Source of the DNA: Bifidobacterium criceti
Lineage (GTDB): Bacteria > Actinomycetota > Actinomycetes > Actinomycetales > Bifidobacteriaceae
Assembly: GCF_002286935.1 (NCBI RefSeq)
Contig: NZ_MVOH01000006.1
Span: 310,001-374,000 of the forward strand
DNA: 64,000 bases
Direction: 5' to 3'
Position 1 is the stretch's first letter. The number at the start of each line of letters is the position of its first letter. Position numbers and translations under genes: made by a program. Under the pieces are notes generated by a model. That model searched no databases. It was not told the origin of the DNA and saw nothing but the letters and a program-made list of their open reading frames with translations. This document shows positions 1-64,000 of this stretch, one piece after another.

Positions 1-1
1 G

Positions 2-949
2 GGCGTCACCGACTACCGTCCCGGCACATACATCACCCCGATCGTCGACAGCGGCGTCGCGACACTCCTCGCGACAATGTTGCGTTCGTCGCGCCTCAAC
101 TCGTGCCTCGTCGGCGAAGTCCTCGACATGCTGTGCAACCTCACCGACGACGACGACGCGCTGCCGACGCTCACGAAACGCGAATCCGACGACGTCGCAC
201 AGGCGAACGTCTCGATGATGGCGGTCGTGCGCGACCTGACGGAGGCGATCACCGCCGGCCGCGCGGTCACATTCACGTACGAAACGGTCGACATCTTCGG
301 TGAGTTCAGCGACATCGACGAACTCAACACGCACGCGATGACGGCGGCGACGCGGTTCGTCGACCCATACGCGGTCGTCGTCAAGAACGACCGGTTCCAT
401 CTCATCGGCCATCTGCACAACACCGGCATGCCGATGGGCGCCGCAGGCAACGATCCGCTGATGGGATTGCACTGCTACGAACTCGACCATGTGCGCGACG
501 TGCGCATCAAGGACGACGCGATCCGCATCCCGATGGACGCTTGGGACATCAACGGCGCATCGCGCGACGACACGGGACTCGCACCCTTCGATCCGATCAC
601 GTTCATCAACGAACGCACCCATATGGTCATGGGAGCGGCGCATACGCTGCGGTTGCGCGTCGACGGCGCGATGCTCGGGCGGCTGCGCGACGACTACGGA
701 CATGTGATCAAGCGCGTCAAACCGGCGACCGACTCGTCCGATTCACGCACATGGCATATCGTGACGCTGAGCGCAGCCGAGGAGGACATGCGCATGTGGC
801 TCCTCGAACACGCGGCGTCCTACGGCGCGTTCGCGATCTGGCCGGAGCCGTTCGTCAGGGAGATGGCCGAGGTGACGTGCGCACATGCGAGGACATACAC
901 GGAACTGACGCGCTACTACGATACGCGCACGGCGTGCGTGGCGCGCTGA
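2..949 (+). CDS. WYL-domain transcriptional regulator, 5' end cut by window edge
   Basis: The frame is open from base 2, so the first visible ATG (77) is not a trusted start and the N-terminus lies outside the window; 315 residues are visible. The visible part matches the effector side of WYL regulators: a beta-rich segment with FVDPYAVVVKNDRFHLIG (about residues 118-135) and a later segment with LRLRVDGAM and the typical C-terminal VKRVKP-like and WLLEHAA-FAIWPEP blocks. WYL proteins usually carry an N-terminal winged helix and bind a ligand or nucleic acid through the WYL fold. The literal W-Y-L triad is not intact here. It ends convergently with gpmA at a strong hairpin. The target is unknown. 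Confidence 0.75.
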   Translation, partial: GVTDYRPGTYITPIVDSGVATLLATMLRSSRLNSCLVGEVLDMLCNLTDDDDALPTLTKRESDDVAQANVSMMAVVRDLTEAITAGRAVTFTYETVDIFGEFSDIDELNTHAMTAATRFVDPYAVVVKNDRFHLIGHLHNTGMPMGAAGNDPLMGLHCYELDHVRDVRIKDDAIRIPMDAWDINGASRDDTGLAPFDPITFINERTHMVMGAAHTLRLRVDGAMLGRLRDDYGHVIKRVKPATDSSDSRTWHIVTLSAAEEDMRMWLLEHAASYGAFAIWPEPFVREMAEVTCAHARTYTELTRYYDTRTACVAR

Positions 950-965
950 ACGCGTTTCCCCTCCA

Positions 966-1015
966 ATGACGATGTGGCCGGTTCCATCAGCTGATGGAAC
1001 CGGCCACATCGTCAT
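966..1015. terminator. Perfect 25-bp palindrome between convergent genes
   Basis: Two 25-base arms (966-990 and 991-1015) are perfect reverse complements with no spacer. The site lies between the WYL regulator stop and the gpmA stop, so it can terminate both strands. There is no T-tract. Confidence 0.8.
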
Positions 1016-1060
1016 CGTTGATCAGGATTGATCAGCGCGGCACGACGTCCAGTGCGGGAA

Positions 1061-1801
1061 TCACTTCTGACCCTGCGCGGCGACGGCGGCGGCTCCGGCG
1101 GCGGCGGCTTCGGGATCGAGGTACTCGCCGCCCTTCTTGATCGGCTTGAAGTTCTCGTCGAGCTCGTAGACGAGCGGGATCGCGGTCGGGATGTTGACCT
1201 TCGCGATCTCCTCTTCGGTCAGACCGTCGAGCATCTTGACGATCGCGCGCAGCGAATTGCCGTGGGCGGCGATGAGCACGGTCTTGCCGCTCGTGAGCTC
1301 CGGGATGATCTCGGCTTCCCAATACGGCTCGACGCGGGCGACGACGTCGGCGAGGCACTCGGCTTCCGGAACCGGATCGCCGGCGTAGCGCGGGTCGTTG
1401 TTCTGCGCGTACTGGTCGTTCGGGTCGATCTCAGGCGGCGGGGTGCCATAGGAGCGGCGCCACAGCATGAACTTCTCGTCGCCGTACTCCTCGCGGATCT
1501 CGGTCTTGTTCTTGCCCTGGAGCGCACCGTAGTGACGCTCGTTGAGACGCCAGTCACGCTTGACCGGAATCCACAGGCGGTCGGCCTCGTCGAGCGCGAT
1601 GTTCGCCGTGTTGATCGCGCGGCGCAGCAGCGACGTGAAGACGATGTCCGGGAGGACACCCTTCTCCTTCATGAGCTTGCCACCGTTCTTGGCTTCCTCG
1701 CGGCCCTTGTCGGTCAGCGGGACGTCAACCCAGCCGGTGAACTGATTTGTCTTGTTCCATTCGCTCTGACCATGTCGGAGCAGTACCAATTTATATGTCA
1801 T
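1061..1801 (-). CDS. gpmA: 2,3-bisphosphoglycerate-dependent phosphoglycerate mutase
   Basis: Glycolytic interconversion of 3- and 2-phosphoglycerate in the cytoplasm. The 246-residue protein opens [16 protein letters not shown], containing the phospho-accepting His of the LRHG motif. It also has [11 protein letters not shown], the ERHYG loop and the second catalytic His in [12 protein letters not shown], all features of dPGM. The longer frame upstream of 1801 has no family similarity, so ATG at 1801 is used. The C-terminal tail is Ala-rich and probably disordered. It appears monocistronic, with a palindromic hairpin downstream. Confidence 0.95.
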
Positions 1802-1970
1802 ACGTTTCAGTCTAGCGGTGCGTGCTGCCAAAATTCCGTGCGCACGCGGCGCAGGTGTCGCGTCGGTGCGCGCGCTCACATCGTCAGGACGACGGTCGCA
1901 CCACGGAACTGTATGTTTCACACAGTGTTCCACGATATCGTCGATTGTATCGTCGATATCGTCGAGGCAC

Positions 1971-3008
1971 TCACCACATCAATGCGAATCCGTTGAACGT
2001 GAGCGCGGCCGCGAGCGCGAGCAGCCCAAGCGAACGCATCGCGCGCATATAGTGGCGTTTGATGATGTCAAGGGACGCGAACCATCCGGTGAGCGCGACG
2101 CACACCGCGCCGAGGATGCCGAAGAACACGTAGAGGACCGACAAATGCGGCAGCCGCTCCCCGGTGATGCTCGTCGCGGCCCATGCGGCGAGCGCGGCGA
2201 TGGCGACGGCCGCGATGAGCGCGACCGTGCACACGGTGCACCAAGTACGCCCGAGACGTACGGCCCATGTGCGTTTGCCGGCGGCGCGGTCCTCATCGAT
2301 GTCCCGCAGGTTGTTCGTGCTCAATACGCTCACGGCGACGAAGCCGATCGCGATGGCGCCGACCCATGCGGCCGCGTCCACGGCGCCCGCGACCGCGAAC
2401 GTCGTGCCGAGTGTCGCGACAAGCCCGAAGAACACGAAGACGGCGAGTTCCCCGAATCCACGGTATCCGTAAGGATGGCGGCCGCCCACATACGACCATC
2501 CGGCCACGAGGCACGCGAGGCCTACGAGGGCGAACCACCAGTAGCCGGTCACGATGATGACGCCGACGCCGCATGCACATGCGAGCGCCGCATTGACGAC
2601 AGCCGCCGCGAGCACATGCTTCGGCGGCACGCCTGATGCGACGAGGCGCGCTGGGGGCACTTCGATCCGGTCGATCGGTGTCTCAAGGTCGTCGAGGTGC
2701 GCGTTGATCACACGCGCGTCGCGGTGCGCGTCGGTGCCGCGCATGCCATCGGAGTAATCGTTGATGAAGTTCGCGGCGATCTGCAGCAGCACCGCGACGA
2801 GCAGACACAATACGATGACGGTCGCCGTGCGCGCGGTATCCGGCACACACGACGTACCACCGTGGAACATCGTGCACGACGGCGCCGCGGATGCGGCGGC
2901 GCGGTCGCGCACGACGCCGACGCCCGCCGCCGCGCCGATCCATACGGGTGCGACGCCAAGCGGAAGCGTACGCAGACGCATACCGGAAATGTATTGTTCG
3001 ATCGTCAC
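1971..3008 (-). CDS. menA: UbiA-family prenyltransferase, MenA-like
   Basis: An integral membrane prenyltransferase of 345 residues with about eight or nine hydrophobic segments. Both Asp-rich prenyl-diphosphate/Mg motifs are present: [11 protein letters not shown] (around residue 84) and [15 protein letters not shown] (around residue 233). [10 protein letters not shown] in the middle is typical of MenA (1,4-dihydroxy-2-naphthoate prenyltransferase) rather than UbiA proper. The start is GTG at 3008, preceded by an AAGG Shine-Dalgarno-like stretch. No other menaquinone gene lies nearby, so the substrate is uncertain. Residues 33-60 form an unusual insertion with Cys and Pro between the first two membrane segments. 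Confidence 0.82.
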
Positions 3009-3107
3009 GGGTTGCCTTGTCCTGTCCGCTCGATGTGCTCAATCAATGCACATATGATAGCGAAGGCATCGACTATATCGTCGGTCGTGCGAACATACGC
3101 ACCTATG

Positions 3108-3138
3108 CGAAGGCCTCCGCGCGTGACGGAGGCCTTCG
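3108..3138 (-). terminator. Hairpin downstream of the Pro-rich membrane protein gene
   Basis: Arms CGAAGGCCTCCG (3108-3119) and CGGAGGCCTTCG (3127-3138) pair perfectly over 12 bp with a 7-base loop. It lies between the stop of the gene at 3183 and the start of menA, so it probably ends the former transcript. Confidence 0.75.
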
Positions 3139-3182
3139 TGGAGGTACCGGCATCGGTGACGACGACGCGTCACCGGGACGGA

Positions 3183-4178
3183 TCAGATGAGCGGATTGCC
3201 CGGCGTCGGCGGCTCGTTCGGCGCGGCGTGCTGGCCGCGCGGGGCCGCATACGGCGGGAGTGGGCTCTCGGCGGCGTTCGGGGCGGCGGCGTTCGGGGCG
3301 GCGGCGGCGTTCGGGGCGGCAGAGGCTGCCGGAGCGGCGGACGGCGCGACCGGGAACTGTCCGGTCGGCGCGGGCTGGGCCGGCGCAGGGGTCGCCTGCT
3401 GCGGCCGGTTCGGCACACCGAACTGCCAATTGCTCGTGTCGGTCGTGCCGACGGGCTGCTGCGGCGGGACGCCGGACTGCCAACCGTTGTTGACATAGGC
3501 GTTCGTTGGCGCCGGATAGGCGGTCGGCGCCGGCTGTGCAGGGCGCGCGGTGCCGTTGAGGAGCTTCGTCTGCTGCGATTCGAGCCACATCGCAATGATC
3601 GTGCCGGCAAGCATGAAGATAGCGGCGAAGAGCATCAGATAGAAGCCGACGTGGTAATGCAATCCCCCGTATGTTTTTAAGCCGCCCCATGCGAGATTGT
3701 CGATGAAGAGCAACACATAGACGATTGCGAGCGTGAGCGGGACGGCCTTGTTGTTGATGAACGCGAGGCCTGCAATCGCAACGGTGAGCACGAGGAACTG
3801 CCAACCGAAGAAGACACCGCCGGAATCCGACGCGATGAGCGCCACAGTTTCTCCCGAGTAGGAGAAGAACGGCACGAACACGGCGATGACGCCAAGAAGC
3901 GCACCGAAGAACGTGATGAAGTCGGCATAGATGATATGCAGGTTGCCAAGCTGGATGCGCGTCGCGAGCGTCTTCATGAAGTCGCCGCCGTTCGCCGCAC
4001 CCTGCGGACGCGGCGCGCCCTGAGGCGGCATATACGGGGCACCCGGCACCTGCTGCGGCTGTGCGACCTGCGGCGGACGCTGCGGCTGTGGCGGTGTGAA
4101 CGACCCCCGCGCTGACGGCTGCGCCATCGGGGCGCCCTGAGGCGGCATCGGCGCGCCCGGCTGCTGATTCGGGTCCAT
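3183..4178 (-). CDS. Hypothetical membrane protein with Pro/Ala-rich tails
   Basis: Not recognised as a named family. The 331-residue protein has a Pro/Gln-rich N-terminal tail (about residues 1-65), four hydrophobic helices (roughly 87-215), and a long Ala/Pro/Asn-rich C-terminal tail with a repeated PNAAA-type stretch. ATG at 4178 is preferred because AGAGGA sits just upstream; the frame extends 20 codons further without such a site. The tails look cytoplasmic and disordered, suggesting a scaffold or interaction role. It appears monocistronic, bounded by hairpins at 3108 and 4295. Confidence 0.7.
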   Translation of the reverse strand: MDPNQQPGAPMPPQGAPMAQPSARGSFTPPQPQRPPQVAQPQQVPGAPYMPPQGAPRPQGAANGGDFMKTLATRIQLGNLHIIYADFITFFGALLGVIAVFVPFFSYSGETVALIASDSGGVFFGWQFLVLTVAIAGLAFINNKAVPLTLAIVYVLLFIDNLAWGGLKTYGGLHYHVGFYLMLFAAIFMLAGTIIAMWLESQQTKLLNGTARPAQPAPTAYPAPTNAYVNNGWQSGVPPQQPVGTTDTSNWQFGVPNRPQQATPAPAQPAPTGQFPVAPSAAPAASAAPNAAAAPNAAAPNAAESPLPPYAAPRGQHAAPNEPPTPGNPLI

Positions 4179-4294
4179 GAGTCCTCTTCTTCCTATCCGT
4201 AGATTGGTTACGGTGTTCACTTTACATGAGGTGTCCAATTATGCCGCCATTCCACCCCACCGCGAAACGATTGAGGACGGCAATACAACGACGA

Positions 4295-4338
4295 ACGCGG
4301 TCGCGCGGCGGGTGGAACACCTCGCCGCGCGACCGCGT
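4295..4338 (-). terminator. lysS terminator, 16-bp perfect hairpin
   Basis: Arms 4295-4310 and 4323-4338 are perfect complements around a 12-base loop. It lies between the lysS stop and the upstream end of the next minus-strand gene. No T-tract. Confidence 0.75.
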
Positions 4339-4384
4339 CGGACGATCGGACAACCGTCACCGACAACGGTCGGCGGAATGACGG

Positions 4385-6085
4385 TCAGCTGTTGAGTGGT
4401 TTGACGAGCGGGAACGTGATCGTCTCGCGGATCGTCGCGCCGGTGAGCGCGATGAGCAGACGGTCGATGCCCATGCCCATGCCACCCGCGGGCGGCATGC
4501 CGACGCCGAGCGCCTCAAGGAAGTCCTCGTCGATGTCACACGCCTCCTCGTCGCCCGCCAACGCGTCCTTCGCCTGCGCGACGAAGCGTTCGCGCTGCAC
4601 GATCGGGTCGTTGAGTTCGGAGTAGCCGGTCGCGAGTTCGAAGCCGCGCACGTAGAGGTCCCATTTCTCGACGACGCCGGGCTTGCTGCGGTGCGCCTTG
4701 ACGAGCGGCGACGTCTCGACGGGGAAATCACGGACGAACGTCGGCTCGTAGAGTTTGTCCTCGTAGAAGTGTTCCCAGAGGTGTTCGACGAGTTTGCCGT
4801 GGTTCTCGACGTCGTCGCGTTCGACGCCGAGTTTGTCGGCTATGCTGCCGAGTTCTTCGACGGACGTGTCCGGGGTGATCTCCTTGCCGAGCGCTTCGGA
4901 GAGCGAATCGTACATGCTCATCTGCTTCCATTCGCCACCGAAGTCGTATTCGGTGCCGTCGAGGAGCGTGACCTTCGTCGAACCGAAGACGTCGATCGCG
5001 GTCTTCTGGACGAGTTCCTTGACGAGTGCCGCGATCGTGTCGTAGTTGCCGTACGCCTCGTAGGCTTCGACCATCGTGAACTCGGGTGCGTGCGTCGCGT
5101 CGACGCCTTCGTTGCGGAAGTCGCGGTTGATTTCGAACACGCGGTCGATGCCGCCGACAAGGCAGCGCTTGAGGAAGAGTTCCGGCGCGATGCGCAGATA
5201 GAGGTCGAGGTCGAACGCGTTCATATGCGTCGTGAACGGGCGTGCGGCAGCGCCGCCGTGGATCGTCTGGAGCATCGGCGTCTCGACTTCGAGGAAGTCG
5301 TGTTCCTCGAACGTGTGGCGCAGCGACGAGACGGCCTTCGAACGGTTGCGCACCATGTTGCGGATCTTCTCGTCCGCGATCATGCCGATGTACGGCTTGC
5401 GCGTGCGCGTGTCCTCGTTGAGCTCCTTGTGCAATGTCGGCAGCGGCTGGAGCGCCTTCGACGCGATCGCCCATTCGTCGGCGAACACGGACAGTTCGCC
5501 GGTCTTCGACGCGATCACACGGCCTTTGACGAACAGGTGGTCGCCAAGGTCGACGAGCTGCTTGAAGAGCTTGAGCGAATCGGCGCCGATCTGCTTCTTC
5601 GAAAGCATCGCCTGGATCGTCGTGCCGTCGCCCGCCGCGAGCTGCACGAAGCACAGGCCGCCGGCGTTGCGGATGAACAGGACACGGCCCGCGATGCCGA
5701 CCGTGTCGCCCGTCTCCGCGCCCGGCTCAAGCTTGCCGTCCCATTTCGCGCGCACCGCCTCGATCGTGTCCGTCACATCAAGCGAGACCGGATACGGGTT
5801 GAGGCCGTCCTTGAGCATCATCGCGCGTTTCGCGACGCGCATCTGCACCTGCTCCGGGTGCGCGAGCGGCCCGAACTCTTTGTTCGACGGATCGACGGCC
5901 TCGTCAAGCGTCGCACCCTCGTCGATGCGGCGTGCGATCGTCTCATCCTGCTTGAGCAGCAGTTCGGCACGTTCGACGGTGCTCATCGACGGCGCGGCGA
6001 CCTCCTCGTCCTTGACGACGACGGTCTCGTCGACAGGCGCATCGGTGGTCGGTTCGTTCTCGGTATTCACGTTGTGTTCGCTCAT
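4385..6085 (-). CDS. lysS: Lysyl-tRNA synthetase, class II
   Basis: Charges tRNA-Lys. After an acidic N-terminal extension of about 60 residues comes an OB-fold anticodon-binding domain (VGIAGRVLFIRNAGGLCFVQ) and the class II core. Motif 2 is visible in FRNEGVDATHAPEFTMVEAY and motif 3 in GMGMGIDRLLIALTG near the C-terminus. Length is 566 residues. ATG at 6085 was chosen because the acidic MSEHN start follows GAGGAC; the frame is open further upstream, including another ATG at 6130, so the exact start is open by some 15 codons. Confidence 0.93.
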   Translation of the reverse strand: MSEHNVNTENEPTTDAPVDETVVVKDEEVAAPSMSTVERAELLLKQDETIARRIDEGATLDEAVDPSNKEFGPLAHPEQVQMRVAKRAMMLKDGLNPYPVSLDVTDTIEAVRAKWDGKLEPGAETGDTVGIAGRVLFIRNAGGLCFVQLAAGDGTTIQAMLSKKQIGADSLKLFKQLVDLGDHLFVKGRVIASKTGELSVFADEWAIASKALQPLPTLHKELNEDTRTRKPYIGMIADEKIRNMVRNRSKAVSSLRHTFEEHDFLEVETPMLQTIHGGAAARPFTTHMNAFDLDLYLRIAPELFLKRCLVGGIDRVFEINRDFRNEGVDATHAPEFTMVEAYEAYGNYDTIAALVKELVQKTAIDVFGSTKVTLLDGTEYDFGGEWKQMSMYDSLSEALGKEITPDTSVEELGSIADKLGVERDDVENHGKLVEHLWEHFYEDKLYEPTFVRDFPVETSPLVKAHRSKPGVVEKWDLYVRGFELATGYSELNDPIVQRERFVAQAKDALAGDEEACDIDEDFLEALGVGMPPAGGMGMGIDRLLIALTGATIRETITFPLVKPLNS

Positions 6086-6440
6086 GTCCTCGTTCTCGTT
6101 CTTCGTGTGCTTCGCGGCGTCGGTGCGCATGTGCGCGGCATGCGCTGGATGTCGGGGGTTCGAGTACCCCATCGCCCAATCGTGCGTATGCGTGCGGGCG
6201 CCGCGGCGTGGACTTGGTATAGCGCACCAGTGTAGCCACCCGCCACTACCTATAGATAGATACTGTTGCTGGATACTACCCAAGATACCTGTTCACGATA
6301 CATGTGCGATTCCTTGTGCCACCTCATGGTGTCCCCTGTATCCACCGCCGCACGTCGTCGTACATCATCGCACCACTGCACCGCACACTTACGTACGTAC
6401 GGCGTCGGCACCGCTGCACAACATCTGCGACACGCCGAAG
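6086..6440. other. Intergenic region upstream of lysS
   Basis: No gene is supported here. The stretch 6240-6300 is locally AT-rich, with several TAT-A elements read on the minus strand, and probably holds the lysS promoter, although no single -35/-10 pair stands out. The open frame overlapping lysS upstream of 6085 has no protein-like character. Confidence 0.5.
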
Positions 6441-6468
6441 TTGCAATTCCTTCACAGATGCGTAAACT
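6441..6468 (+). promoter_or_regulatory. Promoter of tRNA-Pro
   Basis: TTGCAA (6441-6446), a 16-base spacer and TAAACT (6463-6468) form a good sigma70-type promoter. The expected start is about 20 bases before the mature tRNA 5' end. Confidence 0.65.
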
Positions 6469-6493
6469 GTCATCTGTTGCCGAAATGCAACAT

Positions 6494-6570
<77 letters not shown>

Positions 6571-6573
6571 CGA

Positions 6574-6599
6574 AACCTCACCTCCGGGTGAGGTTTTTT
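6574..6599 (+). terminator. Rho-independent terminator of tRNA-Pro
   Basis: Stem AACCTCACC (6574-6582) pairs with GGTGAGGTT (6587-6595) over a four-base TCCG loop and runs into a T-tract at 6594-6599. Confidence 0.9.
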
Positions 6600-6603
6600 G
6601 TTT

Positions 6604-6641
6604 CCGCACCCCGGTACGCTTACGCAGCCGTCAGCGTACCG
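6604..6641. repeat. Copy A of a 38-bp intergenic palindromic element
   Basis: CCGCA, three bases, CGGTACGCT, twelve bases, AGCGTACCG. The same layout with identical spacing recurs at 29039, 38911 and 56946. This copy follows the tRNA-Pro terminator directly. Confidence 0.8.
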
Positions 6642-6680
6642 CGCCACGGAATAGCACGCAGACCGGTACACAACTCCACC

Positions 6681-6959
6681 GTTCCGTCCCGTTTGGCAGC
6701 CACCACCTACCAACACACCCGCAAACGGGGCCGTTGCCGTCCCGTTCCACAGTTCCGACCAACCAACCCACCCATTCCGTCCCGTTTGGCAGACGCCACC
6801 TACCAACCCACCCGCAAACGGGGCCGTTTCCGTCCCGTTCCACAGTCCCGACCAACCAACCCACCCGTTCCGTCCCGCTTGGCAGACGCCATCTGCCAAC
6901 CCACCCGCACACAGGGCCATTTCCGTCCCGTTCCACAGTTCCGACCTGCCAACCCACCC
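6681..6959. repeat. 93-bp direct repeat, three tandem units
   Basis: Units begin at 6681, 6774 and 6867, each with TTCCGTCCCG(T/C)TTGGCAG near the start, and diverge only slightly. Each unit is itself two related halves sharing TTCCGTCCCGTT and ACCAACCCACCCG. The array ends 10 bases before the fetB stop. It is open on the minus strand because 93 is a multiple of three, but the translation is a Trp/Gly/Val-rich repeat with no family match, so it is treated as non-coding. Confidence 0.9.
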
Positions 6960-6969
6960 GCACACGCCG

Positions 6970-7869
6970 CTACCGCGCCGACATACGCCGGTCGTCGGCG
7001 GCCGCACGCTTGAGTTCGGCCGCGCTTTCGTCGGGATGGACGTCCTTGCGCAACCGGATGAGGTCCTTGAGGCTCAGTTGTTTCGCCGGTTCCGGCACGA
7101 AATACCGGTCATACGAGATGAAACAACGTTTGTAGATGAGCGCGATGATGATCGAATCCGCGACGAGCGTAAGCGCCGCGACGGCCGCGAGGATGACGAA
7201 CTGGTATTTCGCCGCGCTCACGGGACTCTTCCCCGCGATGATCTGCCCGGACATCATGCCGGGGATCGTCACGATGCCGCTCGACGCGAGCATCGCGACC
7301 GACGGAAGCAGCCCGAGGCGTATCGACGAGATCATCGACGGTTTCGCCGCCTCCCATTTCGTCGCGCCGAGCGCAAGCAACGTGTTCACTTCCGCGTACC
7401 GTTCGCGCATCGATTCGAAGAACCTGCTCAGGCCAAGCGCGAGCGCGCTCACGGTGTTGCCGAGGAGCATGCCGGTGAGGGGCACGACGAGCTGCGGCGC
7501 ATACCACGGTTTCGGACGCACGATGAGTTCCGCGACGATCGCGAGCATGAGCAGCATCGTGACGACGAGCGCGAGCAGTACGATGCCGACGAGGCCTTTC
7601 GGCGCACCCGTCGCGCGTCCCATCGTGATCTGCACCGCGGCGAGCAGCATGAGCGCGATGAGTCCGATGACGAGCCACACATTGTCCTGACGGATCACGT
7701 ACTGCAGGATGAAGCCCATCGCGAGCAGCTGCACGAGCGAACGCGCGGTCGCCCATACGAGCGATGTCGCGACGCCTGTTTTCATCAACGCCGAGATGCC
7801 CGCCGCGATGAGGACCATGACGACGGCCGCGACGAGTCCCCAGATATCGATATCGAAATATCCGTTCAT
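6970..7869 (-). CDS. fetB: FetB/UPF0014-type ABC transporter permease
   Basis: Permease subunit of the FetAB-type exporter, linked to iron efflux and oxidative stress resistance in enterobacteria. The 299-residue protein has about seven membrane helices and family hallmarks such as MGRATGAPKGL and a long block ending GMMSGQIIAGKSP. ATG at 7869 lies four bases from the fetA stop, so the two genes are co-transcribed, ATPase first. A charged C-terminal tail of about 40 residues extends beyond the last helix. The substrate here is inferred from family only. The gene ends against the tandem repeat array. Confidence 0.85.
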   Translation of the reverse strand: MNGYFDIDIWGLVAAVVMVLIAAGISALMKTGVATSLVWATARSLVQLLAMGFILQYVIRQDNVWLVIGLIALMLLAAVQITMGRATGAPKGLVGIVLLALVVTMLLMLAIVAELIVRPKPWYAPQLVVPLTGMLLGNTVSALALGLSRFFESMRERYAEVNTLLALGATKWEAAKPSMISSIRLGLLPSVAMLASSGIVTIPGMMSGQIIAGKSPVSAAKYQFVILAAVAALTLVADSIIIALIYKRCFISYDRYFVPEPAKQLSLKDLIRLRKDVHPDESAAELKRAAADDRRMSAR

Positions 7870-7873
7870 CCGT

Positions 7874-8707
7874 TCACCGTTCCTTCCGAAGAGCACTGTC
7901 CGCACCGTCAGCGCCATCCACTGACGCGGCAGCCGCCACGTCGTCGCCGCCGAAGTCGTCGTCGCGCGCCGCAGCCGCGACCTGCGCGGCCGTCGGCAGC
8001 GGCACATCGCGCAATACGCCGTCCTTGAGCACGACCATGCGCGTCGCACGTCCGTCGGGCGCACGGTGCCGTATGCGCACGACGGCGGTCCCGTTGTCCG
8101 CCGCCTTCTTGAGCAGATCGGCGACTTTGTCGGCGTTCTCCTCGTCGAGTCCCGCGTCGACTTCGTCGGCGAGCAATACGCGCGGTTTCGTCAGCAATGT
8201 CCGCGCAAGGCTCACGCGCGCCGCCTGCCCCCCGGACAGGTCGCGCGGCGCGCGGTCGAGGTCGATGTCCGCGCAACCCATGTCGTCGAGCGTCGCGCGG
8301 ATGTGCGCGTCGGTGAGCAGATCCTTTGGTTCGTGCGCACGTTCGCTGTGCCGTACTTTGAGCGTCCATGGCAGCCGGATCGCGTCGGCGACCGTGTCCC
8401 CGATGAGCGTCGGCGTCTGCGGGAGGTAGGCGACGACGCTGCGCCACATCTGCGGTGTGAACGTGTCCGAATCCCTGCCGTCGAGCGCGAATGTGCCGCT
8501 TGTGTGCACGTTGAGCCGCGCGAATGCGGTCAGCAATGTCGATTTGCCCGATCCGGACGGTCCCGTCACGTCGACGACCTCACCGCCGTCCACATCGAAT
8601 GAGAGTCCGCGGAACACCGTCGTCTCGCCGCCGCCGCGCCGCGGCATGACGGCGGTCACCGTGCGCGCCGTGAACAGATGCCGTCCTGTGTCCTTCGCCG
8701 TGTCCAT
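7874..8707 (-). CDS. fetA: FetA-type ABC transporter ATP-binding protein
   Basis: A 277-residue ATPase partnered with the adjacent permease. It shows Walker A GPSGSGKST, a Q-loop in VVAYLPQTPTL, signature LSGGQAARVSLARTLL, Walker B RVLLADEVDAGLD and an H-loop in IRHRAPD. ATG at 8707 follows an AAGGAA site; the open frame upstream overlaps a hairpin and is not protein-like. The C-terminal 40 residues are Asp/Ala-rich and probably disordered. Together with fetB it forms a two-gene operon. Confidence 0.85.
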   Translation of the reverse strand: MDTAKDTGRHLFTARTVTAVMPRRGGGETTVFRGLSFDVDGGEVVDVTGPSGSGKSTLLTAFARLNVHTSGTFALDGRDSDTFTPQMWRSVVAYLPQTPTLIGDTVADAIRLPWTLKVRHSERAHEPKDLLTDAHIRATLDDMGCADIDLDRAPRDLSGGQAARVSLARTLLTKPRVLLADEVDAGLDEENADKVADLLKKAADNGTAVVRIRHRAPDGRATRMVVLKDGVLRDVPLPTAAQVAAAARDDDFGGDDVAAAASVDGADGADSALRKER

Positions 8708-8780
8708 GACCGTTCCTTCCGTGGTGCGATTGCCGCGCCGTTCGCGTCCCCGTGCCACGTGTGCCACTGTAGCAAGCGGA

Positions 8781-8837
8781 ACGCCGTCCCCATCGCTTCG
8801 CTGCGAGCGTGGCGCGGCGAAGCGGTGGGGACGGCGT
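8781..8837 (-). terminator. Long hairpin between fetA and the acidic membrane protein gene
   Basis: ACGCCGTCCCC (8781-8791) and a following GCTTCGC segment pair with GCGAAGC and GGGGACGGCGT (up to 8837). It lies downstream of the gene at 8959 on the minus strand and upstream of fetA. Confidence 0.7.
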
Positions 8838-8958
8838 CCGTGTGAGTCGGCCGCGGTCACGATATGGGTAACTGGAAAAGCGAGGTGCCCGCGGCGTCCT
8901 GGTTGAGTGGTGTGTCCCTATCGTCTCCTTTCGTCACCATGAGGTCGGTTGAAGTCGT

Positions 8959-9837
8959 TCACGGTTGTGGGGGCGCCGTGTCGCGTCGGCGGTTGCGCAC
9001 GTGTGCGACGACGCCCCACACGATCGCGACGACGGACAGCAGCACACCGAGTCCCATGAGGATCCAGTTGATCGTCTCCCGCCAATCGACGAACTGCAAT
9101 GTGTTCGTGTTCATACAGGCGGCGATGACGATCGTGATCACGCCGACGAGTGTGACGATGCTGCCGAAGACGATCGTCGCCGCGCTCGGTCCGCTTGGAC
9201 GGACGGGATCCTTCGGTACGATGTCCGGCTGCGGCGCGCTGTACATCGGCACGCCGTCCGCGGGCGGCGTCGGCGGCACGTCCGCGGACGCCGTGTAGGC
9301 GGCCGCATCGTCCACGGCGGTCCGCGTATCCGCATCCTGCGCCGCGCTGTCCATCGTTTCGCCGTCGCCCGTCGCATCGTCATCGACGACCGTGTTCGCT
9401 TCGGCGACTGTGTCCCCATCAGTGACCGTTTCGGTAACGTCGTCCGCCGCGTCCGACGACCACGACCATCCGGAGAGCGGCTGCGTCGCGTCGTCGCTCA
9501 CCGGCAACGCCGAAGTCGGCGTGTCGTCGGCGACGTCGACCTGTTCGATCACGATGGTCGTGTCGTCGGCAGCGCGCGTCTGCGCAGGCATCACACGCGT
9601 CTGCGCAGGCATCTCGCGCGTGTCCCCGTCGTCGGGGATGGCGTTCGCGTCGTCGTCGAAGTCCGCGAACCGTTCACTCAACGGCACATCGAGCTCCGTC
9701 GTCTGCGCGGTGTGTTCGAGCACTGTATCTTCGACCTGTGTCGTTTCGTCGATCGGTGTCGTTTCGTCGACCTGTGCGATGACTTCGGTGTCGTCATCGT
9801 GGGTGCGGTCTGTTGCGTTGTTCATGTCGGTATCCAT
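8959..9837 (-). CDS. Hypothetical acidic membrane protein, PspC operon
   Basis: Not recognised. The 292-residue protein has a very acidic, Thr/Asp-rich N-terminal region (residues 1 to about 215), including a direct repeat around MPAQTR, followed by two hydrophobic helices (about 222-245 and 255-280) and a short basic tail. This suggests a C-terminally anchored protein with a long disordered cytoplasmic segment. It starts 24 bases after the stop of the PspC gene, on the same strand, so they are probably co-transcribed. The start at 9837 has no strong Shine-Dalgarno; an in-frame ATG at 9825 is an alternative. Confidence 0.65.
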   Translation of the reverse strand: MDTDMNNATDRTHDDDTEVIAQVDETTPIDETTQVEDTVLEHTAQTTELDVPLSERFADFDDDANAIPDDGDTREMPAQTRVMPAQTRAADDTTIVIEQVDVADDTPTSALPVSDDATQPLSGWSWSSDAADDVTETVTDGDTVAEANTVVDDDATGDGETMDSAAQDADTRTAVDDAAAYTASADVPPTPPADGVPMYSAPQPDIVPKDPVRPSGPSAATIVFGSIVTLVGVITIVIAACMNTNTLQFVDWRETINWILMGLGVLLSVVAIVWGVVAHVRNRRRDTAPPQP

Positions 9838-9861
9838 TTCTTGAGTCCGTTCGGTGTTCGC

Positions 9862-11787
9862 TCAGCGCTGCGACGCGTACCGTACGCTCACGCCGCCCGA
9901 GATGAGCACGTTCGGCTCGAGGATGAGTTCGGCTTCCTTCGGCGCTTTGTCCGCGCTCACCGCGCACGGCCAGTATTTGTCGTGTTCGATGAGTCGCTTC
10001 ATCTGCGCGTTCGCGTCGGACGCGAGATCGACGTGGCCGCCCTGGACGCTCAGGCCCGTGCACAGGTCCGCCATCTTGCGCGACGTGAAGTACATGTCAT
10101 CGGTCGCGACCCATGTGTCGTCGTTCGTGTCTTCGTCGTCGGCGTCTTCATCGTTCGTGTCTTCGTCGGTGTCTTCATCGTCGATGTCGTCGTCGGTGCC
10201 GCCGACTTCGACTTCGATACCGGGGATCCGCACGTGCGAGTAGCCGACGATGTCGTCGTTGTCCCATCCGACGATGTCGATGTCGGCGAAGCGGCTGCCG
10301 CGTGACATGATCGTGTACGGACCGCCGATCGAATCGGTGTGGTAGTTCGCGCCGCCGCTTTCGATCTTCCACGAGCATCCGTCGGGGATCGTCACGACGA
10401 CGCGCGCGTTCGTGACCGTCATCGGGATGCGTCCCGTCGGGCAGGTGCTCGTGCCCGGATGCCCGTCGTTGAGCCACACCGTGTGCTTCTTCGTCTCGGA
10501 CAGGTTGACGCTGAGCTGGTTGTGGCGGTAGCTGTTGCCGGTCACGGCGATGCCGCGTTCGAGTTTGCGCAGGTCGTCGGCGGACGACGTCAGTTCGACG
10601 TTGCCGCCCGCGAGGCTTATCGGCGTGTAATCGTGGTCGATGCTGTGCTTGTAGACGTTCACGGCGGTCCATGCGCCGCCGACGACCATCATGCAGCACG
10701 CGACGAACATCGCGATCCATGCGAACGGATGCAGGCCGCCCGTACGGCGTCCGGAGCAGCCGAGGACGATGATGATGACGCCGATCACGGCGCAGACGAC
10801 GCCCGCGTAGAGGACGCCCGGCTGGAGCGAGCTCGCGAACGACAGGCCGCGCACGGCGAACGAGCAGATCGACATCGACGCGATGATGAGCCCGAGGACG
10901 AGCAGGACGAGCGCCGGTCCCGCAGGCTTGCGGCGTGCGGTCTTCAACCGGTCAGGGCGCGGTGCGGGCGCCGGGGCCGTGTAGGTCGGCACGGCGGCCG
11001 CCGGCGCTGGCGTGGACGGCTGCACCGGCCGCTGTGGCGCGGACGGCTGCGGAGCCGCCGCGGCGTACGCCGGCGCTGTATCGACGGGTTCGCCGCCGCT
11101 CATATACATGTCGGCCGGAAAGGGATGGCCATTCTGCGGCGATGTGGATGGGGCTGATGGGGCTGGCGTTGGTGCGGGTCCGTTCGCCGGCATCGCGCCG
11201 CCATAGGGCATGTTCGCCGGAGGCGTCATCGGCGCGGAGCCCGGGCCCGGCATTGGGCCGCCCGGTGCGCCGGCCTGTGCGGCGAAGCGCCTGCGGCCGT
11301 TGTCGACGAGCAGGAAGAACGCGAGCGCGGCGAAGAGGAACGCGCCGACGTTGACGCTCCACGACCCCCACCAGAAGAAGCCGAAGCCGCTGAATCCGCC
11401 GATGAGGATGCAGAGGATGACGCCGACGAACGACCAGTCCCAGTGTCCGTCGATCGCCTCCTCAAGGAGGATCCTGTGGTCGAACTCGTCGGGAAGCAGC
11501 AGCCAGCTGATGCCGTAGAGCACGGCGCCGAAACCGCCGCAGAAGAACGCGACGACCATGAGGACACGGACAAGTGTCACGTTCCAGCCGAGTTCGCGTG
11601 CGATCGCCCCGCAAACACCGGCGATGACGCGGTTGTTCGTGCGTTCGACGCGGCTTTCGCGGATCCAACGGAAGAAGCTCGCCTCCGGCCTCATGCCGGT
11701 CGGTTGCGGCTGGGCGTTCGGTGCCTGATATCCCTGTGCGCCGTCTTGCCCCTGCGGCGACTGCGGGTTGTACTGTGTGTTGCTCAT
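9862..11787 (-). CDS. PspC-domain membrane protein with large C-terminal domain
   Basis: The 641-residue protein begins with a Gln/Pro-rich tail, then a PspC domain (about residues 45-110) with NRVIAGVCGAIARELGWN and YGISWLLLPDE. More membrane helices follow, then a Pro/Ala-rich linker (about 190-315), three further helices (about 325-405) and a beta-rich C-terminal region, probably outside the membrane, interrupted by an Asp/Glu/Thr run near 555-580. PspC proteins act in envelope-stress responses. It is divergent from a kinase that carries its own PspC domain, so the two probably share control and function. ATG at 11787 is chosen; the open frame beyond it overlaps the kinase. Confidence 0.82.
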   Translation of the reverse strand: MSNTQYNPQSPQGQDGAQGYQAPNAQPQPTGMRPEASFFRWIRESRVERTNNRVIAGVCGAIARELGWNVTLVRVLMVVAFFCGGFGAVLYGISWLLLPDEFDHRILLEEAIDGHWDWSFVGVILCILIGGFSGFGFFWWGSWSVNVGAFLFAALAFFLLVDNGRRRFAAQAGAPGGPMPGPGSAPMTPPANMPYGGAMPANGPAPTPAPSAPSTSPQNGHPFPADMYMSGGEPVDTAPAYAAAAPQPSAPQRPVQPSTPAPAAAVPTYTAPAPAPRPDRLKTARRKPAGPALVLLVLGLIIASMSICSFAVRGLSFASSLQPGVLYAGVVCAVIGVIIIVLGCSGRRTGGLHPFAWIAMFVACCMMVVGGAWTAVNVYKHSIDHDYTPISLAGGNVELTSSADDLRKLERGIAVTGNSYRHNQLSVNLSETKKHTVWLNDGHPGTSTCPTGRIPMTVTNARVVVTIPDGCSWKIESGGANYHTDSIGGPYTIMSRGSRFADIDIVGWDNDDIVGYSHVRIPGIEVEVGGTDDDIDDEDTDEDTNDEDADDEDTNDDTWVATDDMYFTSRKMADLCTGLSVQGGHVDLASDANAQMKRLIEHDKYWPCAVSADKAPKEAELILEPNVLISGGVSVRYASQR

Positions 11788-11892
11788 GGCTCCATTACAG
11801 CAGGCCGTCCGCGGGAAACACCTCAGGGGACACCCTGAAAAACCCCTGATTCTTGTCGTCAGGGCTCGGTTTTCTCCCCGAAGGGCGGCACA

Positions 11893-13323
11893 ATGGTAGG
11901 CATGCAGAACGTTTCCGAGACATGGGCCACACCGGTGCCGCGGGCACTGATGCCCGAAACGGCCGCACGGCCATTGCTGCCGGCGCGGCTGCCGCTCATG
12001 CGCCCACGCAAAGGGCGCTGGATCGCCGGCGTCGCGCGCGGCGTGAGCATGCATCTCGGCGTCCATGTGGCCTGGGTGCGGCTCGCGTTCATCGCGGCAT
12101 GCGTGCTGTACGGCGTCGGTCTCGCCGCCTATGTGGCCCTGTGGCTCCTCGTACCCGCAGGCGACCCGGTCGCCGAGGCGCAGCGCATCGCGGAACGGCG
12201 CAATGCGGCCGACGCGCCGCTCGCGAAAGGCAATGCGGGGTCGGGCACCACGGCGCAGCCCATCGCCGGGATCGACGATTACACGGGCCTTGACGCATCG
12301 ACGCCCACGCTTTCGGGCGAAAGCCTCAAACAGTTCTTCGAGGAGGCGTCGAAGCCCGCACTGTTCGCGGCGCTCGGCGTATCGCTCATCGCATGCGCGA
12401 TCATGTTCAACATGGCATCCTCGCGTGCAGGCGGCATCCTTCCCGCCGCGCTCGCGATCATCGGCCTCGGCATCGCATGGATGCGCTACAACGCGCCGCA
12501 TGGGCAGATCGCGACGACGGCGATCGGCGTCGCGCTCGAATTCGTCGCATACGTCGTCTTCCTCGTACAGCCATTGTTCTCGAACGGCGAAGTCACGCTC
12601 GCGCGCAGCCTCGTCAGCGGACTGCTCCTCGTGTTCGCCGTCATCGGCACCCTCACCCCATGGATCATGGCGCTCATGCGCGGCTTCACGAACGAGCGCG
12701 CATTGAAGGAACGCGAGGAGGAACGCGCGGACATGACCGCACATCTGCACGACGGCGTGCTGCAAACGCTCGCGCTCATCCAACTGCACGCGGACGAACC
12801 ACAGACCGTGTTCACGCTCGCGCGTTCACAGGAACGCGAACTGCGCAGCTGGCTGTATCAGGAACGCAAAACCTCGGACCGGTCGGTCAACGCGGGGCTC
12901 ACGCAGATCGCCGCACAAATCGAGGACAGCCACGGCAAACCAATCGAGGTCGTCACCGTCGGCGACGCGCGCCCAAGCGCGCAGACGGACGCGTTGCTCG
13001 ACGCAGCCGCGCAGGCGATGGTCAACGCGGTCACCCATGGCGGCGAACCCGTATCGGTGTACTGTGAGGCGTCGGATGCGCTCGTCGAGGTGTTCGTGCG
13101 CGACCATGGCAATGGATTCCGCATGGAGGATGTGCCACCCGAACGGCTTGGCATACGCGAATCAATCATCGGACGCATCAGACGCCGCGGCGGCAGCGTC
13201 GAAATCGTATCGCGGCCGCAGTGGGGCACCGAAGTGCGCATGCATATGCCGATCGCGTCACAGGACGCGACGCGCGCGAACGCGCATACGGACGCACAGG
13301 AAGCAGGAAAGGAACGCGTATGA
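11893..13323 (+). CDS. PspC-domain sensor histidine kinase (NarL/HisKA_3 type)
   Basis: A 476-residue membrane kinase. An N-terminal PspC domain (about residues 36-100, GRWIAGVARGVSMHLGVHVAWVR) is followed by four helices (about 155-260), a HisKA_3 dimerisation segment with phospho-acceptor His286 in HLHDGVLQTL, and an HATPase domain with an AMVNAVTHGG N-box and DHGNGF G-box. Its stop overlaps the regulator ATG by four bases (ATGA), so the two are translationally coupled. ATG 11893 follows GAAGGG at seven bases; ATG 11902 is the alternative. The arrangement resembles MacS-type PspC kinases of actinobacteria. The signal is unknown. Confidence 0.88.
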   Translation: MVGMQNVSETWATPVPRALMPETAARPLLPARLPLMRPRKGRWIAGVARGVSMHLGVHVAWVRLAFIAACVLYGVGLAAYVALWLLVPAGDPVAEAQRIAERRNAADAPLAKGNAGSGTTAQPIAGIDDYTGLDASTPTLSGESLKQFFEEASKPALFAALGVSLIACAIMFNMASSRAGGILPAALAIIGLGIAWMRYNAPHGQIATTAIGVALEFVAYVVFLVQPLFSNGEVTLARSLVSGLLLVFAVIGTLTPWIMALMRGFTNERALKEREEERADMTAHLHDGVLQTLALIQLHADEPQTVFTLARSQERELRSWLYQERKTSDRSVNAGLTQIAAQIEDSHGKPIEVVTVGDARPSAQTDALLDAAAQAMVNAVTHGGEPVSVYCEASDALVEVFVRDHGNGFRMEDVPPERLGIRESIIGRIRRRGGSVEIVSRPQWGTEVRMHMPIASQDATRANAHTDAQEAGKERV

Positions 13324-14012
13324 GCGGGCAGGATGAGGAGCATACGGCGCGCACGAGGATCGCCGTCGTCGACGACCATGAGATGTTCAGGGCGGGCGTC
13401 ATCGCGACGCTCACGCCGTATTTCGACATCGTCGGGCAGGCGGCCGACGTCGAATCGTCGGTCATGATGATCGCGGACACGAAACCGGACGTCGTCCTGC
13501 TCGACGTGCACGTCCCCGGCGGCAACGGCGGAGGCGGCGCCGAGATCCTCACGACATCGCAGCCGCTGTCGCCATCGTCGGCGTTCCTCGCACTCTCGGT
13601 GTCCGATTCCGCGCAGGACGTCGGCGCCGTCATCCGCGCGGGCGCACGTGGGTATGTGACGAAGACGATCACCGGCAACGAACTGATCCATTCGATCGAG
13701 CAGGTCGCCGACGGATACGCGGTCTTCTCCCCCAAACTCGCGGGATTCGTGCTCTCCGCGTTCCAAGGCGCCCCCGCAGGCGCGAACGGCGCGGACGAGG
13801 AGGCGCACGACGACGAACTCGACCGCCTGTCGACGCGCGAACAGGAGGTCATGCGGCTCATCGCGCGCGGCTATACGTACAAGGAAGCCGCCGCCGAACT
13901 GTTCATATCGGTCAAGACGGTCGAGACCCATGTGAGTTCGGTGCTGCGCAAACTGCAGCTGTCGAACCGCAACGAGCTGACCTTGTGGGCGGCCGACCGC
14001 CACATTGTGTGA
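13320..14012 (+). CDS. LuxR/NarL-family response regulator
   Basis: A 230-residue two-domain regulator: a receiver with acidic pocket VVDDHE, phospho-acceptor Asp62 in VVLLDVHVPGG and Lys in GYVTKTIT, then a LuxR-type helix-turn-helix (LSTREQEVMRLIARG and KTVETHVSSVLRKL). It overlaps the upstream kinase by four bases and is its cognate partner by position. A Gly-rich GGNGGGGAE loop follows the phosphorylation site, which is unusual in length. Likely targets include the divergent PspC operon, but no operator can be named. Confidence 0.9.
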   Translation: MSGQDEEHTARTRIAVVDDHEMFRAGVIATLTPYFDIVGQAADVESSVMMIADTKPDVVLLDVHVPGGNGGGGAEILTTSQPLSPSSAFLALSVSDSAQDVGAVIRAGARGYVTKTITGNELIHSIEQVADGYAVFSPKLAGFVLSAFQGAPAGANGADEEAHDDELDRLSTREQEVMRLIARGYTYKEAAAELFISVKTVETHVSSVLRKLQLSNRNELTLWAADRHIV

Positions 14013-14166
14013 CAGTGCCGTTTCCGTGCCCGACACGCCGCATATTCGAACATCTGTTCGCACAAGGCGATCGCAAGGACGGCGTGTATGCGCGCGAATG
14101 CCCTACGATGGTGGTCAGTGACGCGGACGCCGCATCGGACGCCCGCGAAGGACGACGGGAGCGGCG

Positions 14167-16317
14167 ATGGCGCACGATGACGAGGACGATCTGCTCGCGA
14201 AACTGACGATGTTCAGCGCAGGCGCGCAAGGACATGCGACCGATGCGCACGCGCATGGCACGGACATGCATGGCGCGGACGTGCACGATGCGTACGGCGG
14301 CGCGGATGCGCACGGCGCGGACGACGGCAAGGACGACGGATTCGACGTCGACCGTTTCCTCGACGGTCTTGACGCCATCTTCGCGCGCCACGAGGCGGCG
14401 ACGAAGGCGGAACCGTACCTCCTTGACGCGATGGACGCCGCCGAGAACGCCGGAGACATACCCGGCCTGCTCACCGTGCTCAACGAGACGATGGGATTCT
14501 ACCGTTCGCAATCGCGGCACCAGGACAACCAGTGGATCATCCAACGCGCGATCGAACTCGCGTTGCGCCTTGGATTCGAAGGCACCGAAGCGTGGGCGAC
14601 GACGCTCATCAACGCGGCGACATCGCAACGCGCGGCCGGCAACTACGCCCAGGCCGAAGACCTCTACACGCAGGCGCTCGCATGCGCCGCACACGTCTAC
14701 GGACCTGACGATCGACGGCTCGCGGCGCTCCACAACAACCTGTCGATGCTCTACAGCGAGACGGGGCGCACGGCACAGGCGGTCGACGAACTGCGCACGG
14801 CACTCGCGATCCTCGAACACGGCAGCGTGGACACGGCAACCGACGTCGACATCGCCTCGACATGCGCGAACCTCGCGCTCGCGCTGCTCACGGCACAATC
14901 CGCGGATACGGACACGGCCGCGACGCTCGACAAAGCCGCCGCATGCGCCGGACGCGCGCTCGCGATCTACCGGAACGCGCACGCCGAAGACAGCGCCCAT
15001 TACGCGTCCGCGCTCGCGGCGGCCGCACAGGTCGCGTTCGCGCAGCGGCGTTTCGCGGATGCCATGCACTATTATGAACGCGCACTTGGCATCATCCGCA
15101 TCTGCTACGGCGAGGACACCGATTATTACCGCATCACCGCGGCCAATCTCGATGAGGCGCGCAACGCGCTCGGCAGGGCGGGGCATGCGGCTGCGGATGA
15201 TGCGCATACGAACGGCGTGGCCAAGAGCACGAAGACGGCGAATGAGGCGGTTGATGGCACCACCACAACGGACGCCGCAGCAGCGACCGCGCGCACGAAG
15301 GAGCGCCGCAGCGGCATGCGGCTTGCGCGCGACTTCTGGCTCGCCTACGGCAAACCGATGGTCGAGGAACGCTATCCGCGGTATGCGGGCCGTATCGCGG
15401 CGGGACTCGTCGGCCCCGGGTCGGAATGCTTCGGCTTCGACGACGAGACGTCCGAGGACCATGATTTCGGCGCGAGGTTCTGCCTGTGGCTCACCGACGA
15501 CGACTATGCGGCCATCGGCGCACCACTGCAACATGACTACGAAGCGCTCCCGCGCGATTTCGACGGCGTCTCGCGCTCCGCGACATCACCGCGCGCGCAA
15601 GGCGACGGCAGACGTGACGGCGTGTTCCCGACACACGGGTTCTTCACGTCGCTCACCGGGTATCCGACCGCACCCGACGCCGACGAGCCCCATCTGTGGA
15701 TGATGCTCGACGAGGCGACGTTGGCGAACGCGACGAACGGCCGCGTCTTCGCAGATCCGCTCGGCGAGTTCTCGAAGACGCGCCGATCGTTCCGCACGCC
15801 GCCCGACGATGTGCGGCTCGCGTGGATCTCACGCGGGCTCGGCATGGTCGCGCAAGCCGGCCAATACAATGTGCCGCGCATGCTCGCGCGCGGCGACGGC
15901 GCCGCCGCATGGCTGTGCATCGACGAATATGTGATGGCCGTCTCGTCGCTCGTGTTCCTGCTCAACAACCCGGTGACGGTCGGCTACGCACCGTACTACA
16001 AATGGCGTTTCGCCGCATTGCGCGCGCTGAGCCGGCGTGCGGGCATGCGGCTGACCGAAGTGTGCGGCGAACTTGAGGAACTGTTGCGTCATGCGTCCGC
16101 CGCATGCTTCGGCGGCGCCGGATTCGGTGAAGGCGGTGCCGGCGCCGCACCACATGTGCAGGCGGCCGAATCCCTCATCGGCACGATATGCGCGCAGATC
16201 GTCACCGAACTCCAACGGCAGGGACTCACCGACTCGGACGACGACTTCCTCGAATGGCAGCGCCCCTATATCGAATCGCACATCCACGATCCCGCACAAT
16301 GCCTGCACAGCATCTGA
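14167..16317 (+). CDS. TPR protein with DUF4037 nucleotidyltransferase-like domain
   Basis: A 716-residue cytoplasmic protein. A His/Asp/Ala-rich tail (about 20-55) precedes a tetratricopeptide region (about 90-340) with repeats such as GNYAQAEDLYTQALACA and RRFADAMHYYERALGI. After a linker, the C-terminal half carries a DUF4037-type domain with GSECFGFDDETSEDHDF, which fits the G[GS]-x(9-13)-D-x-D pattern of nucleotidyltransferase-fold proteins. FCLWLTDDD follows. ATG at 14167 has GGGAG upstream. A DUF4125 gene follows after 51 bases; those families often sit together. No biochemical role is established to my knowledge. Confidence 0.75.
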   Translation: MAHDDEDDLLAKLTMFSAGAQGHATDAHAHGTDMHGADVHDAYGGADAHGADDGKDDGFDVDRFLDGLDAIFARHEAATKAEPYLLDAMDAAENAGDIPGLLTVLNETMGFYRSQSRHQDNQWIIQRAIELALRLGFEGTEAWATTLINAATSQRAAGNYAQAEDLYTQALACAAHVYGPDDRRLAALHNNLSMLYSETGRTAQAVDELRTALAILEHGSVDTATDVDIASTCANLALALLTAQSADTDTAATLDKAAACAGRALAIYRNAHAEDSAHYASALAAAAQVAFAQRRFADAMHYYERALGIIRICYGEDTDYYRITAANLDEARNALGRAGHAAADDAHTNGVAKSTKTANEAVDGTTTTDAAAATARTKERRSGMRLARDFWLAYGKPMVEERYPRYAGRIAAGLVGPGSECFGFDDETSEDHDFGARFCLWLTDDDYAAIGAPLQHDYEALPRDFDGVSRSATSPRAQGDGRRDGVFPTHGFFTSLTGYPTAPDADEPHLWMMLDEATLANATNGRVFADPLGEFSKTRRSFRTPPDDVRLAWISRGLGMVAQAGQYNVPRMLARGDGAAAWLCIDEYVMAVSSLVFLLNNPVTVGYAPYYKWRFAALRALSRRAGMRLTEVCGELEELLRHASAACFGGAGFGEGGAGAAPHVQAAESLIGTICAQIVTELQRQGLTDSDDDFLEWQRPYIESHIHDPAQCLHSI

Positions 16318-16368
16318 CAATCGACACCCACACAACAGCACACGGATACGGACACGATGGAGCATCAT

Positions 16369-17034
16369 ATGAACGACCAACCAACGGACGACCAGTCAAT
16401 GGACGATGCACGACGCGCCACGATCGAGCAGATCGTGGCGGCTGAATGGGACATGTTCCAGCACACGGTGAACGAAGGCGGCCGTGCGTCATGCCAAGGC
16501 AACAAACCGATGTTCACACTCATGCGCACAAGCCAGTTCATGACATGGCCCGACGCGCTGCTCACATCGTATCTGCAAGACCTTGAGGCCGCGGCACATG
16601 ACGGACGCAACCTCGTCGAGGAGAAATACGCGCGCATGATGGCGTCGACCGAACCGGAACGCTACGGACGCGACGTCGCGCCCTACATCCCGACGTTGGA
16701 CGAGGCACGCGTCAGGCAGCAGGAACGCATCATCGCGCGGCAGGTCGCCTGGGCGCGCACATTCATGGAGCACTACCCCCACATCGGCGCGAACATGCGC
16801 GTATTGACGACCGATCAGGACACACCGGAGCAGACATCGTACGAGACATATCTGCGCGGCGAACTCGGCACGTACCGGCAGCATACGCTCGACCTGTACG
16901 AACGGTTCGTCGAGGACACCGCACGACGCGGCGGCAACATCGCCGAGGAGACGGTCGCGTGCACGATGCGCCTCATCGGCATCGATGCACTCGACGAAGC
17001 GGAACGTGACGAAGCGGAACGCGCGGCGTGGTAG
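16369..17034 (+). CDS. DUF4125 family protein
   Basis: A 221-residue soluble, mainly helical protein. The N-terminal half has the family-like pattern IVAAEWDMFQHTVNEGGRAS followed by CQGNKPMFTLMRTSQF. ATG 16369 is preferred over ATG 16357 because GGAG (16359-16362) sits six bases before it. It follows the TPR-DUF4037 gene closely on the same strand, implying an operon and a joint function. An RTFMEH segment around residue 129 loosely resembles the R-x4-H motif of HEPN domains, but this is weak. Function unknown. Confidence 0.7.
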   Translation: MNDQPTDDQSMDDARRATIEQIVAAEWDMFQHTVNEGGRASCQGNKPMFTLMRTSQFMTWPDALLTSYLQDLEAAAHDGRNLVEEKYARMMASTEPERYGRDVAPYIPTLDEARVRQQERIIARQVAWARTFMEHYPHIGANMRVLTTDQDTPEQTSYETYLRGELGTYRQHTLDLYERFVEDTARRGGNIAEETVACTMRLIGIDALDEAERDEAERAAW

Positions 17035-17104
17035 TCCATGGACGGAACGAACCGTTGCGCTTTGCGCCGAAGAATCGGCAAGGCTGACGGTACAGTGAGG
17101 AATC

Positions 17105-18721
17105 GTGCAGCATTTCTGGAAGCAATTCGCATGGACGCTCGTCATCTCCGCGCTCACGCTCGCACTGTTCCTCGGTGTGAGCGCGTTGATGATGCCACCA
17201 TGGCGCATCGAGCCACTCAGCGCGCATATCACCGTCTCGACGAGTGACACGGCGATCGCCGCGAAAGGCATCACGACACCCCAGGAAGGCACCTACAAGG
17301 TCAAGGAAACGAAGATCCGCCTCAACATAAGCGGCGGCAAGACCGTCAACGCGATCGTGCGCGAACCGATTGGCGCACCGGAAGGGCGCCCCGCATGCTC
17401 GTTCATACACGGCGCGGGCACCGGCAAAGCCTCGGAGGTCTACGGGGACATCGCGGGCGCGATGGCGTCAGCGGGCATCACGACGCTCGTACAGGACAAA
17501 CGCCTCGACAACTACACGGCCCTGTCGCGCGACTACGCATCGAACGCCGAAGACTACCTCGCCGGCCTCAACACGTTGCGCGCATGGAACGGCGTCGACG
17601 CGTCGAAAGCCGGCATCTACGCGGAATCGGAAGGCACATGGATCGCGACGCTCATGGCGGACCGGGACAAGCACATCGCGTTCGCGGTGCTGACGTCGGC
17701 CCCCGTGTTCGCACCACGCCAGCAGATGGCGATGGCGGCGACGCAGTACCTCAACATCATCGGCGCGCCAAGCGGCGTCATCGGCATCATCCCGAAGCTC
17801 ATCAGCCTCGACTTCTCCCCCTTCGGCCCCGCATACGCGAACTTCGACGCCGCCGCCTACCGGCGCAACCTGACGATGCCGCTCCTCGTCAACTACGGTA
17901 CGAGGGATCCTGCGATGCCGTGCGAACAGGGCGCGCAGCAGCTCATCCACGACGCGCATGACGTCGGCAACGACAACGTGACGGTGCGCTACTATCCGAC
18001 GAACCACCAGATGCGCACCGGTTCGTCGCTCTCCCTTCCCGGCCTCCAACTCGACAAGCATTACACGCACAATCTGGAGGATTGGATCAACGCGGTCGCC
18101 GCGGGCGCAACGGCCACGGATTGGGCGGTGCCGCCGATCGCGGGCACGCAGCCGTTCCAGGAGTTCGCGGTCCCGGCGAACGTGAAACCCGGCTGCGTCC
18201 ATTCGCTCCTTGAGATAATCATCGTCGATGTGCTCGTCGTGCTGCTGTGGCTCGCCGTCGTCATCGGCTGCTGCATCGCGTTCTCGCGGCGCGGCAGTTG
18301 CGACGTCGAATCGCCCGGCCGCAAGGGCCGCACGCTCGTGCACCGCTACGCACCACAGACGAAGACGCTCATCATCGGCAACATCATCCTCACGCCACTC
18401 ATCACATGCGGCTTCATCGCCTACTTCGTGTTCGTCGCACGCGCGGCGCTCAAGCTGGAGGACCATGCGGCCGCGCTCGACGCAGGATGGACCGCGTTGC
18501 GCGTCGCCGCGCTCATCGCGATCATCATGCTGTGTTGGCTATGGGTGCGCCTGTATTTCTTCTATGGGCCGGGCGACATCGACGCATGCGACGCCGACCC
18601 CGACGTGCCACGCAAGGAATACCGCCTGTCGCGCGGACACTCATGGATCATCGGCATGCTGTCCGTGTGTGTGCTGCTCGCCCTGACACTCGCCGACTTC
18701 TTCGGCATCATCGGCTCGTAA
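17105..18721 (+). CDS. Membrane-anchored alpha/beta hydrolase
   Basis: A 538-residue protein with one N-terminal helix (about 8-30), a hydrolase domain (about 60-330), and four C-terminal helices (about 370-535). The triad is visible: a nucleophile elbow YAESEGTW with Ser near residue 175, Asp in NYGTRDPAMP, and His in TNHQMR. The strand before the oxyanion region reads ACSFIHGAGTG. The start is GTG at 17105 with GAGG just upstream. The helices suggest the catalytic domain faces the cell exterior and acts on lipid or envelope esters; this is inference. It stands 70 bases behind the DUF4125 gene and may belong to that operon. Confidence 0.75.
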   Translation: MQHFWKQFAWTLVISALTLALFLGVSALMMPPWRIEPLSAHITVSTSDTAIAAKGITTPQEGTYKVKETKIRLNISGGKTVNAIVREPIGAPEGRPACSFIHGAGTGKASEVYGDIAGAMASAGITTLVQDKRLDNYTALSRDYASNAEDYLAGLNTLRAWNGVDASKAGIYAESEGTWIATLMADRDKHIAFAVLTSAPVFAPRQQMAMAATQYLNIIGAPSGVIGIIPKLISLDFSPFGPAYANFDAAAYRRNLTMPLLVNYGTRDPAMPCEQGAQQLIHDAHDVGNDNVTVRYYPTNHQMRTGSSLSLPGLQLDKHYTHNLEDWINAVAAGATATDWAVPPIAGTQPFQEFAVPANVKPGCVHSLLEIIIVDVLVVLLWLAVVIGCCIAFSRRGSCDVESPGRKGRTLVHRYAPQTKTLIIGNIILTPLITCGFIAYFVFVARAALKLEDHAAALDAGWTALRVAALIAIIMLCWLWVRLYFFYGPGDIDACDADPDVPRKEYRLSRGHSWIIGMLSVCVLLALTLADFFGIIGS

Positions 18722-18793
18722 CCCAGCTGCCAAACCGGACGCCAGCAGTTCTATTTGCGCCCCAACCTGCAGACCCCAGCTGCAGAACCGGAC
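18722..18793. repeat. Degenerate copies of a tRNA-linked repeat
   Basis: Two related stretches, CAGCTGCCAAACCGGAC and CAGCTGCAGAACCGGAC, lie about 52 bases apart downstream of the tRNA-Ser(UGA) terminator. They resemble CTGCCAAACGGGACGG found behind tRNA-Ser(CGA) and, inverted, in the tRNA-Pro array. Confidence 0.5.
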
Positions 18794-18823
18794 AGGCGGC
18801 GCATCTGACGGCGGCCATGCATG

Positions 18824-18856
18824 AAAAAAGGGCTTCCGGCCGGAACCGGAAACCCT
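18824..18856 (-). terminator. Terminator of tRNA-Ser(UGA)
   Basis: Read on the minus strand: AGGGTTTCCGG, six-base loop, CCGGAAGCCCT and a T-tract (A-run 18824-18829 on the plus strand). It is nearly identical to the terminator of tRNA-Ser(CGA) at 39121. Confidence 0.88.
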
Positions 18857-18861
18857 GTAGG

Positions 18862-18946
18862 CGGATAGGGCGAGATTCGAACTCGCGGATGGTTGCCCAT
18901 CAACGGTTTTCAAGACCGTCTCCTTAGACCGCTCGGACACCTATCC
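18862..18946 (-). tRNA. tRNA-Ser (anticodon UGA)
   Basis: A class II tRNA of 85 bases. Acceptor GGATAGG pairs with CCTATCC, followed by discriminator G. The anticodon arm ACGGT-CTTGAAA-ACCGT reads TGA. The long variable arm and the T-arm GCGAG-TTCGAAT-CTCGC are present. CCA is not encoded. It lies downstream of serS on the same strand but has its own likely -10. Confidence 0.95.
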
Positions 18947-18972
18947 AATGTGCACGCGGTGCACGAACGAAC

Positions 18973-18999
18973 AGTATAGCATGGCGTGTGCCCTGACAG
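18973..18999 (-). promoter_or_regulatory. Possible promoter of tRNA-Ser(UGA)
   Basis: On the minus strand a strong -10 TATACT (18978-18973) lies 27 bases before the tRNA. The best -35 is CTGTCA with a short 15-base spacer, so only the -10 is convincing. Confidence 0.45.
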
Positions 19000-19052
19000 G
19001 CCACATCCACAGCGACCGCCGTGCCCGCGCGAAGCGTCGGACGCGGAAGGCG

Positions 19053-20336
19053 TCACGCCTCCCATGCCGTCGGCTCGATGACTTCCTTGCCACCCATGTA
19101 CGGACGCATCGCCTTCGGCACGACGATCGAACCGTCCTGCTGCTGGTGGTTCTCCATGATCGCGACGAGCCAACGCGTCGTCGCGAGCGTGCCGTTGAGC
19201 GTCGCGACCGGCTCGGTTCCGTGCTCGACGCGTTCGCGGATGTTGAGGCGGCGCGCCTGGTACTGCGTGCAGTTGGACGTCGACGTGAGCTCGCGGTAGC
19301 GTCCTTGCGTCGGCACCCATGCCTCGCAATCGAACTTGCGCGCGGCCGACGAGCCGAGGTCGCCGGCGGCCGTGTCGATGACGCGGTACGGCACCTCGAC
19401 CTTGCCGAGCATCTCCTCTTCCATCGCGAGCAGGTGCTTGTGCTGCTCATAGGAATCCTCGGGCTTGCAGTACACGAACATCTCGACCTTGTCGAACTGA
19501 TGGACGCGGATGATGCCACTCGTGTCCTTGCCGGCGGCGCCCGCCTCACGGCGGTAGCACGAGCTCCAGCCGCAGTAGCGCAGCGGCCCGTCGCTCAGGT
19601 CGAGGATCTCGTCCTCGTGCATGCCCGCGAGCGCGACTTCGGACGTGCCGACGAGGTAGTCCTCGTCCGGTTCGCGCAGACGGTAGATCTCGTCGGCGTG
19701 CGAGTTGAGGAAGCCGGTGCCGCGCATCACTTCGGGGCGCACGAGCGTCGGCGTGATCGCGAGCACGAAATCATGCTCCTGCGCCTGGTCGACGGCCATC
19801 GTGAGCATCGCGATCTGCATGCGCGCGATGTCGCCGCGCAGGAAGTAGAAGCGCGATCCGGAGACCTTGACGCCACGCTTCATGTCGATGCCGGCGACGC
19901 CTTCGCCGAGCGTGAGGTGGTCTTTCGGTTCGAATCCTTCGGCTGCGAAGTCGCGGATCGTGCCGACCTTCTTGACGACGACGTAATCGTCCTCGCCGCC
20001 TTCGGGCGCTTCGGGTTCGACGATGTTCGACAGCTGCCACATCGCCGTCGTGTACTGTTCGTTCGCCGCGTCCGCGTCCGCTTTGTATGCGGAGACCTGT
20101 TCGGCCAGTTCCTTCGTCTGCGCGATGAGCGCCGCCTTCTCGTCGGCCGGTGCCTTCGCGACCTGCTTGCCGATTTCTTTCTGCTTCGCGCGCGCTTCCT
20201 CGAACTGCTTGAGCGACGTGCGGCGCACTTCGTCGCTGCGTAGGACCTCGTCGACGAGTTCGACCGATTCGCCGCGCTTGCGTTGGGATTCCTTGACGAT
20301 TTCAGGGTGTTCACGGATGAATTGAATATCGAGCAT
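19053..20336 (-). CDS. serS: Seryl-tRNA synthetase
   Basis: Charges tRNA-Ser. The 427-residue protein has the N-terminal long coiled-coil arm (about 30-105, rich in Lys/Glu/Ala) that contacts the tRNA variable arm, then a class II core: TSEVALAGMH, motif 2 in CYRREAGAAGKDTSGI with VHQFDKVEMF, and motif 3 ending NGTLATTRWLVAIMENHQ. ATG 20336 opens MLDIQFIREHPEIVK, the standard serS start; the frame upstream is not conserved-looking. Its substrate tRNA-Ser(UGA) is encoded directly downstream on the same strand. Confidence 0.96.
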   Translation of the reverse strand: MLDIQFIREHPEIVKESQRKRGESVELVDEVLRSDEVRRTSLKQFEEARAKQKEIGKQVAKAPADEKAALIAQTKELAEQVSAYKADADAANEQYTTAMWQLSNIVEPEAPEGGEDDYVVVKKVGTIRDFAAEGFEPKDHLTLGEGVAGIDMKRGVKVSGSRFYFLRGDIARMQIAMLTMAVDQAQEHDFVLAITPTLVRPEVMRGTGFLNSHADEIYRLREPDEDYLVGTSEVALAGMHEDEILDLSDGPLRYCGWSSCYRREAGAAGKDTSGIIRVHQFDKVEMFVYCKPEDSYEQHKHLLAMEEEMLGKVEVPYRVIDTAAGDLGSSAARKFDCEAWVPTQGRYRELTSTSNCTQYQARRLNIRERVEHGTEPVATLNGTLATTRWLVAIMENHQQQDGSIVVPKAMRPYMGGKEVIEPTAWEA

Positions 20337-20544
20337 GGTCTTAAGCGTAATGCGCGAAGCCGACAGGCCGCGCACTGTTTTTCCGCATCGTTTGCAGTCC
20401 CTTCCGATACCATATCGGCGCCGTTCCGGCAAGACGGGCCGCATGATGCAACCGATGGCTTGCTAAGATGGGAAACCGGTAACAGGACGGGCGCCGCGGA
20501 CGGCGGCTCAGCCCGTGCAATGCGAGGAACAAGCGAGGCGACCG

Positions 20545-21696
20545 ATGAACCAACAGACCCTGATCATACTGGCGGTGATGGTCGCGCTCATCGCGGCGAT
20601 CATCGCCGTCATCGCCGCGATACGCATCTCGATGCACCGCAAACGTGTGCAGAAACTTGAGCAGCGTCGCGACGACCAGGTCCATTACGCGTTCATCATC
20701 AATCCCTCGAAGCCGACAGCGGAGACGACGCGCGGCAAAATCAAGGAGTATTGCGCGCGCAAAGGCCTCACCGAGGTCATGTTCATCGACACCCAACTGG
20801 ACAAGGACGGCCGCGCATGCGCGCAGGAGGCGCTCGACAAGGGCGCGGACGTCGTCATCGCGGTCGGTGGCGACGGCACGGTGCGCACGGTCGCGTCGGC
20901 GCTCGGCGGCAGCGGGCATGCGATGGGCATCATCCCGATCGGTACCGGCAATCTGTTCGCGCGCAACATGGGCATCCCGATCGACGACATCGAGGCTGCG
21001 CTCACGATCGCGGTCTCCCATGGTTCGCACCGCGTCGACGTCGGCCGTCTGCGGATCCTCGACGTCCCTTCCGAGGACCATGCGCACGCGTTCCTCATCA
21101 TCGCGGGCGTCGGCTTCGACGCCGTCATGATCGACGATACCGACCCGAAGCTCAAGAAGAACGTCAGTTGGCTCGCGTATTTCATTTCGGGCGCAAAACA
21201 TCTGTTCACGCCGAAGTACCGCGCATCGATCACGATCGAGGACGCCGACGGTGACCTGCTCACGCATGAGGACACCGAATTCCGCACGTTCATGGCGGGC
21301 AATTGCGGGCAGATACCGGTGTTCTCGCTCATGCCGGACGCGTCGTTCAACGATGGACTGCTCGATTTCGAGATGATCGACACGAACGGTGGCCTCATCG
21401 GTTGGGCGAACCTCTTCGGTGACGTCGTCCATCAGACGATCACCGGCAAGGCCGCGCAGAGCCCGCTTTCGACGCATTCACACATCGACCAGATGCAGGG
21501 TGTCCAGGCCGAGGTCAAGCTCGACAAGCCGGTCCCCGCGCAGGTCGATGGCGATATGCTCCCCGAGACGCAGCACATCCTGTTCACCGTCGACCGCGAG
21601 GCGCTCATCGTGCGTGTGCCGCTTGAGAACGAGAACATCAGCGCGACGACGCAGATCCCTCCGATCAAGGCGCCGATCACGGACGCGACCGCATAA
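20545..21696 (+). CDS. Diacylglycerol/lipid kinase family protein
   Basis: The 383-residue protein has one N-terminal membrane helix (about 5-28), then a DAGK catalytic domain with the nucleotide-binding VGGDGTVRTVASAL and GIIPIGTGNLFARNMGIP, and a C-terminal beta domain (INPSKP near residue 52 is also typical). It probably phosphorylates a membrane lipid such as diacylglycerol, but the family also contains sphingosine-kinase-like members. ATG 20545 has GAGG six bases upstream. It is divergent from serS and ends at a strong palindrome shared with the convergent PTS gene. Confidence 0.85.
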   Translation: MNQQTLIILAVMVALIAAIIAVIAAIRISMHRKRVQKLEQRRDDQVHYAFIINPSKPTAETTRGKIKEYCARKGLTEVMFIDTQLDKDGRACAQEALDKGADVVIAVGGDGTVRTVASALGGSGHAMGIIPIGTGNLFARNMGIPIDDIEAALTIAVSHGSHRVDVGRLRILDVPSEDHAHAFLIIAGVGFDAVMIDDTDPKLKKNVSWLAYFISGAKHLFTPKYRASITIEDADGDLLTHEDTEFRTFMAGNCGQIPVFSLMPDASFNDGLLDFEMIDTNGGLIGWANLFGDVVHQTITGKAAQSPLSTHSHIDQMQGVQAEVKLDKPVPAQVDGDMLPETQHILFTVDREALIVRVPLENENISATTQIPPIKAPITDATA

Positions 21697-21727
21697 GGCG
21701 ACCGCACAAAAGAGATCACGATAGATA

Positions 21728-21775
21728 CAGGAAGGCCGTGTACATCCTCGACGGAGGATGTACACGGCCTTCCTG
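21728..21775. terminator. Bidirectional 22-bp perfect hairpin
   Basis: Arms 21728-21749 and 21754-21775 are exact complements around a GACG loop, between convergent lipid kinase and PTS genes. Confidence 0.85.
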
Positions 21776-21795
21776 CATCTATCGACGCGGCAACG

Positions 21796-23934
21796 TCAGC
21801 GGTCGACATCGATGACGACGTCGCCCGGCTTGACGTCGATGCCGGTGTGCACGGTGACCTTCTTGAGCGCTGACGTGTTGAGCACGGTCATGAGCGTCGT
21901 CGTGCTGTAGCCGGCCGCCTTGACCTTGTCGAAGTCGACGGTCACGAGCTTGTCGCCCGCCTGCACCCGCTGGTCCTTCCTGACGGCGACGGTGAAGCCA
22001 TCACCGTTCATCTTGACGGTGTCGATGCCGACGTGCACGAGGATCTCGACGCCGTCATCGGTCTTGATACCGAACGCGTGGCCGGTTTCGGCGACGGTGC
22101 TCAGCACACCGGAGACCGGCGCGAACACGTCGGACGCGGCGGGCTGGATGCCGACGCCTTCGCCGAGCGCGCGGCTCGCGAAGACCGGGTCGCCGGTGTC
22201 GTCGAGCGGGATGACATGGCCTGCGAGCGGCGCGAACACGTGGTCGGTCGGCGTCGGGGCCGCATCGGTCGCGACATCGGCGGCGGCCGCCGCGGACGTC
22301 TTGTCGGCCGGCAGCAGGTTGTCGTCCTCATGGTTCTCGGCGTTGACGACGGCTGCACGTGTCGCCGGCGTCTCGGTCGCCTCGGAGGCGTTCGCCGCTT
22401 GGACGCGCGCGAGCACTTCGGCCTTCTCCTCGGGCGTGCGGTAGTCGAACGCGATGATCATGAACATCGCGGAGAAGAACGCGACGGCGATCGAGACGGC
22501 GTAGACCCACATCTGGTTGAACACCGGGATTGTCAGCAGCGATGTGAACGCGAACGCGGTCGTGATGACACCGTGGACGCTCTGGCCGTCAGGGGTCACG
22601 GACGGGAAGAGCCAGCCGAGGACGGCGATTGTCACGCCGCCGGCGGCGCAGCCGACGAGCATGCGGCTGTAGAGCTTCTTGAACCGCAGATGGATGCCGT
22701 AGAGCGACGGTTCGGAGACGCCGCCGAGCAGGCCCGCGGCGAGCGCGCCCGTCGCCGTCTGGCGCATCTCGGAATCCTTGTCGCGCAGCGCGAGGATGAG
22801 CACACCGGCGGTCGCGCCGAAGCATGCGAAGTTCCATGTGCCCATCGGGCCTTGGATGAAGTCGTAGCCGAGCGTCTGGATGTTGATGAGCATGAGCGCG
22901 TTGAGCGGCCAGTGCAGGCCGAGCGGCACGAGGAACGGGTACAGCATCGGGATGAGGATCGCGAAGATGAACGGCGCATGGTTGTTGAGCCATGCCAGTC
23001 CGATGCCGAGGCCGTTGCCGACCCACACACCAAGCGGGCCGACGAGGAACGCGGTGAGCGCGCCGACGATGATCATGCACAGGAACGGCACGAAGACGAG
23101 CTGGACGGAATCCGGGATGATCTTCTTGAGCCCCTTGTAGACGAGTGCGAGCAAGGCGGCCATCAGGAGCGGCACGAAGACGTTGCCGCTGTAATCGCTC
23201 AGCTGCATCGGCATGCCAAAGACCGTCGTCGTGCACATCTGGGTGCCGACGGCGCTTTCGCCGCAATGTGTCTCCGCCCACTTCGTGTCCATGAGGCTCA
23301 TGAACGACGGCGTCATGAGCGCGGCCATGATCGCGCCGCCGAGCCACGGGTCGACGCCGAGCTTCTTCGACGCGTTGTAGGCGATCATGATCGGCAGGAA
23401 GTAGAAGACGCCCTTCCACAGCGCCTGTACGAAGACCCATGACGGGCTCGCGGTGTCGTTCGGGATCCATCCGCACGCGATGCACACATTGACGATCGCG
23501 ATGATGAGCGACGCGCCAAGCAGGACGCCGAGGATCGGGCGGAACGAATCGGAAAGGTACTCGAAGAACGAGTCGAGCCACGCGACCTTGCCGCGCGCCT
23601 TCGAACGTGCCGCGGCCTTGACGTCGGCGTTCGACATTTCGCCGCCGCCGGACTGGGCCGGCGCGGCGCCTCCCGCGGCGACTCGCTGCATCTCGGGCAG
23701 CGCCATGATCTTCTGGTACATGTCGGCGACACCGCCGCCGATGACGACCTGGTACCGGTCGCCGCTTTGCGGCACCGCGCCCAGGACGCCCTTCATATGC
23801 TGGAGTTCGTTCTGGTTCACCTTGCCGGCGTCGACCAGTTCGAAACGAAGACGGGTGGCGCAGTGCGTCAGGCTTTTGACGTTGTCCGGGCCACCGATCG
23901 CAATGATGATCTGCGAGGCAGTTGAGTCAGCCAT
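21796..23934 (-). CDS. PTS sugar transporter EIIBCA (glucose/beta-glucoside family)
   Basis: A 712-residue single-chain permease. EIIB comes first with the phosphorylated Cys in LTHCATRLRF (residue 25), then EIIC (about 115-490) with ten or so helices and GGVSEPSLYGIHLRFKKLY, then a Thr/Ala-rich linker and EIIA (about 570-700) with the active His in VEILVHVGIDTVKMNG. The B-C-A order and motifs match the BglP/glucose-sucrose superfamily; the actual sugar cannot be read from sequence. No antiterminator gene is adjacent. It is divergent from pgm, consistent with feeding glucose-6-phosphate into that node. AAGGATG precedes ATG 23934. Confidence 0.88.
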   Translation of the reverse strand: MADSTASQIIIAIGGPDNVKSLTHCATRLRFELVDAGKVNQNELQHMKGVLGAVPQSGDRYQVVIGGGVADMYQKIMALPEMQRVAAGGAAPAQSGGGEMSNADVKAAARSKARGKVAWLDSFFEYLSDSFRPILGVLLGASLIIAIVNVCIACGWIPNDTASPSWVFVQALWKGVFYFLPIMIAYNASKKLGVDPWLGGAIMAALMTPSFMSLMDTKWAETHCGESAVGTQMCTTTVFGMPMQLSDYSGNVFVPLLMAALLALVYKGLKKIIPDSVQLVFVPFLCMIIVGALTAFLVGPLGVWVGNGLGIGLAWLNNHAPFIFAILIPMLYPFLVPLGLHWPLNALMLINIQTLGYDFIQGPMGTWNFACFGATAGVLILALRDKDSEMRQTATGALAAGLLGGVSEPSLYGIHLRFKKLYSRMLVGCAAGGVTIAVLGWLFPSVTPDGQSVHGVITTAFAFTSLLTIPVFNQMWVYAVSIAVAFFSAMFMIIAFDYRTPEEKAEVLARVQAANASEATETPATRAAVVNAENHEDDNLLPADKTSAAAAADVATDAAPTPTDHVFAPLAGHVIPLDDTGDPVFASRALGEGVGIQPAASDVFAPVSGVLSTVAETGHAFGIKTDDGVEILVHVGIDTVKMNGDGFTVAVRKDQRVQAGDKLVTVDFDKVKAAGYSTTTLMTVLNTSALKKVTVHTGIDVKPGDVVIDVDR

Positions 23935-24425
23935 CGTTCATCCTTTCCTCATAACACGTGGGAGGTCTCCTCGGATTCCCACATTGTTCCTTGTCCTCGT
24001 CGATTCCCCGCACGATATGTCCGGCGGCGCGACACGGGCGTTTCCTTTCCTGTCCGCGCCTCGGGCGCCCTCACGCAACGGTGCGTGCGGACGGCGAACA
24101 TAGGCGCGCGCCCGTCCGAACCGCATCGGCCACATGCTCCCCGCATGCCGTGCGCGGCGTCCCACGCCCGTCCATATGCCGAACATTGCCGTCCCGGCGA
24201 ATCGTTCAAATTTTAACGCGCGCGACGGTTGGAATACCGCCGTTCACACTTGTCCAGACGGTGTCTGCACGAGGTTTTTCGTCGATTTTGTCCGGAATAC
24301 CAACGATGCCACCGATGCAATCGATTTCATCTCTTCGCCACCGGCTAAACTATGACAACGTCTGCAAGGCGGTCACGCCCTGTAGGCTGGAGCAGTAACT
24401 GTTGTCCCAGCAGAATGAAGGAAGT
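23935..24425. other. Divergent control region between PTS and pgm
   Basis: About 490 bases with no supported gene. On the plus strand TAAACT (24346-24351) is a plausible pgm -10, but no good -35 pairs with it. Near the PTS start a short inverted repeat GTGGGA...TCCCAC lies at about 23961-23985. A locally AT-richer stretch (24205-24330) is where a regulator would be expected to bind, but no clear operator is seen. Confidence 0.45.
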
Positions 24426-26102
24426 ATGGTTGCACCTAACGCGGGCATGCCCGCCACCCCAGCAGATCTCATCGACGTCGACGAAGTCATCGGCAAGTAC
24501 TACGACGTCGTCCCCGACCCGTCGGTCCCCGAGGAGCGTGTCATCTTCGGCACGTCCGGACACCGCGGTTCATCGCTCAAGACCTCGTTCAACGAGGCGC
24601 ACATCGTCGCGATCACGCAGGCGATCGCCGAATACCGCAAGGCCGCCGGCGTCACCGGTCCGCTCTACATCGGCCGTGACACGCACGCGCTGAGCCTTCC
24701 GGCATGGAAGACCGCAATCGAGGTGCTCGTCGCGAACGGCGTGCACGTGCGCGTCGACTCCCGTGACGACTTCACGCCGACGCCCGTCGTCTCCCAGGCG
24801 ATCCTCACCCACAACCGCGCGACCGACGGCACGCAGCGCTTCGAAGGCGAAGGCCTCGCCGACGGCATCGTCGTGACGCCTTCGCACAACCCGCCGACCG
24901 ATGGCGGCTTCAAGTACGATCCGGTCACCGGCGGCCCGGCGCCGTCCGAAGTGACGAACGCGATCGCGAACCGCGCGAACGAACTGCTCGGCGACTTCAG
25001 AAACGTCAAGCGCATCCCGTTCGAGCAGGCGATCAAGTCCGACCTCGTCGAACGCTTCGATTTCCGTGAGCATTACGTCGACGACCTCAAGAACGTCATC
25101 GACTTCGACGCCATCCGCGAATCCGGCGTGCGCCTCGGCATCGATCCGCTCGGCGGCGCGTCCGTCAACTACTGGCCGCTCATCAACGAGAAGTACGGCC
25201 TCAACATCGGCGTCATCCGTCCGGAAGTCGATCCGACATGGCGCTTCATGACGATCGACCATGACGGCAAGATCCGCATGGACCCGTCGTCGCAGTACGC
25301 GATGAAGGGCCTCGTCGACGAGCTCAACGCCGGTGCGTGGGACAAGTACGACCTCGTCGGCGGCACCGACCCGGACGCTGACCGCCACGGCATCGTCTGC
25401 CCGAACTGGGGCGTCATGAACCCGAACCACTACCTCGCCGTGTGCGTCGAATACCTGTTCGGCGGCAACCGTCCGGATTGGCCGGCGGGCGCCGGCGTCG
25501 GCAAGACGCTCGTCTCGTCGTCGCTCATCGACCGCGTCGCGGCCGCGATCGACGCGCATGTCGTCGAGGTGCCGGTCGGCTTCAAGTGGTTCGTCGATCC
25601 GCTCTTCACCGGTGAGGTCGCGTTCGGCGGCGAGGAAAGCTCCGGCATGAGCTTCCTGCGCTTCAACGGCCGTGTCTGGACGACCGACAAGGACGGCCTC
25701 ATCCCCGACCTGCTCGCGGCCGAGATCACCGCGAAGACCGGCAAGAACCCGGCGCAGCTCCACCAGGAGCAGGTCGAGCGCTTCGGCGAAAGCTGGTACA
25801 GCCGCATCGACACGCCGACGACACTCGAACAGAAGCAGAAGTTCGCGAACCTCGACGCGAAGGACGTGACCGCGACGACGCTCGGCGGCGAGGACATCAC
25901 CGCGATCCTGACGAAGGCCCCCGGCAACGACGCGCCAATCGGCGGCATCAAGGTCGTCACCGAGGACAACTGGTTTGCGGCGCGCCCGTCCGGCACCGAG
26001 AACATCTACAAGGTGTACGCGGAGTCCTTCGTCTCCCCCGAGACGCTCGACTCGGTCCTCGACGAGGCCACGCAGGTCGTCGACAAGGCGCTCGGCGAAT
26101 GA
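24426..26102 (+). CDS. pgm: Phosphoglucomutase (alpha-D-glucose phosphate-specific)
   Basis: Interconverts glucose-1- and glucose-6-phosphate, linking glycogen and sugar-nucleotide synthesis to glycolysis. The 558-residue protein has the phosphoserine loop in VVTPSHNPPTDGGFKYD, the metal loop GGTDPDADRHGI, the sugar-binding GEESSGMSFLR and the phosphate-binding ARPSGTENIYK. ATG 24426 is chosen because GAAGGA lies four or five bases upstream; a TTG eight codons earlier lacks such a site. It is divergent from the PTS gene and ends in a 27-bp hairpin. Confidence 0.95.
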   Translation: MVAPNAGMPATPADLIDVDEVIGKYYDVVPDPSVPEERVIFGTSGHRGSSLKTSFNEAHIVAITQAIAEYRKAAGVTGPLYIGRDTHALSLPAWKTAIEVLVANGVHVRVDSRDDFTPTPVVSQAILTHNRATDGTQRFEGEGLADGIVVTPSHNPPTDGGFKYDPVTGGPAPSEVTNAIANRANELLGDFRNVKRIPFEQAIKSDLVERFDFREHYVDDLKNVIDFDAIRESGVRLGIDPLGGASVNYWPLINEKYGLNIGVIRPEVDPTWRFMTIDHDGKIRMDPSSQYAMKGLVDELNAGAWDKYDLVGGTDPDADRHGIVCPNWGVMNPNHYLAVCVEYLFGGNRPDWPAGAGVGKTLVSSSLIDRVAAAIDAHVVEVPVGFKWFVDPLFTGEVAFGGEESSGMSFLRFNGRVWTTDKDGLIPDLLAAEITAKTGKNPAQLHQEQVERFGESWYSRIDTPTTLEQKQKFANLDAKDVTATTLGGEDITAILTKAPGNDAPIGGIKVVTEDNWFAARPSGTENIYKVYAESFVSPETLDSVLDEATQVVDKALGE

Positions 26103-26131
26103 TCCGCCGGCCCTGACGGCCGCCGCGCCCT

Positions 26132-26188
26132 TGCGGATATGGCGAAGGCCCCACGGCACGATGCCGTGGGGCCTTCGCCATATCCGCA
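26132..26188. terminator. 27-bp perfect hairpin between pgm and rpiA
   Basis: Arms 26132-26158 and 26162-26188 are exact complements with a three-base CGA loop. It serves convergent pgm (plus) and rpiA (minus). No T-tract. Confidence 0.85.
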
Positions 26189-26241
26189 TCCGGTTGGTGT
26201 CAACGGCGCGCCATCCGTGGACGGGGGCCGCGCCGCCGCAC

Positions 26242-26943
26242 TCACGCCTTGTTCGGGTTGATGAGCGTGCGCGGGCCTTCCGGGTCGCCGACGACCACTT
26301 CGTTGACCATGTCGAGGAACAGGCCGTCCTCGACGACGCCGACCATGTTGATGAGGTCCTCGTTGAGGCCCGCCGGGTCGTCGATGCGTTCCATATGCAA
26401 ATCGACGACGTAGTTGTTCTCATCGGTGCGCACCGGCTTGCCTTCGGCGTCGAGGCGCAGCGTCGGATTGTAGCCGCGCTCCTTCATGCGTTCGATGACG
26501 TGCATCGCGCCGAACGGGATGACCTCGACCGGCAGCGGGAACTTGCCGATGACGTCGACGAGCTTCGAGGCGTCGACGATCCAGACGATCTTGTCCGAGT
26601 TGATCGCGACGATCTTCTCCCACAGCAGTGCGGCGCCGCCGCCCTTGATGCCGTTGAAGTTCTTGTCCACTTCGTCCGCGCCGTCGATGCACACGTCGAT
26701 GTGGTCGACGTCGTCGATGTTGACGATCTTGATGCCGTAGCCTTCCGCCTGCTCCTGCGTGCGGCGCGACGTCGTCACGCCGGTGAATTCGAGCCCCTCC
26801 TCCTGCTTGCGGCGGCCGAGTTCGTCGACGAGGAAGCGGACGGTCGACCCCGTGCCGAGTCCGACGATCATGCCGTTCTCGACGAGCTTCGCGGCTTCGA
26901 TGCCGGCTTCCTTCTTCATTGCGTCCTGCTGTGCCTTGTCCAT
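26242..26943 (-). CDS. rpiA: Ribose-5-phosphate isomerase A
   Basis: Converts ribulose-5-phosphate to ribose-5-phosphate, here relevant to pentose phosphate and the bifid shunt. The 233-residue protein has the RpiA signatures VGLGTGSTVRFLVDEL, DVCIDGADEVD and KGGGAALLWEKIVA (catalytic Glu), and INSDKIVWIVDASKLV. ATG 26943 follows AAAGGAG, which settles the start. A further 37 codons are open upstream without protein character. Confidence 0.95.
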   Translation of the reverse strand: MDKAQQDAMKKEAGIEAAKLVENGMIVGLGTGSTVRFLVDELGRRKQEEGLEFTGVTTSRRTQEQAEGYGIKIVNIDDVDHIDVCIDGADEVDKNFNGIKGGGAALLWEKIVAINSDKIVWIVDASKLVDVIGKFPLPVEVIPFGAMHVIERMKERGYNPTLRLDAEGKPVRTDENNYVVDLHMERIDDPAGLNEDLINMVGVVEDGLFLDMVNEVVVGDPEGPRTLINPNKA

Positions 26944-27050
26944 GGCGCTCCTTTGTTCGTTCAGCTGTATTCGTCCTTCCGGGGATGTCGCCCCGGCCTG
27001 CACCCCAGTGTAATCGCATCGTGAGAACGCGCGCTGTGCCGTGCGTTCCG

Positions 27051-28067
27051 TCATTGCGGACGGTAGACGAGGAACGGCGCCCCGTCGATCGTGAGTGTCC
27101 CGTCTGCGTTGACGACGCCTTCGATTTCGATGTACCCGCGCACCGCGCGCGGACGGCCGTCGTACTGGGGGCTCGACGCCGGCGGCGGCGTGAACGTGAC
27201 GTTGCCGTGCACATGGAGCCCGCTGTGCCGCAGGATCGGCTGCGGTGCGCGCGTCGCCGCCGCATCCGTCGTATCGGTCGTATCGTTTGTATCCGCGGTG
27301 GCCATCGTCGATTCCGTATCCCCGCGTGCACCGTCGTCGCGCACGTCGCCGCTGTCATCGACGACACGACCGTCATCGATGACACCGTCCTCGTCGATCG
27401 CCGTATGCGGCGTGTCGTCGGCGAGCGCGATCGGACCATCCTCATCCTCCGGTCCGCCGATGCAACGCGCGCGTCGGTAGTCCTGCGCGGACAGTTTGCC
27501 ATCGAGGAGCATGCGCGCGTCGAGCGGCACATCGGCGCCTTCCGCGTACGCCGATGCGAGGAGCGACTGCCACCCCTCCTTCGGCAGATACCCGTCGCGC
27601 ACCGACGCGCGGCAGTCGCCCGCGTACGTGCGCGCGAGCTCGTCGACTCGCTCATTGCCGGCGTTGCCTGCGTGTCCTTTGACCCAGACGAATGTGACGG
27701 AACCGTCGCGCCGCCGTATCTCGTCGTCGATGGCGCGGATGAGCTCCGCGTTCTTGACAGGTTCCTTCTTCGAGTTCTTCCAACCGTTCTTCTTCCAACC
27801 GTGCACCCATTTCGTCGAACAGTTGATCGCGTATTGCGAATCCGTTTCGATGACGAGCGGTTCGTTTCCCGGATGCGCGCGCAACGCTTCGAGCACAGCG
27901 CACAATTCACCGATCTGGTTCGTGCCGTTCGTCGCGCCGCCCGCGTCGCAGTCGCCCGTATGCGCATGTCCGCGCGTCCCTTGCGTCGGATGGTCCGCCC
28001 ATGCCCATCCCATCGGACCGTTGGGGTTGCCGAGTGCGGAACCGTCTGTCGAAACTGTGATCGTCAT
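27051..28067 (-). CDS. rnhA: Ribonuclease HI with long C-terminal extension
   Basis: The N-terminal about 155 residues form an RNase H domain that cuts RNA in RNA:DNA hybrids. The catalytic carboxylates are visible in VSTDGSALGNP, GELCAVLEAL, IETDSQYAI and NERVDELA, with WVKGHAGNAGN before the last. The protein then continues to 338 residues: a middle helical segment, a very acidic Asp/Thr linker (about 215-275), and a C-terminal beta segment ending GTLTIDGAPFLVYRPQ. Typical RNase HI is about 150-160 residues, so more than half is extension. ATG 28067 follows TTGGAG. Confidence 0.88.
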   Translation of the reverse strand: MTITVSTDGSALGNPNGPMGWAWADHPTQGTRGHAHTGDCDAGGATNGTNQIGELCAVLEALRAHPGNEPLVIETDSQYAINCSTKWVHGWKKNGWKNSKKEPVKNAELIRAIDDEIRRRDGSVTFVWVKGHAGNAGNERVDELARTYAGDCRASVRDGYLPKEGWQSLLASAYAEGADVPLDARMLLDGKLSAQDYRRARCIGGPEDEDGPIALADDTPHTAIDEDGVIDDGRVVDDSGDVRDDGARGDTESTMATADTNDTTDTTDAAATRAPQPILRHSGLHVHGNVTFTPPPASSPQYDGRPRAVRGYIEIEGVVNADGTLTIDGAPFLVYRPQ

Positions 28068-28133
28068 GGTCTCCAATGTAGCGCACGGCCGTCGCCAATG
28101 CCCGTGCGCGCATAGCAACGCACGCAAAAGGAA

Positions 28134-28170
28134 GACCCGCGGTCCGCACTGATGTGCGTGGCCGCGGGTC
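28134..28170 (-). terminator. Hairpin downstream of the bS22 gene
   Basis: GACCCGCGGTCCGCAC (28134-28149) pairs, nearly perfectly, with GTGCGTGGCCGCGGGTC (28154-28170). It lies between the bS22 stop and rnhA. Confidence 0.7.
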
Positions 28171-28200
28171 GTGAACAAACGCGTGTATGCGTCGGTAAGA

Positions 28201-28290
28201 CTACTTGCGCTGGTGGCGAGTCTTACGCAGCAGTTTGCGGTGCTTCTTCTTGCTCATCCGCTTGCGGCGCTTCTTGATGACCGAGCCCAT
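28201..28290 (-). CDS. Small ribosomal protein bS22 (AURKAIP1/COX24-like)
   Basis: Only 29 residues. The peptide starts [20 protein letters not shown] and ends LRKTRHQRK; more than half the residues are Lys, Arg or His. It matches the actinobacterial bS22 peptide, which was found bound to the 30S subunit in mycobacterial ribosome structures and belongs to the AURKAIP1/COX24 group. A GGAGG site lies seven bases before ATG 28290, which supports translation. It stands alone between the downstream hairpin and a membrane-protein gene. Confidence 0.88.
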
Positions 28291-28375
28291 CGTCAGCCTC
28301 CGTTCCTTACTTGAAAGTTTGCAACTTGCCTAACATTACACTGTTCATCCGACTTTTGCGATTCGCATGTGCCGC

Positions 28376-29020
28376 TCACAGCGGGAACAGCTTGAACACC
28401 GTCTCGACGGACGCCTTCGGACCGGTCATCCGCGCGCACACGGTGTCGTTCCTCCATACGGCCGTCGCGCCGCCGTCGTCCGCATCGTCGACGACGACGT
28501 AGGCGCCCGCGTTCGCACCGTTGACCTTGACGTTGCCTGACGCGAGCTCATGGCCGTCGAGGTGCTTCGTGAGCGCATTGTATTGCGTGAGCGCCTCCTC
28601 TTCGCTCGACCACTGTCCGACGGTGACGTGCACGTCGCGCTTCGCGTCACCGGTCGAATAGGTGAGCGCGTACGCTTCGAGCGGCGACGCGGCGTCCCAT
28701 GTGTCGGTCGCCTGCGCGTCCGTGCGCGCGAAATTCGACACGTCGTCGGGCATCGCCTTGAGCAGTTCCGACGCGTCCGCAGGCAGCGCCTTCGCGTCGA
28801 TCGTCGGCGATGCCGACGCGACCGACGTCGGCACCTCCATCGGCTGCGGCACGGTGCGCACGGCCCATCCCGGCCATGCGAACGCACTGATGATCGCGAG
28901 CACGATGACGGCGGCGGCCACGAACACGACGACGCGAGCCTTGCGCGCCGTCGACGAGGTCTGCGCGGCCTGCGCCCGCTGGTTCGACGTCTTCCCGGAA
29001 CTGAGTGCCATAGCTGCCAT
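28376..29020 (-). CDS. Hypothetical membrane-anchored extracytoplasmic protein
   Basis: Not recognised with certainty. The 214-residue protein has a basic N-terminus, one helix (about 28-50, VVVFVAAAVIVLAIISAFAW), and a predicted exported domain of about 150 residues with a Ser/Thr/Pro-rich stalk. The domain alternates beta-like strands (VTVGQWSSEEEALTQYNAL, GAYVVVDDADDGG, VCARMTGPKASVETVFKLF). The layout is type II membrane topology. The start may be ATG 29020 or the in-frame ATG at 29011. It is divergent from radA, with a copy of the 38-bp palindromic element between them. Confidence 0.65.
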   Translation of the reverse strand: MAAMALSSGKTSNQRAQAAQTSSTARKARVVVFVAAAVIVLAIISAFAWPGWAVRTVPQPMEVPTSVASASPTIDAKALPADASELLKAMPDDVSNFARTDAQATDTWDAASPLEAYALTYSTGDAKRDVHVTVGQWSSEEEALTQYNALTKHLDGHELASGNVKVNGANAGAYVVVDDADDGGATAVWRNDTVCARMTGPKASVETVFKLFPL

Positions 29021-29038
29021 CTTGGCACATCCTTGTGA

Positions 29039-29084
29039 CCGCAGGGCGGTACGCTCACGGCCTCCTCAGCGTACCGTCGTGCGG
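29039..29084. repeat. Copy B of the 38-bp palindromic element (most symmetrical)
   Basis: CCGCA-GGG-CGGTACGCT, twelve bases, AGCGTACCG-TCG-TGCGG. In this copy the outer CCGCA is mirrored by TGCGG, giving a 46-bp two-part palindrome. It lies between the divergent membrane-protein gene and radA. Confidence 0.8.
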
Positions 29085-29111
29085 CCAATCCCACAGGAAC
29101 CGCGCGCGGTC

Positions 29112-29140
29112 TTGCACGCGCGCACGAAGACCGCTAGGTT
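29112..29140 (+). promoter_or_regulatory. Promoter of radA, probably giving a leaderless mRNA
   Basis: TTGCAC (29112-29117), a 17-base spacer and TAGGTT (29135-29140) end six bases before ATG 29147. The expected start therefore falls at the ATG, and no Shine-Dalgarno is present. Confidence 0.6.
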
Positions 29141-29146
29141 GCTGGT

Positions 29147-30595
29147 ATGGCGAAAAGCAATGTCAGTTATATGTGCACCGAATGCGGCTGGACGGGTGCG
29201 AAATGGTTCGGACGGTGCCCCGAATGCGGCCAGTGGGGCACAATCGAGGAGTTCCACGAAGCGCGGCCGAGTGCGTCGGCGCAGCGTACGGCCGCGCCCG
29301 GGCGCACATCGCGCACGGTGCCGACGGTCGTCGCCGCGAGCGCCGCCCAACCGATCACCGAAGTGGACACGGCGTCGGTCTCGCGTGTGACGACGGGATT
29401 CGGCGAATTCGACCGCGTCCTCGGCGGCGGCATCGTGCCCGGCTCCGTCGTGCTCATCGCGGGCGAACCAGGCATCGGCAAATCGACGTTGCTCCTCGAA
29501 ACCGCAGGCAACATCGCACGCGACACCCCATCGGGCACCGTCCTGTACATCTCCGGTGAGGAGTCGCAGGCGCAGGTGCGGTTGCGCGCGTCACGCATCC
29601 ACGCGGTCGAGGGGAACCTGCTGCTCGCGTCGACGACCGACCTCGCGACGGCGCTCGGCCTCATCGAACAGCACAAACCGGCGCTCGCGATCGTCGATTC
29701 GGCGCAGACGATCGTCTCGCAGGACGTCGATGGCATCTCGGGAGGCTCGACGCAGGTGCGTGAGGTCGCGAGCGCGCTCATCGACACGGCGAAGACGCTT
29801 GACGTGCCCGTGCTGCTCGTCGGCCATGTCACGAAGGACGGTTCGATCGCCGGTCCGCGCACGCTTGAGCATCTCGTCGACGTCGTCTGCCAGTTCGAAG
29901 GCGAACCGCAGACGGCGCTGCGGCTGCTGCGCGCCGTGAAGAACCGCTTCGGACCGACCGACGAGGTCGGCTGTTTTGATATGAGTGGTGTCGGCATCGA
30001 GGAGGTCGCCGATCCGGCCGGACTGTTCCTTTCGTCGGGTGAGACGGCCGTCGACGGCACGTGTGTCACGTTCACGCTCGACGGACACCGGTCGCTCCCG
30101 GTGGAAGTGCAGGCGCTTGTGACGAATTCGGTCCTGCCGACGCCGCGTCGCGCCGTCAATGGCGTCGACGCGAACCGTATCGCGATGCTCGTCGCCGTCC
30201 TCTACCGCCACGGTGGCCTCGCATTGCTCAACCAGGACCTGTATATCTCGACGATCGCGGGCGGTGTCGCAAAGGAGCCGAGCTGTGACCTCGCGATCGT
30301 CGCCGCGCTTGCGAGCGCCGCGACGAACACGCCTATCGCGCGTTCGACGTGCGCGATCGGTGAGATTTCGCTCACGGGGCAGGTGCGGCCGGTGCCGCGC
30401 CTCGAACACCGTCTGCGTGAGGCGGCGCGCCTTGGGTTCACGACGGCTGTTGTGCCGCCGTTGCGCGCGCCGCTTACGATTCCGGGGTTGCGTATCGTCG
30501 AGGTGCGTTCGCTGCGTGACGCGCTCGACGCGCTCACGTTGACGAAACGTGGCTCGGGGCGTTCACGCGCACAGAACGCCGACGTGGCTGAGTGA
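29147..30595 (+). CDS. radA: DNA repair protein RadA
   Basis: A branch-migration ATPase of recombinational repair, 482 residues. In order: a four-Cys zinc finger (CTECGW and CPECGQ, residues 10-27), a RecA-like ATPase with Walker A GEPGIGKST and Walker B-like ALAIVDSAQT, the RadA-specific KNRFG motif, and a C-terminal Lon-protease-like domain lacking a need for protease activity (GEISLTGQVRPVPRLEHRLREA). Full family length. Its stop is 13 bases from the convergent ribF stop with no hairpin between. Confidence 0.95.
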   Translation: MAKSNVSYMCTECGWTGAKWFGRCPECGQWGTIEEFHEARPSASAQRTAAPGRTSRTVPTVVAASAAQPITEVDTASVSRVTTGFGEFDRVLGGGIVPGSVVLIAGEPGIGKSTLLLETAGNIARDTPSGTVLYISGEESQAQVRLRASRIHAVEGNLLLASTTDLATALGLIEQHKPALAIVDSAQTIVSQDVDGISGGSTQVREVASALIDTAKTLDVPVLLVGHVTKDGSIAGPRTLEHLVDVVCQFEGEPQTALRLLRAVKNRFGPTDEVGCFDMSGVGIEEVADPAGLFLSSGETAVDGTCVTFTLDGHRSLPVEVQALVTNSVLPTPRRAVNGVDANRIAMLVAVLYRHGGLALLNQDLYISTIAGGVAKEPSCDLAIVAALASAATNTPIARSTCAIGEISLTGQVRPVPRLEHRLREAARLGFTTAVVPPLRAPLTIPGLRIVEVRSLRDALDALTLTKRGSGRSRAQNADVAE

Positions 30596-30608
30596 CGCCG
30601 GTCGGGGC

Positions 30609-31856
30609 TCATTCCCCGACGATGGTGAGGGTCTCGTCGGCGTTGCGTGTGAGTTCGTCGACGAGTTCCTGTGCCGAATCGAATTTGATCTGCGGGCGCA
30701 GGAAGCGTGCGAATTCGACGCGCACACGGTGCCCGTACAGTTCGAGCCAGCCGTCGGTGATCGCGTACGCTTCGAGCACGCGTTCGTCACGTCCGGTCTG
30801 CTCGTTGAACGTCGGTTTCGTGCCGATTGAGATCGCCGCCGGCCAACGGTATGGGGAATGCGCGGCGAGTCTGCTTTCGACGCCGCCCGACGTGTAGGGT
30901 TGCGAGATCGATTCGACACCGCCGTCCTGTTCGTCGCCGAACGGGCGTTGCGATTGCTCGTATGCCTCATCGCCGCCGAGGTCGATGAGCCAGCCCGCGT
31001 AGACGCCGTCAACGGGCAGATAGCCGTCGATGGGTTCTTCGACGTTCGCGGTCGGGAACCCGATCGTCCGTCCGCGTTCCTCGCCATGGACGACGGTGCC
31101 TTCGACACCGTGCATGTGCCCGAGGATGCGGTTCGCGTCGCCAATGCGTCCTTGGCTCAGCAGCCAGCGTATGTTCGTCGAGCTCAGTTCGCGCACTTCG
31201 CGTGCGTTCGTGCGTTTGCTCCACGCGCGCCGCTGCGCCTTGTTCATCGCCGCAAGCGGGTCGACGGGTTCGCCCGCGTGTTGCGGCGCCGTCGGCGAAT
31301 ATGTGGCGGGCACGCGCGTCATGCCGCCGTTGTCGTCGACGACGTCGAGTTCGAACATGCCCGTCGCCTGCGCGAGGCGGTCGATGTGCGCGATGTCGCC
31401 TTCACGGTTCGCGCCCATGCGCGCGTCGGCGCCGAGCACGAGCGTGCGCATGCCGAGCTTGCCGACGAGCTGTCCGAGGAAGAACCGGTAGGATTTCGCC
31501 GCGAACGCGAGGTCGTAGTGCACGATGAGCACGTAGTCGACGCCGAGCTCGTCCATCATGCGCAATCGTTCGTCGGCGCCGGTGAGCGCCTGCGCGTCAT
31601 GCAGGCCTTCAGGCACGGCGATGCCCGCGTGGGTCTTCGCATACGTGTGCACGAACGCGGGCCGTGGGTCGAACATGATGACGACGGCGAAGCAGTCCTG
31701 CGCGCGTGCGAGTTCGACGGTCCGTCCGATGACGGCTTGGTGGCCGCGGTGCACGCCGTCGAACACGCCGACCGTGACGACCGATTTCCTTGATGTGCTC
31801 AATGTCGGCCATGCGACGGTGCCGCCTTCGTCAGGCTCGAGCCGGATGATGTTCAT
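30609..31856 (-). CDS. ribF: Bifunctional riboflavin kinase/FAD synthetase
   Basis: Makes FMN and FAD from riboflavin. The N-terminal nucleotidyltransferase domain (about 1-190) has VGVFDGVHRGHQ and GADARMGANREGD; the C-terminal kinase domain has GRTIGFPTANV and, after an insertion, ISIGTKPTFNE. At 415 residues it is longer than the usual 310-340; the excess lies in a basic linker (AMNKAQRRAWSKRTNAREVR) and in the insertion around residues 290-325. ATG 31856 is chosen because GAGGAG sits five bases upstream; an in-frame GTG two codons earlier is an alternative. Last gene of the rbfA-truB-ribF group. Confidence 0.93.
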   Translation of the reverse strand: MNIIRLEPDEGGTVAWPTLSTSRKSVVTVGVFDGVHRGHQAVIGRTVELARAQDCFAVVIMFDPRPAFVHTYAKTHAGIAVPEGLHDAQALTGADERLRMMDELGVDYVLIVHYDLAFAAKSYRFFLGQLVGKLGMRTLVLGADARMGANREGDIAHIDRLAQATGMFELDVVDDNGGMTRVPATYSPTAPQHAGEPVDPLAAMNKAQRRAWSKRTNAREVRELSSTNIRWLLSQGRIGDANRILGHMHGVEGTVVHGEERGRTIGFPTANVEEPIDGYLPVDGVYAGWLIDLGGDEAYEQSQRPFGDEQDGGVESISQPYTSGGVESRLAAHSPYRWPAAISIGTKPTFNEQTGRDERVLEAYAITDGWLELYGHRVRVEFARFLRPQIKFDSAQELVDELTRNADETLTIVGE

Positions 31857-31905
31857 GTTCACTCCTCATTGGTTGTCCACCACATATGTGCCGTGACACG
31901 CGTCC

Positions 31906-32922
31906 TCATGCATCGTGTTCCGCGGGGAACACGACCGTCGGTTTGATCGTCGTCGCGTCCGCCTGTTCGACGATGGCGACGACGTCCGCATCGTCCTCGA
32001 CGATCGCCGCCGTCCTGCCGTCGACGTGTCCGGGGATCCGCCGTCCGTACCGCAAATCGCGCGCGTCGGCTGCGCTCACGGCGATCGTCGGCATCGCCTC
32101 GCGCACCGCGTCGGCCATCTCGATGAGATGCGCGGGCATGTCCTCGGATGAGACGTCGAGCACGGCGCGGTTGCGCGTCACCTGTTCGCCTTCGCGGTTC
32201 GCGAACTCACGCGTTTCGACGTGCGCGGTCACGACGCGCGCGTCGTCGGCGCGAACATCACCGACCGCGAGCCTGCGCAACCGTGTCAGATGCGCGCCGC
32301 AGCCGAACCGCTCGCCGAGGTCGCGTGCGATCGCGCGGATGTAGGTACCGGCCGAACAGGTCACGACGATGTCGACGTCGCGTACGTGTGTGCCGTCTTC
32401 AGCGGTCACGTCGCGCGCGTCGAGCACATCGAAACGGCTGATCGTCACTTCGCGCGCGTCGAGCGTGACGTCCTCGCCCGCGCGTGCGAGGTCGTACGCG
32501 CGTTTGCCGTGCACTTTGATCGCCGAATACGCGTTCGGCACCTGCATGACCGTACCGTGGAACTCGCGTGAAACAACATCGCGGACGTTGTCGATATCCG
32601 GAAGCGCGGCCGCCGCACGACCGGAACTGACGAATGCGCCATCGGCGTCGTCGGTCGTCGTACGCTGCCCGAAACGCACCGTCGCCGCATAGGTCTTCGT
32701 ATGGTCGACGATGACGTTGAGCAGACGCGTCGCATGGCCGACGCCGACGACGAGCACACCCGTCGCCATCGGGTCGAGCGTGCCCGCATGCCCGACGCGC
32801 CGCATATGCACGGCCGCGCGCACGGCGCCGACGATGTCATGGCTCGTCACACCCTGCGGTTTGTCGACGATGAACAGTCCGTTGAGCGGCTGCACGCCGC
32901 AATTGCCCGCACCCACGCGCAC
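31906..32922 (-). CDS. truB: tRNA pseudouridine-55 synthase
   Basis: Forms pseudouridine 55 in the tRNA T-loop. The 338-residue protein has the conserved start LNGLFIVDKPQGVTSHDIV, the catalytic Asp in GHAGTLDPMATGVL, the AYSAIKVHGKRAYDLAR block and CSAGTYIRAIARDLG. A C-terminal PUA-like extension follows. The start GTG at 32922 follows the rbfA TGA directly, with AGGA in the end of rbfA, so the genes are translationally linked. Confidence 0.95.
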   Translation of the reverse strand: MRVGAGNCGVQPLNGLFIVDKPQGVTSHDIVGAVRAAVHMRRVGHAGTLDPMATGVLVVGVGHATRLLNVIVDHTKTYAATVRFGQRTTTDDADGAFVSSGRAAAALPDIDNVRDVVSREFHGTVMQVPNAYSAIKVHGKRAYDLARAGEDVTLDAREVTISRFDVLDARDVTAEDGTHVRDVDIVVTCSAGTYIRAIARDLGERFGCGAHLTRLRRLAVGDVRADDARVVTAHVETREFANREGEQVTRNRAVLDVSSEDMPAHLIEMADAVREAMPTIAVSAADARDLRYGRRIPGHVDGRTAAIVEDDADVVAIVEQADATTIKPTVVFPAEHDA

Positions 32923-33600
32923 TCAGTCCTGCGTTTCGACGACCGTCGACGCGGCGCGCACGTCGGCGTGCTCCTGCGCGGCATCGGACGGCACATCGTC
33001 CTCGTCGTCGTCGAAGTCCTCAAGTTCCTCGACCTCGACGACGTCACCGTTGTATTCGGTGTAGTCGTCCTTGTCCTCATGCTCCTCGTCGTCGAGCTCA
33101 CGTTCGGTTTCGTCGGTATCGGGACCACTGGGCGCGTCGAGGTCCTCCTCCTCGATATCGTCGTCTTCATCGTTGTGTCTGTACGGATCTGCTTCGCCCG
33201 CGTACTGCGCGTTCGCGCGCATTTTCGCGAGCTCCTCGTCTCGTTTGCGCGCGGTGACGAGGATGTCCTCGATCTCGTGCGCCTCGCCGGGCACTTCGTC
33301 GAAGACGAACTCGAGCTGCGGCGTGAGCCTCAGGCCGGCCTTCGCGCCGACGAGCGAACGCAGACGCCCTTTCGCCTGGTTGAGCGCGGTGCGCGCGCGT
33401 TTGCGTTCGCCTTCGTCGTTGCCGGTATGCGAAAGCGTCGTCCAATAGATCTTCGCGTTCTGCAGGTCGTTCGTGACATGGACGTCGGTGATCGTCACGT
33501 TCTTGAGTCGTTTGTCGTGCAACGTCGATTCCATGTTCGACGCGATGACGCGCTGGATGAGCGCCGCGATGCGCGCGGCGCGCGGATTCGTTGACTGCAT
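32923..33600 (-). CDS. rbfA: 30S ribosome-binding factor A with acidic tail
   Basis: Late 30S maturation factor. Residues 1 to about 125 form the KH-like RbfA domain (IQRVIASNMESTLHDKRL, VTITDVHVTNDLQNAKIYW, LRLTPQLEFVFDEVPGEA). Residues about 145-225 are almost wholly acidic (DEDDDIEEEDLD, ELDDEEHEDKDDY), making the protein nearly twice the usual 115-135 residues. A long acidic tail might mimic RNA or mediate contact with basic proteins; this is speculation. It is the first gene after the hairpin at 33704 and leads into truB. Confidence 0.92.
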   Translation of the reverse strand: MQSTNPRAARIAALIQRVIASNMESTLHDKRLKNVTITDVHVTNDLQNAKIYWTTLSHTGNDEGERKRARTALNQAKGRLRSLVGAKAGLRLTPQLEFVFDEVPGEAHEIEDILVTARKRDEELAKMRANAQYAGEADPYRHNDEDDDIEEEDLDAPSGPDTDETERELDDEEHEDKDDYTEYNGDVVEVEELEDFDDDEDDVPSDAAQEHADVRAASTVVETQD

Positions 33601-33703
33601 GGGTGTTCCTTAGGTTGAAATTGGCATGTGCGGGGGCGGTGTCCTCTACCGCAACAGCGTACCCGAAACATCGCGCGTGTGCGCGGTGCTCGCGCGGCGC
33701 GCA

Positions 33704-33742
33704 ATGCAAACGCCCACAGCCGAAGGCCATGGGCGTTTGCAT
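33704..33742 (-). terminator. Hairpin between infB and rbfA
   Basis: ATGCAAACGCCCA (33704-33716) pairs with TGGGCGTTTGCAT (33730-33742), 13 bp with a 13-base loop. It may end or attenuate the nusA-infB transcript before rbfA. Confidence 0.7.
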
Positions 33743-33776
33743 ACACGTCGCGCATTCGTCGTGCGCGCGTCGTGCG

Positions 33777-36578
<2,802 letters not shown>

Positions 36579-36732
36579 TCAATTTCTCCTATTCCTCAGC
36601 CGCGCGTATGCAAGCGCAGCTGTTATCTTCTCACGGCGAGCTTTCGGTTTCTCATCGTGCAACCATGGTTGTTCACCCTCGTTCTTGACCTGGGCACCGC
36701 GCGTCGCGCGCGATGTACAGTTTTCGTGCCCA

Positions 36733-36771
36733 GCTTACTCCCGCCGTTGGATACGGCAGACGGGAGTAAGC
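36733..36771 (-). terminator. Hairpin between nusA and infB
   Basis: GCTTACTCCCG (36733-36743) pairs with CGGGAGTAAGC (36761-36771), with a possible inner CCG/CGG stem. It could attenuate read-through from nusA to infB. Confidence 0.65.
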
Positions 36772-36785
36772 GGGCGACGAACGGC

Positions 36786-37868
36786 TCAGTCCTGCGCGGT
36801 TTCCGTGCCGTCGGCGTCCTTCGCCTGCTCGCCCTGTTCGCGGACGAGCTGCTCGGCCTTGCGCTTCGCGTACGCCTCCTCGGATTCGATGCCGATCTTC
36901 CATCCGGTGAGCTTCGCGGCAAGGCGCGCGTTCTGCCCTTCCTTGCCAATCGCGAGCGACAGCTGGTCCTCGGGGATGAACGCGATCGCCGTCATGTTCT
37001 TCTCGCTCACGACATGCACGCCCGAGACGTTCGCCGGCGAAAGCGCGGCAGCGATGAACTTCGCCGGATCGCTCGACCAGTCGACGATGTCGATCTTCTC
37101 CGAACCGAGGTTCTCCATGACGGCGCGCACACGCGAGCCGCTGGGGCCGATGAGCGCGCCCTTCGGGTTGACGCCACGCGTGTTCGCGCGAACGGCGACC
37201 TTCGTGCGGGCGCCGGCCTCACGTGCGATCGCCATGATCGAGACGGCGCCCGAGACGAGTTCCGGGACCTCGCGTTCGAACAGCTTGCGCACAAGTTCGG
37301 GATGCGAACGCGACACGATGATCTCCGGCCCCTTGAGGCCACGCGACACATTGACGACGTAGACGCGGATGCGCTCACCGTGGCGGTGGCGTTCACCCGG
37401 CACCTGCTCACGGCGTGGCAGAATCGCCTCGACATCGCCGACGGCGACATGCACGTTCTCGGTGTCCTTCACATCCTGCTGGACGACGCCGGTGATGAGC
37501 TTGCCCTTCTGCCCCGAGAAGGCGCCGAAGACCTTGTCGTCCTCCGCCTTGCGGAACAGCTGGGAGATCACCTGACGCGCCGTCGATGCGGCGAGACGGC
37601 CGAAGTCCTTCGGCGTATCGTCGTATTCGTCGCCGAGCTTCGGCGCCGGATGCGGATCGTCTTCGGTGGGTTCCTGGGCGATTTCGTCACGGGCCCAGAT
37701 CGTGAAGCTGCCCGCACGCGGATCGAGTTCGACCCGGGCGTGCTTGGCGGCGTGCGGAGTCTTAAGATAGGCAAGACGCAGTGCCTCGGAGAGCGCCTCG
37801 TCAACGGTTTCGGCATCGATGTCCTGCTCGCGTGCGAGCTGATGAATTCCGTTCAGGTCCAGTTCCAT
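36786..37868 (-). CDS. nusA: Transcription termination/antitermination protein NusA
   Basis: Binds RNA polymerase and controls pausing and termination. The 360-residue protein has the N-terminal polymerase-binding domain (MELDLNGIHQLAREQDI start), an S1 domain (about 130-200, ITGVVQQDVKDTENVHVAVG) and two KH domains (FEREVPELVSGAVSIMAIAR and IGPSGSRVRAVMENL; later LAIGKEGQNARLAAKLTGW). The C-terminal acidic repeats of enterobacterial NusA are missing, as usual in actinobacteria. rimP, commonly its upstream neighbour, is absent here; the next gene is divergent. Confidence 0.95.
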   Translation of the reverse strand: MELDLNGIHQLAREQDIDAETVDEALSEALRLAYLKTPHAAKHARVELDPRAGSFTIWARDEIAQEPTEDDPHPAPKLGDEYDDTPKDFGRLAASTARQVISQLFRKAEDDKVFGAFSGQKGKLITGVVQQDVKDTENVHVAVGDVEAILPRREQVPGERHRHGERIRVYVVNVSRGLKGPEIIVSRSHPELVRKLFEREVPELVSGAVSIMAIAREAGARTKVAVRANTRGVNPKGALIGPSGSRVRAVMENLGSEKIDIVDWSSDPAKFIAAALSPANVSGVHVVSEKNMTAIAFIPEDQLSLAIGKEGQNARLAAKLTGWKIGIESEEAYAKRKAEQLVREQGEQAKDADGTETAQD

Positions 37869-37941
37869 ATGCAGACCTCCTATGAAGTTATGTACGAGCG
37901 CTATGCCCTATGGTCACAGTCCATCATTATCGTAGTGTCCC

Positions 37942-38841
37942 ATGCAGACACCTTCGGCATTCCTCCACCACCCCACACGCCTCGCAACTGCGGCGCTCGC
38001 ACTCATGCTCGCAGTCCTTCCGACGGCATGTACGACACCGCGTGTCGAAGGTCGGGCCGAATCCGAACACAGCGCCGACGTCTGCGCCACACTCAACACG
38101 AGGGCGAAGGCCATATCGGCGCGCGCGGACGCCGACGGCACACCAACGCTCGTCCGGTACACGGCGTCCGACGAAGCGTCGCATGCATGGCTCGACGTCG
38201 CGATCCAATGCCCCACGCACTTCGCCGAAGGCACACTGCGCAGCGCACAGGCACAATATGACGCGCGCAATCTCGCACGCTCACTCGGCATCGGTTACGA
38301 ACCGCTCACCGTGACACGTCTCGACGACGTCGACACACTCACCATAGGCGGCGACACACTCGCACGGATCGCGCTCGCCGAGGACCGCGCGGGATTCGCG
38401 ACGGAAGTGCTCGCGGGACGGTTCACCGATGGCGTAGCCGACGACGCGCGCACCGCGGCGCTCACCGCGGACGGCGACCTCCTCGCGATGAGCAACGACC
38501 ACAAAGAGACCGCGTCACGCCTCATGTATCTCTCGAACGGCGCGAAGGACCTGCGGCGCAAAGTGTACGCGACCGAGGAACTGACGAAGGACAGCGCAAC
38601 CGCGATCGATCCGGCGACCGGATTGCGCGCGAACACCGTCGCCGTCCTCGAAATCGATTGCGTCCGAGACGAGCTCACGGCATTCGACGAGAGCGCACAC
38701 ATCGACGACGCGACGAGGAACGACGAGGAACGCGCGCAGATGGACGCCGCACTTCTGCAACTGTCGATGCTCATCGCGACACACGCATACACGGCGTTCG
38801 CGCTCGGCTACCCCTCGACCGACGCCGCCCTCTTCAGCTGA
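37942..38841 (+). CDS. Hypothetical exported protein, probable lipoprotein
   Basis: Not recognised. A signal peptide is clear: HHPTRLATAALALMLAVLPTAC, with a Cys near residue 30 that could be lipidated, although LPTAC is an imperfect lipobox. The mature part (about 270 residues) is Ala/Asp-rich and helical, with no recognised catalytic motif. It is divergent from nusA with 73 bases between. Codon use is like the neighbours. Downstream come a copy of the 38-bp palindrome and tRNA-Ser. Confidence 0.65.
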   Translation: MQTPSAFLHHPTRLATAALALMLAVLPTACTTPRVEGRAESEHSADVCATLNTRAKAISARADADGTPTLVRYTASDEASHAWLDVAIQCPTHFAEGTLRSAQAQYDARNLARSLGIGYEPLTVTRLDDVDTLTIGGDTLARIALAEDRAGFATEVLAGRFTDGVADDARTAALTADGDLLAMSNDHKETASRLMYLSNGAKDLRRKVYATEELTKDSATAIDPATGLRANTVAVLEIDCVRDELTAFDESAHIDDATRNDEERAQMDAALLQLSMLIATHAYTAFALGYPSTDAALFS

Positions 38842-38910
38842 GACGTACCCTTCAGCAGGCGCATCCTCTTCGGCACTCCCCCCATCGCGCATCCATTCCT
38901 GCACAATGCA

Positions 38911-38948
38911 CCGCAGGACGGTACGCTTACGAAGCAGCCAGCGTACCG
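38911..38948. repeat. Copy C of the 38-bp palindromic element
   Basis: CCGCA-GGA-CGGTACGCT, twelve bases, AGCGTACCG, followed by TCGTATGG. It lies between the lipoprotein gene and the tRNA-Ser(CGA) promoter. Confidence 0.8.
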
Positions 38949-38975
38949 TCGTATGGACGACGACATGCCGATGAT

Positions 38976-39003
38976 TTGACGTGGCGTGAGGGTGTGGCAT
39001 AAT
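38976..39003 (+). promoter_or_regulatory. Promoter of tRNA-Ser(CGA)
   Basis: TTGACG (38976-38981), a 16-base spacer and CATAAT (38998-39003). The start is expected about 20 bases before the tRNA. Confidence 0.75.
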
Positions 39004-39029
39004 GAACAAGTTGCTTGATTGCGACGAAT

Positions 39030-39118
39030 GGATGAGTGTCCGAGCGGTCTAAGGAGCACGCCTCGAAAGCGTGTGAGGGCAACCCCCTCCGCGAGTTCGA
39101 ATCTCGCCTCATCCGCCA
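39030..39118 (+). tRNA. tRNA-Ser (anticodon CGA)
   Basis: A class II tRNA of 89 bases including encoded CCA (39116-39118). Acceptor GGATGAG pairs with CTCATCC plus discriminator G. The anticodon arm CACGC-CTCGAAA-GCGTG reads CGA. A long variable arm and T-arm GCGAG-TTCGAAT-CTCGC are present. Confidence 0.95.
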
Positions 39119-39120
39119 CT

Positions 39121-39152
39121 AGGGTTTCCGGCTTCGGCTGGAAACCCTTTTT
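39121..39152 (+). terminator. Terminator of tRNA-Ser(CGA)
   Basis: AGGGTTTCC (39121-39129) pairs with GGAAACCCT (39140-39148) and runs into a T-tract (39148-39152). Confidence 0.9.
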
Positions 39153-39172
39153 GCTGTTCTCCGCAGACCATA

Positions 39173-39230
39173 GCTGCCAAACGGGACGGAAACAGCCCCG
39201 ATTGCGGGTGGGAACGTAGACGGCGGCTAC
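39173..39230. repeat. Single copy of the tRNA-Pro array repeat, inverted
   Basis: From CTGCCAAACGGGACGG onward this stretch matches the reverse complement of the 93-bp array unit, including GGAAAC(A/G)GCCCCG(A/T)TTGCGGGTGGG, over about 45 bases. It lies between the tRNA-Ser(CGA) terminator and the truA stop. Confidence 0.75.
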
Positions 39231-39261
39231 GAATCGGGACACAACGGCGGCGCCGACGCGG

Positions 39262-40278
39262 CTACGCCTCCGGCAGCGTGCGGCGCGCGCGGATCCGCTC
39301 GGCGCGTGCGGCGAGCTCGTCGTCGGCAGGGTACGCGATGTGTTCGAGCGTGAGCCCTTGGGGCGCGATCGGCCCCGTCGAACCTTCGCGCAACGGCACC
39401 GACATCTTGCGCGCGAACCAGTCGATATCGCGTTTGCCGATGCCCACCTGTACGCACGCCCCTACAAGCGAACGCACCATATTGCGCGCGAACGCATCGG
39501 CGACGATCGTGAAGCACAACAGCCCCGATTCGACGGCCGGCGTCGCATACCACTCCCCCGCGGCAACGTCCGCACCCGAACCGTCCGCACCTTCAGCAGC
39601 CGCGGCGCGCGCAGTGGCGGCATCCGCACCCTCTGCGAACAGCGGACGCGTCGGCACACGCCGCCAATGCGCGCGTTTGACGTCGCGTATCGTCGTCCCT
39701 CCCGGATTCGCGATCGCGAACGAACCAAAATCATGCAATCCCAACGTGAGCGCGGCGGCTTCGTTCATGCGCGCGACGTCGAGTTCGCGGTCGGTGCGCC
39801 ATACGAAGTCCTTGAGCCGCGGATCCCACGGTGTGCGCGCGTCGCACACACGGTACACATACGTACGTTCGAGCGCGGAGAAGCGCGCGTCGAACCCGTC
39901 GGGTGCGACGCTCACGTCGTGGATGGCGATGTCGTCGGGCATCATCCGCGACAGCCGCGTCGCGAACGCGGACACCGGACCGAGTCTCATATGTCCGACG
40001 CACCGCGCGAGCGCGTCGTCGGGAACGTCGAGATGGCATACCTGATGCGACGCGTGCACGCCCGCATCGGTGCGTCCGGCGACGGTGAGACGGTACACCG
40101 TGCTGTCTTCGGATATGCCATCATCGGATGTGCCATCCCCACATGTGCCGCGATGCGCGCCAAGTATCCGATTGATTGCGTTCTCGATCGTCCCCTGCAC
40201 CGTCCTGCCCTTGGGTTGCACGGCCCATCCGTGGAATCCGGAGCCGTTGTATGCCAGATCGATTCGTAAGCGCGTCAC
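39262..40278 (-). CDS. truA: tRNA pseudouridine-38/39/40 synthase
   Basis: Modifies the anticodon stem of many tRNAs. The 338-residue protein opens RLRIDLAYNGSGFHGWAVQP, has the catalytic Asp in VAGRTDAGVHASHQV, and ends with ARNMVRSLVGACVQVGIGK. Two insertions enlarge it: a Gly/Asp/Ser stretch near residues 45-60 and an Ala/Gly-rich stretch near 220-245, giving about 60 residues over the norm. The start is GTG 40278. It follows rplQ, the common arrangement, but a terminator stands between them. Confidence 0.94.
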   Translation of the reverse strand: MTRLRIDLAYNGSGFHGWAVQPKGRTVQGTIENAINRILGAHRGTCGDGTSDDGISEDSTVYRLTVAGRTDAGVHASHQVCHLDVPDDALARCVGHMRLGPVSAFATRLSRMMPDDIAIHDVSVAPDGFDARFSALERTYVYRVCDARTPWDPRLKDFVWRTDRELDVARMNEAAALTLGLHDFGSFAIANPGGTTIRDVKRAHWRRVPTRPLFAEGADAATARAAAAEGADGSGADVAAGEWYATPAVESGLLCFTIVADAFARNMVRSLVGACVQVGIGKRDIDWFARKMSVPLREGSTGPIAPQGLTLEHIAYPADDELAARAERIRARRTLPEA

Positions 40279-40336
40279 ATGACGAGCTTAGCAAACGCGA
40301 GCGCACCGTCGGGCGCGGCGCATGCGGACATGAACG

Positions 40337-40369
40337 AAAAAAGGGCCAGCACCTTGGGGTGCTGACCCT
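40337..40369 (-). terminator. Terminator of the rplQ operon
   Basis: On the minus strand AGGGTCAGCACC pairs with GGTGCTGGCCCT, followed by a T-tract (A-run at 40337-40342 on the plus strand). It is the one protein-operon hairpin here with a clear T-tract. Confidence 0.9.
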
Positions 40370-40389
40370 TGGAGGTCATACGACCGGAC

Positions 40390-40869
40390 TCACTCGGCGT
40401 TCTCGGCCTCGTTCGTCTCGGTCTCGGCCGGAGCCTCAACCGGAGCCTCTTCGTTCGCTGCGACCTTCGTCGCGGCCTCTGCTTCCTTGACGACGGCCTT
40501 CTTCGGGCTCACCGGTTCGGTGACGAGCTCGATGATTGCGGCCGGAGCGGCGTCGCCCCTGCGTGGGGCGATCTTGACGATACGCGTGTAACCGCCTTCG
40601 CGCTGTTCCATCTGTTCGGCGATCTCGGTGAACAGCTTGTGCACGACGGACTTGTTACGGATGACGCGCATCACGCGACGGCGCGAGTGGAGGTCGCCGC
40701 GCTTCGCGAACGTGATGAGGCGTTCCGCGAGCGGGCGAAGACGCTTGGCCTTCGGCAGCGTCGTCGTGATACGGCCGTGCTCGAACAGGCTTGTGGCCAT
40801 GTTCGCGAGCATGAGGCGCTCGTGTGCCGGGCTGGAAGCCAGACGTGGGCCCTTCTTAGGTGTAGGCAT
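40390..40869 (-). CDS. rplQ: 50S ribosomal protein L17
   Basis: Lies near the exit tunnel of the large subunit. Residues 1-115 are the L17 core ([42 protein letters not shown]). An Ala/Glu-rich tail extends it to 159 residues, a length seen in other actinobacteria. It is the last gene of the rpsM-rpsK-rpoA-rplQ unit and is followed by a T-tract terminator. Confidence 0.96.
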
Positions 40870-40959
40870 GGTTTCTCCTTGATTGCCCCGCCGGGCTCAG
40901 GTGGGCATCTGCCCGAACATCCGAACCCGGCGAAGCGGTGTTGTGTCAAGAGCGGCCGC

Positions 40960-41955
40960 TCACTCGTCTTCCGGTGAGAAGAACGTGGCGCTCTCGAGGT
41001 TGTTGGTGTCGAAGCCGAGCGGCGACGTCTTGAGCGACAGTCCGAGGGACTGCAGTTTTTCCTTGACTTCGTCGATGGACTTCTGACCGAAATTACGGAT
41101 GTCGAGCAGATCCTGCTCCGTGTGGTTGACCAGTTCGCCGACCGTGTGGATGCCTTCACGCTTGAGGCAGTTGTAGCTGCGCTGCGTGAGGTTGAGGTTC
41201 TCGATCGGGACGGTCATCTCCGGATCGTCCTCCTCCACGACGGGAGCAGGTCCGACCTCAACGCCCTCGGCCTGGGTGTTGAGCTCACGGCACAGGCCGA
41301 AGAGCTCGACGAGCGTCGAGCCCGCTGATGCGACGGCATCACGCGGGGAAATGGCCGGCTTGGTCTCCACATCCAGAATGAGCCGGTCGAAATCGGTGCG
41401 TTGTTCGACGCGCGTCGCCTCGACCTTGTAGCTCACCTTGAGCACTGGGGAATAGATGGAATCGACCGGGATGCGGCCGATCTCATCGCCATCCTGCTTG
41501 TTCATCTGCGCGGGGACGTATCCGCGGCCACGCTCGACGGTGAACTCCATTTCGAGTTCGCCATCGTCGGCGAGGGTCGCGATGTGCATCTCCGGATTGG
41601 CGATCGTGACGCCGGCCGGAGGGGTGATGTCCCCAGCGGTGGCCTCACCCTTGCCGCTCTTGCGCAGATACATGACAACGGGCTCGTCATATTCGCTCGT
41701 GAGCACGATGCCTTTGATGTTGAGCAGGATCTCAGTGACGTCTTCCTCAACTCCCGGCAGAGTCGTGAACTCATGCAGGGCACCGGAAATACGCACCGAC
41801 GTGACTGCCGCTCCCGGAATCGAGCTCAAGAGGGTACGGCGAAGCGAGTTGCCAAGCGTGTAGCCGAAGCCCGGCTCGAGTGGCTCGATGATGAAACGGG
41901 AACGCTGAGGGTTGAGCGATTCCTCGGTAAGTGTCGGACGCTGTGCGATAAGCAC
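40960..41955 (-). CDS. rpoA: DNA-directed RNA polymerase alpha subunit
   Basis: The 331-residue protein has an N-terminal dimerisation domain ([29 protein letters not shown], split here in description: FIIEPLEPG and [11 protein letters not shown]) and the C-terminal domain that contacts UP elements and activators ([35 protein letters not shown]). Standard length. rpsD, usually between rpsK and rpoA, is not present. It lies between rpsK and rplQ on the same strand. Confidence 0.97.
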
Positions 41956-42031
41956 TGTGTTATCCTTTCAGCTTTGGCCGATGGTGCACTCATCGGCCTC
42001 AAGCGGCTCTATGGATGGTATTGTCTAGTGC

Positions 42032-42430
42032 TCAGACGTGGCGACGCTTCGGAGGACGCACGCCGTTGAATGCCACAGGCGTCGCGTCGGTGATCGAACC
42101 GACTTCGAGGCCAGCGGACTGCAGGGAACGGATCGCGGTCTCACGACCGGAACCCGGGCCCTTGACGAAGACATCGACCTTCTTGACACCGTGCTCCATG
42201 GCCTTGCGGGCCGCGGATTCGGCTGCCATGCCGGCGGCGTACGGCGTGGACTTGCGGGAGCCCTTGAAACCGACGTCGCCACCCGACGCCCAGGACACAA
42301 CCGCGCCGGACGGATCGGTGATCGAGATGATGGTGTTGTTGAACGTTGACTTGATGTGCGCCTGACCGACCGGGATCGACTTGCGATCGCGGCGACGAGT
42401 CTTGCGCGCAGCCTGCTTTTGAGCTGCCAT
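42032..42430 (-). CDS. rpsK: 30S ribosomal protein S11
   Basis: Part of the 30S platform near the mRNA exit. The 132-residue protein has [28 protein letters not shown]-like [15 protein letters not shown] and the basic end [12 protein letters not shown] 42430 gives the family length; 27 further codons are open upstream. Follows rpsM. Confidence 0.96.
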
Positions 42431-42514
42431 TGACCCTCGTTTCCTTGTAACGAACTCTTGGTTTTGTTGGCGCGGCGATGGTGGAAGCCGTGGCCGCGGC
42501 CTGGGGCTCACCTA

Positions 42515-42892
42515 TTACTTGGTGGCCTTCTTCTTTCCGGCGACCGTGCGCTTCGGTCCCTTACGGGTACGCGCATTGGTCTTGGTACGCTGTCCGCGGA
42601 CCGGGAGTCCCTTACGGTGACGCATGCCCTGGTAGCAGTTGATCTGAATCTTACGACGGATATCGGCGTCGATTTCACGACGCAGATCGCCTTCGATCTT
42701 GTAGTTGGACTCGAGGTAATCACGCAGCGTGATGAGCTGCTCATCCGTCAGATCCTTGACGCGCGTATCCGGGTTGATACCGGTCGCGGCAAGGGTTTCC
42801 TTCGCACGAGTGCGGCCCACACCGAAGATGTAGGTCAGCGCGATCTCGATGCGCTTGTCATTGGGGATGTCGACTCCGGCAAGACGTGCCAT
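42515..42892 (-). CDS. rpsM: 30S ribosomal protein S13
   Basis: In the head of the 30S subunit, contacting tRNA and bridge B1. The 125-residue protein has [29 protein letters not shown] and the basic tail [17 protein letters not shown]. Full length. Follows rpmJ after a spacer of 130 bases that holds only a small CAGTCC/GGACTG hairpin. Confidence 0.96.
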
Positions 42893-43022
42893 TGCGATTC
42901 CTTCTGTTTCAACGCAGGTCTTGCACCGAGTCTCCCGGTTTCCCGGCCCGGGCCTGCGTTCCCGGGGTTCAGTCCTTGCGGACTGTGGCTCAGTGTCTGG
43001 ATTGTTGTGCCGCTAGATCTGC

Positions 43023-43136
43023 TCAGCCCTGACGCTGCTTGTGACGCGGGTTGGTGCAGATCACCATGACGCGGCCGTGACGACGGATCACGCGGCAGTT
43101 CTCGCAGATCCTCTTCACACTTGGGCTAACCTTCAT
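43023..43136 (-). CDS. rpmJ: 50S ribosomal protein L36
   Basis: A 37-residue zinc-type L36: [20 protein letters not shown] followed by [17 protein letters not shown]. The Cys-Cys...Cys...His zinc ligands (C11, C14, C27, H32) are all present, so this is the zinc-binding form rather than a Cys-free paralogue. It lies between infA and rpsM on the same strand. Confidence 0.95.
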
Positions 43137-43161
43137 GGTTGTTCCTTACTGTGGTTGTACC

Positions 43162-43380
43162 TTACTTGTATCGGTACGTAATTCGACCACGATTGAGATC
43201 GTATGGGCTCATTTCGAGCACGACGCGGTCCTGCGGCAGGATACGGATGTAGTTCTTGCGCATTTTTCCGGAGATCGTCGCGAGCACGATATGCTTGTTC
43301 TCGAGCTCGACGCGGAACATCGCGTTCGGCAATGCCTCGACGACTCGTCCTTCGACTTCAATCACACCGTCTTTTGCCAT
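43162..43380 (-). CDS. infA: Translation initiation factor IF-1
   Basis: Binds the 30S A site during initiation. The 72-residue OB-fold protein reads [20 protein letters not shown] and ends [16 protein letters not shown]-like ([16 protein letters not shown]). ATG 43380 gives the exact family length. First gene of the infA-rpmJ-rpsM-rpsK-rpoA-rplQ unit, with its own promoter candidate upstream. map, often placed before infA, is absent. Confidence 0.97.
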
Positions 43381-43439
43381 AATCTCGATTCCATTCGATG
43401 ATCGACTTACTGCTGTGCCCGAAGACACACCAAATTGCA

Positions 43440-43467
43440 AGAATACACGAAATCTCAAGATATACAA
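43440..43467 (-). promoter_or_regulatory. Candidate promoter of the infA unit
   Basis: On the minus strand TTGTAT (43467-43462), a 16-base spacer and TATTCT (43445-43440). This leaves an AT-rich leader of about 50 bases before infA. The local composition is clearly AT-richer than the surroundings. Confidence 0.55.
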
Positions 43468-43581
43468 ACATGGCGTGTCGTATTATATGCCGATTCCATC
43501 GATGCTTCCCGCTCCCCCTCTATTCCCACCTATTCCCAACACAGGATATGCGGATGCGGATGTCTGGATACGGATACACGA

Positions 43582-43622
43582 CGACGTGTGCACGCGCGCA
43601 TCGCGCTTACGTGCACACGTCG
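43582..43622 (-). terminator. Hairpin downstream of adk
   Basis: CGACGTGTGCACG (43582-43594) pairs perfectly with CGTGCACACGTCG (43610-43622). It separates secY-adk from the infA unit. Confidence 0.75.
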
Positions 43623-43645
43623 GTCCATATAGGAGCGCTGCCGGC

Positions 43646-44224
43646 TCAGTTCGCCTTGACGTTCGCGTCGAGCTTCTCGATGATCGACTGCGAGATCGCT
43701 TCGACTTCGCCGACGCCGTCGACGGTGATGAGCAGTCCGCGTTCCTTGTAGATGTCGAGGAGCGGTGCCGTCTCCTTCTCGTACGTCTCAAGGCGCTTCG
43801 CGATGACCTCAGGCGTGTCGTCGGAACGTCCCTGCTCCTTCGCGCGCTTCGCCATGCGCTCAAGGAGGACGTCGCGTCCGGCTTCGAGGGCGACGACGGC
43901 GTCGAGCGTCTGGCCGAGTTCGGCGAGCATCGCGTCGAGCGCGTCGACCTGCGCCGCGTTGCGCGGATAACCGTCGAGGATCCAGCCGTTCACGGTGTCG
44001 TCCATCGCGAGGCGGTCCTTGACGATCGTGTTCGTCAGCTCGTCCGGCACGAGTTCGCCCTTGTCGGTGTAGGAGAGCGCCTCAAGGCCGAGCGGCGTCT
44101 TGTTCTTGATGTTGTAGCGGAAGATGTCACCTGTCGAGATCGCCGGGATGTCGTAGTGGGCCGCGAGCAGTGCGGCCTGCGTGCCCTTGCCGACGCCCTG
44201 GGGTCCCATGATGAGAAGACGCAT
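43646..44224 (-). CDS. adk: Adenylate kinase (short form)
   Basis: Converts ATP and AMP to two ADP. The 192-residue protein starts MRLLIMGPQGVGKGTQAALL (P-loop), followed by ISTGDIFRYNIKNKTPLG and DGYPRNAAQVDALD. The LID domain is reduced, as in actinobacterial short enzymes; no zinc Cys are present. AAGGACC precedes ATG 44224. It lies 138 bases after secY with a hairpin between. Confidence 0.95.
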   Translation of the reverse strand: MRLLIMGPQGVGKGTQAALLAAHYDIPAISTGDIFRYNIKNKTPLGLEALSYTDKGELVPDELTNTIVKDRLAMDDTVNGWILDGYPRNAAQVDALDAMLAELGQTLDAVVALEAGRDVLLERMAKRAKEQGRSDDTPEVIAKRLETYEKETAPLLDIYKERGLLITVDGVGEVEAISQSIIEKLDANVKAN

Positions 44225-44294
44225 GGTGTGGTCCTTTCTTGTGGTCGTTCGTGTCGATTGTCCACGACAAGCGTACCCGAACGCGCGTATGAAC

Positions 44295-44325
44295 GGAGCC
44301 ACCGTGGCGCGGCCACGGTGGCTCC
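44295..44325 (-). terminator. Hairpin between secY and adk
   Basis: GGAGCCACCGTGGC (44295-44308) pairs perfectly with GCCACGGTGGCTCC (44312-44325) over a three-base loop. It may attenuate secY read-through into adk. Confidence 0.75.
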
Positions 44326-44362
44326 TTGCGGTGCCGTCACCGGATGGGACCGGCGGACGGCA

Positions 44363-45694
<1,332 letters not shown>

Positions 45695-45791
45695 CTTGAG
45701 TTCCCTCCATGTCTAGTACGAACTCGGTCCAGTACGAACGCGTCCGCACACGGTCAAAAAACACACTCTAGAGGAAGAGTCTAGCCCACCG

Positions 45792-45819
45792 TATCTACCG
45801 CTTGCAGCACTGCTACCAA
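45792..45819 (-). promoter_or_regulatory. Candidate promoter of secY-adk
   Basis: On the minus strand TTGGTA (45819-45814), a 16-base spacer and TAGATA (45797-45792), giving a leader of roughly 90 bases before the GTG start. Confidence 0.45.
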
Positions 45820-45852
45820 AATCTATAGAATTTCCGCACATTTCGTATACAG

Positions 45853-45871
45853 AAAACGTTGGCAACGTTTT
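45853..45871. promoter_or_regulatory. 19-bp palindrome resembling a LacI-family operator
   Basis: AAAACGTTG-G-CAACGTTTT, a perfect 9+1+9 palindrome, lies about 35 bases upstream of the candidate secY -35. The form, an AT-flanked palindrome around a central C/G, resembles sites bound by LacI-family regulators. The regulator is unknown. Confidence 0.5.
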
Positions 45872-46061
45872 GTGTCTCCGATGACGGTCGCCGCAGTGAC
45901 TCGCGGCACTTGGTATGCGGGGATGGGTGGGTGTCGTCCATCGTACACGTGGACGGCGTATGCATCAAACGACGGCATCGTCGGCGCATCAAGCGCGCAT
46001 ATGGATCCATCGTCGGTGTGTGTCGATGACGGGCGGTGCCGTCGCCGCAAAAGTGCGGGTA
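45872..46061. other. Intergenic part of the secY upstream region
   Basis: No gene is supported between the palindrome and the terminator at 46062. Short open frames here lack ribosome-binding sites and protein character. A few imperfect repeats of CATCGTCG-type sequence are present. Confidence 0.4.
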
Positions 46062-46104
46062 ATGATATGGTCCCCTCTCGCGTTGCGTGAGGGGACCATA
46101 TCAT
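46062..46104 (-). terminator. Terminator of the spc operon
   Basis: ATGATATGGTCCCCTC (46062-46077) pairs perfectly with GAGGGGACCATATCAT (46089-46104), 16 bp with an 11-base loop, 44 bases beyond the rplO stop. Confidence 0.85.
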
Positions 46105-46147
46105 GAACCGGAATCAGGCCGGAACGGTTGTGTCCGGCCATCCGGAA

Positions 46148-46603
46148 TCAGTCTTCGCTGATCGAGCCACCGGCGGCTTCGATCTTCGACTTGGCGGAAG
46201 CGGAAGCCTTGACACCCTTGATGGTGAAGGCCACCGTCGTCTCGCCCTCGCCGAGGACCTTGACCGGACGGTTGGCGCGGACGGCGCCCTTGGCCACGAG
46301 ATCGGCCACGGTGACGTCGCCACCCTGCGGGAAGAGTTCCGCGAGGGTGCTGATGTTGACGACCTGGTACTCGGTCTTGAACGGGCTGCGGAAGCCACGG
46401 AGCTTCGGCAGGCGCATGTAGAGCGGCAGCTGGCCACCTTCGAAGCCAGGACGAACCTGGTAACGCTTCTTCGTGCCCTTGTCGCCACGGCCCGAGGTCT
46501 TGCCCTTCGAGCCTTCGCCACGGCCGACGCGAATGCGGTCCTTCTTGGCGCCCGGTGCCGGACGGAGGTCATGCATCTGCAGAATGTTGTTCTCTTCAGC
46601 CAT
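46148..46603 (-). CDS. rplO: 50S ribosomal protein L15
   Basis: A 151-residue early-assembly protein of the large subunit. The Gly/Arg-rich N-terminal part ([16 protein letters not shown]) and [19 protein letters not shown] are diagnostic. ATG 46603 ([13 protein letters not shown]) is chosen; an in-frame GTG two codons earlier sits closer to AGGAGG and cannot be excluded. Last gene of the spc block before the terminator. Confidence 0.95.
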
Positions 46604-46605
46604 GA

Positions 46606-46788
46606 TCACTCAGCCTCCTCGACCTTGACGAGATGACGCACGACGTTGATGAGGCCGCGCGTCGTCGAATTGTCTTCACGGACGACGCTCTGGCCGATCT
46701 TGCGAAGGGCCAGCGTCTGCACGGTCGCGCGCTGCTTCGGGTTCGCACCGCACACGCCATGCACGAGCGTGATCTTGAGATTAGCCAT
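46606..46788 (-). CDS. rpmD: 50S ribosomal protein L30
   Basis: A 60-residue protein: [20 protein letters not shown], then [18 protein letters not shown] overlaps the rpsE stop by one base (TGATG), so translation is coupled. Standard length and position between rpsE and rplO. Confidence 0.95.
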
Positions 46789-47507
46789 CACTCACCATCC
46801 TTTGCAGCGGCCTGGGCTTCTTCGCGGGCCTTGCGGGCTTCCGCGATGCCGGCCGCACGAGAGCGGAGCAGCGCATCCGGCGCGACTTCCTGCACGGACA
46901 GTCCACGGCGGGCCGCGATCTCCTCGGGCTCTTCGAGCTGCTTGAGGGCGTCGACGGTCGCACGGACCACGTTGACCGCGGTCGACGAACCCATCGACTT
47001 CGTCAGGACGTCGGTGATGCCTGCGCATTCCATGACGGCGCGCACCGCGGAGCCGGCGATAACACCGGTACCGGGGGCCGCCGGGCGAAGCATGACGACG
47101 CCGGCGTGGTCACGGCCGGTGACCGGGTGGGTCACGGTGCCGCGGACGCGCGGGACGTTGAACAGATGCTTCTTGGCGTCCAGCTGGCCCTTGGCGATCG
47201 CCGCCGGGACCTCACGGGACTTGCCGTAGCCGACGCCGACGGTGCCGTTGCCGTCACCGACGACGACGAGCGCGGCGAAGCTGAACGTACGGCCGCCCTT
47301 ATGGGTCTTGGACACGCGGTTGATCGTCACGACGCGGTCGAGCATCTCGTCGCCGCGGTTCTCCTCACGGCGGTTGCGGCGCTCGCCACGACGGCCTTCG
47401 CCACGCTGTCCGCGACGGCCCTTGCGGTCGTCGTTGTTGGACTCGGCGGTTGCCTGAGTGTTCTGAGTCTCTTCAGCCACTTGGGTTTCCTTTTCGTTGT
47501 CGCTCAC
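46788..47507 (-). CDS. rpsE: 30S ribosomal protein S5
   Basis: Needed for decoding accuracy and mRNA unwinding. The S5 core carries [38 protein letters not shown] and [19 protein letters not shown]. At 239 residues it is longer than the 166-residue E. coli form because of a charged N-terminal extension (about 50 residues, Asn/Gln/Arg-rich) and a C-terminal Ala/Glu tail. It overlaps rplR by four bases upstream and rpmD by one downstream. Confidence 0.96.
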
Positions 47508-47875
47508 AGTGCAAGACCTCCCTCGCGGGCGCCATCAGCAACAGCTGCGACGCGACCATGGTACATGTTGCCGCCACGGTCGAAGACGACCGCGGTGATG
47601 CCGGCGTCCTGGGCCTTCTTGGCGATCAGGAGACCGACCTGCTTGGCCGCTTCGGTCTTCGTGCCCTTGAAATCGGCGAAATCGCTCATGAGCGTGGATT
47701 CGCTGACGATCGTCTTGCCGATCGTGTCGTCGACGATCTGGGCGACCATGTGGCGGTTCGAACGGGTGACCACCAGGCGCGGAAGCTCGGCGGTGCCGTT
47801 GATGCGCTTGCGGATACGAGCATGGCGACGCTTCAGCGCGACCTTCTTGCCTTTGCCGTAGATCTTGACGCTCAT
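47504..47875 (-). CDS. rplR: 50S ribosomal protein L18
   Basis: Binds 5S rRNA with L5. The 123-residue protein has [34 protein letters not shown] and [23 protein letters not shown] 47875 starts [18 protein letters not shown]; upstream open frame belongs to rplF's shadow. Its stop overlaps rpsE by four bases and it begins one base from the rplF stop. Confidence 0.95.
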
Positions 47876-47876
47876 A

Positions 47877-48416
47877 TCACTTACCAGCCTTTCCAGCCTT
47901 GCGACGGATGCGCTCGTCCGAATACTTGATGCCCTTGCCCTTGTAGGGTTCCGGCGCACGAAGCTTGCGGATGTTCGCGGCAACCTGGCCAACGGCCTGC
48001 TTGTCGGTGCCCTTGACGATTACCTGATTCGGGTTCGGCAGTTCGAACTCGATGCCTTCCGGCGGCTCGACGGTGATGGTGTGGGAGTAACCGAGCGAGA
48101 ACTCGATGCCCTTGCCCTTCATCTGAGCGCGGTAACCGGTGCCGACGATGTCGAGGCTCTTCGTGTAGCCGTCGTGCACACCCTTGACCATGGAGGCCAT
48201 GATCGAGCGGGCGAGGCCGTGCTTCGCACGCGTCGGACGCAGGTCGTCGTTCGCGGTCACGATGAGCTCGTTGCCTTCGACCTTCGCGGTAATGCCTTCA
48301 GGAATGGTGTAGGAGTCGGTGCCCTTCGGTCCCTTGACCGAGAACTCCTGACCGTTGATCGTGATTTCATCGCCCGCCGGAATCGAGATCGGGAGCTTAC
48401 CAATATGTGATGCCAT
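47877..48416 (-). CDS. rplF: 50S ribosomal protein L6
   Basis: A 179-residue protein at the base of the L7/L12 stalk. [36 protein letters not shown] and the conserved end [21 protein letters not shown] identify it. Full length, between rpsH and rplR. Confidence 0.96.
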
Positions 48417-48433
48417 TGTTCAGCTCTCCTTTC

Positions 48434-48832
48434 TCACCACACGTAGGCGACGATCTCGCCACCGATGCCCCTGTCGAGGCATTCCTTCTGCGTCATCAGT
48501 CCCGAGCTCGTCGAGATGATGGCGATGCCGAGGCCACCGAGCGGCATCGGCAGCGCGTCGGACTTCGCGTAGCGGCGAAGGCCCGGCTTCGAGATGCGCT
48601 TGATGCCCTGGATGGAACGCTCGCCGTTCGGGCCGTACTTGAGCGTGAGCTCGAGCGTCTGGCCGACGCGTGCTTCCTTCGCGGTGAAGTCCTCGATGTA
48701 GCCTTCACGCTTGAGGATCTCGGCGATGTTCTTCTTGAACTTCGAGTACGGCATATCCACGGTCTCGTGCTTTGCCGCGCTCGCATTACGCAGACGCGTA
48801 AGCATGTCTGCGATCGGATCTGTCATTGTCAT
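48434..48832 (-). CDS. rpsH: 30S ribosomal protein S8
   Basis: Central 16S rRNA-binding protein, the spc-operon repressor in E. coli. The 132-residue protein has [15 protein letters not shown] near the start and [19 protein letters not shown] with the end [12 protein letters not shown] 48832 is used; the ATG at 48826 is a close alternative. Confidence 0.96.
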
Positions 48833-48917
48833 TTGGGCTAACGCCCTTTCTCGCCGTGGTTTCCGCCGCCGTCGGAATCATGGGATCCCTCGGGCCGCGG
48901 ACCTTCAGCGTCGATAT

Positions 48918-49103
48918 TTACCAACTGGACTTCGTAACGCCTGGCAGCTCGCCACGGTGGGCCTTCTCGCGAAGGCAGATGCGGCACAGGCCGAACTTGC
49001 GGTAGACCGAGTGAGGACGGCCGCAGACCATGCAACGGGTGTACGCACGCACCTTGAACTTCGGCTTGCGCAGCGCCTTGACCTTAAGACACGTTTTTGC
49101 CAT
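48918..49103 (-). CDS. rpsN: 30S ribosomal protein S14 type Z
   Basis: A 61-residue zinc-binding S14: [20 protein letters not shown], then [20 protein letters not shown]. The four Cys ligands (CxxC...CxxC) are intact, marking the type Z form rather than the long Cys-free form. It lies between rplE and rpsH, the standard place; ATG 49103. Confidence 0.95.
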
Positions 49104-49104
49104 T

Positions 49105-49689
49105 TCAGTTCTCCTTGAACGGGAAGCCGAGCGCCTTGAGGAGCGCATAGGCCTGTTCGTCGCTCTTCGTGCTCGTCACAACGGTGATGTCCATGCCACG
49201 CTGGTGGTCGATCGAATCGGGATCGATCTCATGGAACATCGACTGCTCGGTCAGGCCGAAGTTGTAGTTGCCCTGGCCGTCGAACTGGTGGCCGTTGATG
49301 CCGCGGAAATCGCGGATGCGCGGCAGAGCCAGCGTGAGCAGGCGGTCGAGGAACTCCCACATGCGGTCGCCACGCAGCGTGACGTACGCGCCGATGGCCT
49401 GACCTTCACGCAGATGGAACTGCGCTACGGACTTCTTGGCCTTCGTGATCTTCGGCTTCTGGCCGGTGATCGCGGTGAGGTCACGCACGGCGCCTTCGAT
49501 GAGCTTGGAATCGCGCGCGGCGGCACCGACACCCATCGAGACGACGACCTTCTCGATGCGTGGGATCTGCATCGGGTTATCGTGCTTGAATTCCTTCTCG
49601 AGTGCAGGGACGATGACGTCCTTGTACTCCTGCTTCAGGCGCGGAGTCTCAGGCGCTTCGACGGTGATCTCTTCAACCACTTCGCTCAT
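49105..49689 (-). CDS. rplE: 50S ribosomal protein L5
   Basis: Binds 5S rRNA and contacts P-site tRNA. The 194-residue protein has [40 protein letters not shown] and [23 protein letters not shown] overlaps the rplX stop by four bases. About 15 residues longer at the N-terminus than E. coli L5, as in other actinobacteria. Confidence 0.96.
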
Positions 49690-50021
49690 GCCAGCTCCTT
49701 TCCTGACTTCTTCGCAACGCGGACGCGCACGGTCTTGACCTTGCCGTCACGTGCTTCTTCCTTGACGATGACGCCAACGCGCGTCGGCTGCTTCGTCTCC
49801 GGGTCGATGACCATCACGTTCGAGCGATGAATCGGGGCCTCGACCTCGACGATGCCGGCCTGCTGGCCCTGCTGCGTCGCACGGACGTGCTTCTTGACGA
49901 TCTGCACGCCTTCGACGATCAGACGGTCGTCCTTGAGGACACGCTTGACGGTGCCTTCCTTGCCGCGATCCTTGCCGCGGATGACCTTGACGAGGTCGCC
50001 GCTCTTAATCTTGGCTACCAT
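49686..50021 (-). CDS. rplX: 50S ribosomal protein L24
   Basis: An assembly initiator of the large subunit. The 111-residue protein has the KOW motif [20 protein letters not shown] and [19 protein letters not shown]. It starts two bases from the rplN stop and overlaps rplE by four. Confidence 0.96.
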
Positions 50022-50023
50022 TC

Positions 50024-50392
50024 TCAGATCACCTCCGAGGCGAGGGACACGATGCGCATGAAGCGCTTGTCGCGCAGTTCACGGCCGACCGGTCCGAAGA
50101 TACGAGTGCCCTTCGGTTCACGGCCGGAGCCGAGCACGACGGCGGCGTTCTCGTCGAATTTGATGTAGGAGCCGTCTGCACGACGGTGCTCCTTGACGGT
50201 ACGGACGACGACGGCCTTGACGACGTCGCCCTTCTTGACGGAACCGTTAGGGATTGCATCCTTAACGGAGGCGACGATGACGTCGCCGATTCCAGCATAG
50301 CGTCGCTTCGATCCGCCGAGCACTCGGATGCAGAGGAGTTCCTTCGCACCCGTGTTGTCGGCGACATGAAGCCGCGTTTCCTGTTGAATCAT
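50024..50392 (-). CDS. rplN: 50S ribosomal protein L14
   Basis: A 122-residue protein at the subunit interface: [20 protein letters not shown], then [20 protein letters not shown]. Exact family length. A strong hairpin stands between rpsQ and this gene, so expression may depend on read-through or an internal promoter. Confidence 0.97.
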
Positions 50393-50423
50393 TGATTCTC
50401 CTTAGCCGAGCTGGTTCTCCCTG

Positions 50424-50463
50424 ATCACCCGGTCCATCCTACAGTCAGGATGGACCGGGTGAT
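50424..50463 (-). terminator. 17-bp perfect hairpin inside the ribosomal operon
   Basis: Arms 50424-50440 and 50447-50463 are exact complements around a six-base loop, between rpsQ and rplN. There is no T-tract. It divides the S10 block from the spc block. Confidence 0.75.
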
Positions 50464-50485
50464 GCAGCGAGCCTTGCCGAACTTA

Positions 50486-50746
50486 TTACTTAGCGCGCTC
50501 GATGATGCTATCGAGACGCCAACGCTTGGTCTTACTCAGTGGACGAGTCTCCATGATACTCACGAGGTCGCCAACGTGAGCTTCATTGTTTTCGTCATGG
50601 GCCTTGACCGTGCGGGTTGAACGGACGACCTTGCCATACAGCGGGTGGGTCGTACGGAGTTCGAGTTCCACGGAAATGGTCTTGTCCATCTTATCGGACA
50701 CGACGTAACCGCGACGAACCTTGCGGGAGTTACGCTCTTCAGCCAT
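50486..50746 (-). CDS. rpsQ: 30S ribosomal protein S17
   Basis: An 86-residue OB-fold 16S-binding protein: [20 protein letters not shown], and [20 protein letters not shown]. The ATG shares one base with the rpmC stop (TAATG). It is the last gene of the S10 block here. Confidence 0.96.
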
Positions 50747-51003
50747 TACTTCTCCTCAGCTTTCGTTTCGGTTGCCTCGGGAGCCTGGCTGATGCCAAGC
50801 TCGCGTTCGCGCAGGACGGTGTACATCCTCGCGATGTCGTGCTTGACCGCCTTGAGGCGAGCGGTGTTCTCAAGCTGACCGGTCGCGTGCTGGAAGCGCA
50901 GGTTGAACAGCTCTTCCTTGGACTTCTTGAGGAAGCCCTCAATCTCCGCGTTGGTCTTCTCGTTGAGATTCTTAATGGTGTATTCTTCGGATCCGACTGC
51001 CAT
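50746..51003 (-). CDS. rpmC: 50S ribosomal protein L29
   Basis: An 85-residue helical protein near the exit tunnel: [20 protein letters not shown] and [20 protein letters not shown]. The Glu/Ala tail makes it about 15-20 residues longer than E. coli L29. It overlaps rplP (TGATG) and rpsQ by one base each. Confidence 0.95.
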
Positions 51004-51422
51004 CAGATGTCACCGCCTTCACGAGCAATCACACGGCACTTCATGGGGAGCTTGTCGATCGCGCGGCGCAGGGCCTCACGAGCGACATCCTCGGACACGC
51101 CGCCGATCTCGAACATGACGCGTCCGGGGTGGACGTTGGCGATCCAGAATTCCGGGGTGCCCTTACCGGAACCCATTCGGGCGCCGAGCGGGTGCTTGGT
51201 GAGCGGACGATCCGGGAAGATCGTGATCCACACCTTGCCGCCACGCTTGATGTAACGGGTCATCGCGATACGGGCCGCCTCGATCTGGCGGTTCGTGACG
51301 TAGGCCGGAGCCAGCGCCTGGATGGCGAAATCACCGAAGTTGATCTCGTTGCCGCCCTTGGACATGCCATGGCGGTCCGGACGGTGCTGCTTACGGTATT
51401 TGGTCCTCTTTGGGATAAGCAT
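51003..51422 (-). CDS. rplP: 50S ribosomal protein L16
   Basis: Contacts the A-site tRNA elbow. The 139-residue protein begins [20 protein letters not shown] and contains [20 protein letters not shown]. Exact family length. Seven bases after the rpsC stop. Confidence 0.97.
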
Positions 51423-51429
51423 CTTCAGC

Positions 51430-52266
51430 TCACTCCTTAGTTTCCGATGCCGGTGCAGCGGTGGCGTCCTGGGAGACCGGGGCCTCGATCGGCTGATCGG
51501 CGCCGGTCTTCACCTGGTTCTGCTGGTTGCCACGCTGACCATTGCGCTGACCACGGCGCGGGCGGCGATCGCCGCGGCGGCCGCCACGGTTGTTGCCCTG
51601 CTGTGCCTGCTGCTCTTCGAACTCACGCTCAGTCATGTCGCCCTTGTAGATCCACACCTTGACGCCGATGCGGCCATAGGTGGTCTTGGCCTCGAAGAAG
51701 CCGTAATCGATGAGGGCGCGGAGCGTCTGGAGCGGCACGCGACCTTCGCGGTAGAACTCCGAACGGCTCATTTCGGCACCGCCGAGACGGCCCGAGAGCT
51801 TGATTCGGATACCCTTCGCGCCGGCGCGCATCGCGTCCTGCTGGGCCTTGCGCATCGCGCGGCGGAAGGTCACGCGGTTCGTCAGCTGCTCGGCGATGCC
51901 CTGCGCGACGAGCTGGGCGTCGAGGGCCGGGTTCTTCACTTCGAAGATGTTGAGCTGGACCTGCTTGCCGGTGAGCTTCTCGAGCTTCGCGCGGACGCGC
52001 TCGGCTTCGGCGCCACGGCGGCCGATCACGATGCCCGGGCGGGCGGTGTGGATGTCCACACGCACGCGGTCACGGGTGCGCTCGATGATGATGCGGGACA
52101 CGCCTGCACGCTCGAGGTCCTTCGTCATCTCCTTGCGGATGGCGTCGTCTTCGAGCACGAAGTCGCGGTAGCGTTCGCCGGCCTTGTTGGAATCGGAGAA
52201 CCACTTCGAACGATGGTCCTCAGTAATGCCCAGGCGATAGCCAAAGGGATTAATCTTCTGACCCAT
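51430..52266 (-). CDS. rpsC: 30S ribosomal protein S3
   Basis: At the mRNA entry site. The 278-residue protein has [20 protein letters not shown], a KH domain ([20 protein letters not shown]) and [22 protein letters not shown]-terminal Arg/Gly/Asn-rich then acidic tail (about 215-278) is longer than in E. coli S3. Two bases separate it from the rplV stop. Confidence 0.96.
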
Positions 52267-52268
52267 CT

Positions 52269-52628
52269 TTAGCGGGCTCCTTCCTTGGTGGCGACGACGA
52301 CCGTGATGTGGCTCGTACGCTTGTTGATACGAGCGGCACGGCCCTGTGCACGAGCGCGGAAACGCTTGAGCGTCACGCCCTCATCCACATAGGTCTCCTT
52401 GATGTACAGGTCGTTCTCGCGGAACGGCTCGCCGGCCTTGTCGGCCTTCACGCGAGCGTTGGCGATTGCGCTTTCGAGGACCTTGAGCACCGGGGTGCTC
52501 GCGTCCTGCGGCGCGAACTTGAGGATGGTGATTGCTTCGGTCGCCTTCTTGCCTCGGATGAGGTTGACCATGCGGCGAGCCTTGCGCGGCGTCACGCGGA
52601 CGTGACGGGCGATTGCTTTAGCTTCCAT
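52269..52628 (-). CDS. rplV: 50S ribosomal protein L22
   Basis: Its extended hairpin lines the exit tunnel. The 119-residue protein has [37 protein letters not shown] and the hairpin end [20 protein letters not shown]. Full length, between rpsS and rpsC. Confidence 0.97.
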
Positions 52629-52648
52629 GTGTCTTTACTCTCCTACTT

Positions 52649-52927
52649 TCAGCGGCGCGACTTCTTGTCGTCCTTGACGTGGCCCTTGAAGGTGCGCGTC
52701 GGGGCGAACTCACCGAGCTTGTGACCGACCATCGCTTCGGTGACGAACACCGGGACGTGCTTGCGGCCATCGTGAACTGCGAAGGTGTGTCCGATGAAAT
52801 CAGGGGTGATCATCGAACGGCGCGACCACGTCTTGATGACGTTGTGCGTGCCCTTCTCATTCTGCTCGTCGACTTTCTTCTGCAGGTGGGCGTCGACGAA
52901 GGGGCCCTTCTTGATGCTACGAGTCAT
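52649..52927 (-). CDS. rpsS: 30S ribosomal protein S19
   Basis: A 92-residue 30S head protein: [20 protein letters not shown], then [20 protein letters not shown] and the end [19 protein letters not shown]. Exact family length. Confidence 0.97.
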
Positions 52928-52942
52928 CTGTTCGACACTCCC

Positions 52943-53773
52943 TTACTTGCGGTTCTTGCCATTAGGACGACGACGAACGATCATCTTGTTCGAAGCCTTC
53001 TTCGGACGGCGAGTACGAACCTCACCCTTGCCCCACGGGGAGACCGGCGGCTTGCCGCCACGGGTGCGGCCACCATGCGGGTGGTCGACCGGGTTCATGG
53101 ACTCACCACGCGTGATCGGGCGCTTGCCCATCCAACGCGCGCGGCCTGCCTTGCCGAGCTGGATGTTGGCGTGGTCGGAGTTGCCGACCTCACCGATCGT
53201 CGCGCGGCAGCGGGCATCCACGTTGCGGATTTCGCCCGACGGCATACGCAGCTGGGCATAGGCGCCATCCTTCGCGACAAGCTGGACGGCGGCACCGGCG
53301 GAACGGGCGATCTTCGCGCCGCCGAGCGGGCGGAGTTCGATCGCGTGCACGATGGTACCGGTCGGGATGTTGCGCAGCGGGAGGTTGTTGCCCGGCTTGA
53401 TGTCGGCCTTCGCACCGGTCTCGATGCGATCGCCCTGCTTGACGCCCTCCGGGGCGATGATGTAGCGCTTCTCGCCGTCGGCGTAGTGCAGCAGCGCGAT
53501 GCGGGCGGAACGGTTCGGATCGTATTCGATCTCGGCGACCGTCGCCGGCACGCCGTCCTTGTCCCAACGCTTGAAGTCGATGAGACGGTACTGGCGCTTG
53601 TGGCCGCCGCCACGATGGCGGGAGGTCATGCGGCCGTACGAGTTGCGGCCGCCAGTTTTGCTGTTCTTGCGTACGAGCGACTTCTCAGGCGTGCGGCGCG
53701 TGAGGTCGGAGAAATCCGACACGGACGCGTTGCGACGGCCAGGAGTGGTCGGCTTATAAACGCGGATAGCCAT
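52943..53773 (-). CDS. rplB: 50S ribosomal protein L2
   Basis: Needed for subunit joining and peptidyl transfer. The 276-residue protein has [38 protein letters not shown] and the catalytic-site loop [11 protein letters not shown]-like [19 protein letters not shown] with the conserved His. Full length. Confidence 0.97.
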
Positions 53774-53809
53774 AATCTAGTTCTTCCTTTAACTTTTGTC
53801 GGCTAACCT

Positions 53810-54106
53810 TCAGTTACCGAAGATGTCGATCGACTGGCCCTCGGCGACGGTCACGATCGCGCGCTTCTCATTGGCGCGGCGGCCGTAGCCGGTGCGGGTG
53901 CGCGTGCGCTTGCCTGCACGGTTGAGGGTGTTGACGTTCGTCACCTTGACTTTGAAGATCTCCTCGATGGCCTGCTTGATCTGCACCTTGTTCGCGTCCG
54001 GGGCGACCACGAAGGTGTACTGACCCATATCGGACAGGGCGTAGCTCTTCTCAGAGACGACGGGCTTGAGGATGATGTCGTGGGCTGGCTTGTGAACTGC
54101 GACCAT
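53810..54106 (-). CDS. rplW: 50S ribosomal protein L23
   Basis: At the exit tunnel, docking site for trigger factor and SRP. The 98-residue protein has [40 protein letters not shown] and [23 protein letters not shown] 54106 gives the family length. Five bases after the rplD stop. Confidence 0.96.
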
Positions 54107-54111
54107 GAAAA

Positions 54112-54771
54112 TCAGGCCTCCTTTTCTGCCGGCTTCTTCGCCTCGAGGAACGCGTCGTAGCCTTCCTTCGAGAACACCACGTACTGGGCCGTGACGACGT
54201 CGTACGTGTTGAGCTGATCGGCGAAGATCGGGTGAACAGTAGGAATATTGCGCACGGAGAGCCACTCGTTGATGTTGTCACGAGAAAGCACCACGGTCGT
54301 GAAGTTGTCGGCGACGATCGGCGTGAGTGCGGCAAGCGCGGCCTTCGTCGACGGCTCGGTGATGCCGAAGTCGACGACGGCGACGCGACCGTTGTTCGCA
54401 CGGTCGGACAGCACGTACTTGAGTGCGGCCGCCTTCATCTTCTTCGGGGTGCGCTGGCTGTAGTCACGCGGAACCGGTCCGTGGACGACGCCGCCGTGGT
54501 ACCACTGCGGAGCGCGGATCGAACCCTGGCGGGCGCGGCCGGTGCCCTTCTGCTTCCACGGCTTGCGGCCGCCACCGGACACCTTCGCGCGGTTCTTGAC
54601 CGCGTGCGTGCCCTGACGCGCGGCGGCGAGCTGCGCGACGACGACCTGGTGGATGAGCGGGACGTGCTGCTCGACCTCTTCGGCGGTGAAGCCGAAGAAA
54701 TCAGCGGGCGCGTCGACCGAGCCAGCTGCCTGGCCCTTGTTGTCGGTGACGTTCAGAGTAACGTTTGCCAT
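54112..54771 (-). CDS. rplD: 50S ribosomal protein L4
   Basis: Lines the exit tunnel; the S10-operon autoregulator in E. coli, though no such leader site can be assigned here. The 219-residue protein has [40 protein letters not shown] and [20 protein letters not shown]. Full length. Confidence 0.96.
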
Positions 54772-54777
54772 GATCTA

Positions 54778-55425
54778 TCAGGCTCCCTTCACTGCAGAAC
54801 GGACGAGCACGATGCCACCCTTCGGGCCCGGGATGGCGCCCTTGATGGCGATGACGCCGTTCTCAACGTCCGAGGAGACCACGGTGAGGTTGAGGACGGT
54901 GTTCGTGGCGTGGCCCATGCGGCCAGCCATGCGCTTGCCCTTGAGAATACGGCTCGGAGTCGCGCATGCGCCGACCGAACCCGGACGGCGTTCGTTCTTG
55001 TGGGAACCGTGCGTACGGCGGTAGGACTTGAAGCCCCAGCGCTTGATCGTGCCGGCGAAGCCCTTGCCCTTCGTCGTGCCGGTCACGTCGACCTGCGCGC
55101 CTTCCGGGAAGAGTTCGGCGGTGAGTTCCTGACCCGGCTGGAAGTCCTCGACGTTGTCGGTGCGGACCTCAGCGAGGTGACGGCGCGGCGTGACGCCGGC
55201 CTTCGCGAAGTGGCCGGCGAGCGGCTTCGTGACCTTGCGCGGGTCGATCTGGCCATAGCCGAGCTGGACGGCCTTGTAGCCGTCGGTCTCTTCGTTCTTG
55301 ACTGCGGTCACGACGTTCGTGGAGACGTCCACGAGCGTGACGGGGACGAAGAATCCGTTTTCGTCCCAAACCTGCGACATACCGAGCTTCTTGCCCAGCA
55401 GCGCGGTGCGATTGTTGTTCGACAT
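54778..55425 (-). CDS. rplC: 50S ribosomal protein L3
   Basis: Reaches to the peptidyl-transferase centre. The 215-residue protein opens [20 protein letters not shown] and has [40 protein letters not shown] and [15 protein letters not shown]. Full length. Confidence 0.96.
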
Positions 55426-55442
55426 AGCGGTCCCTCCTCCCT

Positions 55443-55751
55443 TTACAGCTTGATCTCGATGTTGACGTCCGCAGGCAGATCAATATGCATGAGGGAGTCC
55501 ACAGCCTTCGGGGTGGGATCCACAATATCGATGAGACGCTTGTGAGTGCGCATCTCGAAATGCTCGCGGGAATCCTTGTACTTATGCGGAGAACGGATGA
55601 CGCAGTACACGTTCTTCTCCGTCGGGAGCGGAACCGGGCCAACCACAGTTGCACCCGCGTTCGTCACCGTTTCGACGATTTTCTTCGCCGATTGGTCGAT
55701 GACCTCATGGTCATAGGACTTAAGCCTGATGCGGATTTTCTGTCCCGCCAT
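55443..55751 (-). CDS. rpsJ: 30S ribosomal protein S10
   Basis: Also the NusE antitermination factor. The 102-residue protein has [40 protein letters not shown] and [20 protein letters not shown]. First gene of the S10 block, with a leader of about 200 bases; fusA and tuf are not immediately upstream. Confidence 0.97.
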
Positions 55752-56063
55752 TGCCTTCCGCCCTTTCTAGCGATTCGTTGATTGTTGACACTAACCTGCT
55801 CGGGGCACCGGCGGGGAGCACCCAGAAGACGCACGTCTCCCGGCTGATCCACATCAGTGCGCGGCCACATGGCCCGTCCCATAAGGGATGGCCTGCGCCA
55901 CGCTCGCTTTTTTGATTCCAATTTTGCGAGCCCTTTTCAGGCAACTGTTATATTCAAGCACCACCCCCCTACATGATTCAATCCGGGCGTGTCGTTTCTT
56001 CGACGCTGAATTTTCACCCGTTCCTCTGGCGCGCCGACGCGCTCTTCCCTACGCTTGGTGACC
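55752..56063. promoter_or_regulatory. S10-operon leader and promoter region
   Basis: About 310 bases without a gene. On the minus strand TATAAC (55952-55947) in an AT-rich context is the best -10 for the S10 operon, preceded by a purine-rich stretch rather than a clear -35. It would give a leader of about 190 bases with several GC-rich stems (for example near 55800-55830), which could be regulatory. No E. coli-type L4 leader can be recognised. The plus-strand gene at 56064 also starts from this region without a clear promoter. Confidence 0.45.
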
Positions 56064-56912
56064 ATGCCGACACAAGATACACGCACCGCAACGCCGACGC
56101 GCGCGCACAGGACACGTTCGGCCCGCGATTGGGTCTCGACCGAGCCGGGCGCATGGGCGATCGTCCTGTTCCCGTCACTCGCCGCATGGGTCGCGAGCGG
56201 TCCCACATGGACGTCGACGTGGCTCGTCGCACTGTGGGCCCTGTGTTATTGTGTGCAGTTCACGGCGGCACGGCTGTGCAAATCGCATATGCGCGCACGG
56301 TATGCCCTCCCGACGCTCGTCTACGCCGCCGCGCTCGCCGCGGCCGGTGTCCCCTTCGTCATCCTCCATCCTGGAATCCTGATATGGGCACCGCTCTACG
56401 TCGTCCTATGCGCACTGTCGCTGCTGTCATCATGGCTGCGCCGTGAGCGCAGTCTATGGGCGAACCTGTGCGCGGTGCTCGCGGCGTCGACGATGGCAAT
56501 CGTCATTGTCCCCTTCGGTTCGAAATACGCGGCGACGTCGGCATCGGCGACCGACCACTTCCCCACCCACTTCCCCAATGCGCACGATGCGGCGATGTTC
56601 ACCGGACTCGGCATCGAAATCGCGGCCGGCTTCGCGCTCGCGTTGTTCGGGTCGGTCCTCTTCGTCAAGACGATGATCCGTGAACGCGGCAGCCGCGTCT
56701 ATCTGCACGCGAGCTGGACGTACCATGCGCTCCTCGTCGCGGTTGGTTACCTCGACGACTGGGCGTACATGGTGCTCGCGCTGCTGCTGCTCGCGCGCGC
56801 GGTCGCGCTGCCGCTCATCGCACGACGCAGGAAGGTCCCCGCGAAAGTCGTCGGCATCACGGAGACGATCGCGAGCCTCCTCATGCTCATCCTGATCCCC
56901 GTAGGCGCCTGA
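56064..56912 (+). CDS. YwiC-like membrane protein
   Basis: The 282-residue protein has about eight hydrophobic helices after a Thr/Arg-rich N-terminus. STEPGAWAIVLFPSLAAWVA near the first helix recalls the PxEHGAW motif of YwiC-like proteins, with His replaced here by Gly in EPGAW. YLDDWAYMVLALLLLARAVA lies toward the C-terminus. ATG 56064 is chosen over TTG 56055, although neither has a strong ribosome-binding site. YwiC itself is linked to nitrate metabolism genes in Bacillus; no such genes are nearby and the function here is unknown. Convergent with adhE. Confidence 0.7.
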   Translation: MPTQDTRTATPTRAHRTRSARDWVSTEPGAWAIVLFPSLAAWVASGPTWTSTWLVALWALCYCVQFTAARLCKSHMRARYALPTLVYAAALAAAGVPFVILHPGILIWAPLYVVLCALSLLSSWLRRERSLWANLCAVLAASTMAIVIVPFGSKYAATSASATDHFPTHFPNAHDAAMFTGLGIEIAAGFALALFGSVLFVKTMIRERGSRVYLHASWTYHALLVAVGYLDDWAYMVLALLLLARAVALPLIARRRKVPAKVVGITETIASLLMLILIPVGA

Positions 56913-56945
56913 GCATACCCGTCCCATACCCGCGCACACCACATT

Positions 56946-56983
56946 CCGCACAACGGTGCGCTGAGCGGACCGTCAGCATACCG
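56946..56983. repeat. Copy D of the 38-bp palindromic element
   Basis: CCGCA-CAA-CGGTGCGCT, twelve bases, AGCATACCG: the spacing is exact but each arm carries one substitution. It lies between the YwiC-like gene and the adhE terminator. Confidence 0.7.
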
Positions 56984-57010
56984 GGGTGGGTATTCATATG
57001 GAATATATAC

Positions 57011-57056
57011 GACGACGGGCGTGGCCGGGCTTTGCTGCCCGGCCACACCCGTCGTC
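57011..57056. terminator. Hairpin between adhE and the YwiC-like gene
   Basis: GACGACGGGCGTGGCCGGGC (57011-57030) pairs with 57037-57056 with a single mismatch (G-U on one strand). It lies downstream of adhE and can act on both convergent genes. Confidence 0.8.
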
Positions 57057-57079
57057 AGTATGCATATGGAACAGGGACG

Positions 57080-59857
57080 TCAGATGCGCTGCGACGCTTC
57101 CTCGGTCGCGTCGACGCCTTCACGTTCGACGCGGATCTTGTGTCCTTCTTCCTGGGAGACGCCGTAGTACGCGGCGATCGCGATGTCCATCATGTCCTGG
57201 ATCTGCGGGATGCGCGGGTTCGCGGGGGCGCACTGGTCCTCGTACGCGCGCATGCCGATCTGTTCGAGGATCGACCAGAAGTAGTCTTCGTCGACACCGC
57301 AGTCCTGGAAGCTCTTGTTCATGCCGAGCTTGTTGTCGCGGTAGTCCTCGACGGCCTTCGCGAGGTTCTCGACGCCTTCCGCAGCGGTCTTGCCCGGGTC
57401 GATGCCGAGGTTCTTCGCGATCTCCTGATAGCGTTCGGGGGCGATGTACTTGTTGTACTTCGGCCACGACGTCGGCTCCTGGGGGACCTGTCCGTTGTAG
57501 CGGATGACGTACGGCAGCAGGATCGAGTTCGTGCGTCCGTGCGCGATGTGGCACAGCGCGCCAATCGTGTGCGCCATCGCGTGGCACATGCCGAGGAACG
57601 CGGAGCCGAACGCCATGCCGGCCATCGTCGCGGCGTTGTGCATCTTCTCCTGTGCCTTCGTCTTCGCGACGCCCGGTTCGCTGTTGACGGACTCGGCGAG
57701 GTTGTCCCAGATGAGCTTGGCCGCGTGGAGCGCCATGCCGTCGGTGAAGTCGTTCGCGTAGACGGAGACGTACGCCTCCATCGAGTGCGTGAGCGCGTCG
57801 AAGCCGGCGTCCGAGGCGAGGCGGCGCGGCTGCGTGCGTGCGAGCACCGGGTCGACGATCGCGACGGACGGCGTGAGCGCGTAGTCGGTGATCGGGTACT
57901 TGTAGCCGGTCTTGTGGTCGGTGATGACGGCGAACGGCGTGACTTCGGAGCCGGTGCCCGACGACGTCGGGATGCACACGAGCTTCGCCTTCTTGCCGAG
58001 CGGCGGGATCTTGAACGCGCGCTTGCGGATGTCGAAGAACTTCTCGCGCACGTCGGAGAACGCGATTTCCGGGTGCTCGTAGAGGAGCCACATGATCTTC
58101 GCCGCGTCCATCGGCGAGCCGCCGCCGACCGCGATGATCGTGTCCGGTTCGAATTCGTCGCGCATCATCGCGGCGCCGCGCTCGACGGTCTCGACGCTCG
58201 GCTCCGGCTCGACGTAGTCGACGATGCGGAACGTCACGCGGTTCGAACGCGCGCGCAGCTGGTCGATGACCTTGTCGACGATGCCGAGCTGTTCCATGAC
58301 CTTGTCGCACACGATGACGGCGCGCTCGATGCCGTACATGTCACGCAGGTACTTGATCGCGTTCGGCTCGAAGTAGGTCTTTGCCGGGATCTTGAACCAC
58401 TGCATGTTGTTGTTCCTCCGAGCGATGCGCTTGATGTTGAGCAGATTGATGGCCTGGACGTTGCCGGAAACCGAGTTGCCCCCGTAGGAGCCGCATCCGA
58501 GCGTGAGCGACGGCGCGATCGAGTTGTAGATGTCGCCAATGCCGCCGAGCGAGCTCGGCTGGTTCCAGATGATGCGGCATGCGTGCATGCGCAGGCCGTA
58601 TTCACGCACAAGGTCGTCGTTGTTCGTGTGGATCGCCGCCGTGTGGCCGGCGCCGTGCTTGAGCATCTCCTCGCACATCTCGAAGCCCTGTTCTTTGTCC
58701 TCGAACTTGAGCACGGCGTGCACGGGGGCGAGCTTCTCCATCGTGAGCGGTTCGTTCTCGCCGACTTCGGCGCATTCGGCCGCGATGATCGTCGCGTCCT
58801 CGGGGATCTCGAATCCCGCTTCGTGCGCGATGTACTGCGGCGACTTGCCCGGGACGACCGAGTTGAGCTTCGGCGTCTGCCCCGAGTACGCGGTGCAGCC
58901 GAACATGTACTGTTCGAGCTTCGCCTTCTCCTCGTCGTTGACGAAGTACGCCTTGCGGCGCTTGAGTTCCTTGACGAGCGGATCGTAGATGTCCTTGTGC
59001 GCGATGATCGCCTGCTCGGTCGCGCAGATCATGCCGTAGTCGAAGTGCTTGGACAGGATCAGGTCGTTCGCGACGCGCTGGACGTCGACGTTGGCGTCGA
59101 CGTAGGCCGGGGCGTTGCCGGCGCCGACGCCGAGCGCCGGCTTGCCGGAGGAGTACGCGGCCTTGACCATGCCCGGGCCGCCGGTCGCGAGGATCGTCGC
59201 GATGCCGGGGTGCTTCATGAGCGCGCCGGTCGCCTCGATCGACGGATGCTCGATCCACTGGATGCAGTTCTCGGGGGCGCCCGCCTCGATCGCCGCGTCG
59301 CGCACGATGCGCGCCGCCTCGACGGAGCTCTTCTGCGCGCCCGGATGGAAGCCGAACACGATCGGGCAACGCGTCTTGAGCGAGATGAGCGACTTGAAGA
59401 TCGCCGTCGACGTCGGGTTCGTGACCGGGGTCACGCCCGCGACGACGCCGACGGGTTCGGCGACTTCGTCGATGCCGAGGACGTCGTCCTCACGGATGAT
59501 GCCGACCGTCTTCTGCCCGGCCATGTAGTTCGTGACATGCTCGCACGCGAAGATGTTCTTCGTCGCCTTGTCCTCGACGAGACCGCGTCCCGTTTCATCG
59601 ACCGCCATCTTGGCGAGCACGAGGTGCTTGTTGAGCGCGGAGACGGACGCCTTCGCGACGATGCGGTCGACCGTCTCCTGGTCAAGCTTCTCGAATTCGT
59701 CGAGCGCCTGCTTCGCTTTCGTGACGAGCGCGTCGACTTCGGCCTGTGCGGCCGCTTCCTTGTCCACAACAGGCGTCGCGGCCGGTGCGTGCTTCTCGGC
59801 TTCCTTCACGTCCTGTGCAGGGGCCTTCTGCGCATCGTCCTTGCGTGCTTCTGCCAT
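57080..59857 (-). CDS. adhE: Bifunctional acetaldehyde-CoA/alcohol dehydrogenase
   Basis: Reduces acetyl-CoA to ethanol with two NADH, the main electron sink of fermentation; AdhE proteins polymerise into spirosomes. The 925-residue protein has an Ala/Lys-rich tail, an aldehyde dehydrogenase half (about 60-480; cofactor site GPGMVKAAYSSGKPALGVGA, catalytic Cys in YGMICATEQAIIAH) and an iron-dependent alcohol dehydrogenase half (about 495-910; GGGSPMDAAKIMW and the metal His in GMCHAMAHTIGALCHIAHG). Both active sites look intact. ATG 59857 follows AGGAGG at six bases. Divergent from a ROK regulator over 444 AT-rich bases. Confidence 0.97.
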   Translation of the reverse strand: MAEARKDDAQKAPAQDVKEAEKHAPAATPVVDKEAAAQAEVDALVTKAKQALDEFEKLDQETVDRIVAKASVSALNKHLVLAKMAVDETGRGLVEDKATKNIFACEHVTNYMAGQKTVGIIREDDVLGIDEVAEPVGVVAGVTPVTNPTSTAIFKSLISLKTRCPIVFGFHPGAQKSSVEAARIVRDAAIEAGAPENCIQWIEHPSIEATGALMKHPGIATILATGGPGMVKAAYSSGKPALGVGAGNAPAYVDANVDVQRVANDLILSKHFDYGMICATEQAIIAHKDIYDPLVKELKRRKAYFVNDEEKAKLEQYMFGCTAYSGQTPKLNSVVPGKSPQYIAHEAGFEIPEDATIIAAECAEVGENEPLTMEKLAPVHAVLKFEDKEQGFEMCEEMLKHGAGHTAAIHTNNDDLVREYGLRMHACRIIWNQPSSLGGIGDIYNSIAPSLTLGCGSYGGNSVSGNVQAINLLNIKRIARRNNNMQWFKIPAKTYFEPNAIKYLRDMYGIERAVIVCDKVMEQLGIVDKVIDQLRARSNRVTFRIVDYVEPEPSVETVERGAAMMRDEFEPDTIIAVGGGSPMDAAKIMWLLYEHPEIAFSDVREKFFDIRKRAFKIPPLGKKAKLVCIPTSSGTGSEVTPFAVITDHKTGYKYPITDYALTPSVAIVDPVLARTQPRRLASDAGFDALTHSMEAYVSVYANDFTDGMALHAAKLIWDNLAESVNSEPGVAKTKAQEKMHNAATMAGMAFGSAFLGMCHAMAHTIGALCHIAHGRTNSILLPYVIRYNGQVPQEPTSWPKYNKYIAPERYQEIAKNLGIDPGKTAAEGVENLAKAVEDYRDNKLGMNKSFQDCGVDEDYFWSILEQIGMRAYEDQCAPANPRIPQIQDMMDIAIAAYYGVSQEEGHKIRVEREGVDATEEASQRI

Positions 59858-60301
59858 GCGATCCTCCTAATAGAATCTGCTTTCGTGCGTTGGTCCCAAC
59901 GCGTTCCTTCCCGCGTTGCGCGGGCGTCGCCGCCACCGCAACGTGGTGCTGTACCCAATGTATCGAATGGCGCGCGACTTTGCCCCCGTGTGCCGTGTCG
60001 CCATTTCTTTGTTCTGTTCTGTGCCTTATTTGTTCGTTTCATTGTCGATATTGACATCATTCGCGTTGATTTCCGCTCAAATGACACATTTTGTTCGATT
60101 TTCCCCGCGCGCGAACAACACCGAAGACAGCCGTCGACGCCAACTTTTACAAAATCTCTTTACACATGTCATCCGTTTCGAAAATCTTCTGTAAAATGTT
60201 TTTTTAGAAGTGGTCGTTTTTGTTGACGACATGCCGTTTCCACCCCACCGAAAAACCCATCGTCGAACGACCCATTGTCCTCTGTGAGCGAAGGAGCCCC
60301 G
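59858..60301. promoter_or_regulatory. AT-rich divergent control region of adhE and the ROK gene
   Basis: About 440 bases without a gene and much AT-richer than the rest of the window. It holds an inverted pair TTGTTCG (60091-60097) and CGAACAA (60112-60118), TTTTACA/TGTAAAA-type inverted pieces (CTTTACA at 60158-60164 and TGTAAAA at 60190-60196) and a near-direct repeat starting AAAATCT (60151 and 60181). These are candidate regulator sites. No promoter can be assigned with confidence. Confidence 0.5.
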
Positions 60302-61414
60302 ATGACCACACTCGACCCCCTCCCGCTGTTGCCCGATGGCGCGCGCGAGATCCTCGCGCTGCTGTACACGCGCGAACCGTGCGCGAAACGCCGCATCGCC
60401 GACGAACTCGGCATCAGCGCGCCGACGCTCAACGCCCGTCTGCATGTTCTCGAGGAGGCGGGACTCATCACGGCCTCCGGCTTCGGGCAATCGACGGGCG
60501 GCCGCCGTGCGGTCACCTACACGTTCAACAGCCGCCGCCGTTGTGCGATCGGTGTCACGATCCGTTCGACCGAAATCGTATGCATCGCGCTCGGCCTTGA
60601 CGGTGCGACGATCCGCGAACAGCACACGACGATCGCCGCGCACGCCGACGTTTCGTTCTACGGGCGCGCCGCGCACATCATCGACGCATTCGCCGCGCAG
60701 CTCGACGCCGACGGGGTGCCGCCGCTCGGCATCGGCCTCGCGGTGCCCGCGCACATCAACGCGGCGAGCAGCCTCGACTACGACGCGATCGCCGCACGCG
60801 TCACGCTCCCCGTCACGCCGACCGAACGTTACTGTGCATACGCGCTCGCCGAACTGCGCGTGCGCGCGCATCTGACGGACGCCGTGTGCCTGTTCCTCGG
60901 TAACCACATCGGCAGCGCCGTGCTGCAAGGCGGCGAGGCGCATACCGGCGCGCTCGAGCACATGCCGCTCGACCCGTCCGGGCCGGAATGCGAATGCGGC
61001 GCGAACGGCTGCCTCAACGTGTACTGTTCGTCCGCGAACCTGACCGAGGAGGGCGAAAGCCTGCCCGGTTTCTTCGGCGTGCTCGAGCAGGGCGAGCTGC
61101 ACCACCGCGAACGTATGCGCGATTGGCTGTGCTCGATGGCGCATGCGATCGTCAACATCCGTGCCGTGTTCGCGGCCGACATCGTCCTGTGCGGACCGAT
61201 CGCCGGATTCCTCGACAATACGGAGATCGCGCAGCTCGACCGCCTCGTCGCCGGCCATCCCGCCGCCGCACGACCGACGCCGCCCACGAACGCGCACGCC
61301 GCCTCCCCCCGACCGACGATCACGCGCGGCCTATGCGACATGTATCAGGACGCGGACGGCGCCGCGTTCGCAATCGTTCGCGACCATCTGCGCGCGTTGT
61401 CACTCATACGTTGA
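60302..61414 (+). CDS. ROK-family transcriptional regulator
   Basis: The 370-residue protein has an N-terminal winged helix-turn-helix (about 20-80; CAKRRIADELGISAPTLNAR and LEEAGLITASGFGQSTGGRR) and a ROK sugar-kinase-like domain with LFLGNHIGSAVLQGGEAHTG, LEHMPL and the zinc ligands CECGANGCLNVYCS. The ATP-binding DxGxT motif of ROK kinases is not evident, which fits a repressor rather than a kinase. ATG 60302 follows AAGGAG. It is divergent from adhE and upstream of glgX, so either could be its target; the effector is probably a sugar or sugar phosphate. Confidence 0.85.
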   Translation: MTTLDPLPLLPDGAREILALLYTREPCAKRRIADELGISAPTLNARLHVLEEAGLITASGFGQSTGGRRAVTYTFNSRRRCAIGVTIRSTEIVCIALGLDGATIREQHTTIAAHADVSFYGRAAHIIDAFAAQLDADGVPPLGIGLAVPAHINAASSLDYDAIAARVTLPVTPTERYCAYALAELRVRAHLTDAVCLFLGNHIGSAVLQGGEAHTGALEHMPLDPSGPECECGANGCLNVYCSSANLTEEGESLPGFFGVLEQGELHHRERMRDWLCSMAHAIVNIRAVFAADIVLCGPIAGFLDNTEIAQLDRLVAGHPAAARPTPPTNAHAASPRPTITRGLCDMYQDADGAAFAIVRDHLRALSLIR

Positions 61415-61456
61415 CTCCGTTATATGCACCGATATCCACCGTTCATGCAACAACCG

Positions 61457-61484
61457 TTGTCATCCACAGCGAACCGCATACAAT
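61457..61484 (+). promoter_or_regulatory. Promoter of glgX, probably giving a leaderless mRNA
   Basis: TTGTCA (61457-61462), a 16-base spacer and TACAAT (61479-61484), seven bases before ATG 61492. No Shine-Dalgarno precedes the ATG. Confidence 0.6.
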
Positions 61485-61491
61485 GGTGCCC

Positions 61492-64000
61492 ATGCAGTTA
61501 CCGGAACTTCATCGTTACGCCACACGCCCAGGCATGTTCTTCACCGACGACGGCGGCGCCGACGTCGTCGCGCGCTCGGAGACCGCGGAACAACTGTGGT
61601 TCTGCGTCCTCGAACCGATCGACGAGCCGAGCCGCTTCTACAACGAGGCCGTCCGCATCAACGAGGAGACGTCGATCCCGTTCATCGAACAGGTGCGCCG
61701 GTTCCCGATATGCACACGTGTGCTCAAATCGCTCGGCGTGCGCGAGACGTTGTTCCGTATGGACGGCCCACACTACGGCCTGTGGTACCTGCACCTCGAC
61801 AAAGCATGGGACGGCATGCATTACGGATACCGCGCGGACGGCGCGTGGGACCCGCACCACGGCCTGCGGTTCAACCCGTACAAGTTCCTCCTCGACCCGT
61901 ACGCGAAAGGCGTCGAAGGCGCGATGACGCTCGACCCTGCCGCGTTCGCCTACGAATGCACGCTCACGGACGGCCTCATCAAAGGCTCCGCGTGGGGGTC
62001 GATGAACACGCTCGATTCGCTTGGCAAAGTGCCTATCTCGGTCGCAATCGACGACCGTGACACGACGAAGCACGACGCCGACCCCTCCCATCCGCACGTG
62101 CCGTGGAGCCGCACCGTCATCTACGAACTGCACGTCAAAGGGTTCACGGCGAACGCGCCGTGGCTGCCGAAGGAACTGCGCGGCACCTACGCGGGACTCG
62201 CGCATCCGACGACACTCGCGTATCTGCAGGGTCTTGGTGTCACATCGATCGAACTGCTGCCGATCATGGCGAAACAGTCGGAGGTGTTCCTGCAGGAGCG
62301 CGGACGCACGAATTACTGGGGGTATTCGACGCTCAACTTCTTCTCCCCGGAACCGTCGTACGCGACCGCGGACGCGCAGCGCCGCGGTGCGCGCGCGGTG
62401 CGCCACGAGGTCATCGACATGGTGCGCGCATTGCACAGCGCGGGTTTCGAAGTGATCATGGACGTCGTCTTCAACCACACGTGCGAAGGCGGCAACGAAG
62501 GTCCCTCCGTCTGTTGGCGCGGCCTCGACAACCTCACGTTCTACCGTCAGCAGCAGCAACATGCGGGCGAACTCGAGGATACGACCGGATGTGGGAACAC
62601 AATCGATTTCACCAACACCCACAACATCACGTTTGCCGTCGACTCACTCAGTTACTGGGCGAAGCGCATCGGCATCGACGGATTCCGTTTCGACCTTGGC
62701 GTAAGCCTTGCGCGGCTCAACGGATCGTTCACCCATACCATCCGTTCCTCTACGCGCTGCGCTCGGAACCGCTGCTCGGCAACCTCAAACTGATCATGGA
62801 ACCGTGGGACCTCGGGAACCAAGGATGGCGGACCGGGCAGTTCCTCTCCCCGTTCGCCGAGTGGAACGACCGCTTCCGCGACGCGACGCGCAGGTTCTGG
62901 GTGTGCGATGTCAGCGACGGCACGCGCGACGGCGTCGGCATGCAGGAGATGGCGACACGTCTGTGTGGTTCGGCGGACCTGTTCGCGACCGATCCCGGAC
63001 GCGGCGCGACGTCGTCGGTCAATTTCGTGACCGCACACGACGGGTTCACACTCGCCGACCTCACGCAGTACGCGAACAAACACAACGACGCGAACGGCGA
63101 ACACAACAACGATGGCGCGAACGTCAACTATTGTGCGAACTTCGGCGTCGAAGGACCGACCGACGACGCACACGTGAACCTGTTGCGCGAACGCGCGCGC
63201 ATGAACATGCTCGGCACGATGATGCTCTCGCTCGGCACCCCGATGATGCTCGCGGGCGACGAATTCAACAATTCGCAGGGCGGCAACAACAACGCGTACT
63301 GCCAGGACAACGACATCACGTGGCTCAACTGGGATTGGATCCTACCGAGGACGAAGACGCCCGAATACATGCGGATGGAGTCGATCTCACGGCTCATCGC
63401 GGTGCGCAAGTCGCTCGACATCTACAACCATGAGGACTTCTTCACACGTCTCAGCCAGCTTGGGCTCCTCAAGCCGTCGAGCCGCATCCAATGGCTGCTG
63501 CCGGACGGCACGACACCGATGGAGCGTGATTGGTTCGACAAGTCGATCCGCGCGTTCACGATGCGTCTGCTGTCGAAGGACGAGCTCGACGTCGCGATCG
63601 TCGTGAACGGCGATGACAAGCCGCTGCACTTCCACATGCCCCCGGATGCGCATTGGGACGTGCTGTGGTCGTCGGCGGAGACGACCGGCGAGCGGCCGTG
63701 CCCGGGCATGCATGAGGAACGGTTCACAGTCCCGCTCGAGAAGTCGTTCTGGGTCGACCGCGCGATGCGCCGGCAATGCGACGCCGACGAGACCTTCACG
63801 CAGATGATGGAGCATGCGCAACGCAACGCCGCCGAGCGGGACGGAGCCACCGTGGTGAGCGGCGCGGCCAGATCGGGTCAATATGTACCGAAATCGGCGC
63901 GCATAAGCGCCTCGAACTGGGTGATGCGCGCGACCAGCCGCGGGGACGCAGATCCGACGACGCTCGGACTGCCGAGGATCGGGCACGCGATTCGCAAGAA
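61492..64000 (+). pseudogene. glgX: Glycogen debranching enzyme GlgX, frameshifted and cut by window edge
   Basis: Isoamylase-type debranching enzyme acting on alpha-1,6 branches of glycogen. From ATG 61492 the frame encodes an N-terminal CBM48-like domain (GPHYGLWYLHLDKAWDGMHY) and the first half of the GH13 barrel, including VIYELHVKGFT, DVVFNHT and the nucleophile region GIDGFRFDLGVSLARL. At 62732-62734 a run of three C replaces the expected four; the frame then goes to a stop at 62793. One base over, the protein continues exactly (YHPFLYALRSEPLLGN, acid/base Glu in LIMEPWDLGN, third Asp in FVTAHDGF, MMLAGDEFNNSQGG) to the window edge without a stop. Either a sequencing error or a genuine inactivating deletion; the acid/base and third carboxylate would be lost. 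Confidence 0.85.

Follow-up and report, generated by a model that had tools for sequence, protein, structure and literature searches.

Nucleotidyltransferases of the Pol-beta/KNTase type are recognised by the signature motif hG[GS]x7-13[DE]h[DE], and tetratricopeptide (TPR) arms are usually protein-binding. Glycyl radical enzymes (GREs) are oxygen-sensitive and drive the formation of trimethylamine, p-cresol and skatole in the gut, the breakdown of sulfonates and the anaerobic decay of hydrocarbons; choline TMA-lyase, for example, is a GRE that makes trimethylamine from choline. Their known accessory proteins comprise the radical-SAM activases, the BssE-type MoxR proteins with VWA, which are chaperones, and the spare part GrcA. 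MNT-HEPN pairs are described, in an excerpt of PMC3710099, as two adjacent genes of which the nucleotidyltransferase comes first, and Table 1 of the same excerpt lists the HEPN-like part of DUF4037 without a catalytic motif.

The gene pair and its conservation

The window, the whole stretch of 64,000 nucleotides of Bifidobacterium criceti DNA that was analysed, encodes a TPR-DUF4037 protein and, directly behind it, a DUF4125 protein (Table 1). The earlier note had described a 716-residue protein with a TPR region, DUF4037 and a GS-x11-DHD motif followed by DUF4125, and both open reading frames (ORFs) are confirmed; its 51-base gap is correct when counted to the second in-frame ATG of DUF4125, but falls to 39 bases when counted to the first. 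The Pfam DUF4037 match covers residues 511-613 (99.6 bits, with the cut-off at 22.1), the DUF4125 match reaches 245 bits (E 5.8e-73) against a cut-off of 25, and a kinesin-light-chain match at residues 97-259 falls within the TPR region. D530 is conserved at 88% across 52 rows, its strand position being taken from the model of a homologous natural fusion, L120, whilst the DUF4125 family has 14 invariant columns across 61 rows. Scans of 13900-17200 returned no promoter-like site and a single terminator-like site, where shuffled sequence gave 2.5 on average. The start of the neighbouring response regulator, 13320, was chosen by the analysts inside ORF 13221-14012.

Table 1. Coordinates of the gene pair, its domains and its upstream neighbours in the window
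Feature	Position	Strand	Basis
PspC-domain sensor kinase, neighbour	11893..13323	+	PspC 2.9e-16; HATPase_c 1.9e-5, just below cut-off
NarL/LuxR-type response regulator, neighbour	13320..14012	+	Response_reg 1.4e-14, GerE 8.4e-18
TPR-DUF4037 protein, 716 aa	14167..16317	+	ORF; TPR_12 3.5e-17, DUF4037 1.9e-28
TPR region, residues about 97-309	14455..15093	+	TPR_12 144-217, TPR_2 280-307
Predicted nucleotidyltransferase domain and HEPN-like helical C-domain, residues about 383-716	15313..16314	+	Conservation; L120 fold match
Active-site motif G418-S419-x11-D431-H432-D433	15418..15465	+	Sequence; homologue conservation
D530, candidate third carboxylate after predicted strand	15754..15756	+	Assignment inferred
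DUF4125 protein, 225 aa (221 aa from second ATG, 16369)	16357..17034	+	ORF; Pfam

DUF4125 is present in 35 of the 37 Bifidobacterium genomes, and TPR, DUF4037 and DUF4125 are adjacent in all 33 further genus regions (34 further genus genomes carry DUF4125). Since both Pfam scores lie far above their cut-offs and the adjacency recurs in every one of these regions, the pairing of TPR-DUF4037 with DUF4125 is far beyond chance. The co-occurrence of the two families extends beyond the genus: of 80 named DUF4125 loci, 52 have DUF4037 within the fetched stretch, and 47 of these 52 also hold a TPR match. In 18 of the 80 loci a single ORF contains both DUF4037 and DUF4125, joined in 17 of the 18 by TPR, and L177 encodes a TPR-DUF4125 fusion; the parts are found both as individual genes and in three kinds of fusion. 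All loci were collected through DUF4125, and their genes were called with a simple ORF caller that performs poorly in GC-rich DNA; 12 of the 27 genomes without a local DUF4037 carry none anywhere. The three parts almost certainly form one real module, and the DUF4037-DUF4125 partnership has apparently gone undescribed so far. In four loci RtcB adjoins DUF4125 instead.

Predicted folds of DUF4037 and DUF4125

Of 104 DUF4037 homologues, counted after removal of L162 (a shorter copy of L172), 103 retain the GS-x11-DHD motif seen in the window protein, and the one exception, L063, is a fragmentary sequence at the edge of a contig; a second motif, Q-x-GQ[YF]N-x2-R, is kept in 90 of the 104. When solved structures were searched by sequence with the DUF4037 alignment, nothing credible emerged (best E 0.81). 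In the structure model of L120 (pLDDT 93.3), residues 58-350 match ANT(4')/KNTase 6p01 with a Z score of 12.8 over 237 residues (rmsd 6.2), followed by a nucleotidyltransferase-like Exiguobacterium protein (Z 12.1), LinB (10.6) and ANT(6) (9.4); the weaker matches to DrrA (7.0), HalB (6.4) and GlnE (6.1) score so low that they may reflect a shared arrangement and nothing more. Foldseek by itself gave a weak result, its best hit having E 7.2e-3 at a probability of 1.00. From this model of a homologue, DUF4037 is predicted to adopt the fold of kanamycin nucleotidyltransferase and to carry a helical C-domain of its own, in keeping with the nucleotidyltransferase-fold signature that had been read from the window, and it is very probably an active nucleotidyltransferase.

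The model of DUF4125 (pLDDT 93.9, pTM 0.88) is all-helical. Foldseek found no match to it at E 0.001 or better, its best VIA score (Z 4.3, to a BAR-type helical protein) was taken as no match and not as proof of a new fold, and a sequence search of solved structures with the DUF4125 alignment gave nothing credible (best E 0.2). DUF4125 is thus a confidently predicted helical fold for which no solved structural relative was found. The DUF4037-DUF4125 interface in the L120 fusion model was set aside, given a pTM of 0.60 and no error matrix. A parallel with MNT/HEPN pairs had been drawn in the earlier note from an R-x4-H motif in DUF4125. The sole R-x4-6-H of the window protein, R134/H139, is conserved at neither position among 61 rows (R134 is arginine in six, and histidine is not among the five commonest residues at H139), leaving that parallel without basis. 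A HEPN-like helical domain is instead predicted within the DUF4037 protein itself, by the L120 fold match and by the excerpted table of PMC3710099.

Genomic association with glycyl radical enzymes

In anaerobes outside the clade of the window DUF4125, often with TPR and DUF4037, lies in many cases beside GREs and their activases. The GRE classes concerned include choline TMA-lyase, hydroxyphenylacetate decarboxylase and sulfopropanediol dehydratase, amongst others. The order is GRE-activase-TPR-DUF4037-DUF4125 in L186, with gaps of less than 30 bases, hydroxyphenylacetate decarboxylase-activase-DUF4037-DUF4125 in L159 and activase-DUF4125-GRE in L079. DUF4125 also occurs in CutC microcompartment clusters (L167, L172 and L177), in loci with HpsG (L181, L183 and L188) and together with activase, MoxR and VWA genes (L079, L073, L098 and L187), whilst L163 holds a GRE, TPR and two copies of DUF4125 with no DUF4037 in the fetched stretch. 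A GRE or activase was found in the fetched stretch of 12 of the 80 named loci. DUF4037 was local in only five of these 12 and in 11 of 17 fresh linked loci; five of the seven linked named loci that lack it locally belong to genomes with a copy elsewhere (L052, L061, L067, L079 and L098).

In a fresh sample, a GRE lay within 12 kb of DUF4125 in at least 15 of 31 genomes against 1.29 expected (P 1.9e-14), and within 10 kb in at least 13 against 1.09 expected. The 12-kb cut-off was fixed after a smaller sample, in which two of six genomes were linked (at 8.3 and 11.1 kb), and was therefore set in advance for the 31 genomes alone, not for those six. Amongst fresh-sample genomes with one to four GREs, a subset picked afterwards, at least 13 of 16 were linked against 0.44 expected. 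The first test, made on named loci after the pattern had been seen, gave a GRE in at least six of 44 loci against 0.94 expected (P 2.8e-4), and in at least five of 41 with near copies collapsed (P 1.4e-3). Those 44 were what remained of the 80 named loci when L047 and the Bifidobacterium/Lachnospiraceae-type loci were left out, and an HMM scan of the fetched stretches of the 36 left-out loci found no GRE and no strong activase. All of these statistics assume evenly spread GREs and independent genomes, neither of which is strictly true, and because catabolic genes cluster, the even-spacing background overstates significance. Measured against this background, the linkage of DUF4125 to GREs or activases is beyond chance.

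At the level of whole genomes, all 12 DUF4125-positive genomes of a phylum sample encode a GRE, compared with 54 of 296 genomes overall, and in at least four of the 11 besides the window's (G325, G272, G335 and G292) a GRE lies on the same contig within 10 kb. GREs are likewise present in 42 of 44 named-locus genomes with DUF4125 and in 28 of 31 in the fresh sample, leaving five DUF4125-positive genomes without one (two and three, respectively). In the linked lineages, a functional connection between the module and GREs is highly likely. In an excerpt of PMC12583861, a paper on a GRE pathway, DUF4037 and DUF4125 are named as unknowns; a LiM6 contig of this limonene degrader carries BssE and then lrcLM (DUF4125, DUF4037), with the GRE operon itself on another contig. 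Within the library searched, no paper joins 'glycyl radical enzyme' with 'nucleotidyltransferase' or 'tetratricopeptide', the main texts of three microcompartment papers do not mention TPR or nucleotidyltransferase, and a search for adenylylation with pyruvate formate-lyase gave nothing relevant by titles and abstracts.

The clade of the window differs in this respect. No GRE linkage was seen in any of 42 Bifidobacterium and Lachnospiraceae rows (branch support 87) of a 100-row tree in which six of the 33 genus regions are represented and L175-L191 are not, so that a GRE role in Bifidobacterium is argued by homology. GREs occur in all 37 genus genomes, including the 35 with DUF4125, which implies that neither GRE of the genus strictly needs DUF4125; in the window genome both lie on contigs other than that of the module. 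That a GRE is the client of the module in Bifidobacterium is plausible, at somewhat less than an even chance, and the likeliest clients would be pyruvate formate-lyase and/or the NrdD-like enzyme, neither of them linked to the module. The GRE setting in other lineages is the strongest context found for these genes, and is not visible from the sequence of the window alone.

Possible roles and comparison with known systems

The position of the module beside GRE genes suggests that these enzymes have a control or maintenance system that had gone unnoticed. The reading preferred here, in which the module is an accessory of GREs and contains a functional nucleotidyltransferase, is on balance probable, with confidence slightly lowered as only some of the GRE-linked loci have DUF4037 nearby. 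In this model the module would most likely control, protect or repair the GRE/activase pair. The TPR arm would most likely recruit a protein, and DUF4037, a predicted nucleotidyltransferase with an internal helical substrate-binding domain, would where present move a nucleotidyl group onto the GRE, the activase or DUF4125, by analogy with GlnE acting on glutamine synthetase; DUF4125 would be its usual helical partner and the most constant part of the module across several phyla. Protein nucleotidylation is the likeliest mechanism, put forward tentatively. A more specific proposal, doubtful as it stands, is that the module reversibly nucleotidylates the GRE or activase, such that radical-bearing enzymes would be shut down, shielded or cleared for (re)activation. 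If true, choline TMA-lyase, arylacetate decarboxylases, sulfopropanediol dehydratase and hydrocarbon-succinate synthases would have a shared control layer, and bifidobacterial pyruvate formate-lyase would come under the same reversible control.

A second model proposes a general nucleotidylation regulator of anaerobic metabolism that targets a central enzyme or carrier, with GRE pathways being just common clients in catabolic islands and another target being regulated in Bifidobacterium and Lachnospiraceae. The absence of GRE linkage from the 42 rows of that clade and the near-universal presence of DUF4125 in the genus are consistent with it; the linkage of at least 13 of the 16 GRE-poor genomes, the close arrangement with the activase on one strand in several lineages (L186, L159, L079 and L067) and the occurrence of one cassette with GREs of different substrate classes make it rather unlikely. 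Also unlikely is a third model, in which DUF4125 serves GREs as the sole accessory, for instance by chaperoning or radical protection, and DUF4037 and TPR are an optional regulator or chance companions. This would account for the incomplete presence of local DUF4037 in linked loci and for the arrangement of L163, but sits poorly with the 52 loci in which DUF4037 is near, the 18 fusions and the five genomes with DUF4037 elsewhere.

The fold matches to ANT(4') and LinB, the best obtained, could indicate a small-molecule nucleotidyltransferase of the aminoglycoside or lincosamide type, to which TPR and DUF4125 would be accessory. This is improbable: active-site and helical-domain residues are conserved in different phyla and GRE classes, the genome of L165 also encodes a distinct ANT-like protein that matches DUF4037 (L165:5387-6220), and TPR arms usually bind proteins. 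The earlier note had suggested that the pair could be the output of the stress signal of the PspC kinase/regulator just before it. An envelope-stress response of this kind would fit the TPR-DUF4037 ORF beginning 154 bases past the end of the regulator (14012) on the same strand. The regulator is directly upstream in only five of 34 bifidobacterial genomes, the window included, the kinase otherwise being downstream or absent from the 13-kb stretch; this very improbable reading was dropped as the arrangement is not kept, and the kinase is probably not part of the module. An MNT/HEPN-like toxin-antitoxin system, in which DUF4125 would be the toxin and DUF4037 a nucleotidylating antitoxin, is scarcely credible in spite of the similar gene order in the excerpt of PMC3710099, given the unconserved R-x4-H, the 18 single-chain loci, the presence of DUF4125 in 35 of 37 genus genomes, a PADLOC result limited to a generic TPR model, on which phage defence was also rejected, and zero DNA matches among 72,556 plasmid records, which likewise disposed of plasmid carriage.

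A conserved three-part module in or beside GRE clusters offers a role that can be tested for two domains of unknown function, and it might also account for the function of these genes in almost all bifidobacteria.

When compared with known systems, DUF4037 resembles KNTase/ANT(4') and the LinB-type enzymes of the Pol-beta superfamily in its predicted catalytic and helical domains (Z 12.8 to 10.6) and in a GS-x11-DxD-type motif, but differs from them in its TPR arm, DUF4125 partner and GRE gene context, and in an active-site motif kept across phyla. GlnE (by its N-domain) and DrrA show a fold likeness to L120 in the range of chance arrangement, and profile and sequence searches made with the module proteins gave no match to either; protein nucleotidylation, however, is the mode of action proposed for DUF4037. 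As in MntA-HepT, a nucleotidyltransferase gene precedes that of a helical protein, whereas the HEPN-like part of the module is internal to DUF4037, where the excerpted table lists no catalytic motif, and DUF4125 has no conserved R-x4-H. Finally, we know of no GRE accessory that is a nucleotidyltransferase, as DUF4037 is predicted to be, yet the activases, BssE-type MoxR/VWA proteins and GrcA are encoded beside GREs, as DUF4125 is in the linked lineages.

The pair and its module across genomes

The window belongs to a 2.16 Mb genome of Bifidobacterium type, and the named rows in its smallest well-supported tree set of ten rows are Bifidobacteriaceae. The pair is separated by 51 bases, as the earlier note had it, or by 39, depending on the start chosen. 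A kinase with a PspC domain and a regulator of the NarL type lie on its 5' side; on its 3' side are an ORF whose weak serine-hydrolase match falls just below the cut-off and what we take from reading the ORF to be a seryl-tRNA synthetase. The high G+C content makes the two PspC-domain ORFs overlap as called. The second DUF4037-matching protein of this genome looks like an ordinary ANT-type nucleotidyltransferase.

Features and glycyl radical enzyme (GRE)-linked loci (L, numbered locus; G, genome; C, contig)
Locus	Position (strand)	Feature	Detail
Window	14167-16317	TPR-DUF4037 protein, 716 residues	TPR_12 3.5e-17; DUF4037 1.9e-28
Window	16357-17034	DUF4125 protein	DUF4125 5.8e-73
Window	9862-12789 (-)	PspC-domain ORF	
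Window	11893-13323 (+)	PspC-domain ORF	
L165 (G000, the window's genome, C9)	5387-6220	Second DUF4037-matching protein, 278 aa	GGS...DYDLY motif
G006, C19	72135-72727	DUF4125 in two reading frames, one genus genome	Frameshift or assembly error
L046	9125-9790	Protein upstream of DUF4125	Exactly at ATC_hydrolase Pfam cut-off
L064	9069-9986	NAD-dependent epimerase-like gene	Pfam match
L098	1609-4042	GRE adjoining DUF4125, divided between two ORFs that overlap	Probable MAG frameshift
L120	8906-10591	Natural DUF4037-DUF4125 fusion, 562 aa	Model query
L186		GRE, activase, TPR, DUF4037, DUF4125, head to tail	Gaps <30 bases; GRE just below HpfG-type model cut-off
L159		4-hydroxyphenylacetate decarboxylase, its activase, DUF4037, DUF4125	1242 bits, cut-off 1150
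L163		4-hydroxyphenylacetate decarboxylase class, divergent activase, DUF4125, TPR, second DUF4125 (also divergent)	1661 bits
L167, L172, L177, L178		Choline TMA-lyase and shell genes	1637 to 1653 bits, cut-off 1050
L166		PFL2-type GRE microcompartment cluster; TPR-DUF4037/DUF4125 divergent from it	Gene names partly by reading
L181, L183, L188		Sulfopropanediol dehydratase	Above model cut-off
L079, L073, L098, L187		Activase, MoxR, VWA	

TPR, DUF4037 and DUF4125 are one module, many ARRANGEMENTS. The adjacency seen in the window is kept in all 33 fetched Bifidobacterium regions, and DUF4125 was found in 35 of 37 genomes of the genus. Among the named loci, the best 80 of 551 confirmed for DUF4125, DUF4037 lies within the fetched stretch in 52, of which 47 also have a TPR match; in 18 loci DUF4037 and DUF4125 share a single ORF, joined by TPR in 17. 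The three are adjoining genes in L068, L167 and L186; L177 instead has a TPR-DUF4125 fusion. Of the 27 genomes lacking a local DUF4037, 15 carry one elsewhere and 12 have none.

Further genes accompany particular groups. An RtcB-type gene stands immediately 5' of DUF4125, with DUF4037 not nearby, in L050, L051, L054 and L056 (Pfam match for L051, BLAST cluster for the others), from Peptococcaceae/Firmicutes/Desulfotomaculum MAGs whose genomes all carry DUF4037 elsewhere. The protein upstream of DUF4125 in L046 has a relative in L047 by BLAST cluster, and the genomes of L046, L048 and L049 are without DUF4037. In Smithella/Desulfobacteraceae-type loci the epimerase-like gene adjoins DUF4037, mostly standing between DUF4037 and DUF4125 (L064; by BLAST cluster L059, L062, L063, L075, L088 and L089). 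In six Lachnospiraceae loci (L100, L111, L114, L115, L121 and L123) TPR-DUF4037/DUF4125 follows shortly after paralogous membrane-protein genes, four per locus (only one visible in L123), presumably Mrp/NADH-dehydrogenase antiporter subunits.

Folds and conserved residues

The earlier note had read a nucleotidyltransferase-fold signature in DUF4037, and this is borne out by the model of the L120 fusion (52 alignment rows; pLDDT 93.3, pTM 0.60), residues 58-350 of which match ANT(4') with Z 12.8 over 237 residues. Further matches are an Exiguobacterium nucleotidyltransferase-like protein (Z 12.1), LinB (10.6) and ANT(6) (9.4); DrrA (7.0), Hailong HalB (6.4) and GlnE (6.1) fall in a range that chance arrangements also reach, and Foldseek by itself gives E 7e-3 at best. 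GS-x11-DHD is kept in 103 of 104 homologues, the sole miss being a contig-edge fragment; in the helical domain, Q-x-GQ[YF]N-x2-R is kept in 90 of 104. DUF4037 is modelled as a nucleotidyltransferase that includes a helical domain of its own, and since both halves are conserved across phyla it probably acts on a single conserved substrate.

The window's DUF4125 is predicted to be all-helical (pLDDT 93.9, pTM 0.88; 61 rows), and comparison of the model with solved structures found no credible relative. Fourteen columns are invariant in the 61 rows, including C46, Q47, R57, N85, K90, Y91 and E169; the R-x4-H previously likened to MNT/HEPN pairs is unconserved among homologues. In a study of triple-species biofilms, a Gardnerella vaginalis DUF4125 gene is reported among those downregulated, with a change of -17.0 (PMC11410844).

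Linkage to glycyl radical enzymes

Inspection of genes near the named DUF4125 loci revealed activases, GREs, MoxR, VWA and fumarase, and a GRE or a strong activase match falls inside the stretch for 12 of these best 80 of 551 loci; five of the 12 have a local DUF4037, and five of the other seven carry one elsewhere in the genome. An independent test used 395 genomes from the phylum of a Smithella-type MAG. DUF4125 occurs in 37, of which 31 are new relative to the earlier loci, and a GRE is present in 28 of the 31. DUF4125 has a Gly_radical domain no more than 12 kb away in at least 15 of the 31, against 1.29 expected under even spacing (P 1.9e-14), within 10 kb in at least 13 (1.09 expected) and within 6 kb in at least seven (0.68 expected); among the 16 genomes with one to four GREs, a subset picked afterwards, at least 13 are linked against 0.44 expected. 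Seventeen stretches were fetched around fresh hits, including L191, which at 12.8 kb is outside the 12-kb count; 11 contain DUF4037 and 11 TPR. DUF4125, not DUF4037, is constant in the linked loci by construction, because every locus was found through DUF4125. A second sample, 348 genomes from the phylum of a Moorella-type MAG, gave six new genomes with DUF4125, two of them with a GRE nearby, 8.3 and 11.1 kb away. The window's phylum, sampled with 296 genomes, has 12 with DUF4125, all of which also have a GRE; over the whole sample 54 do.

What is common to the linked loci is GRE chemistry, not substrate. The four choline TMA-lyase cassettes adjoin a MerR-type regulator, which in L167 resembles a choline-utilisation activator model under its cut-off (268.6 of 450); L178 has TPR-DUF4125, and DUF4037 is absent from its stretch. 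The L163 locus likewise contains no DUF4037, and presumably a transporter gene stands between its activase and DUF4125. The combination of activase, MoxR and VWA is known from succinate-synthase clusters, and the L073 activase has BssD as its best model, under the cut-off.

On a DUF4125 tree of 100 rows, built by a quick method, linkage is scattered, with 12 changes, at least seven on well-supported branches. The window genome's two GREs read to us like pyruvate formate-lyase and NrdD. Since linkage is 0 of 42 in the window's clade (Bifidobacterium and Lachnospiraceae-type rows, support 87), both window-genome GREs are on other contigs and two Bifidobacterium genomes keep GREs without DUF4125, a GRE role for the window's own module is one that we infer from its relatives.

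Proposed mechanism and known systems

In the best supported reading, whose enzyme step and target we infer, the TPR arm would hold a protein, DUF4037 would move a nucleotidyl group, DUF4125 would be partner or recipient of the transfer, and the target would be the GRE or its activase. Protein AMPylation is established within the same superfamily for GlnE.

In the literature searched, neither the module nor its GRE context appears to have been described. DUF4037 is named in four and DUF4125 in two papers of a library of 5.39 million, in which 'glycyl radical enzyme' is not co-mentioned with 'nucleotidyltransferase' or 'tetratricopeptide', with or without 'microcompartment' (supplements, most subscription journals and preprints lie outside its scope); TPR, tetratricopeptide and nucleotidyl words are absent from the main text of three microcompartment papers. 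In anaerobic limonene degradation, one contig carries BssE and then the lrc operon, opening with lrcL (DUF4125) and lrcM (DUF4037), both expressed and assigned no function there; the GRE operon sits on a different contig (PMC12583861). The DUF4037 fold is already known. A 2013 table lists DUF4037 with HEPN-type C-domains without catalytic motif, occasionally TPR-fused, and the same source gives DrrA as an established case of protein AMPylation within the superfamily (PMC3710099).

Follow-up and report, generated by a model that had tools for sequence, protein, structure and literature searches.

A stretch of 64 kb from Bifidobacterium criceti (the window) contains four copies of a 46-bp intergenic palindrome, or dyad, that occurs 92 times in the 2.16-Mb genome (62% G+C) and has sister dyads in other members of the genus. 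With moderate confidence, we interpret the dyad as a REP-like, lineage-diversifying site for a putative dimeric protein, positioned after gene ends. A protein-binding site was one of three options raised in a first-pass annotation of the window, alongside a structured RNA and a REP/MITE-like mobile element, and it is the best supported because the half-sites mutate independently of each other and the spacing between the arms is fixed.

Two ~23-bp half-sites (CCGCA.S..CGGTACGCT.AS.) face each other across a fixed gap, and in this model a protein acting as a dimer or as two separate copies would read each half-site through two boxes separated by about one helical turn. The sites lie just after gene ends, above all between convergent genes, and are gained and contracted locally by recombination in steps of 52 bp. 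As 52 bp corresponds to five helical turns, the bound proteins would stay on one face of the DNA. The inner core ACGSTNAS is retained across the genus and the outer box is swapped lineage by lineage, so that the sites of each species look unique. The bound protein might act in chromosome topology or in insulation of 3′ ends. A role in topology is suggested by analogy with the binding of gyrase by BIMEs and, if correct, would make the dyad a dedicated chromosome-structuring site in bifidobacteria.

Anatomy, copy number and genomic position of the dyad

The four copies reported in the first-pass annotation, with arms that start 21 bases apart, are all present in the window (Table 1), and the pattern that describes them has no match in 100 dinucleotide shuffles of the window. 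The mirrored outer box noted in copy 2 (copy B) completes the full dyad, and the fourth copy does carry one change in each arm. Across 81 copies, the consensus is CCGCA-SNN-CGGTACGCT-N12-AGCGTACCG-NNS-TGCGG. These copies, which underlie the site statistics given here, were collected with at most 3 mismatches from 727 kb of stretches that were partly picked around known sites. In this set, 12 bases separate the arms in 77 cases, with any other length occurring in at most 3. In the pooled half-site profile, the CCGCA box and the arm carry information, as does, more weakly, an AS(G) motif in the loop; positions outside CCGCA reach at most 0.46 bits. Summed by hand from this profile, the dyad holds ~52 bits, far above what a regulator would need for ~100 sites in 2 Mb. 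Common descent of the copies may therefore explain part of the conservation, and the excess leaves room for a contribution from a mobile element.

Table 1 Coordinates of dyads and other intergenic repeats, given in the window unless an L-numbered stretch is named
Feature	Position	Strand	Structure	Setting
Dyad copy 1	6604..6649	none	arms at 6612-6620 and 6633-6641, with a degenerate right outer box	between two genes on the minus strand, 4385-6172 (lysine--tRNA ligase-like) and 6970-7869 (FetB-like permease); directly preceded by a tRNA gene (6494-6567) with a terminator-like hairpin
Dyad copy 2 (copy B)	29039..29084	none	complete 46-bp form with the outer boxes CCGCA and TGCGG	divergent gap, 28376-29020 (-) and radA (29147-30595, +)
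Dyad copy 3	38911..38956	none	right outer box altered to TATGG	convergent gap, 37942-38841 (+) and truA (39262-40278, -)
Dyad copy 4	56946..56991	none	one change per arm, non-compensatory; right outer box lost	convergent gap, 56064-56912 (+) and adhE (57080-59857, -)
Largest dyad array	L030 14654-15070		nine units; five further units at 15814-16022	
Inverted dimers	L014 13432-13513; L014 19840-19921; L016 3367-3448; L023 9311-9392		near-identical sequence, ~100 bp	
Further inverted dimers	L026 18138-18219; L017 3005-3082			
Period-93 family	6671-6960; L019 11149-11318; L021 13621-14017 and 14804-15045; L024 11252-11494 and 16902-17153; L025 333-642		tandem, 40 plus 53 bp	intergenic
51-52-bp families	L030 673-941, 2126-2591 and 4319-4626; L016 17451-17637 and 18820-19093; L025 2145-2623; L039 8964-9142		tandem; recurring CCGCA/TGCGG box	intergenic

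Scanning the genome with at most 2 mismatches across the 18 arm bases yields the 92 copies, compared with 0 for a reversed control pattern. Further copies thus exist well above chance, and the earlier extrapolation to well over a hundred per genome was roughly right. The intergenic location seen in the window also holds more widely, with 78 of the 81 copies lying between genes predicted by a simple home-made codon model, despite a coding fraction of 85%. One perfect dyad, at L040 15781-15810, falls inside a predicted gene (14329-16392, -). Gaps that hold dyads comprise 14 convergent, 10 divergent and 22 tandem ones, drawn from 58 convergent, 76 divergent and 243 tandem gaps of at least 60 bp in the sampled stretches, and the density of dyads is highest in convergent gaps. 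Where the flanking genes are in tandem, the dyad is nearer the 3′ end of the upstream gene in 20 of 22 cases (p = 1.2e-4), with medians of 33 bp for the distance to that gene's stop codon and 189.5 bp for the distance to the start of the following gene. The genes that flank dyads are mostly housekeeping genes, with no recurring regulator and no candidate binding protein found among them. A few flanking genes recur between species, at what we judge to be approximately the chance level. The adhE gene next to copy 4 encodes a bifunctional AdhE, which, like the G+C content and a phosphoketolase domain, fits a Bifidobacterium.

Arrays and sister dyads across the genus

Many dyads are single, and others form tandem arrays. 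Of 33 pairs of consecutive copies separated by less than 100 bp, 27 are offset by 52 bp. A similar spacing recurs among relatives. When intergenic segments with a 16-of-20 match were counted at each lag, 12 of 20 sampled genus members besides B. criceti had segments at 51-53 bp, for a total of 36 compared with ~2.7 expected from other lags. Four outgroups together gave a single such segment, equal to the expectation from their other lags. Some of these families lack the core described below, for example TGTCYRAAAAATC...GATTTYNRGACA in genomes G058, G075 and G027, and we therefore do not claim a single homologous family for all of them. A helical-phasing analysis over all lags gave a strong 10.5-bp signal that was driven by the 52-bp arrays and their multiples. 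The signal vanished when one lag was taken per segment and multiples of 52 were removed, and we make no claim of phasing beyond the 21- and 52-bp spacings.

One orthologous convergent gap captures a step in the evolution of an array. The gap has two units in G068 and one in G073, with an exact 52-bp difference in sequences that are otherwise 94.5% identical, which shows gain or loss of a unit by recombination. The arms are retained at this gap in G059, where the loop differs and a flank has diverged, which suggests constraint on the arms. Neither the four loci of the window nor the comparison of G068, G059, G073 and G035 provided a clean empty site or insertion, with orthologous gaps being too diverged or not cleanly empty.

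The exact sequence of the dyad is specific to its species. Among 100 other genus members, four have one match each at 2 mismatches; a longer pattern has one match each in two of 111 genus members; and five sampled genomes of the order outside the genus have one match each, all of which is the chance level. An exact scan for the arms in 84,980 species genomes found seven stretches, four of which belong to a different palindrome in Arthrobacter. The arms have no match in viral contigs, nor does the DNA around copy B in phage records. The class of dyad, in contrast to its exact sequence, is common to several genus members, and extending the scan to related species, as the first-pass annotation had proposed, found the original pattern only at chance level and sister dyads with a shared core. 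Sister dyads in which CCGACG replaces CGGTACG occur at 0 mismatches in 11 other genus members, with 3-31 copies in eight of them, and in several the distance between adjacent copies is 51 or 52 bp.

The dyad of B. criceti and those of about ten relatives have in common the inner core ACGSTNAS-N6-STNASCGT, in which ACGST lies 11 bp from the dyad centre in the relatives as in the window. The core occurs 54 times in G035, 32 in G059, 30 in G068, 23 in B. criceti, 18 in G073, 9 in G087, 8 in G101 and 7 in G024, compared with 0-2 for the reversed control. Outside the core, the arms follow lineage: CTTCTRCCG in G035, G068 and G059, with a second type, CAAACTGGTT, forming arrays at 52 and 64-67 in G035; CAAACTACCG-like arms in G101, G024, G012 and G098; CCAAACCG in G082 and G087; and ATTCATCC-like arms in G083 and G051. 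Copies at 2 mismatches number 76 in G068, 61 in G059 and 53 in G073. The combination of a shared core and spacing with differing outer arms makes the outer sequence lineage-specific. A broader possibility, which we put forward only tentatively and think unlikely, is that these are genus-wide chromosome-organising sites that keep the core and the 51-52-bp spacing and have the outer half-site rewritten genome-wide in each lineage as it tracks a fast-evolving DNA-binding protein. The sister dyads provide a natural series for finding a candidate binding protein by matching changes in the sites to changes in proteins, and dyads could possibly be used as species markers.

Other repeats occupy similar DNA. 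A second intergenic tandem family has a period of 93 and a motif like GTCCCGTTCCGCAGACC...ACCAACCCACCCGCAAACG (Table 1), with G027 (L097) carrying a diverged relative at the orthologous position and G066 (L083) a 94-bp version. The other 51-52-bp tandem families listed in Table 1 differ from the dyad in sequence.

Constraint on the arms and competing explanations

Distant copies of the dyad are 0.90 identical in the arms, 0.43 in the loops and 0.32 in the outer flanks, which places the constraint on the arms. The form of this constraint bears on whether the dyad is a structured RNA or a bidirectional terminator at gene ends, with a hairpin of 9 plus 5 bp, a possibility that we consider unlikely. 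As single strands, all four copies in the window form stable folds (-23 to -32 kcal/mol, z of about -3 to -5), although any such dyad would do so, and the preference for 3′ ends and convergent gaps would suit a terminator. However, the nine arm pairs contain 0 double compensatory changes compared with 74 one-sided changes, and Watson-Crick pairing in them equals the expectation for independent halves. In G024, G087, G101 and G012, a C-C or G-G mismatch occupies one stem position in 22 of 31 dyads, more than the 14.7 expected under independence. A functional RNA stem would show the opposite pattern, and both observations therefore count against a selected RNA hairpin. Rfam has no match at the dyads, matching only tRNA and SRP RNA. 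Of 162 dyad flanks, 6 have a TTTT run in the 12 nt next to the dyad, compared with a background of 2.2%, which is no clear enrichment, and dyads also occupy the divergent gaps and form arrays of up to nine units. Accordingly, the earlier remark that not every copy suits a simple terminator role stands, even though most lie near 3′ ends, and the structured-RNA option retains its good folding but not the covariation or Rfam match. Compensatory changes were seen in a different context, between the two units of inverted dimers (for example L017 3005/3053, CGGTATGAC...GTCATACCG, and L026 18138/18190), where we infer that hairpin-templated repair could be their source. One such dimer, when folded, gives a near-perfect hairpin of ~100 nt.

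Copies might instead have spread by transposition as non-autonomous mobile elements of the REP or MITE type, with the dyad serving as the recognition end for a putative transposase and its conservation reflecting what that enzyme needs. This reading is possible but doubtful. It would account for ~100 scattered copies confined to one species, for the information content in excess, for the near-identical inverted dimers at several loci (those starting at L014 13432, L014 19840, L016 3367 and L023 9311) and for the REP-like placement near 3′ ends (compare PMC3733652). Yet the genome, which is 99.9% complete, has 0 matches to the Y1_Tnp/RAYT transposase domain (PF01797), which was found in 5 of 14 control genomes, so that the REP-associated tyrosine transposase sought on the earlier suggestion is not there. 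Moreover, no clean empty site appeared among the orthologous gaps examined, loops as dissimilar as those of distant copies are unlike the product of recent copying, and in the one array compared across orthologous loci, the difference is a tandem unit rather than an insertion. Of the REP/MITE option, the distribution is borne out, the transposase is absent and no clean insertion was seen in the gaps compared. Alternatively, the dyad could belong to a neutral minisatellite (VNTR) that drifts in relaxed intergenic DNA, its 52-bp step arising from slippage or recombination. The several other 51-53- and 93-bp tandem families in similar DNA and the unit gained or lost between sister species agree with such drift, which is nonetheless improbable given that many copies are single with arms that stay alike as loops and flanks diverge, that the gap between arms is constant at 12, and that the inner core is retained between species whose outer arms differ. 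Least probable, and very much so, is a core site for a tyrosine recombinase, with inverted arms about a variable 6-bp centre. XerCD/dif sites have an 11-6-11 layout, and in most relatives exactly 6 variable bases do separate the inverted arms of the core, but there are ~100 copies per genome and the centre is one base shorter in some dyads of G024 and G012 (27-mers).

Comparison with known repeat systems

REP and BIME elements with GTAG or CGTC tags occur in enterobacteria, Pseudomonas, alphaproteobacteria and other bacteria. They are short intergenic palindromes present in many copies, close to 3′ ends and between genes in convergent or unidirectional orientation, where they form dimers and clusters (PMC3733652; PMC2817692). 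A bias toward 3′ ends is described for REPs (PMC3733652); BIMEs bind gyrase and IHF, and REPs bind Pol I (PMC2817692). The dyad, numerous, intergenic and 3′-proximal, with dimers and clusters of its own, fits the broad description of a REP-like element. It differs in being symmetric and 46 bp long, with no conserved unpaired tag and no Y1/RAYT gene, in having arms that are not upheld by compensatory change around a variable 12-base loop, and in forming direct tandems at 52 bp, with a core shared and an outer arm switched across one genus. The half-site profile has no fixed 4-nt tag of the GTAG type outside CCGCA. Nor does the dyad have the CGTC tag, 8-9-bp stem and 4-5-bp loop of CGTC-REPs, a kind that has no transposase, with 12 bases between its 9-bp arms and no tag. 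By the features tested, it is therefore REP-like but belongs to neither the GTAG/RAYT nor the CGTC superfamily. Bifidobacterium is mentioned in neither of the two papers on REPs (PMC3733652, PMC2817692), and we found no description of the dyad family in this genus in a search of mainly openly accessible literature. REP-like palindromes are best described in Gram-negatives, with the GTAG kind tied to the RAYT transposase; the dyad adds an actinobacterial genus with a RAYT-free family in which the core and spacing persist and the outer recognition sequence changes by species.

Mycobacterial interspersed repetitive units (MIRUs), tandem repeats of 46-101 bp dispersed on an actinobacterial chromosome with varying numbers of units (PMC3914561), resemble the dyad in unit length, dispersion and unit-number variation, the comparison resting on unit length and dispersion. 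Dyads with constrained arms are not described for MIRUs in that paper, and here many copies are single. Finally, the Arthrobacter palindrome (MAG Pcu381_bin21; L005 1514, L008 2172, L010 569 and L011 5922) has exactly the same 18 arm bases and N12 but is a 57-bp palindrome (AATCGGAGTGGGTTCGGTACGCT...), for which no arrays at 52 bp were observed. The match is probably convergence by chance, as we estimate that ~four chance matches are expected in that collection.
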